A DNA stretch of 34,073 nucleotides from contig JAFAVH010000214.1 in the NCBI GenBank assembly GCA_019242655.1, forward strand, positions 1 to 34,073, in the 5' to 3' direction. Both the position numbers and the translations under genes were made by a program. The notes beneath the pieces were generated by a model. That model was not told the origin of the DNA. It was given only the letters and a program-made list of their open reading frames with translations, and did not search any database. Shown here piece by piece: positions 1 through 34,073 of the stretch. The stretch comes from Methylobacteriaceae bacterium. Lineage in GTDB: Bacteria; Pseudomonadota; Alphaproteobacteria; Rhizobiales; Beijerinckiaceae. Within the stretch, counting starts at the first letter, position 1; each line of letters opens with the position of its first letter.

Positions 1-71
1 GAGGCTATCCGGGAGAGAGGCTGGCGGCGTCAAGCGCTTGGCCCCATTTGAAGCCGCATGCGTGAGCGCCG

Positions 72-1151
72 ATGAGTAACGAAAACGAGGTGAAGGAGAC
101 GAAGCCGGGATTTTTGGGCCGCCTCTTCGGTCGCGGCGCGCCCGAAATTGCGCCCGTGGAGCCGCCTCCCGCCGAAACGCCGGCGCCGATCACCTCTGAG
201 CCGCCGCCTGCTGCGCTCGCCCCTGCCGAACCGAAACAGTCTTGGTGGAAGCGGCTTTCGTCAGGGCTTTCGCGCTCCTCGAACGCGATCGGGCAGGGCA
301 TCACCGATATCTTCACCAAGCGCAAGCTCGACGTCACGACGCTTGAAGATCTCGAGGACGTGCTGGTGCGTGCCGATCTCGGCGTTACTGCGTCGCAGCG
401 CATTTCCGAGGCGGTCGGGCGCGGGCGCTACGATCGCGAGATCGATCCCGCAGAGGTGCGCGCGGTGCTCGCCGACGAGGTCGAGCGCAGCCTTGCGCCG
501 GTGGCGCTTCCGCTGCAGATCGACTGGTCGAAGAAGCCGTTCATTGTGCTCGTCGTCGGCGTCAACGGCTCCGGCAAGACGACGACGATCGGCAAGATCG
601 CATCGAAATATCGCGCCGAAGGCCGCGCGGTGATGCTCGCCGCCGGCGACACGTTCCGCGCCGCCGCGATCGAGCAGCTGCGCATCTGGGGCGCACGCAT
701 CGGCGCTGACGTGATCGCGCGCGAACAGGGTTCGGATGCAGCGAGTCTCGCTTTCGATGCGGTCCAGGCGGCCAAAGCCGAAGGCGCCGACCTCCTTCTC
801 ATCGATACGGCGGGACGGCTGCAGAACCGCGCCGAGCTCATGTCGGAACTCGAGAAGATCGTCCGGGTCATCAAGAAAATCGACAGTGCGGCGCCGCACG
901 CCGTCTTGCTCGTTCTCGACGCCACTGTCGGTCAAAACGCGCTGAACCAGGTCGAAATCTTTGCCCGCACTGCCGGCGTCACCGGTCTCGTCATGACCAA
1001 GCTCGATGGCACCGCGCGCGGCGGAATCCTTGTGGCGATCGCCGAAAAGTACAGAATGCCGGTGCATTTCATCGGTGTCGGGGAAGGCGCCGATGATCTC
1101 GAACCATTCGAGGCGCGCGATTTTGCGCGCGCCATCGCCGGACTAGAATAG
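72..1151 (+). CDS. ftsY: Signal recognition particle receptor FtsY (SRP GTPase)
   Basis: 359-aa ORF with SRP-GTPase motifs GVNGSGKTTTIGKIA, GDTFRAAAIEQL, DTAGR, TKLDGTARGG; acidic/proline-rich N-terminus typical of FtsY. Confidence 0.97.
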   Translation: MSNENEVKETKPGFLGRLFGRGAPEIAPVEPPPAETPAPITSEPPPAALAPAEPKQSWWKRLSSGLSRSSNAIGQGITDIFTKRKLDVTTLEDLEDVLVRADLGVTASQRISEAVGRGRYDREIDPAEVRAVLADEVERSLAPVALPLQIDWSKKPFIVLVVGVNGSGKTTTIGKIASKYRAEGRAVMLAAGDTFRAAAIEQLRIWGARIGADVIAREQGSDAASLAFDAVQAAKAEGADLLLIDTAGRLQNRAELMSELEKIVRVIKKIDSAAPHAVLLVLDATVGQNALNQVEIFARTAGVTGLVMTKLDGTARGGILVAIAEKYRMPVHFIGVGEGADDLEPFEARDFARAIAGLE

Positions 1152-1169
1152 ATTTTGGAGGAAACGTCA

Positions 1170-1796
1170 GTGACAGTCGAGACGTCCGGCAAGAGCGCCG
1201 GAACTTACATCCAGTCAAAGAAGCGCGTGCCGAAGCCCGCCGTGAAACTCGCGCTCGAACTTGGACCGCTCGCGCTTTTCTTCATCACCAACCTGAAATT
1301 CGGCATCTTCCCGGCAACCGGCGTGCTCATGGGAAGCGTGCTCGTCGCGCTTGCGATATCGTATTATCTGACGCAGCGCTTGCCGATCATGCCTGTTGTC
1401 ACCGCAATCGCCGTGACCGTTTTCGGCGCGCTGACCTTTCTTCTGCACGATGAGATTTTCATCAAGCTGAAGCCGACGATCGTGAATTCGTTATTCGGCG
1501 CGACGCTGCTTGGCGCGCTCGCGTTCGGCAAACCGCTTCTACCGATCGTGCTCGACAGCGTGATGCATTTATCGGAAGAGGGCTGGCGCAAGCTGACGCT
1601 GCGCTGGGGCATTTTCTTTTTTGTGCTTGCGGGTTTGAACGAAATCGTTTGGCGCACGCAGTCGACGGACTTCTGGGCGGGGTTCAAGGCGTTCGGCATC
1701 ATGCCGCTGACGGTTCTTTTCGCCCTGACTCAGGTCCCGCTGATCATGCGCTGTGAAGTGAAGCCCACCGAGGAGAAGACCGAAGCGCATTTTTAA
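1170..1796 (+). CDS. yciB: Inner membrane-spanning protein YciB / septation protein A (IspZ family)
   Basis: Multi-TM ORF: KLALELGPLALFFITNLKFGIFPATGVLMG...LRWGIFFFVLAGLNEIVWR. Track start 1155 is TTG; the GTG at 1170 with upstream tGGAGGa is the better start. Confidence 0.93.
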   Translation: MTVETSGKSAGTYIQSKKRVPKPAVKLALELGPLALFFITNLKFGIFPATGVLMGSVLVALAISYYLTQRLPIMPVVTAIAVTVFGALTFLLHDEIFIKLKPTIVNSLFGATLLGALAFGKPLLPIVLDSVMHLSEEGWRKLTLRWGIFFFVLAGLNEIVWRTQSTDFWAGFKAFGIMPLTVLFALTQVPLIMRCEVKPTEEKTEAHF

Positions 1797-1957
1797 TGCT
1801 CCGAGGTCGGTTGCGATAGGATACAAGCGGCTTGCACCGACGCCGCACGCGGGACGAGCAAGGTCGCAACATTCGCAGTCAGTAGAATCATAATGGCAGC
1901 AACGAGGCGGCCGAGTTTCGTGCCGAGGACACGTTGCGAGCCAGCCGGGTGATCCAT
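1793..1957 (-). CDS. Possible 54-aa small membrane/secreted protein (MDHPAGSQRVLGTKLGRLVAAIMILLTANVATLLVPRAASVQAACILSQPTSEH)
   Basis: ATG-to-TAA ORF translated by hand on the minus strand in the intergenic gap after yciB; hydrophobic segment after basic residues; weak RBS; shorter than the ORF-track cutoff. Confidence 0.3.
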   Translation of the reverse strand: MDHPAGSQRVLGTKLGRLVAAIMILLTANVATLLVPRAASVQAACILSQPTSEH

Positions 1958-2111
1958 TTTAAAGATTCTTCAAGACTGATGGCGATGCCGCAGAATTTGC
2001 CGGATTCATTAAAACTTTCTTAAGAAGCGCTCGGCCGCGAGCGCCGCGCAAATCGAGGATGGCGCCGGCTGCCCCAACCCACTAGGGTCGGACCCGAGAC
2101 AGGAGTAGTTG

Positions 2112-2990
2112 ATGATCCTTCGGCCCCGCCGCAGCGCATTGTACATGCCGGGCTCGAATGCCCGGGCGCTGGAAAAGGCCAAGAGCTTGCCGGCCGATGT
2201 GCTGATTTTCGACCTCGAGGACGCGGTCTCTCCCGAAAGCAAGGTTGCGGCGCGTGACCAGGTCGTCGCAGCCCTGCGCCAGGGTGGTTACGGCAACCGC
2301 GAGATCGTCGTGCGGGTCAACGCGCCCGATACGCCCTGGGGCAAGGACGACCTGTCGGCGGTAGCCGAAGCGCGCCCGGACGCGATCCTGGTGCCGAAAG
2401 TCTCGACTCCGGGCGACGTCATGATGGCGGCAAGCCGCATCCGCGAGGGTAATGCCTCCGACCGCACGCGGCTCTGGGCGATGATGGAAACGCCGCTCGC
2501 AATCCTCAACGCGGACTCGATCGCCCGCACCGGGGCCGACCCTGCCTCCCGGCTGTCGCTGCTCGTCATGGGCACGAACGACATTGCCAAGGACACGCGC
2601 GCGCGTCTGACGCCCGGCCGCCCGGCAATGCTCGCCTATCTCTCGATCTGCGTCGCGGCCGCGCGCGCGCACGGGCTCGAAATTCTCGACGGCGTCTACA
2701 ACGACTTCAACGACGAAGCCGGTTTCAAGGCCGAATGCGAGCAGGGCCGCGATCTCGGCATGGACGGCAAGACGCTGATCCATCCAAACCAGGTCGCAAC
2801 CGCCAACACGATGTTCGCGCCGGCCGAGGAAGAGGTTGCCTGGGCGCAAAAGATCATCACCGTGTTCGAAACGCCGGAAAACCGCAGCAAAGGCGCGGTG
2901 CAGATCGAGGGTCGCATGGTCGAGCGCCTGCATGCCGAGATGGCGCAGCGCACCGTCGCGGTCGCCCGCGCCATCGCCGCCCGCGCTTGA
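2112..2990 (+). CDS. HpcH/HpaI aldolase/citrate lyase family CoA-ester lyase (CitE/Mcl-like)
   Basis: RRSALYMPGSNARALEKAKSLPADVLIFDLEDAVSPESK ... MMETPLAILN ... GKTLIHPNQ; ATG at 2112 preceded by AGGAG. Confidence 0.93.
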   Translation: MILRPRRSALYMPGSNARALEKAKSLPADVLIFDLEDAVSPESKVAARDQVVAALRQGGYGNREIVVRVNAPDTPWGKDDLSAVAEARPDAILVPKVSTPGDVMMAASRIREGNASDRTRLWAMMETPLAILNADSIARTGADPASRLSLLVMGTNDIAKDTRARLTPGRPAMLAYLSICVAAARAHGLEILDGVYNDFNDEAGFKAECEQGRDLGMDGKTLIHPNQVATANTMFAPAEEEVAWAQKIITVFETPENRSKGAVQIEGRMVERLHAEMAQRTVAVARAIAARA

Positions 2991-3011
2991 GCTGAGCCGC
3001 AAGTGCCCCAA

Positions 3012-4355
3012 ATGCCTGACGAGAAAAATGGAGATCGCGAGGGGATGGCGACCGAAAAGGGGGAGACACCGGAGCGGCCGCCGATCCCGGGCGACCTGCC
3101 CTATCGCGAGCCGCCCGTCATCGAGGGCAAGGCGGAAGAGGTTCACGAGACGACGCTCGACCCGGCTGCGGCTGGCGCCGACACGCCCGCGGAAGCCCCG
3201 TCCGGCGGGTCGATGGATGAATTGAAGGCCGCGGTCGAAGACGCTTTGGGATCGCATGAGGCTGCCACGCCGCCGCCACCGCAGGCGCCCGAGCCCGCGC
3301 CGCCGATTGTAACCGAGCCGCCGCGCCGCTGGCCGGTCTGGCCGCTGGCGCTTGCTGCTTTGATCGGCCTCATCCCCGGTCTTGCCGCGTTGTGGCTCGC
3401 GCTGCAGCCGCGGCAGGACGATGCTGCGAACGCGGCCACCGCGCTGCGCGGCGATATCAGCCGGCTCGCTTCGCGCGTGGATGCTTTGGAGAAGCGCCCG
3501 GATGCCGGCGCGCTGCGCGATACCGTCGCTGCGCTCGACAAAAGGATTGCCAGCACCGAAACGCTGGCGCGCAATGCGCAATCGGCTGCGGACAAAGCGT
3601 CGAACGATGCCAAAGCGGCCGCGACTGCAGCTCAGAGTGCGCCCGATCACCCGCCGGCGGTAGGTTCCGCGCCGGCGACGCCATCACTCGACATCGCGCC
3701 GCTCCAACAACAGGTCGGCAATGCCGACAGCCGCATCACGGCGCTCGACCAGAAACTTGGAGCACTGCAGGCCAAGGTCGATCAGCCGAAAACGGATGCG
3801 CGCGCACCGACCGCCGACAAACAGACGGAAACGGCTGCGGAAAATCCCGCCGCGCTCGCTGTCGTCGCGCAAAGCGTCATGCAGGCGCTGCCGCGCGGAA
3901 CGCCGTTTGCGACTGAACTCTCCGCGCTGAAGTCGTTGAAAGCCGATCCCGCCAAAGTCGCGGCGCTCGAGCCGTTGGCGCAAAGCGGCGCGCCGACGTC
4001 GCGTGCGCTCGCCGACCGCTTCCGCCCACTCGCCGACGAGATCGCGAAAGAAGATCAGCCATCCGAAGGCTCGTTCTTCGAACGCATAGCGCATAGCGCC
4101 ACAAATCTCGTGCGCGTTCGTTCTCCAGGCGAAAAACCCGGCAGCGATCCCGCAGCACTCGCCTCGCAAATTCAGGCGGCGCTCGATCGCGGCGATCTCA
4201 ATCGCGCACACGATCTGTGGACGAAGCTTCCCGACCGCGCCAAGACCCGCTCGCAAGACTTCGCGCGCGCGCTCGATGCGCGAATTGCCGCTGACAACGC
4301 AGCGCAGACGCTTGCAAGCGACGCAATCGGGCGGCTCGCCAAACCTCGATCATGA
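3012..4355 (+). CDS. Mitofilin-like (COG4223-type) inner-membrane protein
   Basis: Pro/acidic N-terminus, single TM (WPVWPLALAALIGLIPGLAALWLAL), Ala-rich coiled coil, immediately upstream of hemY as in many alphaproteobacteria. Track GTG start at 3003 is an alternative. Confidence 0.85.
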   Translation: MPDEKNGDREGMATEKGETPERPPIPGDLPYREPPVIEGKAEEVHETTLDPAAAGADTPAEAPSGGSMDELKAAVEDALGSHEAATPPPPQAPEPAPPIVTEPPRRWPVWPLALAALIGLIPGLAALWLALQPRQDDAANAATALRGDISRLASRVDALEKRPDAGALRDTVAALDKRIASTETLARNAQSAADKASNDAKAAATAAQSAPDHPPAVGSAPATPSLDIAPLQQQVGNADSRITALDQKLGALQAKVDQPKTDARAPTADKQTETAAENPAALAVVAQSVMQALPRGTPFATELSALKSLKADPAKVAALEPLAQSGAPTSRALADRFRPLADEIAKEDQPSEGSFFERIAHSATNLVRVRSPGEKPGSDPAALASQIQAALDRGDLNRAHDLWTKLPDRAKTRSQDFARALDARIAADNAAQTLASDAIGRLAKPRS

Positions 4356-4369
4356 GAGTGGCTTAGATC

Positions 4370-5968
4370 ATGATCCGCATCCTCATCTTTTTTGCCGTCC
4401 TTGCCGCGATCGCGTTCGGCCTTGCCTGGCTCGCCGATCGTCCCGGCGACATCGTGCTCACCTGGCAAGGTTACCGCATCGAGACCTCGCTGCTCGTCGG
4501 TCTCGGCATCGTTTTGCTCAGCGCGATTGCCCTCGCGATCGTGTGGACAATTTTGCGCTTCATTTTCCGCATTCCTTCGCTGATGGCGCTGGCGCGCAAA
4601 GCGCGCCGCCGCAACAAAGGTTATGCGGCGCTGTCACGCGGCATCCTTGCCGCCGGCGCGGGCGACGTGCGCCTCGCGCGCAAATCCGCGAATGAGGCGA
4701 ACCGTCACCTGCCGGAAGAGCCGCTGTCATTGCTTTTGCGCGCGCAGGCCGCGCAGCTTTCGCAAGACCGCGACGCGGCGGAAGCGGCGTTCAACGAGAT
4801 GATGACGCGTCCCGAAACGCGTCTTCTCGGTTTACGCGGTTTGCACATCGAGGCACGCCGGCGCGGCGATAACGATGCGGCGCATCATTATGCCTCGCAG
4901 GCGCATCGCATCGCGCCACTGCCTTGGGCCGGCACCGCCGTGCTCGAACATCACGCCTCGCGCGCCGATTGGGAGGGCGCACTTGCAACCGTCGACTCCA
5001 ACCTGAAGGCGCATGCAATCGATGCGCAAACGGCGGAACGCCAGCGCGCCGTGCTCGAAACGGCGATCGCACTGGAAAGACAGGGGACCGATGCCACCGG
5101 CGCACTCGCGCTGGCGCGCCGCGCGCTGAAGCGCCGGCCGGAGCTTGTTCCCGCGGTTGCACTTGCGTCGCTGCTGTTTGCGCGCCGCGGCGAAATCCGC
5201 AAAGCGTCCGCCGTCGTCGAACGGGCCTGGCAGAAGATGCCGCATCCCGATCTCGCCGCGGCTTATCTCGACGTGCGCCCCGGCGATTCGAGTGTCGACC
5301 GACTGGAACGCGCGCGGCGGCTCTTCCGATTGAAGCAGGACAGCACCGAAGGCCGTATTGCGCTCGCCCGTGCCGCGCTCGCCGCGCGCGAATTCAAGAC
5401 GGCGCGCGACGCGATGGCGCCGCTCGTCGCACCGGGCGAGCGGCCGACGTCGCGCATGTGCCTCATCATGGCGGAGATCGAAGAGGCGCAGCACGGCGAC
5501 AGCGGCGCCGTGCGCGAATGGCTGGCGCGCGGCTCGCGCGCGCCAAGCGACGCCGCGTGGATTGCCGACAGCATCATCTCATCGCAATGGGCGCCAATCT
5601 CGCCCGTGACAGGCAAGCTCGATGCGTTCGAATGGCGTCAGCCGGACGAGCGGCTCGACTATATCGAGGCGATGCCCGAGGCGACGGAAGAGATCGAGAC
5701 ACAAGAGGCGCCGCCGGCACTGACCGCACCGGAGCCGGTCGCGGAAAGCGCGGCGCGCGACGAGATCATCCCGCCGCCGGAGAACAAGAGCAACGGCGCA
5801 GCCGAAACGGAACCCGAAATCGCTGCCGCGGAGACGAGCGCCATCATCGAACCCGACCAGTCACGCCGCGAGCATCGCGCCACAGGCTCCCGGCCCGTGA
5901 TGTTCCCGCAGCCGGTGCCGCCGGACGATCCCGGCACGGAGCCCGAAAAAGTGCGCCGTGTCGTCTGA
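4370..5968 (+). CDS. hemY: Heme biosynthesis HemY N-terminal/TPR-domain protein
   Basis: MIRILIFFAVLAAIAFGLAWLADRPGDIVLTWQGYRIETSLLVGLGIVLL, then TPR-like region and ...WRQPDERLDYIE. Confidence 0.92.
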   Translation: MIRILIFFAVLAAIAFGLAWLADRPGDIVLTWQGYRIETSLLVGLGIVLLSAIALAIVWTILRFIFRIPSLMALARKARRRNKGYAALSRGILAAGAGDVRLARKSANEANRHLPEEPLSLLLRAQAAQLSQDRDAAEAAFNEMMTRPETRLLGLRGLHIEARRRGDNDAAHHYASQAHRIAPLPWAGTAVLEHHASRADWEGALATVDSNLKAHAIDAQTAERQRAVLETAIALERQGTDATGALALARRALKRRPELVPAVALASLLFARRGEIRKASAVVERAWQKMPHPDLAAAYLDVRPGDSSVDRLERARRLFRLKQDSTEGRIALARAALAAREFKTARDAMAPLVAPGERPTSRMCLIMAEIEEAQHGDSGAVREWLARGSRAPSDAAWIADSIISSQWAPISPVTGKLDAFEWRQPDERLDYIEAMPEATEEIETQEAPPALTAPEPVAESAARDEIIPPPENKSNGAAETEPEIAAAETSAIIEPDQSRREHRATGSRPVMFPQPVPPDDPGTEPEKVRRVV

Positions 5969-6015
5969 TCGGCGAAAGACACTATCTCTTCTGACGAAAG
6001 CCAACCGGACGAACC

Positions 6016-6792
6016 ATGGTCGAATTCGCACTTCCCAAGAACTCGCGTATCACGACGGGCAAGACGTGGCCGAAGCCCGCCGGCAACGAGCTCAAGGAAT
6101 TCCGCATCTATCGCTGGAATCCGGATGACGGCGCCAATCCGCACGTCGACACCTATTTCGTCGATCGCCACGATTGCGGGCCGATGGTGCTCGACGCGAT
6201 CATCTGGATCAAATCGAAGATCGATTCGACGCTGACCTTCCGCCGCTCATGCCGCGAAGGCATTTGCGGCTCCTGCGCGATGAATATCGACGGAACGAAC
6301 ACGCTCGCCTGCACCAAGGGCATGGACGAGATTTCCGGAGCCGTGCGCATCTATCCGCTGCCGCACATGCCGGTGGTCAAGGACCTGGTGCCCGACCTCA
6401 CGCAATTCTACGCGCAGCACGCGTCGATCCAGCCCTGGCTCAAGACCGACACGCCGCAGCCCGAGCACGAATGGCGCCAGACGCCGGCCGACCGCAGCAA
6501 GCTCGACGGACTCTATGAGTGCATTCTGTGCGCCTGCTGCTCGACGTCGTGCCCGAGCTATTGGTGGAATTCCGAGCGCTATCTCGGCCCCGCGGCCTTA
6601 TTGCAAGCGCACCGCTGGCTGCGCGACTCGCGCGACGAGGCGACCGGAGAGCGTCTCGACGACCTCGAAGACCCGTTCCGCCTCTATCGCTGCCACACGA
6701 TCATGAATTGCGCGAAAGCCTGCCCGAAGGGCCTCAATCCGGCGAAGGCGATTTCCGAGATAAAGAACATGATGATCGAACGGCAGATGTAA
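6016..6792 (+). CDS. sdhB: Succinate dehydrogenase iron-sulfur subunit
   Basis: [22 protein letters not shown] (2Fe-2S) and [17 protein letters not shown] ... [17 protein letters not shown] cluster motifs. Confidence 0.98.
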
Positions 6793-6793
6793 C

Positions 6794-7252
6794 TCACACA
6801 CTGCCCATCGGCCGCACGGCGAGCAGCTCGCGGATGCGTTTGCCCAATCCGTCGCGCACGCCCCTATAGGCATCGAGCATCGTCTCACGCGAGCCTTCGA
6901 TCGCGGTCGGATCGAGCGTCGGCCAATAAACCACGTCGACGGCGTCCGTGCGGATGAATTCGAGCGCGCGGTGATGCGCTTCCGGCGACAGGCTGACGAT
7001 CAGATCGTAGCTTGAATCCTCAAGATCCTCGAACGTGTGCGGCCTATGCTTTTGCAGATCGATGCCGATCTCGTCCATCACGGAGGTGACGAACGGATCG
7101 GGCTTGCCCTGCCGCACGCCGGCGGAAGCGAAGAAGATTTCCTTGCCGAAGAAGTGCCTCGCGATGGCTTCCGCCATCGGCGAGCGGACCGAATTCAAGG
7201 TACAGGCAAAGAGAACTGATTGCGGTCGGCGCGGCGTCTCGCTCGCATTCAT
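6794..7252 (-). CDS. Low-molecular-weight protein-tyrosine-phosphatase / ArsC-like family protein
   Basis: SVLFACTLNSVRSPMAEAIARHFFG (C-X5-R-type P-loop region); conserved position downstream of UPF0262. Confidence 0.9.
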   Translation of the reverse strand: MNASETPRRPQSVLFACTLNSVRSPMAEAIARHFFGKEIFFASAGVRQGKPDPFVTSVMDEIGIDLQKHRPHTFEDLEDSSYDLIVSLSPEAHHRALEFIRTDAVDVVYWPTLDPTAIEGSRETMLDAYRGVRDGLGKRIRELLAVRPMGSV

Positions 7253-7258
7253 TCACGC

Positions 7259-7744
7259 TCAGCCTTTCCAGTGCAAGGCAGTGACCAGCGTGAACAAGCG
7301 GCGCGCAGTATCGAAATCGCAATCGATCTTGCCTTTGAGCCGCTCGGCAAGCAATTGCGCCCCTTCATTGTGCAAGCCGCGCCGTCCCATGTCGATCGCC
7401 TCGATCTGACTCGGCGACGCCGTGCGAATGGCCGAATAATAGCTCTCGCAGATCATGAAATAGTCTTTGAGCAAGCGACGGAAGGGCGTCAGCGAAATGA
7501 TGTGCGTGATGACGGGATCGCCGTTCTCGCAGCGAATATCGAGCGCGAGCTTTGCGTCGTGCAGCGCAATCGTCAGAGCGTAGGGGCCGCGATCCTCATC
7601 GGGAATGCCGAACGTGTTCTCTTCGATGAGATCGTAGATCGCGATTGCGCGCTCGTGTTCCTGGTCGGCATTGCCGCGCCCGATCGAGGTGTCGTCGAGC
7701 TTCACCGAGAAAAGCCGGTTCTTGCTCGAGTCTGCCGCGCTCAT
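7259..7744 (-). CDS. UPF0262 family protein
   Basis: [35 protein letters not shown] ... [40 protein letters not shown]; overlaps the hisD stop by ATGA. Confidence 0.92.
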
Positions 7745-9042
7745 GGCTCGTTGCTGCCAAGCCGCATCGCGACGGAACGCGCATGCGCTTCGAGCTTTTC
7801 GGCGCGGCCGAGCGCGACGGCGGCGGCCCCAAGCGCACGAAGGCCCGCTTCATCGCATTTCAGAATCGACGTGCGCTTCATGAAATCAAGCACACCGAGA
7901 CCGGAGGAAAAACGCGCCGAGCGCGCCGTCGGCAGGACGTGATTTGAACCGCCGACATAATCGCCGATCGCCTCCGGCGTATGCGGACCGATGAAGATCG
8001 CGCCGGCATTGCGAATCTGGTCCGCGAGCGCGTCGGCATCACGGGCAATGATTTCCAAATGCTCAGGCGCGAGCCGATCGACGAGCGTGATCGCGTGTTC
8101 GAGCGCTGGGACAAGGACGATCGCGCCGAAATCGCGCCAGCTCGCGGCGGCGATGGCGTGACGCGGCAGCGTGTCGAGTTGACGCATGATCTCGGTTTCG
8201 ACGGCGTCGGCGAGAGCTTGATCTTCGGTGATCAGGATTGCCTGCGCGGCGCTGTCGTGCTCGGCTTGTGCCAGCATATCGGCTGCGATCCAGGCTGGAT
8301 TGGCGGAGCGATCGGCAAGGACAAGCACCTCGGAGGGCCCGGCGATCATGTCGATGCCGACCGTCCCGAATACGCGCCGCTTGGCGGCAGCGACATAGGC
8401 ATTGCCGGGGCCGATGATCTTCACGACCGGTCTGATCGTCTGCGTTCCGAAAGCCAGAGCCGCAATCGCCTGCGCACCGCCGATGCGATAGAAATCATCG
8501 ACGCCGGCGCGTTTTGCCGCAACGAGCACAAGCGGGTCGATCGCGCCATCGGGCGCGGGGACGACCATCACGAGGCGTTCCACGCCCGCGACTTTCGCCG
8601 GCACCGCATTCATAAGCACCGAGGAGGGATAGCTTGCCGTGCCGCCGGGCACGTAGAGCCCTACGGATTCGAGCGCAGTCCAACGCCAGCCGAGTTCGAC
8701 GCCGATGTCGTCGGTAAAGCGCAAATCCTGCGGCCGCTGCTTCTCGTGAAACGCGCGAATACGCGCGTGCGCAAGTTCAAGTGCGGTGAGAACGTCGCGC
8801 TTGCATTGCGATTCTGCGCGCTCGATTTCTTCGGCGCTTATCGCAAGGCCCGTCTTTGTCAGATCGATGCGATCGAACCGCTGCGAATACTCGACGAGCG
8901 CGGCGTCGCCGCGAGCACGCACGCCGGCGATGATGTCGCGCGCGACCGTATCGACGTCTTCGGATACTTCCCGCTTCATCGCGAGAAGTTGCGCAAAGCG
9001 CTCGCCAAAGTCCGGCATCGCCGTGTCGAGCCGCAGCGGCAT
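7741..9042 (-). CDS. hisD: Histidinol dehydrogenase
   Basis: [27 protein letters not shown] ... [32 protein letters not shown] ... GSNHVLPT. Confidence 0.98.
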
Positions 9043-9081
9043 GTCGTCAAGCTCTTTCGCTTTGTTGACCGCGCGATCGGC

Positions 9082-9564
9082 TCACACGCGTTCGTCCGCC
9101 GCCTCGTTGGCCGGATGCCCGGGCTTTCCCTTGCACGGCCAGCGCGGACCAATGTCGCGCATCTGCGCCTCGAGGCATTCGACGTTGAGGCGGACCCCGG
9201 CGCCGCCCGAAAATGTCAGCACCACTTCACCCGCCGGCGCCTCTCCCGGCGCAAAAATGATCGACAGGAGGTTCAACACCTCGTCCGGTTTGCCCGGCCG
9301 GAAGCCCGCCGTGCGCACGTTGCGGACGCGCTCGAAATGCATGCCGGTCTGCAGGCGCTCGCAGCGTCCCTCGTCTGCAGCCATCCAATCAAAGCGCGCG
9401 GCGGTGAACGCAAAGCGTTGCTCTTTCGGCAAGAAAGCCATGTCGCTCGCGCGAACGATCGCGTCCTGCAGGTTCGCCGAGACGACCGCGAGATCCTCAT
9501 CGTCGAAGACAAGAAGTTTCAGCGATCCCGGGTCGGATTTCGCCGCGGCGGCGGAAGCGGTCAT
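9082..9564 (-). CDS. DUF2948 family protein
   Basis: LKLLVFDDEDLAVVSANLQDAIVRASDMAFLPKEQRFAFTAARFDW; located between hisD and murA. Internal ATG at 9564 preferred over the 9612 start. Confidence 0.88.
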   Translation of the reverse strand: MTASAAAAKSDPGSLKLLVFDDEDLAVVSANLQDAIVRASDMAFLPKEQRFAFTAARFDWMAADEGRCERLQTGMHFERVRNVRTAGFRPGKPDEVLNLLSIIFAPGEAPAGEVVLTFSGGAGVRLNVECLEAQMRDIGPRWPCKGKPGHPANEAADERV

Positions 9565-9668
9565 GCAAGCGCTCTTATCCCGCGGACATGGAGGCGGGCA
9601 ACCTTGGGCCAAAACGCCGGCCGCCGGATTTTAGTTCTGGAACTCTCGCTATGGGAGCAAGAGCGATA

Positions 9669-10961
<1,293 letters not shown>

Positions 10962-11000
10962 AAAGCCTCGCGAAGGACGCGCCGGAGTGCGCGCGGGAAT

Positions 11001-11030
11001 GAATGTCCGAACTCATTACCTCGGACATTC
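11001..11030. repeat. Perfect 10-bp inverted repeat, GAATGTCCGA-N10-TCGGACATTC
   Basis: Read directly; lies ~40 bp upstream of the murA start. Confidence 0.9.
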
Positions 11031-11059
11031 TTTACGGCGCATTCACGGCCGGGTCAGGC

Positions 11060-11260
11060 TCACGCGTCACTTCCTTCCGACCTGTTGCCGGGCGGACACG
11101 CGGGTTCGTCCTGCGATTTCCGCGCCCGCGCCTGGGCTTTGCGCCGGGCAAGATTCTGGCGCAGCGCCGAAGCAAGGCGGCCGTGCTTGAAATCTGCGCG
11201 CGACCAGTCGTCGTCCGCGGGAGGCGCGGGAGGCATCGGCCTGGAACGCTTTTCGTTCAT
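11060..11260 (-). CDS. Small conserved-type hypothetical protein (basic C-terminal RQNLARRKAQARARK)
   Basis: 66-aa ORF in the gap between murA and thyA; the LASALRQNLxRRKAQAR motif resembles small alphaproteobacterial hypothetical proteins; no clear SD. Confidence 0.5.
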   Translation of the reverse strand: MNEKRSRPMPPAPPADDDWSRADFKHGRLASALRQNLARRKAQARARKSQDEPACPPGNRSEGSDA

Positions 11261-11355
11261 TGGGTCGGCACGGCGTGTGGATGGCGCCTGATCAGTCGCG
11301 ACGAGCGGTCCCGGAGGGGCTAAAGTGGAACGGCTCCTGACACCATCTGAGTCTC

Positions 11356-12162
11356 ATGAAGCAATATCACGAACTCCTCTCCCGCGTCCTCCACGACGGC
11401 GTCGAAAAGCCCGACCGCACCGGCACCGGTACGAAGTCGATCTTCGGCTATCAGATGCGTTTCGATCTCGCCGACGGCTTTCCGCTCGTCACGACGAAGA
11501 AGCTGCATCTGAAATCGATCATCCACGAGCTTCTGTGGTTCCTGAAGGGCGACACCAATGTCGGCTACCTCCAGGAAAACGGCGTTACGATCTGGGATGA
11601 ATGGGCAAACGAGAAAGGCGAGCTCGGGCCGGTCTACGGCCAGCAATGGCGCTCCTGGCCAACATCGGACGGTGGCACGATCGATCAGATCGCGTGGCTG
11701 CTCGATGAGATTGCGGAGAACCCTTTCTCGCGTCGACTTGTCGTCACCGCCTGGAACCCCGCCGATCTCGACAAGATGGCGCTCGCCCCCTGCCATTGCC
11801 TGTTCCAGTTTCATATCGCCGAAGTCGACGGCCAGCGCCGGCTCTCATGCCAGCTCTATCAACGCTCGGCCGACGTCTTTTTGGGCGTGCCGTTCAACAT
11901 CGCGAGCTATGCGCTCTTGACGCATATGATGGCGCAAGTGACGGGCTGCGTGCCCGGCGATTTCGTGCACACCTTCGGCGACGCGCATCTTTATCTCAAT
12001 CATCTCGAGCAGACGCGTCTGCAATTGTCGCGCAGCCCGAAACCGCTGCCGACATTGAAACTAAATCCGGCGGTGAAAAGCCTGTTCGATTTCCGCTACG
12101 ACGATATTGCGATTGAGGGCTATGTGGCCGATCCGGCGATCAAGGCGCCAATCGCGGTGTGA
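11356..12162 (+). CDS. thyA: Thymidylate synthase
   Basis: [38 protein letters not shown] ... [12 protein letters not shown] ... [24 protein letters not shown]. Confidence 0.98.
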
Positions 12163-12662
12163 AGCTCGCCTTTGTCGTCGCTGCTGCGAAAAACGGCGTC
12201 ATCGGACGCAATGGCGATCTGCCATGGCGGCTGTCGACCGATCTCAAGCACTTCAAAGCGCTGACACTGGGCAAGCCGATCGTCATGGGCCGCCGCACTT
12301 GGGACTCGGTCGGTCGCCCGCTGCCCGGGCGCGAAACGATCGTCGTTACGCGCGATCCGCATTTTGCCGCTAGCGGCGCACACATCGCGCATTCCATCGA
12401 CGATGGATTGCAGCTCGCGGCAAAGCAGGCCGAGCAGATGAAAGCCGACACGATCATGATCGTCGGCGGCTCGCATATTTTCGCGGCACTGCTCGAGCGC
12501 GCCGACATCATCCATCTGACCGAAGTCGATCTCGAACCTGAAGGTGACGCGATCTTCCCGGCGCTCGACCCGGCAAAATGGATTGAGACCGCTTGCGAGG
12601 CGCCGCCGCGTGGGCCAAACGACGAAGCGAATGTCCGCTTCCTCACCTACGCACGCCGCTAG
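12159..12662 (+). CDS. folA: Dihydrofolate reductase
   Basis: [61 protein letters not shown] start overlaps the thyA TGA (gtgtga). Confidence 0.97.
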
Positions 12663-12670
12663 GAGCCCTC

Positions 12671-13108
12671 ATGTCCCGCCTGACGCTTAAGCAAGCGAGC
12701 ACCATCGTCGACGCCGCGCTCGCCAAGGGCCGCGAGTTGAAGCTCCTGCCTCTGACCGTCGTCGTGCTCGACTCCGGCGGCCACATGGTGGCGCTGAAAC
12801 GCGAGGACAATTCCGGCATCGCCCGGGTCGAGATTGCGACCGGCAAGGCCTGGGGCGGGCTCGGCATGGGCTTCGGCTCGCGCGAACTGTTCGACCGCTG
12901 GCAGAAAGCGCCGATGTTCGTCATGGGCTACGCCGCCGCAAGCCAGGGCCGCATGATGCCGGTGCCCGGCGGCGTGCTGATCAAGGACGCATCCGGCGAG
13001 GTGATCGGCGCCGTCGGCATTTCCGGCGACACATCCGACAACGACGAGACCTGTTGCGTCGCAGGCGTGGAAGCTGCCGGGCTGAAGCCGCAGAAAGGGG
13101 CCGAGTAG
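12671..13108 (+). CDS. GlcG/HbpS family heme-binding-type protein
   Basis: MSRLTLKQASTIVDAALAKGRELKLLPLTVVVLDSGGHMVALKREDNSG ... PVPGGVLIKDASGEVIGAVGISGDTSDNDE; ATG 12671 preceded by AGGAG. Confidence 0.92.
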   Translation: MSRLTLKQASTIVDAALAKGRELKLLPLTVVVLDSGGHMVALKREDNSGIARVEIATGKAWGGLGMGFGSRELFDRWQKAPMFVMGYAAASQGRMMPVPGGVLIKDASGEVIGAVGISGDTSDNDETCCVAGVEAAGLKPQKGAE

Positions 13109-13124
13109 GCGCGCCCGCTCCGCA

Positions 13125-13150
13125 GGAACCGCGCCGTTCCCCATGCGTTC
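13125..13150 (+). promoter_or_regulatory. Candidate EcfG/RpoE2-type general-stress sigma promoter: GGAAC-N16-CGTTC
   Basis: GGAAC at 13125-13129, CGTTC at 13146-13150, 25 bp upstream of the DUF3072 start codon; matches the alphaproteobacterial GGAAC-N16/17-CGTT consensus. Confidence 0.6.
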
Positions 13151-13174
13151 TCACCGACCACGAGGTGAGGACAC

Positions 13175-13417
13175 ATGGCGCAGACACAACGAAAAGATGA
13201 GGACCACAATCCGAAGCGCGATCCGGCGCCGCAATCGAATACGGAGAAAGACCCGGCCGATTGGGTCACCGGCAAGGAGCCGATGACCGGCGCGCAGGCC
13301 TCCTACATGAAGACGCTGTCGGAGATTGCCGACGAGCCCGAAGCTTTCGACGAATCGCTGACCAAGGCCGAGGCCTCGATGCGGATCGACGAGCTGAAGG
13401 AGAAGACCGGGCGGTAG
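13175..13417 (+). CDS. DUF3072 family small protein
   Basis: DPADWVTGKEPMTGAQASYMKTLSEIADEPEAFDESLTKAEASMRIDELKEKTGR; gaggtgagg RBS upstream. Confidence 0.9.
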   Translation: MAQTQRKDEDHNPKRDPAPQSNTEKDPADWVTGKEPMTGAQASYMKTLSEIADEPEAFDESLTKAEASMRIDELKEKTGR

Positions 13418-13423
13418 ACGCCG

Positions 13424-14218
13424 TCAAATCTTCCGCAGCACGAGATGATAATCGCCGCGCAGAAGATCGAGCGCGCCGAAGGTGACGCGGTTCACCGCAT
13501 TGGTGGTGCCGATGAGCAGCCGCCCGAGCAACGGATTTTTGCGCGCCATCTCTTCCGCGAGCGAACCGAAATAGCTGCGAAAATAGACCGGCTCGAGGCC
13601 GAGCGCCTTTACGTGAGCTTGCAGCGCCTGCGGATCGACGAGCCGATGATAGGCGACAGGGAACGGCGCGCAACCCGGCTTTCCTGCATCCGGCCATTTG
13701 AGCAAATGCCGGCAGATCCAGACATGCACGAAATGCGGCGTGAACCGCGCGGCGAGTCCGTTCAGCGACATCGGCACCGGCGCGCCGATCACGATGAGCC
13801 CGTTGCGCTGCACGACGCGCGACATGCGCTGTAGCGCATCCGACAGGCGCGGCAGATGCTCGATGACATTGTAGCAGATGACGAGATCGAAGCTTTCGGC
13901 GGGAAGCTCAATCGTCTGCAGATCGCCGACGATCGTCTCATGCGCAATGTCGTTGCGCGAAACTTGACGCGGATCGATGTCGACCAGCGTGATGTGCGTG
14001 ACACTGAGACCGGTGAGGGAAATGTAGGACGTCGATCCGCCACCCGCCTCGTAGACCGAGATCGGTCGCGTCCCGAAATGCGCGGCGAGTATTCCCCCGA
14101 GATCGGCAAGAGAAGTCTCGCGCTCCGCGTTTCCGCAAATCGGCGATGTCTCGGGTGAGCTGGATGCTAAGGTGAGATCGGACATTTCAAGCCGGGCCGC
14201 TAAACGCGCATGAGTCAC
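13424..14218 (-). CDS. Class I SAM-dependent methyltransferase
   Basis: ISVYEAGGGSTSYISL ... ITLVDIDPRQVSRN ... FDLVICYNVIEHLPRLSDALQRMSRVVQRNGLIVIGAPVPMSLNGLAARFTPHFVHVW; start codon uncertain. Confidence 0.85.
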   Translation of the reverse strand: MTHARLAARLEMSDLTLASSSPETSPICGNAERETSLADLGGILAAHFGTRPISVYEAGGGSTSYISLTGLSVTHITLVDIDPRQVSRNDIAHETIVGDLQTIELPAESFDLVICYNVIEHLPRLSDALQRMSRVVQRNGLIVIGAPVPMSLNGLAARFTPHFVHVWICRHLLKWPDAGKPGCAPFPVAYHRLVDPQALQAHVKALGLEPVYFRSYFGSLAEEMARKNPLLGRLLIGTTNAVNRVTFGALDLLRGDYHLVLRKI

Positions 14219-14304
14219 GCAGACAAAAGCTCACATCATAAAGAATGTCACAACGGCTACGCGGACACATGGTTACTTGACCACTTAACCGCCCGCGCCG
14301 TTTC

Positions 14305-14619
14305 GTGAGCGAACCTGCGAAAGCGCGTCAACGGATCGACAAGTGGCTTTGGTTCGCGCGCATCGTTAAGAGCCGGACGCTCGCCGCTAAGCTCGTCACG
14401 GAAGGGCGTATTCGTGTCAATTCGGCGCGGATCGAAACGCCGGCAAAAGTGATCGGGCCAGGCGATGTCTTGACGATTGCCCTTGAACGTGACGTCAAGG
14501 TCTTGCGCATTCTTGCGAATGGCGAACGGCGCGGACCTTATTCCGAGGCGCGCCTGCTCTATGAAGATATAAGCGCGACAGGCGCTGCACGGCCGATTGT
14601 CGATCCCTCCGCAATGTGA
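14305..14619 (+). CDS. S4-domain RNA-binding protein (Hsp15-like)
   Basis: QRIDKWLWFARIVKSRTLAAKLVTEGRIRVNSARIETPAKVIGPGDVLTIAL. Confidence 0.93.
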   Translation: MSEPAKARQRIDKWLWFARIVKSRTLAAKLVTEGRIRVNSARIETPAKVIGPGDVLTIALERDVKVLRILANGERRGPYSEARLLYEDISATGAARPIVDPSAM

Positions 14620-14718
14620 GCTGCCGGCTTCAGCTCTTGCAGTTGCGAAGCTCTGCCAAAGGAGCTAGCAAACCCGCAAATTTTGTCGCGCGAAGGGGCG
14701 TGCGAGGCGAGGATTGGG

Positions 14719-15054
14719 ATGACCTACATCGTCACGGAAAACTGCATCAAGTGCAAGTACATGGATTGCGTCGAGGTCTGCCCCGTGGACTGCTTCTATG
14801 AGGGCGAGAACATGCTCGTCATCCATCCCGACGAATGCATCGATTGCGGCGTCTGCGAGCCGGAATGTCCGGCCGAGGCAATCAAGCCGGATACCGAGCC
14901 GGGGCTGGAAGACTGGCTGAAGCTCAACACCGAGATGGCGAAGAACTGGCCGAACATCACGGTCAAGCGCGATTCCCCGCCCGACGCCAAGGAATATGAC
15001 GGCAAGCCCGGCAAGCTCGCGATGTTCTCTTCAAATCCCGGCGAAGGCGACTAG
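14719..15054 (+). CDS. fdxA: Ferredoxin FdxA (7Fe/8Fe type)
   Basis: [73 protein letters not shown] 14719 preferred over the track start. Confidence 0.97.
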
Positions 15055-15150
15055 GTCAGCGTTGGCCGCGAGCAGCTCGAATTCGGCTTTTTTGGCTCGC
15101 AATAGGTTAACTCTGCGACTGCTGAACCCTTTGGAGAAGGCGGCTTTTCT

Positions 15151-15178
15151 TTGATTTTCGCCTACTTATGTGATATAC
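15151..15178 (+). promoter_or_regulatory. Possible housekeeping-sigma promoter TTGATT-N16-ATATAC upstream of carD
   Basis: Sequence match only, in the AT-rich part of the fdxA-carD gap. Confidence 0.3.
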
Positions 15179-15233
15179 GAATTTTTAACGGTTAACTTTC
15201 GCTTCTCACCGCCCTCGCCTGTCGACTGCCATC

Positions 15234-15253
15234 GGGCTCCGATTCCGGAGCCC
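15234..15253 (+). repeat. Hairpin GGGCTCCG-ATTC-CGGAGCCC followed by TTT in the fdxA-carD intergenic region (attenuator/terminator candidate)
   Basis: Perfect 8-bp stem, 4-nt loop; flanking GTCG/CGAC could extend it. Confidence 0.6.
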
Positions 15254-15419
15254 TTTCGACGCGCGAGTCCGAATCCGTCGGCGCTTCAAGTGAGTTCAGG
15301 ACGAGCCGCTGGACGGTAGGTGATTGCCGATCTGCTGACCGTAGTGAAGGCGATGCCGCGTACCGCATCGCCGGTCGCATGTTCCGCTCGTTGGCGGGGC
15401 GAGGCAGGAGTAAGTGCGT

Positions 15420-17027
15420 ATGGCATCTGTCAAAAAAAATTCCAAGAAATCAAAGGCCGGAGCCGGCGCACGCGTGAGTGCCAAGTCCAAATCCCGCAAA
15501 CCGGGTGTGTCCGCGCGAGCGGGCGCGAAGCGCACCATAGCCAAGGCGGCAACCTCTCGCTCCGCCAGCGCGCGGGCGAGCGAAACGCGGAGGGGAAGCG
15601 GCAAGAGCGCCCAAAAGGGCGTCAAAACATTGGTTAGGGCGGCGACCTCGAAGAGCAAAGCGGCGGCGCGCAGGAATTCCGAGAGCAAGAATTCCGGGCG
15701 CAAGGCTATCGAACGCAAGAATACCGAAAGGAAAGCCACGACAGTGGAGATGCGGAAGAAGAAGACGGCGAGCGCCCAGAAGGCCGAGGCGGCTCGCAGC
15801 AACAGCACGGCACGGAAGCCGGTGACGGCGGCTCGTCGGGCCGCCGCCAAGCCGGTCAAGGCTGCCAGCACCACGAAGGCAATCAAGACCGCCAGCCCGA
15901 TCAAGGTTGTAAAGGCGGTCGAACCCCTCGTCGACAAGGTCAAGGATGTGGCCGCCAAAGCCACAAGCTCGACCAAAGCCGCGAGCACGACTAAGGCTGC
16001 GAGCACGGCCAAGCCCACAAGCGCGGCCAAGCCAACAAACACCGCCAAGACGGCTCCTCGTCCTGGCGCAGACGCAGCTCCGCCTGCGAAAACGGCGGCG
16101 CCTAAAGCGGCCGTGCCAAAACCGGCATCGCCGAAGGCGTCCGCGAAACCTGAGGTTTCCGCGAGCACGATTTTGCTGGAAACGATCCGCCGTGTCGGCC
16201 AGGCCGCCGCGGAGGCGAAGGCGCGTGTCGTCGCGCCTGCAAAGGCGGCCGTTGCGAGCGCAGCGTCGGCGGCTCCGGCAAATCGTGCCGAACCGGCGAA
16301 GCCTGCCGCACCGGCGCCGGTGCAAGCCAGCGCTCCGCCCGCAGCACCCGCCCCGGCGCAGCCGGCTTTTGGCGCGGGCGCGCGTCCCGGCTTTCCCGGT
16401 GGGGACGCCCGGTTGCATCATCTTCAGCCCCGGCCGATCGCCAAGCCCACGGGCGCGCGTCCAAGCTTCAAGCTTGAGGAATTCATCGTCTATCCGGCGC
16501 ATGGCGTTGGCCAGATCATCGCCATCGAGGAGCAGGAAGTCGCCGGCTTCAAGCTCGAGCTCTACGTGATCAGCTTCGCCAAGGATAAGATGACGCTGAA
16601 AGTGCCGACGCCGAAAGTGGTCAGCGTCGGCATGCGCAAGCTCGCCGAAGCGCCGCTTGTGCAAAAGGCGCTTGACGTCCTCACCGGCCGGGCGCGGATC
16701 AAGCGCACGATGTGGTCGCGCCGCGCGCAGGAATACGAGGCCAAGATCAATTCCGGCGATCTCATCGCGATCGCCGAAGTGATCCGCGACCTCTATCGCT
16801 CCGAGGCGCAGCCGGAACAGTCTTATTCCGAACGCCAGCTCTACGAAGCAGCCCTCGACCGCATGGCGCGCGAGATCGGCGCGGTGCAGAAGCTGACGGA
16901 AACGGAAACGCTGAAGCTGATCGACACGCAGCTGCAGAAGGGTCCCCGCCGCGGCGTGAAGCCTGAAGGCGAGGGCGAATCCGAAGGCGCGGAAGGCGAG
17001 GCCGAGGTCGAGGATGCCGCGGCGTAA
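15420..17027 (+). CDS. carD: CarD family transcriptional regulator with very long Lys/Ala/Ser/Pro-rich N-terminal extension
   Basis: C-terminal CarD domain (FIVYPAHGVGQIIAIEEQEVAGFKLELYVISFAKDKMTLKVPTPKVVSVGMRKL ... RRAQEYEAKINSGDLIAIAEVIRDLYRSEAQPEQSYSERQLYEAALDRMAREI); ~345-aa KA-rich N-tail; ATG 15420 after GGCAGGAG. Confidence 0.93.
   Translation: MASVKKNSKKSKAGAGARVSAKSKSRKPGVSARAGAKRTIAKAATSRSASARASETRRGSGKSAQKGVKTLVRAATSKSKAAARRNSESKNSGRKAIERKNTERKATTVEMRKKKTASAQKAEAARSNSTARKPVTAARRAAAKPVKAASTTKAIKTASPIKVVKAVEPLVDKVKDVAAKATSSTKAASTTKAASTAKPTSAAKPTNTAKTAPRPGADAAPPAKTAAPKAAVPKPASPKASAKPEVSASTILLETIRRVGQAAAEAKARVVAPAKAAVASAASAAPANRAEPAKPAAPAPVQASAPPAAPAPAQPAFGAGARPGFPGGDARLHHLQPRPIAKPTGARPSFKLEEFIVYPAHGVGQIIAIEEQEVAGFKLELYVISFAKDKMTLKVPTPKVVSVGMRKLAEAPLVQKALDVLTGRARIKRTMWSRRAQEYEAKINSGDLIAIAEVIRDLYRSEAQPEQSYSERQLYEAALDRMAREIGAVQKLTETETLKLIDTQLQKGPRRGVKPEGEGESEGAEGEAEVEDAAA
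15966..16055 (+). repeat. Five tandem 18-bp units encoding SSTKAA-STTKAA-STAKPT-SAAKPT-NTAKTA in the carD N-tail
   Basis: Read in the carD frame. Confidence 0.8.
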
Positions 17028-17050
17028 ACCGCACTAGCGTTGCACAAAGC

Positions 17051-17080
17051 AAAAGGCCCGGCTTTTTGCCGGGCCTTTTT
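17051..17080. terminator. Bidirectional rho-independent terminator between convergent carD and rpoH
   Basis: AAAAGGCCCGGC-TTTTT-GCCGGGCCTTTTT, perfect GC stem flanked by A/T tracts. Confidence 0.95.
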
Positions 17081-17112
17081 CGTTCTCTCGTCTTTTCGGT
17101 CTTGCGCTTGCT

Positions 17113-17988
17113 TCAGAGCGAAGCGTGCAATGCGGCGACCGGGTAGCGTTCTTCGAGTGCGCGCCTGAGCTTCTCCAGCGCGCGGTTCTCGATCTGCCGC
17201 ACACGTTCCTTTGAAATTCCCAGGCGGTTGCCTAGCGATTCCAGGGTCGAGCTCTCTTCGTTCAAGCAGCGTTCGCGCACGATGCGCAATTCGCGATCCG
17301 ATAGGATCGTCAGCGCATCGTTGAGCCAGCGCACACGCCGCGTCGAATCGATCGTTTCGCCGACGGTCTCATCGGGGAGCGGCTTGTCATCGACCAGAAA
17401 ATCGACGCGCTCGGCCGAGCCCTGATTGTCGCTCTCGATCACCGGCCCGTTCAGCGAAACATCGGGCCCTGACAACCGCGTATCCATCAACTCGACATCG
17501 GCGCTCGACACGCCGATCGCCTTCGCAATCGTCGCGAACATGGCACTATTGCCGCCGGCGGAGCGGTCTTGCGCCAGTTTCGCCCTGAGCCGCCGCAGAT
17601 TGAAGAACAGCGCCTTCTGCGCGGAACTCGTGCCGCCACGCACGATCGACCAGTTGCGCAAGATGTAGTCCTGGATGGAGGCCCGTATCCACCACGTCGC
17701 GTAGGTGGAGAACCGCACCTCGCGCTCCGGCTCGAACCGGGCGGCGGCCTCGAGCAAGCCGACATGTCCTTCCTGGATCAAGTCGGCCATCGGCAGGCCG
17801 TAATGGCGAAAGCGCGCGGCGAGCGCGATGACCAGGCGCATATGCGCTGAGGCGAGCTGATGCAGGGCATCCTCGTCGCGCTGGTCCTTCCAGCGCACCG
17901 CAAGCGCGTGCTCCTCGGAGCGCTCCAGGAATGGCGCCGCCATCGCCGCCTTCACGAACTGCCGACGAACTCCATTCACTTGCGCCAT
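17113..17988 (-). CDS. rpoH: RNA polymerase sigma-32 family factor RpoH (RpoH2-like)
   Basis: AHMRLVIALAARFRHYGLPMADLIQEGHVGLLEAAARFEPEREVRFSTYATWWIRASIQDYILRNWSIVRGGTSSAQKALFFNLRRL ... region 4 LGISKERVRQIENRALEKLR. Confidence 0.96.
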   Translation of the reverse strand: MAQVNGVRRQFVKAAMAAPFLERSEEHALAVRWKDQRDEDALHQLASAHMRLVIALAARFRHYGLPMADLIQEGHVGLLEAAARFEPEREVRFSTYATWWIRASIQDYILRNWSIVRGGTSSAQKALFFNLRRLRAKLAQDRSAGGNSAMFATIAKAIGVSSADVELMDTRLSGPDVSLNGPVIESDNQGSAERVDFLVDDKPLPDETVGETIDSTRRVRWLNDALTILSDRELRIVRERCLNEESSTLESLGNRLGISKERVRQIENRALEKLRRALEERYPVAALHASL

Positions 17989-18087
17989 GGATCACCCTCT
18001 TTACTTGCCAAGCGAGGGCTCCAGATTGAGAGCAGCGCCGGTGCAAGGCCGCCCGCGCCGCGGTCTTGCGCGCGTGCCGACATTCCT

Positions 18088-18114
18088 AAACGAACGGCCG
18101 AGAGAAGCGGTTCC
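18088..18114 (-). promoter_or_regulatory. Candidate EcfG/RpoE2-type promoter for rpoH: GGAAC-N17-CGTTT (minus strand)
   Basis: Minus-strand GGAACcgcttctctcggccgttCGTTT, ~100 bp upstream of the rpoH start. Confidence 0.6.
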
Positions 18115-18157
18115 GCGTTGCGGCAGAACCACGCACGCGGTCGCGGGATCGTGAGCG

Positions 18158-19687
18158 CTATTCGACCACGGTCTTGTAGGACTCGCCTGCCGTAAGAGGG
18201 CCGGCTGCCTCGAGTCCGTTGAGCAGTAAGAAATGCTCCAACGGGCGATCGGCGATCGCCATCTTCCGCGCCAACTCCTCGGCGCGCTCTCCGGGAGCGG
18301 CTTTGACGACGGCGATCCGAAGCGGCTTCAAGTCGCTCGCTTCCTCCGGCGCGACCCCCCGGAAGCTGTTGATTGCGGTCTTGAACCGCCCGTCCGCCTC
18401 GCTGGTCAGCGCGCGGGCGGCAAAAATCAGCCGATAGACGTCCTCACCCTTGCGGATGGCGGCAAGGCGAAAATTCCACTCGCCGGCGCGGGCGGTCGCG
18501 AGCACCGCCGGCAATCCGTTGATCGTCGTCGATTCAACCGAGCTTTGGATTAGCCCGTCGATCCAGCCCGACCCGATATATGTCTCCAGCGGCGTCTCTG
18601 CCGGTACGCGGGTGCTGTCGAGTCGCAGCGCTTCCGTTCCGCCGTTGCGGATTCCGAGCAGGGCCTGCGCTGAATTTTCCAGCACGAACCCCTCCGGCGC
18701 GACGAAGGCGAAGCCAAGCCGCGGATGCACGAATTTTCGTCCCCGCGCATATCCGTCGGCCGGGTCGTCGCCGAAGGTCATGCCGTCGAGCGCGGCGAGA
18801 TACCCGGCGCGATCGCGTTGACCGATCCCGGGGCCGGAAATCTGCCGCGCCGCCGCGACGGCCTGCGCCACCCGCTCCGGCGTCGAGGGGTGGGTCGACA
18901 ACATGTCGGGCTTGTCGCTGGACGCTTTCTGGCCAACGAGCGCGGCGCGCAACGTGGTCGACCGCCCGAGCGAGGTCAGGAAGCGCGAGGCGCCATAAGG
19001 GTCGTAGCCGGCCCGGGCGACGACACGGATACCGATCCCGTCGGCCTCGAGCTCCTGTTGGCGGGAGAAGCCGGCGAGGGTCTGTTTGCGCAAAGCCTCG
19101 ACTTCTTCCCCCTTTTGCCGGTTCTGGATGACGGTCGCGGCCTGGGAGACTACCGCCGCCTCCTTCTCCCGTTCCGCCCGCGCATAGGCGTGGCGTGCGG
19201 TGATGTGGCCGATCTCGTGCGCCATGACGGCCGCGATCTCGGCATTGTCGTTGGCGAGCGCGAGCAGCCCGCGCGTCACGAACAGGTTGCCGGAGGGCAA
19301 AGCGAAGGCGTTGATGACGGGTGAATTGAGGATCGTCACTTTGTAGACGGTTTCGCCCGGCGTCTCGCTCGCCTGGGCGAGTTTCACCAGGATGTCGTTG
19401 AGATAGGCCTCGGCCGCCGGCGCGCGATATTCCCCGCCGAACGTTGCGGCGAGGCGTTTCGCCTCGAGTGAGGCCGGCGAATCGATCGACAGCGTTTTGG
19501 GGGCGTCGGCAGGCACCGCATTCGACAGCGGCGGCACGCCGACACGTTCGAGGCTGGCGCAGCCGCCAAGCGCAAGCACGAGAGCGGCGGGAAGCGCCGG
19601 CAAGACGCGACCCACCCGCCATGTCGAGTGCTTGCCATGCTCCTCGCCGCCGCAGCGGCCGACCTCCCGCATCACCAACCCTTGCAA
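18158..19687 (-). CDS. M48 family metalloprotease, putative lipoprotein
   Basis: Zn motif AVMAHEIGHITARHA, ELEADGIGIRVVARAGYDP, lipobox-like VLALGGC, LysM-like C-terminus; start codon uncertain. Confidence 0.93.
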   Translation of the reverse strand: MQGLVMREVGRCGGEEHGKHSTWRVGRVLPALPAALVLALGGCASLERVGVPPLSNAVPADAPKTLSIDSPASLEAKRLAATFGGEYRAPAAEAYLNDILVKLAQASETPGETVYKVTILNSPVINAFALPSGNLFVTRGLLALANDNAEIAAVMAHEIGHITARHAYARAEREKEAAVVSQAATVIQNRQKGEEVEALRKQTLAGFSRQQELEADGIGIRVVARAGYDPYGASRFLTSLGRSTTLRAALVGQKASSDKPDMLSTHPSTPERVAQAVAAARQISGPGIGQRDRAGYLAALDGMTFGDDPADGYARGRKFVHPRLGFAFVAPEGFVLENSAQALLGIRNGGTEALRLDSTRVPAETPLETYIGSGWIDGLIQSSVESTTINGLPAVLATARAGEWNFRLAAIRKGEDVYRLIFAARALTSEADGRFKTAINSFRGVAPEEASDLKPLRIAVVKAAPGERAEELARKMAIADRPLEHFLLLNGLEAAGPLTAGESYKTVVE

Positions 19688-19701
19688 ACCCTTTTGCCGA
19701 A

Positions 19702-20613
19702 TCAGTCGAGCAATTCGACCGCATCCGGGTGGGAAATTTCCAGCTGCGGGCCGAAGGCTGTGTCGAGCAACCCCCGCGCACGCAAACGCCGTCCGACGAG
19801 CTCACGCGGCTTGATGCCGGCCGTTTCGAAGGCACTGACATCGCGCTTCGGCAATGTCATGGCGAAATCGCTGCCGCGGCGGGGCCCGAAATTCAGATAG
19901 AGGCGAGACGCGGTCTCGCCCACACTCGTCACCACGCCCTCCACGAGCACCATGCCTTTGCGCGGATCGGCAAAGGCGCTGCGGTCGCCGGCCGGCAATA
20001 TCGCGTAGGCGGGATCGGCCCAGAGGCCGATCTTCGCTTCGCGCGCCTCCGATTCGGCGCCGAGCAGGCGGTCGCGGCAGAGATGCGCAGCGGCATCGGG
20101 CCGATAGCGGGCGAGGCCGGCATCGAGGGTGGCTTCGGCAAGACCTATCTCGGCCACAGGGGGAGGCGCACCGGACGCACCCGGCGGCGCGGCAAAGAGC
20201 CGCGCCGGGACGCGGCCGAAGCGGTTCGGCTTGTCGGCGAGCGCGCGCACGGCGACCTCGCGGCCTTCGAGCCACGCGGCAAGTTTTTCCCGCGCGTCGG
20301 CTGCAAGATGAGGGTGCTCCTGCGTGCCGCCCGGCGGATCGAGCCCGGCCAGCGAAAGAATGCGGCCGTCGCTAAGGGCGACGTCGAGATCCGGCTCGAT
20401 CTTGGTGATCGTGGCGCGCGCGGTGTTTTCGAGCGAGCACGGACCGGAGTCGGGCGGAACCAGCGAGGCGGCATGTGCGCGGCTGACGTGCGTTGCGGCG
20501 AGCAATATGCACGCGGCGAGGCGCAACGGCCGGCGCAACCGAATCGGACACATGCGCCGCAGCATGGATGGGCGCCAAAAGGCAGTCATCAACCGCTCTC
20601 GGCGCGCATTCAT
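19702..20613 (-). CDS. Thermonuclease (SNase-like) family protein
   Basis: LSDGRILSLAGLDPP ... VRALADKPNRFGRVPARLF ... EAREAKIGLWADPAYAI; secretion-type N-terminus; start codon uncertain. Confidence 0.8.
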   Translation of the reverse strand: MNARRERLMTAFWRPSMLRRMCPIRLRRPLRLAACILLAATHVSRAHAASLVPPDSGPCSLENTARATITKIEPDLDVALSDGRILSLAGLDPPGGTQEHPHLAADAREKLAAWLEGREVAVRALADKPNRFGRVPARLFAAPPGASGAPPPVAEIGLAEATLDAGLARYRPDAAAHLCRDRLLGAESEAREAKIGLWADPAYAILPAGDRSAFADPRKGMVLVEGVVTSVGETASRLYLNFGPRRGSDFAMTLPKRDVSAFETAGIKPRELVGRRLRARGLLDTAFGPQLEISHPDAVELLD

Positions 20614-20614
20614 C

Positions 20615-20648
20615 GACTTGGTGCGTTTATGGACTTGGCGCGCATTAA
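20615..20648. repeat. Two adjacent imperfect 17-bp direct repeats gacttggtgcgtttatg / gacttggcgcgcattaa
   Basis: Read directly, in the gap between divergent thermonuclease and cytochrome b561 genes. Confidence 0.6.
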
Positions 20649-20778
20649 TCTAAGTGATTGGCGCAGGGAGGTATGCGGATCAAGCTTACCGCGCCGGCAT
20701 GCCTCACGCGCGCGCCTATAAAGGTTCTCTGTGGTCCAAGAACCCGTCACTCGATCTCACTCGAGCGTTCCAGAAGCG

Positions 20779-21363
20779 ATGCCGCAGCAGCGGCCGTTGC
20801 GTTACAATAATGGCGCGGTCTTGCTGCATTGGCTGACCGCGCTGGTCGTCGTCGCGCAGGTTATCGTTGGCTTCATGTTCGTAAACATGGAGCGCGGCCC
20901 AACGCGTAGCGAAATGTTTACTGTACACAAGACGTTGGGCGCGACGATCCTGTTGCTCGCGCTTGTCCGGCTCGCTTGGCGCGTAGCTAATCCGCCGCCA
21001 CCGTATCCGCCCGAGCTTTCGCGTTGGGAGCGCGTTGCCGCCACCTGGAACCATCGCATCTTCTACGTCCTGCTTATCGCGTTGCCATTGACCGGATTAT
21101 TGGCTGTTTCGGGCGGCGCAAGCACCGACGGAAGGACGACGACGCCACTGCTTGGCGGGATTCCGTTGCCGTTGATTCCGGGCGTTTCAAAAGATGCAGG
21201 CGGACAAGCTGGCAGCGCGCATGTTGTATTGGTGTTTATCACGCTTGCGCTCCTTATCCTGCACATTGCAGCCGCGCTCAAACACCAAGTTCAGCGCAAC
21301 CGCGCCGCGGGAAGAATGCCACCATTCAAGGCGCTCGGCGAAGAGGCCGTGCCGGCGCCATAA
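20779..21363 (+). CDS. Cytochrome b561 / b-type cytochrome family protein
   Basis: RYNNGAVLLHWLTALVVVAQVIVGFMF ... FTVHKTLGATILLLALVRLAWRVANPPP ... HVVLVFITLALLILHIAAALKHQ; four TM segments with His. Confidence 0.93.
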   Translation: MPQQRPLRYNNGAVLLHWLTALVVVAQVIVGFMFVNMERGPTRSEMFTVHKTLGATILLLALVRLAWRVANPPPPYPPELSRWERVAATWNHRIFYVLLIALPLTGLLAVSGGASTDGRTTTPLLGGIPLPLIPGVSKDAGGQAGSAHVVLVFITLALLILHIAAALKHQVQRNRAAGRMPPFKALGEEAVPAP

Positions 21364-21605
21364 GTCCTCGACAACGGACATCGCATGGCTTGACGATGCG
21401 TTTGCGCTGATTGCTCTTGATCGCATCAATCTCTTGCGTCGCGGACCTCAAGCAATTGACGTTCGCGCGGTGGCCGCTTCCTAAGCGCGCTCGCACCGAC
21501 ATCCGCCCAGCGTGCGCGCGCCACCGGCACATGCACCCGCCGCGTTGACAGCATTCCCACCTTCGCCGAGCATTGCCGTGAATCCTCGCAACACTGAAGG
21601 AGCGG

Positions 21606-22826
21606 ATGGGCAAGATCCTGCAAGGCCTGCGTATCGTCGAAGGCTCGGCCTTCGTCGCCGCGCCTCTCGCCGGCATGACGCTCGCGCAGATGGGCGCTGA
21701 CGTCATCCGCTTCGACCGTATCCGCGGCGGCCTCGACCAGCATCGCTGGCCCGTCACCAAAGACGGCCGCAGCCTTTTCTGGGCGGGCCTCAACAAAGGC
21801 AAGCGCTCGCTCGCCGTCGACATGGCGACGCCGCGCGGCCAGGAGATCGTCACGCGGCTCATCTGCGCGCCGGGAGAAGACCGCGGCATCTTCCTGACAA
21901 ACCTGCGCGTGCGCGGCTGGATGGATTACGACAATCTGAAAATACGGCGCGAAGACCTGATCATGGTCTCGGTGCGCGGCGACCGCCGCGGCGGGCCGGC
22001 GGTCGATTACACCGTCAATCCTTCGGTCGGATTTCCCGCCGCCACTGGGCCGGAAGGATCAAACGACCCGATCGCCCACGTGCTGCCCGCCTGGGACCTG
22101 ATCACCGGACAGATGGCGGCGCTCGGCATTCTCGCGGCGGAGCGCCACCGCCGCCTCTGCGGCGAAGGACAAATCGTCGAGATCGCGTTGAAGGACGTAG
22201 CGCTGGCGACCCTCGGCAATCTCGGCATCTTCGGCGAAGTGATGATCAACGACGTCGATCGCTCGAAAGTCGGCAACGCGCTCTACGGCGCCTATGGACA
22301 GGATTTCGAAACCGCCGACGGACGCCGCGTGATGGTAGTCGGCCTCACCAACCGGCAATGGGACGGACTGAAAGCCGTCACGCATACGCAAGAAGATTTC
22401 GAGGAACTCGGCCGCCGCCTCGGTCTCAACCTTTCGCGCGAGGGCGACCGCTATCGCGCCCGCAAGGAAATCACCGCCATCCTCGAACCGTGGTTCCGCG
22501 CGCGGCGCATTGAGGATTTCGCCCGCGCTTTCGACGAGCACGGCGTGACGTGGAGCGTCTTCCGCTCCTTCAAGCAAGTCGTCGACGAAGACCGCGACTG
22601 CTCGATCGAGCACCCGATGTTCCGTTTGCTCGATCACCCCGGCATCGGCAGCTATCTGACGCCCGGATCACCGATCGAGTTCGGCGCGATGGAACGCGAC
22701 ATGCACGCCCGCGCGCCGGTGCTCGGCGAAAACACCGACGAAATCTTGAGTGAGATCGGCTACGGCGAGGCGGAGATCGGCAAGCTTCACGACGACAAGA
22801 TCATTGCCGGACCCCGCAGCGGCTAG
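21606..22826 (+). CDS. CaiB/BaiF family III CoA transferase, 2-methylfumaryl-CoA isomerase (Mct)-like
   Basis: GLRIVEGSAFVAAPLAGMTLAQMGADVIRFDRIRGGLDQHRWPVTKDGRSLFWAGLNKGKRSLAVDMATPRGQEIVTRLICAPGED...; family certain, Mct subfamily recalled from sequence resemblance. Confidence 0.8.
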   Translation: MGKILQGLRIVEGSAFVAAPLAGMTLAQMGADVIRFDRIRGGLDQHRWPVTKDGRSLFWAGLNKGKRSLAVDMATPRGQEIVTRLICAPGEDRGIFLTNLRVRGWMDYDNLKIRREDLIMVSVRGDRRGGPAVDYTVNPSVGFPAATGPEGSNDPIAHVLPAWDLITGQMAALGILAAERHRRLCGEGQIVEIALKDVALATLGNLGIFGEVMINDVDRSKVGNALYGAYGQDFETADGRRVMVVGLTNRQWDGLKAVTHTQEDFEELGRRLGLNLSREGDRYRARKEITAILEPWFRARRIEDFARAFDEHGVTWSVFRSFKQVVDEDRDCSIEHPMFRLLDHPGIGSYLTPGSPIEFGAMERDMHARAPVLGENTDEILSEIGYGEAEIGKLHDDKIIAGPRSG

Positions 22827-22875
22827 GCACGATGGCTTGGCGCGCGTAGTTGGAACGGCGCGCGTCTTGCGAAAT

Positions 22876-23199
22876 TCAAGCGCCGTGGCTGTAGCGCAGC
22901 TCATACAATACCGGATCGAACGATTCGATCAGCTCGAACATCTCTTTCATATGCGCCTGAAACTCCGGCACCTGCATCGCGCGATCGAAATCGGCCTTTG
23001 AACGCCACTGCGCATAGTTCACAACTTGCTTGCCGTTGAGGCTGACGTGGAAATTGGCGGAAACGAAGCCCGGGATTTTGTTGACCGTCGTCTCCGTCGC
23101 CTTGATCAAAGCCGCGAGCAAAGCCTCGGCTTTTCCGGACTTCACCTTGAATGTGTTGATGAGGACGATGTGACCGTCGCGCGGATTGAGTTGCGTCAT
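22876..23199 (-). CDS. Antibiotic biosynthesis monooxygenase (ABM) domain protein
   Basis: HIVLINTFKVKSGKAEALLAALIKATETTVNKIPGFVSANFHVSLNGKQVVNYAQWRSKADFDRA; internal ATG at 23199 preferred. Confidence 0.88.
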   Translation of the reverse strand: MTQLNPRDGHIVLINTFKVKSGKAEALLAALIKATETTVNKIPGFVSANFHVSLNGKQVVNYAQWRSKADFDRAMQVPEFQAHMKEMFELIESFDPVLYELRYSHGA

Positions 23200-23220
23200 C
23201 ACTAATCTCCGTGCCACCGG

Positions 23221-24108
23221 CTATCCGACGAGTCCGCGCGCGTTGAGCCACTCTTCCATCGCGGCATTCACCGCGTCGGGCGCGTCCTGCTGCACCCAAT
23301 GCGAAGCTTGCGGCAATCTGCGCAGCGTGAAATCGTCGACGAGACCATCATAGCCCTCGGTCAGCTCGAGACCGAGCGCAACGTCGTGCTCGCCCCAGAT
23401 CATGAGTGTTGGAACCTGCACCGGCGGGGACGGCGCAGATTTCACGAAGGCCAACGCGTTGGCGCGATAATAGTTGAGCATCGCCGTCATGGCGCCGGGT
23501 CGCGTCGCATTGGCGCGGTAACGGGCGAGCACGTCGGGCGGAAATGCATCGGGATTTTGCGCCATGCCGGTGAACACGCGTTCGACCGCGCGTGCGCCGG
23601 CATAAGTCAGCGCCGCTTCCGGCAGCCATGGCAGCTGGAAGAACAAGACATACCAGGAGCGCAAGCGCTGCGCCCAGGAATGCCGGATGACGCGACGAAA
23701 GACATCGGGATGCGGCACGTTCATCACAATCAGCGTGTCGAGCGGCACGGCGCGTGCGATGGCAACGCTCCAGGCGATCACCGCACCCCAATCATGACCG
23801 ATGAGCAACTTGCGGCGCGCGCCAAGTGCGCTGAACAAAGCAGCGACATCGTCGACGAGATGGCGCAATTCGTAGGCCGCGCGATCGCTCGGCCGCGTCG
23901 TGTCGCCATAACCGCGCATGTCAGGCGCGATGACGTGCCACCCGAGCCGTGCAAGAGGCATAAGCTGATGCCGCCAGGAGAAGCGAGCTTCGGGGAAGCC
24001 GTGAAGTAAAAGCGCGATGTCGTCGCCATGACCGCATTCGTCGCAGGCGAAGGCGATGCCGTTGGCATTCACACTGCGCTGAACGATGCGGAAATCTTCG
24101 GTCATCAA
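23221..24108 (-). CDS. Alpha/beta hydrolase (epoxide hydrolase/haloalkane dehalogenase-like)
   Basis: LLLHGFPEARFSWRHQLMPLARLGWHVIAPDMRGYGDTTRP ... LLIGHDWGAVIAW ... PTLMIWGEHDVAL. Confidence 0.93.
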   Translation of the reverse strand: MMTEDFRIVQRSVNANGIAFACDECGHGDDIALLLHGFPEARFSWRHQLMPLARLGWHVIAPDMRGYGDTTRPSDRAAYELRHLVDDVAALFSALGARRKLLIGHDWGAVIAWSVAIARAVPLDTLIVMNVPHPDVFRRVIRHSWAQRLRSWYVLFFQLPWLPEAALTYAGARAVERVFTGMAQNPDAFPPDVLARYRANATRPGAMTAMLNYYRANALAFVKSAPSPPVQVPTLMIWGEHDVALGLELTEGYDGLVDDFTLRRLPQASHWVQQDAPDAVNAAMEEWLNARGLVG

Positions 24109-24294
24109 AGGAAGCGCCTTTCGCGCGGAAAAGAGTGCTTACGCGCCGCTACGGCAAGCTTTCATGCCGCAAGCGCGAGATTGCTGTCCCGCAGGACACA
24201 CCGGCACTGTGCAATCTCCCACAAACATCATCCGCGGCGGCCGCTATACCTCTCGTCACCGAATAAGCCGTACGGCCAAACCAGGAGATTTAAA

Positions 24295-24510
24295 ATGCAT
24301 ATTCTTCGGATTGCTTTGCTGGGTAGCGCATTGCTCGCCGCTCCCTCCGCTTTCGCTGAAGGTCCGGAAGGTCACACCCCGGCGCAGATCGCGCAGGCCG
24401 CCCCCGAGGGCCATACGCAGGCGCAGGTCGCGCAGGCGGCTCCCGAAGGGCAATCGCAAGCGCAGGTCGCCCAGGCGGCTCCCGAAGGACAGACGCAGGC
24501 GCAAGTCTGA
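24295..24510 (+). CDS. Small secreted repeat peptide (71 aa; predicted signal peptide plus 13-aa tandem repeats)
   Basis: MHILRIALLGSALLAAPSAFA|EGPEGHTPAQIAQAAPEGHTQAQVAQAAPEGQSQAQVAQAAPEGQTQAQV; AGGAGA RBS 8 bp upstream of ATG. Confidence 0.8.
   Translation: MHILRIALLGSALLAAPSAFAEGPEGHTPAQIAQAAPEGHTQAQVAQAAPEGQSQAQVAQAAPEGQTQAQV
24367..24507 (+). repeat. Tandem 39-bp repeats (3.6 units) encoding EG(H/Q)(T/S)(P/Q)AQ(I/V)AQAAP
   Basis: Units at 24367-24405, 24406-24444, 24445-24483, partial 24484-24507. Confidence 0.9.
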
Positions 24511-24528
24511 TTGACGCAAAAAACATCC

Positions 24529-24556
24529 GGGCGCGGTGGCTCTCGTCGCCGCGCCC
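24529..24556 (+). terminator. Possible hairpin terminator of the repeat-peptide gene (GGGCGCGG-N12-CCGCGCCC, then ATTT)
   Basis: Perfect 8-bp stem 19 bp after the stop codon; weak T tract. Confidence 0.4.
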
Positions 24557-24621
24557 ATTTGCGCGCGCTCCGCTGCGCGGCCTGGAATGGCCCACCCTCG
24601 CGTGATAGGGACGGCATCGAC

Positions 24622-24698
24622 GGTCCCGTAGCTCAGCAGGATAGAGCAGCGGTTTCCTAAACCGAAGGTCACAGGTTCGAATCCTGTCGGGACCGCCA
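24622..24698 (+). tRNA. tRNA-Arg (anticodon CCT, 24656-24658), CCA encoded
   Basis: GGTCCCG acceptor pairs with CGGGACC; D-arm GCTCAGCAGGATAGAGC, anticodon loop TTCCTAA, T-arm ACAGGTTCGAATCCTGT, GCCA end. Confidence 0.97.
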
Positions 24699-24794
24699 AC
24701 AACATTCGGAAGTGCTCACAGTGCGGAGGCTTTTCCTGTAGTCTCCGACGATCCCGTTCAGGTGGACACGAGTGCATCCTAAAGAACGATTCCC

Positions 24795-25274
24795 ATGAGC
24801 AGTCCTGCGGCTGATCAATGGAGCATAGTCGCCTACGAAGTGAGAATGCTTCGGGCCACTTACGAAATTGTGCTCAATTCTGGTGAGCTGCAAAAGCTCT
24901 CGAAAGTAGTTCAAAACGCTCTCGAAGAAAGCGCCGTTCTTCACACTCGCATTCTTTGCGATATCTTTCTTTCTAACTCGGGAGGCGGAGACGACATAAT
25001 ATTGTCGCGGCTCATGCCCGATTGGCAGCGCCGCAACAAGACGGAATATGATACGCTGAAGGAACTAGTTGCGAGATTACGAACGCAATATGGCAATGCC
25101 AACAACGCAAACTCGCATTGTTGGGTATTCAATAAAATGATGGCGCACCCCACGAGGCACAGAGGCGTTACGTATGATTATACGTCTATCCTCACCGACC
25201 TCCGCTCTATTCTTGAAGAAATTATCACCGAAATCGAATCTTTGCGAAGGCAGCCCTTCAAGTGGGCTTGGTGA
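24795..25274 (+). CDS. Hypothetical protein (159 aa), AT-richer than surroundings, downstream of tRNA-Arg
   Basis: Complete ORF MSSPAADQWSIVAYEVRMLRATYEIVLNSGELQKLSKVVQ...; no family recognised. Confidence 0.65.
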   Translation: MSSPAADQWSIVAYEVRMLRATYEIVLNSGELQKLSKVVQNALEESAVLHTRILCDIFLSNSGGGDDIILSRLMPDWQRRNKTEYDTLKELVARLRTQYGNANNANSHCWVFNKMMAHPTRHRGVTYDYTSILTDLRSILEEIITEIESLRRQPFKWAW

Positions 25275-25426
25275 GATCGACTGCGCTTGTTAGTCTTTTA
25301 CGACGGCGATTCTGACCATCCCAATTTGGTTCTGCCGCGGTCGCAACACACATATGAGCGATGCGCGCTTGAGGTTAGACGCCAATCGCGCTCTCTCCTC
25401 CCGATCGGAACCGGAGACCAAGCCTC

Positions 25427-26497
25427 ATGACTTCACCGCTCGCGCGCGCGGCAAACTTTTGCGAACGCTTCGGACTGCGCGTGCCGATCCTGCTCGCGCC
25501 GATGGCCGGCGCTTGCCCGGCGTCGCTGTCGATCGCCGTCGCCAAGTCCGGCGGCATGGGCGCGGCAGGCGCGCTCCTGATGTCGCCCGCCGCAATCGCC
25601 GCCTGGATGCAGGAGTTCCGCTCGTCCTCTAATGGCGCGGTGCAGCTCAATTTGTGGATTCCCGATCCGCCGCCGCAGCGTGACACCGCGCACGAGGGGA
25701 AAGTGCGCGAATTCCTCGGCCGCTTCGGGCCGCCAGTCCCGGAGAATGCTGGCGATTCAACGCCGCCCGATTTCACTTCGCAATGCGAGGCGCTGCTCGC
25801 CGCGGGACCGGCCGTGGTCTCGTCGATCATGGGGCTTTACTCGCCCGATTTTGTCGCGCGTCTGAAGGAACGCGGCATCGTCTGGTTTGCGACCGCGACC
25901 ACCGTCGCCGAGGCGCTCGCGGCGGAAGCCGCCGGCGCCGATGTCGTCGTTGCGCAAGGCGCGGAGGCCGGCGGCCATCGCGGCGCGTTCGAAGCATCGG
26001 AGGCCGAGCGCTGCGCCGTCGGTTTGTTTGCGCTCCTTCCCGCAATCGTCGGCGCAGTGCGCGTGCCTGTTGTCGCGACGGGCGGCATCGGCGACGGCCG
26101 CGGTGTCGCCGCAGCATTGGCGCTCGGTGCAAGCGCGGCGCAAGTCGGCACGGCGTTCCTGCGCTGCCCCGAAGCCAAGACCGCGCCGGCCTGGGCCGAC
26201 GCACTCGCCAATACAAAGCCGGAAGATACCGTGATCTCGCGCGCCTTCAGCGGGCGGCCGGGCCGCTCGATCGCGACGGACTACGCGCGCGCGACGCTGG
26301 CGCCGGATGCACCGACACCCGCGCCTTATCCGGTGCAGCGCGGATTGACAGCAGGGATGCGCGAGGCGGCGACAAAAGCCGGCGACGTGCAGCGCATGCA
26401 GGTCTGGGCCGGCCAGTCGGCTGCGCTGGCGCGCGCCGAGCCGGCGGACGAGATCGTCAATCGCCTTTGGGACGACGCGCGCAAGCTGCTTGCCTGA
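25427..26497 (+). CDS. Nitronate monooxygenase (2-nitropropane dioxygenase family)
   Basis: VPILLAPMAGACPASLSIAVAKSGGMGAAGALLMSP ... VVVAQGAEAGGHRG ... VPVVATGGIGDGRGVAAALALGASAAQVGTAFLRCPEA. Confidence 0.95.
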   Translation: MTSPLARAANFCERFGLRVPILLAPMAGACPASLSIAVAKSGGMGAAGALLMSPAAIAAWMQEFRSSSNGAVQLNLWIPDPPPQRDTAHEGKVREFLGRFGPPVPENAGDSTPPDFTSQCEALLAAGPAVVSSIMGLYSPDFVARLKERGIVWFATATTVAEALAAEAAGADVVVAQGAEAGGHRGAFEASEAERCAVGLFALLPAIVGAVRVPVVATGGIGDGRGVAAALALGASAAQVGTAFLRCPEAKTAPAWADALANTKPEDTVISRAFSGRPGRSIATDYARATLAPDAPTPAPYPVQRGLTAGMREAATKAGDVQRMQVWAGQSAALARAEPADEIVNRLWDDARKLLA

Positions 26498-26508
26498 TAC
26501 AAGCGGGC

Positions 26509-26841
26509 ATGAGCGACGATGATGTCCGCGCCGGACTCGCCGAGATCGAGGAGCGGATCGAGAACCTGCGCGATGCGATCGAAAGCTGCCGCAAGGGCAT
26601 GCTTGTGTCGCGCGCGGCAATCTTTGTGGGCGGCCTTCTGCTCATTGCGGAGCTTCTCGGTCTGTTCGGACCGGTCAATCTGCTTGTCGCGCTCTCGTCG
26701 TTGACAGCAATCATCGGCGGCATCGTCTGGCTCGGCGCCAACAAGACATCGCGCGAGCAGGCGCTGGCGTCGCTGCGCGCGGCGCAAGCAGAATGGCAGG
26801 CGGCAACCGATGCGATCGAGATGTCGGTCATCGGCGAATAG
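26509..26841 (+). CDS. Small two-TM hypothetical protein (110 aa)
   Basis: MSDDDVRAGLAEIEERIENLRDAIESCRKGMLVSRAAIFVGGLLLIAELLGLFGPVNLLVALSSLTAIIGGIVWLGANKTSREQALASLRAAQAEW; coiled coil plus two TM; C-terminal part of track ORF 25783..26841. Confidence 0.8.
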   Translation: MSDDDVRAGLAEIEERIENLRDAIESCRKGMLVSRAAIFVGGLLLIAELLGLFGPVNLLVALSSLTAIIGGIVWLGANKTSREQALASLRAAQAEWQAATDAIEMSVIGE

Positions 26842-26846
26842 CGAAC

Positions 26847-28520
26847 TCAAGTTCGGCCGAGACGCAAATCGCTCGCGATATGCACTGCCGCCTTTTCCGC
26901 CACCATCAAAGTCGGAATATTCGTGTTGGCACGCGGAATCACCGGCATGACGGAGGCGTCGGCAACATACAGGCCCTCGATCCCACGCACGCGCAGCTGC
27001 GGATCAATGACGCTGCCGATCGCGCATGTGCCGGCGGGGTGGAACATTGGCGTCGCGGACGCGAGCACGCATTCATCGAATTGTGCGTCGCTGCGGAAAT
27101 CTCTTATGAGCCGCCCGCGCCCAATCCCGAGTTCGAGCGCGTGACGGCGCAACGGACCGCCGGAATCGATGACGAGTGCGAGCAGCCTATTGAGGATCGT
27201 CGCGGAAAAGCCTGGCGCGTTCAGCGCGCGGATCGGCGGATTTGCCGGCAGCACGAATGTTTCGAGCACTGTGCCGCGTACGGCATCATCGGCGAGCAGA
27301 TCGCGTGCGAACCGCGAGGCGACAAGCAAGCGCTCGCGATCGAGCGGATCGGACAACAGACGAAAATCGACGTCGAGCGGATGCTGCGGGGCTTTGCTCC
27401 GCAGCCGCACCGCGCCGCGCGAATACGGCGCATAGAGCGAGGGACCGATCATGCCGATGCGATTGCCATGCGCGCGACCGCTCGTGCGCGCAATGAAGCT
27501 GACGAAGAGATCGCCCGCCGGCGCATTCGCCTGTTTCGAGGACAGCCGCGCAGAAGATAAGCGTGCGCCCGCCATGCAATAGAAACGCTGCGCCACGTCT
27601 TGTCGCGCGCCGGGACGGATCACCGCGCCAAGATGCGCGAAGACATGGTTCTGCAAGTTCTGCCCGACCGGCAAGTCGGCCAAGACTTGAATGCCAAGCG
27701 GGCTGAGATCGCCGGAGGGGCCGATTCCGGAGCGCAAGAGAAGCGCCGGCGAATGGATCGCTCCCGCGCTCACGATGACGCGGGCCGCTTCGATTCGCGT
27801 GGTGCGTCCTCCCCGGCGCAGGATTTCGGCTCCGGCAACGCGCCGGTCGCGAAAGATCAGCGCGCGTACCTCGGTCTCCGTGAAGATTGCGAGATTGGGC
27901 CGCTGGCGCACCTCGGCGTTGAGATAAACATTGGCGCCGCAGGCGCGCTCCACGCCCGCGCTGGTGATCGGCACGGCGGAAACGCCCTCAACGCCGGCCT
28001 CGAAGCGGGGAAGAAAGCCGATCCCGTGCCGCGCCGCGGCGTCGGCAAGCGCGCGATCGAACGGTGGCCACGCATCGCGCGGCACACGGAGGATCGGGAT
28101 CGGCGCGTTTGGGTCTTCGTCCGGTCCGTCAATCTCGCGTTCGAGCTTGTGGAAGAACGGCTCGACGTCAGCATAAGTCCAACCGGTGGCGCCAAGCGCC
28201 GCCCAACCATTGTAGTCGTCGGGCAGACCGCGCAGCGCCCAAAGCCCCATGACCGAGGAGCCGCCGCCAAGCAGCTTTGCCTGGCTGTAGGATTTCGCCT
28301 CTGACGAAACGGTGCGCGCTTTCAGCTGCGGCCAGAAATAGGCCGGATTGGCGTAAGCGCGCGGGAACACGTCGGCGACATCCGCGGGCAGCTTGTCGGG
28401 CGGCAGGTCCGGACCAGCCTCGACGAGGAGCACGTTCCAGGCGGGGTTCTCGCTGAGGCGCGCAGCAAGCACACAACCTGCCGTGCCGCCGCCGATGATC
28501 AGGACGTCGGGTCTTTCCAT
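26847..28520 (-). CDS. GMC family oxidoreductase (choline dehydrogenase-like)
   Basis: DVLIIGGGTAGCVLAARLSENPAWNVLLVEAGPD ... LLGGGSSVMGLWALRG ... IVSAGAIHSPALLLRSGIGP ... PMFHPAGTCAIGSVIDPQLRVRGIEGLYVADASVMP. Confidence 0.96.
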   Translation of the reverse strand: MERPDVLIIGGGTAGCVLAARLSENPAWNVLLVEAGPDLPPDKLPADVADVFPRAYANPAYFWPQLKARTVSSEAKSYSQAKLLGGGSSVMGLWALRGLPDDYNGWAALGATGWTYADVEPFFHKLEREIDGPDEDPNAPIPILRVPRDAWPPFDRALADAAARHGIGFLPRFEAGVEGVSAVPITSAGVERACGANVYLNAEVRQRPNLAIFTETEVRALIFRDRRVAGAEILRRGGRTTRIEAARVIVSAGAIHSPALLLRSGIGPSGDLSPLGIQVLADLPVGQNLQNHVFAHLGAVIRPGARQDVAQRFYCMAGARLSSARLSSKQANAPAGDLFVSFIARTSGRAHGNRIGMIGPSLYAPYSRGAVRLRSKAPQHPLDVDFRLLSDPLDRERLLVASRFARDLLADDAVRGTVLETFVLPANPPIRALNAPGFSATILNRLLALVIDSGGPLRRHALELGIGRGRLIRDFRSDAQFDECVLASATPMFHPAGTCAIGSVIDPQLRVRGIEGLYVADASVMPVIPRANTNIPTLMVAEKAAVHIASDLRLGRT

Positions 28521-28676
28521 GCGGCGGCTTGTAAAGGGATGCGGCGGGGGCGTGAACCCACTTCTGCGTCGTTAACAACCCCGGCTAAAGAACATGATGA
28601 CAAAGCGCCGAAAAATGAATTCGCTCGGCAGCACGCCGCGAGGATGCTACGCAGGCGCTGCGCCGCAAGAGCGCAT

Positions 28677-28724
28677 GGGAATGACAGGCTTCGGGAACGA
28701 CGGCCTTTGGGAACGACAGGCTTC
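28677..28724. repeat. Three tandem 16-bp direct repeats (gggaatgacaggcttc / gggaacgacggccttt / gggaacgacaggcttc)
   Basis: Read directly; ends 17 bp before the LivK-like start codon. Confidence 0.85.
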
Positions 28725-28741
28725 GGCCGGGAGGAGTTTGA

Positions 28742-29998
28742 ATGAATAAGCTGATCCGTGGGCTTGCGGGCGCGCTCGCGCTTGCTGCGTTGTCGCTGCC
28801 GATGTCGGCCGCTAATGCCCAACAGCCCGTGAAAATTGGCTTCGGCATGGCGCTGTCGGGCGGCCTTGCCGCGGGCGGTAAGGCCGGATTGCTCGCCTAT
28901 CAGATCTGGGCGGAAGAGGTGAACGCGCGCGGCGGTCTGCTCGGGCGCAAGGTCGATCTTGTCTATTACGACGACCAGTCGAATCCGGCGACCGTGCCCG
29001 GCATCTATACGAAGCTCCTCGACGTCGACAAAGCCGATCTCGTCATGTCCGGCTATGCGACGGTGCCAACCGCGGCGGCGATGCCGATCATCATTCAGCG
29101 CAACAAGCTGTTCATGTCGCTCTTCGCTCTCGGCGCCAACAACCAGTTCGATTACCCACGCTACTTCCAGATCATGCCGAGCGGGCCCGACCCGAAGCCG
29201 GCCTTCTCCGAAGGCTTCTTCGCAGCGGCGGCGAAACTCAATCCTAAGCCGAAGACCGTCGCCATGGCCGGCGCCGACGCCGAGTTCTCCGTCAACGCGA
29301 TGGAAGGCGCGCGCGAGAACATCAAGAAGATGGGCTTCCAGATCGTCTACGACAAAACCTATCCGCCGAACACGATCGACTTCACCCCGATCGTTCGCGC
29401 GATGAAGGCAACCAATCCCGATCTCTTCTACATCGCGTCTTATCCGCCGGATTCGGCCGGCATGATCAACGCCGTCAACGAAGTCGGCGTGCAGGCGCAG
29501 ATGATCGGCGGCAGTATGGTCGGCGTTCAGTTCGCCGCGCTCAAGAGCAAATTCGGCGCGCAACTCAACAACTGGGTCAATTATGAGTATTTCGTGCCTG
29601 CGCCGACGATGCAATTCGCCGGCATGGACGACTTCCTCAAGAAATACAGGGAACGTGCCCTACCGGCCGGCGTCGACGCACTCGGCCTCTACATACCGAT
29701 TTACGCTTATGCCGAGATGCAAATCCTCGAGTCGGCGATAAAAGCCGTCAATTCGTTCGACGACGCCAAGCTCGCCGATTACATAAGGGCAAACGAGTTC
29801 GACACGATCGTCGGCAAAATCAAGTTCGGCCGCTACGGCGAATGGGCGAAGTCGCGCATCCTGATGGTGCAGTTCCGCGGATTGAAGGGCAACGATCTCG
29901 AGCAGTTCAAGGACCCCGCGCATAGCGTGATCCTATTCCCTGAACAGTACAAGTCGGGAGAGGTGCAGGCCCCGTTCGACTCGGCGAAGAACAAGTAG
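28742..29998 (+). CDS. ABC transporter substrate-binding protein, branched-chain amino acid (LivK) type
   Basis: Signal peptide MNKLIRGLAGALALAALSLPMSAANAQ; VKIGFGMALSGGLAAGGKAGLLAYQIWAEEVNARGGLLGRKVDLVYYDDQSNP. Confidence 0.93.
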   Translation: MNKLIRGLAGALALAALSLPMSAANAQQPVKIGFGMALSGGLAAGGKAGLLAYQIWAEEVNARGGLLGRKVDLVYYDDQSNPATVPGIYTKLLDVDKADLVMSGYATVPTAAAMPIIIQRNKLFMSLFALGANNQFDYPRYFQIMPSGPDPKPAFSEGFFAAAAKLNPKPKTVAMAGADAEFSVNAMEGARENIKKMGFQIVYDKTYPPNTIDFTPIVRAMKATNPDLFYIASYPPDSAGMINAVNEVGVQAQMIGGSMVGVQFAALKSKFGAQLNNWVNYEYFVPAPTMQFAGMDDFLKKYRERALPAGVDALGLYIPIYAYAEMQILESAIKAVNSFDDAKLADYIRANEFDTIVGKIKFGRYGEWAKSRILMVQFRGLKGNDLEQFKDPAHSVILFPEQYKSGEVQAPFDSAKNK

Positions 29999-30000
29999 GC

Positions 30001-30084
30001 GTCATTCCCGCGCAAGCGGGAATCCAAAGCCCTCGTACGAATGTTTTGGATTCCCGATCGCTCCTGCGGAGCGTCGGGAATGAC
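30001..30084. repeat. Complex palindromic intergenic element (REP-like), GTCATTCCCG...CGGGAATGAC
   Basis: Outer arms GTCATTCCCG/CGGGAATGAC, internal hairpins TTCCCGC-GCAA-GCGGGAA and TTCCCGATCGCTCC-TGC-GGAGCGTCGGGAA, plus CGGGAATCCAAA/TTTTGGATTCCCG. Confidence 0.85.
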
Positions 30085-30117
30085 ACTCTGCGATAAATCG
30101 GCAAACGGAACTTCACC

Positions 30118-30423
30118 ATGCCTGCTTATTGGGTCGCGCGATCGCGCATCAACGATCCCGTCGCGTATAAGAAATATACCGACCGCGTGCCGGGCATTCT
30201 CGCCAAGTACGGCGGCAAGGTTCTGGCGCGCGGCGGCAAATATCAGGTGATGGAGGGGCCGGAAAAATTCAAGCGCTTTGTCGTCATCGAATTCCCGACA
30301 TTCGAGCAGGGCGTCGCCTGTTTCACCTCGAAGGAATATGACGAGGCGGCGGCGTTCCGCCGCAGCGGAGCGGGCGAGGTCGAGACAATCATCGTCGAAG
30401 GCGGCGAGGCGACGCCGGTTTAG
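30118..30423 (+). CDS. DUF1330 family protein
   Basis: MPAYWVARSRINDPVAYKKYTDRVPGILAKYGGKVLARGGKYQVMEGPEKFKRFVVIEFPTFEQGVACF. Confidence 0.95.
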   Translation: MPAYWVARSRINDPVAYKKYTDRVPGILAKYGGKVLARGGKYQVMEGPEKFKRFVVIEFPTFEQGVACFTSKEYDEAAAFRRSGAGEVETIIVEGGEATPV

Positions 30424-30461
30424 TCTCGCCTGCGCGCTGTTTGCGCAAACGTATGATTAAG

Positions 30462-31604
30462 TCAGGCGACAATCTTCGCCTTTCGCAATGCGCTGATTTC
30501 GTCGCCGGCAAGGCCGCATTCGCGAAGAATTGCATCGCATTCGGCGGCGGCGCCCTGCGTTACGCCAACCTTTCGCGTCCCGGCACGGGCGAAGCGCGGT
30601 GCGGCGCCCGGGCGTGGATAACCCTCATCGCGATGGAATGTGTTGCGTGCGCTCAAGTGCGCATGATGCGGCGCTTCGTCCAATGTGAGCACGGGCGTGA
30701 CGCAGGAATCGGTGCCTTCAAGGAGTGCGCACCATTCCTCACGTGAACGTTGCTTGAAGATGCCAACCATCTTTGCCCGCAACGCGGGCCAATGCGCGCG
30801 ATCGCTCTGACGCTTGATGTCTTCCTCATCAAGGCCGATACGCCGCGCCAATTCCTGGAAGAACTTCGCTTCGATCGCGCCGATGGCCAGATAAAGCCCG
30901 TCGCGCGTTTCGTACGTGTCGTACCACGGCGCGCCGCCGTCGAGTATGTTCTCGCCGCGCGTGCCATCCCAGCGTCCCGATGCTTTCAGGCTGTAGAAGA
31001 TCGTCATCAGTGACGCGGCGCCATCGACCATCGCCGCATCGATGACGTCGCCCCGCCCGGTTGCGCGCGCGTTGATGATGCCGGCAAGAATGCCGATCGC
31101 GAGATAAAGCGAGCCGCCGCCATAGTCGCCGACCAGATTGAGCGGCGGCACAGGCTTACGCCCGCACTCGCCGATGCTTGCGAGCGCGCCAGTGAGCGCG
31201 ATGTAATTGATGTCGTGTCCGGCGGCTTGCGAGAGCGGCCCCTCCTGGCCGAACCCGGTCATGCGGCCATAGACCAGGCGCGGATTTCGTTGCAAGCAGA
31301 TGTCGGGACCAAGTCCCAGCCGCTCCATGACCTTTGGCCGAAATCCTTCGATCAGCGCGTCCGCCGTCTCGATAAGTTTGAGAACGATGTCGATCGCCTG
31401 CGGCTGCTTCAGGTCGAGCGCGAGCGAGCGGCGGCCACGCGCGACAAAATCCGTGCGCTTCGATGTCGGCACCCCGAGATCGCTGCCGCCGATGCGATCG
31501 ATGCGGATCACGTGCGCGCCCATGTCGGCGAGCAGCATGGCGCAAAACGGAGCCGGGCCGATGCCGGCCATTTCGATGATCGTCACCCCTTGCAGCGGTC
31601 CCAA
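30462..31604 (-). CDS. CaiB/BaiF CoA transferase, alpha-methylacyl-CoA racemase-like
   Basis: MGPLQGVTIIEMAGIGPAPFCAMLLADMGAHVIRIDR ... GRRSLALDLKQPQAIDIVLKLIETADALIEGFRPKVMERLGLGPD ... GRMTGFGQEGPLSQAAGHDINYIALTGAL. Confidence 0.95.
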   Translation of the reverse strand: MGPLQGVTIIEMAGIGPAPFCAMLLADMGAHVIRIDRIGGSDLGVPTSKRTDFVARGRRSLALDLKQPQAIDIVLKLIETADALIEGFRPKVMERLGLGPDICLQRNPRLVYGRMTGFGQEGPLSQAAGHDINYIALTGALASIGECGRKPVPPLNLVGDYGGGSLYLAIGILAGIINARATGRGDVIDAAMVDGAASLMTIFYSLKASGRWDGTRGENILDGGAPWYDTYETRDGLYLAIGAIEAKFFQELARRIGLDEEDIKRQSDRAHWPALRAKMVGIFKQRSREEWCALLEGTDSCVTPVLTLDEAPHHAHLSARNTFHRDEGYPRPGAAPRFARAGTRKVGVTQGAAAECDAILRECGLAGDEISALRKAKIVA

Positions 31605-31623
31605 AATCGTTGCTCCGTTTCGG

Positions 31624-33237
31624 TCAGATATTTCGAAGTTCGTTCCGCAAAATCTCGGTCAACGCCTGCGCGAGAGGTTCGTCGCGGATTTGATGGCGAG
31701 CGAAAGCTTCGGGAATTGCCGCTGGCGAGATCGCACCGGTGAGCGCCACTTCACGCAGGACCGCGTCCGGCACAAGATGCGCCGGGGCGCATCGCCGCCG
31801 CTGGGCGATGGAGAGGCGCGCCGATTTCATGCGCAACACCGCTCTTTCCTGGGCGATGGTCAGAGTCGGCAGACGATCCGCTTGGGGCGCCTGCGGCGCA
31901 GGCCCGTTCGTATCGGCCGGCGGATCATCCGGCGCCGGTGGGCGTGCCTCGGCGAGCGAAGCGATAAATCTTGTCGCGCGCGTTCGCGCATAAGCGGCGC
32001 CGGACATCGGCAATTGCGCGGCGCGGCGCAATTGCATGAAGCCTCTCTGGCAATTGTCGCATCTGCCGCAAGGCGCGCCGCCATCGCCGAGCGCGCGCAG
32101 CAATATCTGCTGCCGGCACGTTGATGCGCGGCAGAATTCCTCGATCAGCCTGAGTTTCGTCGCCGCTTCGTGTTGGCGGTCCGACTCGGCGATGCTGCCG
32201 AGCTGCAGCCGGCGCGCGTCAAAGTCTTGCAGCGTATAAAGGAGCAGCGTTTCCGCGGGCAGTCCGTCGCGGCCGGCACGCCCGGTTTCCTGATAATATG
32301 TCTCCATCGAGGACGGCAGATCGACATGGCAGATGAAACGCACATCGGCCTTGTCGATGCCCATGCCGAACGCGATCGTCGCGACCATGACGACGCCTTT
32401 GTCCGTGATGAACTCGTCCTGATGCGCATGACGCGTGCCGCCGTCGAGGCCGGCATGGTAAGGGAGCGCCTTGAAGCCGGCATCGCGCAATTGCCGCGCA
32501 AGCCGGTCGGTCTTCTCGCGGGTCGCGCAATAGACGATGCCGGACTTGCCGGCATGTTGGGCGAGAAATTGCTGCAGCTGCCGCAAGCCGGCGCGACGAC
32601 GCTCGACGCGATGCGATAGATTCGACCGCTCGAACGATCCGGCGAAGACCTGCGGCGGCGCGCGGAACAGGCTGTCGATAATCTCCGCGCGCGTCGGCGG
32701 CGCCGCGGTCGCCGTGACCGCGACGATCTGCCTGACGCCGATCGCGTCGGCTGCTTTGCGGAGGTTGCGATATTCGGGGCGAAACTCGTGTCCCCAGTGC
32801 GCAATGCAATGCGCTTCGTCGACCGCCATGATCTGCGGATGCACCGCGCGCAAAGCCGCAATCATTCCCGGCTGATCCAGGCGCTCCGGCGCGACATAGA
32901 GGAGCTTCAGGCTGCCGGCACGCAGTCGCGCCAGGACCTCCGCGATCTCGCGCGGCTCGGCCGCCGAATGCAACGTCGCCGCGGGAATGCCGAGCGCCGC
33001 GAGATGCTGCACCTGGTCGCGCATCAGCGAGACCAATGGCGAGACGACGACGGTCAGTGACGGCAGGATGAGTGCGGGCAATTGGTAGAGCAGCGACTTG
33101 CCGGAGCCGGTCGGCAGAACGGCAAGAACATCGCGGCCATCGATAACAGCGCTTATGATCTCCGCCTGCCCTGGTCGAAAATCATCATGGCCGAAGCGGT
33201 CGCGCAGAACGCTTCGCGCTTCTTGCAAACCCGGCAC
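31624..33237 (-). CDS. recQ: RecQ family ATP-dependent DNA helicase
   Basis: GHDDFRPGQAEIISAVIDGRDVLAVLPTGSGKSLLYQLPA, DEAHCIAHWGHEFRPEY, ATIAFGMGIDKADVRFICHVDLPSSMETYYQETGRAGRDG; CGRCDNCQ zinc motif. Confidence 0.96.
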   Translation of the reverse strand: MPGLQEARSVLRDRFGHDDFRPGQAEIISAVIDGRDVLAVLPTGSGKSLLYQLPALILPSLTVVVSPLVSLMRDQVQHLAALGIPAATLHSAAEPREIAEVLARLRAGSLKLLYVAPERLDQPGMIAALRAVHPQIMAVDEAHCIAHWGHEFRPEYRNLRKAADAIGVRQIVAVTATAAPPTRAEIIDSLFRAPPQVFAGSFERSNLSHRVERRRAGLRQLQQFLAQHAGKSGIVYCATREKTDRLARQLRDAGFKALPYHAGLDGGTRHAHQDEFITDKGVVMVATIAFGMGIDKADVRFICHVDLPSSMETYYQETGRAGRDGLPAETLLLYTLQDFDARRLQLGSIAESDRQHEAATKLRLIEEFCRASTCRQQILLRALGDGGAPCGRCDNCQRGFMQLRRAAQLPMSGAAYARTRATRFIASLAEARPPAPDDPPADTNGPAPQAPQADRLPTLTIAQERAVLRMKSARLSIAQRRRCAPAHLVPDAVLREVALTGAISPAAIPEAFARHQIRDEPLAQALTEILRNELRNI

Positions 33238-33300
33238 TCAACGCTCCCTAGACCGCACCGAGGCAAGCCTAGCACGGGGCGGGGCGGCGAACGAGACGGA

Positions 33301-34065
33301 TCATGCGCTGCGGCGCAACGACAGGCCGATCGCCGGATTGTAAGCGAGGATGGCGCCCGCCATGAAGAGGATGCCGCAGCCGAGCACGATTGCCAGCGCC
33401 TGCGGATTGAGTTGCTGATAAAAGGCGAAACGGATGAGCTCGACCGCATGCGTGAACGGGTTTGCTTGGCAGATATAATAGAGCCAAGGGCTCGATTCCT
33501 GCACGCGCCAGAGCGGGTAAAGCGCGGAAGAGGCAAAGAACATCGGAAAGATGACGAAGTTCATCACGCCGGCGAAATTCTCGAGCTGCTTGATGAGTGA
33601 CGACAAGAGCAGGCCGAACGAGCCAAGCATCAGGCCGACGAGAATGAGCGCGGGCAGCACCGTCAGGTAACCCCACGGGCTCGGCGGCTCGATGTCCCAG
33701 AAATAGGCGATGATCAGATAAGCATAGACCTGCAGCAGCGACACAGCCGTGCCGGCGATGAGCTTCGACGACAAGAGGAACCAGCGCGGCATTGGGCTTA
33801 CCAGCAGCGTGCGCATGTTGCCCATCTCGCGGTCATAGACCATCGAAAGCGACGATTGCATGCCGTTGAAGAGCTGGATCATCGCGATCAGCCCGGGCGT
33901 GATGTAGACCTCGTAGAGCACGTAGACGTCGTAGGGCGGGATGATCGAGACGCCGAGCACCTGGCGAAAACCGACCGCGAAGATGAACAGCCACACCAGC
34001 GGGCGCACCAGCGCGGAGACGAAACGCTCGCGCTGATGCAGGAAGCGCAGCGCCTCGCGCCACAC
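33301..34065 (-). CDS. ABC-2 type transporter permease (NodJ-like); start may lie beyond the window edge
   Basis: Six-TM-type ORF: LVRPLVWLFIFAVGFRQVLG ... MYDREMGNMRTLLVSPMPRWFLLSSKLIAGTAVSLLQVYAYLIIAYF ... PLWRVQESSPWLYYICQANPFTHAVELIRFAFY; runs to the window end. Confidence 0.9.
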   Translation of the reverse strand: MWREALRFLHQRERFVSALVRPLVWLFIFAVGFRQVLGVSIIPPYDVYVLYEVYITPGLIAMIQLFNGMQSSLSMVYDREMGNMRTLLVSPMPRWFLLSSKLIAGTAVSLLQVYAYLIIAYFWDIEPPSPWGYLTVLPALILVGLMLGSFGLLLSSLIKQLENFAGVMNFVIFPMFFASSALYPLWRVQESSPWLYYICQANPFTHAVELIRFAFYQQLNPQALAIVLGCGILFMAGAILAYNPAIGLSLRRSA

Positions 34066-34073
34066 AATTCCCT

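Follow-up and report, generated by a model that had tools for sequence, protein, structure and literature searches.

The precursor of yeast alpha-factor (MF-alpha-1) consists of a signal peptide followed by tandem units of ~13 residues. YjfN of E. coli is a small periplasmic activator of DegP, and the curli subunit CsgA is built from ~22-residue units with a Ser/Gln/Asn/Gln pattern and is encoded in a dedicated operon. The 34,073-nucleotide stretch of Methylobacteriaceae DNA analysed here, called the window, contains a 71-residue ORF whose product resembles each of these in part. With the alpha-factor precursor it shares a signal peptide and tandem units of ~13 residues, but it is bacterial and has neither Kex2-like dibasic spacers nor a receptor system. 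As with YjfN, the proteins of its family are small and exported and some are encoded beside an HtrA/DegP-like gene; no likeness in sequence is known, however, the family has tandem repeats, and the window copy has no protease neighbour. Like CsgA the peptide has Gln-containing repeats and a predicted export, whereas the locus has neither ~22-residue Ser/Gln/Asn/Gln units nor a dedicated operon. Alphaproteobacterial tandem-repeat proteins are also represented by the TRPs of Ehrlichia, immunodominant proteins of an obligate pathogen (PMC7486380) that are not known to be related in sequence to the present family. Secreted repeat peptides are already known as a kind; in the literature searched, the unit strings occur in no paper, no description of the family was found, and the combination of a fixed 14-residue PEG unit with protease and regulator neighbours is undescribed.

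The repeat gene and its product

The ORF encodes MHILRIALLGSALLAAPSAFA followed by EGPEGHTPAQIAQAAPEGHTQAQVAQAAPEGQSQAQVAQAAPEGQTQAQV, or by segments MHILRIALLGSALLAAPSAFA-EGPEGHTPAQIAQAA-PEGHTQAQVAQAA-PEGQSQAQVAQAA-PEGQTQAQV (Table 1). An earlier note on this DNA had placed the gene at exactly these coordinates behind a good ribosome-binding site, and a GGAG-type site occupies the equivalent place in most of 23 relatives. Other frames are also kept open by the repeat; the frame was chosen because of the ribosome-binding site, the signal peptide and the in-frame relatives, not from the ORF alone.

The strongest tandem array found by TRF in the window is located at 24381-24507 (period 39, 3.3 copies, 82% match, score 168; the runner-up scores 68). 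The 13-residue repeat described earlier is thereby confirmed with a small correction of register: it is best framed from PEG at residue 24, which makes three complete units plus a fourth of 9 residues, or 3.7 units rather than the 3.6 claimed. Pooled comparison of the units yields pS of 0.60 versus pN of 0.09, a dN/dS of about 0.08, and this dominance of synonymous differences agrees with the previous proposal that the repeat is maintained as protein. Four paralogue pairs between the window's own genome (G000) and its sister species (G001), C125/C233, C314/C272, C68/C260 and C43/C105, have dN/dS of 0.11-0.19, in the same range as the 0.08 of a neighbouring LysR gene, indicating that the repeat part of the relatives is conserved much like an ordinary protein; the window gene is not among these pairs, as the sister species lacks its orthologue. 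The ORF is a real small gene, selected at the protein level.

Against the N-terminal segment of the window peptide, 13 of 14 signal peptides of the family score 32-56, whereas unrelated control signal peptides have a median of 13 and a best score of 35. The sole control scoring above 35 is itself a family member with an apparent frameshift within its first units (L027, G195:C79). The shared pattern is M-x-x-L-K-I-A-L-L-G-x-A-L-L...AxA with a core of LKIALLGxALL, and the window peptide carries a cleavable-type signal peptide of this kind. What had previously been called signal-peptide-like is therefore borne out by a specific likeness, from which we infer export and signal-peptidase cleavage after AFA.

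The mature peptide of 50 residues would have a net charge of -5 and contains no Lys, Arg or aromatic residues and, as already observed, no Cys; each unit contains Glu, and His is present in two units. Disorder-promoting residues make up 82% of the chain, and its charge-hydropathy value is negative. AlphaFold2 predicts no fold and no strand (mean pLDDT 56), a low confidence that is weak evidence for disorder because the alignment had only two rows. Composition and model together suggest that the mature peptide is probably intrinsically disordered.

Table 1. Positions of the repeat gene, its elements and its flanks in the window
Feature	Position	Strand	Basis or remark
Divergent alpha/beta hydrolase gene	23221..24108	-	PF00561
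Candidate operator GTGCAATCTCCCAC, weak GTG-N8-CAC copy	24209..24222	+	inferred from family pattern
Ribosome-binding site AGGAG	24283..24287	+	7 nt before ATG
PEG-repeat peptide CDS, 71 aa	24295..24510	+	sequence; in-frame paralogues in own genome and sister species
Predicted Sec signal peptide MHILRIALLGSALLAAPSAFA	24295..24357	+	likeness to family signal peptides; cut after AFA inferred
Tandem 13-residue units PEG-[HQ]-[TS]-[QP]-AQ-[VI]-AQAA, 3.7 copies	24364..24507	+	TRF, unit alignment, permutation test
Strong hairpin after stop codon	24529..24556	+	12-bp stem, no U-run; z -2.9
tRNA-Arg(CCT)	24622..24698		other flank of the gene
ORF, 159 aa, directly after tRNA-Arg	24795..25274	+	no Pfam match

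A lineage-restricted family of repeat genes

Judged by sequence, the window gene belongs to a multi-copy family of PEG-repeat genes for which neither Pfam nor NCBIfam holds a description. When the window peptide and six relatives were scanned against both collections, only noise resulted, with nothing above a curated cut-off, consistent with the earlier statement that no family was recognised; one relative with GNFVAGKPEG repeats scores 25.3 bits against MORN (PF02493, cut-off 22.5), yet no individual stretch of it passes, and a PDB sequence search with one relative returned no match. Behind the LKIALLGxALL signal peptide, members carry 3-13 units of the form xAPEG-x6-ASY, almost always 14 residues long and with PEG in about 98% of units. 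A count over the 89 units of 18 proteins gives 87 for each of P, E and G, 80 for A at +9, 65 for S at +10 and 51 for Y at +11, while other positions vary. The spacing from PEG to PEG is 14 in nearly all copies from genera g15 and g64 and in the paralogues from g1, the genus of G000 and G001. The window gene too repeats its P-E-G core regularly in at least three tandem units, but at a spacing of 13, and it lacks the Y column.

A single-sequence search identified the paralogues C314 (91 aa, unit PEGQTQPQIASYK) and C125 (78 aa) in the window's own genome, and C272 and C233 are members in the sister species. Profiles A1 and A2, built from members of these two genomes, match proteins like MKVLKIALFGAALLIPAAAFASYAPEGNGHVDVANYAAPEGNGNVNSASYAAPEG... 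in two further genera, so that the architecture of signal peptide and repeat is kept across three genera. In the sampled genomes of the window organism's bacterial family, profile A2 is positive in 17 of 397 (14 of 332 of good quality), representing 3 of 43 genera. The two positive genomes of an order-wide sample both belong to that bacterial family, and the sole positive of a class-wide sample is the window's own genome. On these searches the PEG-repeat genes are confined to a few related genera within a single bacterial family. A close relative, L006, is a Methylobacteriaceae MAG. The pmoA gene, present in three of five g64 genomes tested and absent from two, suggests that g64 could correspond to the methanotrophs Methylocella/Methylocapsa.

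Permutation of the window unit order reproduced the similarity in 0 of 2000 trials against each of C314, C272, C125 and G064, and in 3 of 2000 against G078; the similarity is not compositional, since permuted unit order destroys it. Unit number differs between species, from 3 to 13, and is 5 and 6 in G064 and G099, the g64 genomes having an atpC-adjacent gene and the most similar flanks. With many homologues carrying both a signal peptide and the repeat, the lone peptide of the earlier note turns out to be one of several paralogues in a multi-copy family limited to its lineage.

The genus g1 also carries repeats of an 11-residue GNFVAGKPEG unit, in C68, C43 and C256 of G000 and in C260, C105, C294 and the degenerate C185 of G001. 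By the permutation test the window unit is not directly related to this unit (311/2000), and the two sets appear to be joined through intermediates only, the GNFVAGKPEG set being more distant (C68-G110_C69, 0/2000; C68-G015_C52, 6/2000; G015_C52-G064, 0/2000). A long KPESNG/APQGNG repeat gene was also observed (L106/L120 and L087; G135:C71 and C195), apparently broken in G135, where its own repeats leave it divided between the ends of two contigs; in genes of this type, L119 included, the repeat region has a Cys close to either end. Matches L005, L009, L010, L118, L026 and L029 are unrelated proteins. Three Klebsiella matches from a plasmid tblastn are weak (31-32% identity), and the one inspected is located between annotated genes by repB and is not a relative.

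Neighbours and flanking elements

The window copy lies between the hydrolase and tRNA genes that had been named as its flanks, and has no LysR, HtrA or ATP synthase neighbour. Elsewhere a LysR-type regulator of DDLLxFVxVVER type adjoins the repeat gene, divergent and upstream at C314 and C272, and convergent and downstream at G015_C48, G135_C26, G110_C73, G078_C26 and G156_C38. The regulators of g1 and g15 are 48-50% identical, and because the g15 loci share wider synteny, the seven adjacencies amount to about two independent cases. Six loci, distributed over three genomes and two genera, have a gene for an HtrA-type protease (Trypsin_2 and PDZ) directly next to a GNFVAGKPEG or KPEGNG repeat gene (C68, C43, C260, C105, C185 and G015_C52), with up to three pairs per genome, whereas the window copy, C314, C125 and the g64 copies have no such neighbour. 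In g1 protease identity is 62-64% from locus to locus and 82-88% from one species to the other, indicating that the pair was duplicated and retained; since these pairs are duplicates, the adjacency represents about two independent cases across genera. Pairs of repeat peptide and HtrA are found at L078, L079, L080, L081, L114 and L084, three of them in G001, where at C185 the repeat peptide is degenerate while the paired protease gene stays open. The g64 copies adjoin the ATP synthase operon in convergent orientation. The recurrent LysR and HtrA neighbours suggest regulated stress or quality-control ties, with the window copy having neither.

In the sister species the region by the syntenic hydrolase differs and holds no copy of the repeat gene, in an assembly of 350 contigs and 91% completeness whose gaps are a caveat, so the window gene either arrived recently or has disappeared from the sister species, and this paralogue may be dispensable. 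The nitronate monooxygenase of the right flank, sought as a marker of the orthologous site, was not found in G001. The ORF directly after tRNA-Arg could mark a small tRNA-linked insertion. A second family of small proteins, membrane-bound or exported and carrying a GLAST motif, is encoded directly downstream of C314 and C125; its genes (L002:1838-1993, L003:1712-1933 and orthologues) were set aside, being limited to the window's genus and absent from the window locus.

In 10 of 23 family genes a palindromic GTG-N8-CAC element precedes the start by 86-123 nt, compared with 1.7 expected and a maximum of 7 in shuffled sequences; this count overstates the effective support, some members being orthologues and the shuffling mononucleotide. 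GTGTGATTACACAC and GTGTGAAATCCCAC are the best copies. The strict form GTGTGAWWWCMCAC has 0-5 sites per genome searched (0 matches for the reversed control pattern), several of which lie directly upstream of the family genes C125, C233 and those of G064, G099 and G208; other strict sites precede unrelated ORFs. The element is a candidate operator, a lead and not a result. An EcfG-type promoter (GGAAC-N15-18-[CG]GTT) is absent upstream of all 23 members. The hairpin behind the stop codon is possibly the transcript 3' end; a scan of the window locus accepted no intrinsic terminator, this hairpin included.

Possible roles of the repeat peptide

The reading preferred here, to which we assign a probability of about one half, is that the product is exported by Sec and acts in the envelope as an intrinsically disordered, multivalent linear-motif peptide. 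After synthesis and Sec export, the signal peptidase would cut after AFA to release an acidic, unstructured chain of ~50 residues displaying four PEG motifs at fixed spacing. Each unit would be a short linear motif, and the peptide, periplasmic or extracellular, would serve as a multivalent ligand or spacer whose reach and avidity depend on how many units it has. Multivalent binding is likewise a proposal; an envelope quality-control partner, the HtrA/DegP PDZ protease, is speculative because HtrA adjoins GNFVAGKPEG-type relatives only. Alternatively, the PEG-only core could be a simple elastic spacer.

It is unlikely, but deserves consideration, that the exported chain is a polyprotein cut, for some paralogues by the adjacent HtrA, into signalling or antimicrobial peptides of ~13 residues. 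Near-identical tandem units behind a signal peptide are consistent with such a precursor, as are an HtrA-type protease gene beside some relatives and a LysR-type regulator beside others in two genera and differing orientation. Nevertheless, a constant cleavage site, dibasic or otherwise, is absent, the mature part in the window lacks K and R, and its locus has no gene for a receptor, exporter, maturation enzyme or protease. DegP-type proteases, moreover, do not normally make defined peptides.

A role as client, sink or allosteric activator of HtrA/DegP under envelope stress, in the manner of YjfN, draws on the six protease and repeat pairs in three genomes and on their duplication and retention, and is nonetheless rather improbable, since it applies to the GNFVAGKPEG/KPEGNG relatives only. 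The window copy lies outside that subgroup, its unit being linked to theirs via intermediates alone and no protease gene adjoining it, just as it lies outside the LysR-linked one. A broader proposal, doubtful at present, is that exported repeat peptides are tunable multivalent ligands or substrates of co-evolving HtrA proteases; if true, the HtrA/repeat-peptide system would be a new control of envelope proteolysis or signalling by unit number.

There is little to recommend a cell-surface role as an amyloid or as part of a structural or adhesive matrix: the product is exported, repetitive and Gln/Ala-rich, and unit number ranges from 3 to 13 between species, but it has only ~50 residues, its units lack aromatics, no strand is predicted, and PEG in each unit disfavours beta stacking. 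Neither the Ser-x5-Gln-x4-Asn-x5-Gln pattern of curli nor csg, secretion or nucleator genes are found in the window sequence and neighbours. The earlier suggestion of an exported disordered, adhesive or amyloid-prone peptide stands for export and disorder and is unsupported for adhesion and amyloid, there being no curli-like unit, aromatic residue or fold. Its alternative of a phase-variable length is unsupported too, the differences in unit number seen here being between species. An acidic metal- or cation-binding peptide would make use of the invariant Glu of PEG, the His in two units and the net charge, and is very improbable given that His is replaced by N, G, S or T in relatives, that EF-hand and RTX spacings are absent, and that the lanmodulin match of one relative (E 0.45) is at noise level. 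That the ORF is an untranslated repeat open by chance, as its several open frames and the lack of an accepted sigma-70-like promoter at the locus might indicate, is scarcely credible in view of in-frame relatives with signal peptide and ribosome-binding site, low dN/dS and a shared upstream element.

An apparent oddity thus becomes a definable, unannotated gene family, which annotation pipelines are likely to miss as short and of low complexity. Its two recurrent neighbours, LysR and HtrA, offer a direct experimental entry, and the family is well suited to studying how secreted disordered peptides keep and use a given number of repeats.

Elsewhere in the window, a gene at 15420-17024 (+) encodes a CarD-type transcription factor (CarD_C, CarD_TRCF_RID) whose N-terminal extension of ~340 residues is rich in Lys, Ala, Ser and Pro, resembles histone H1, and contains internal repeats.
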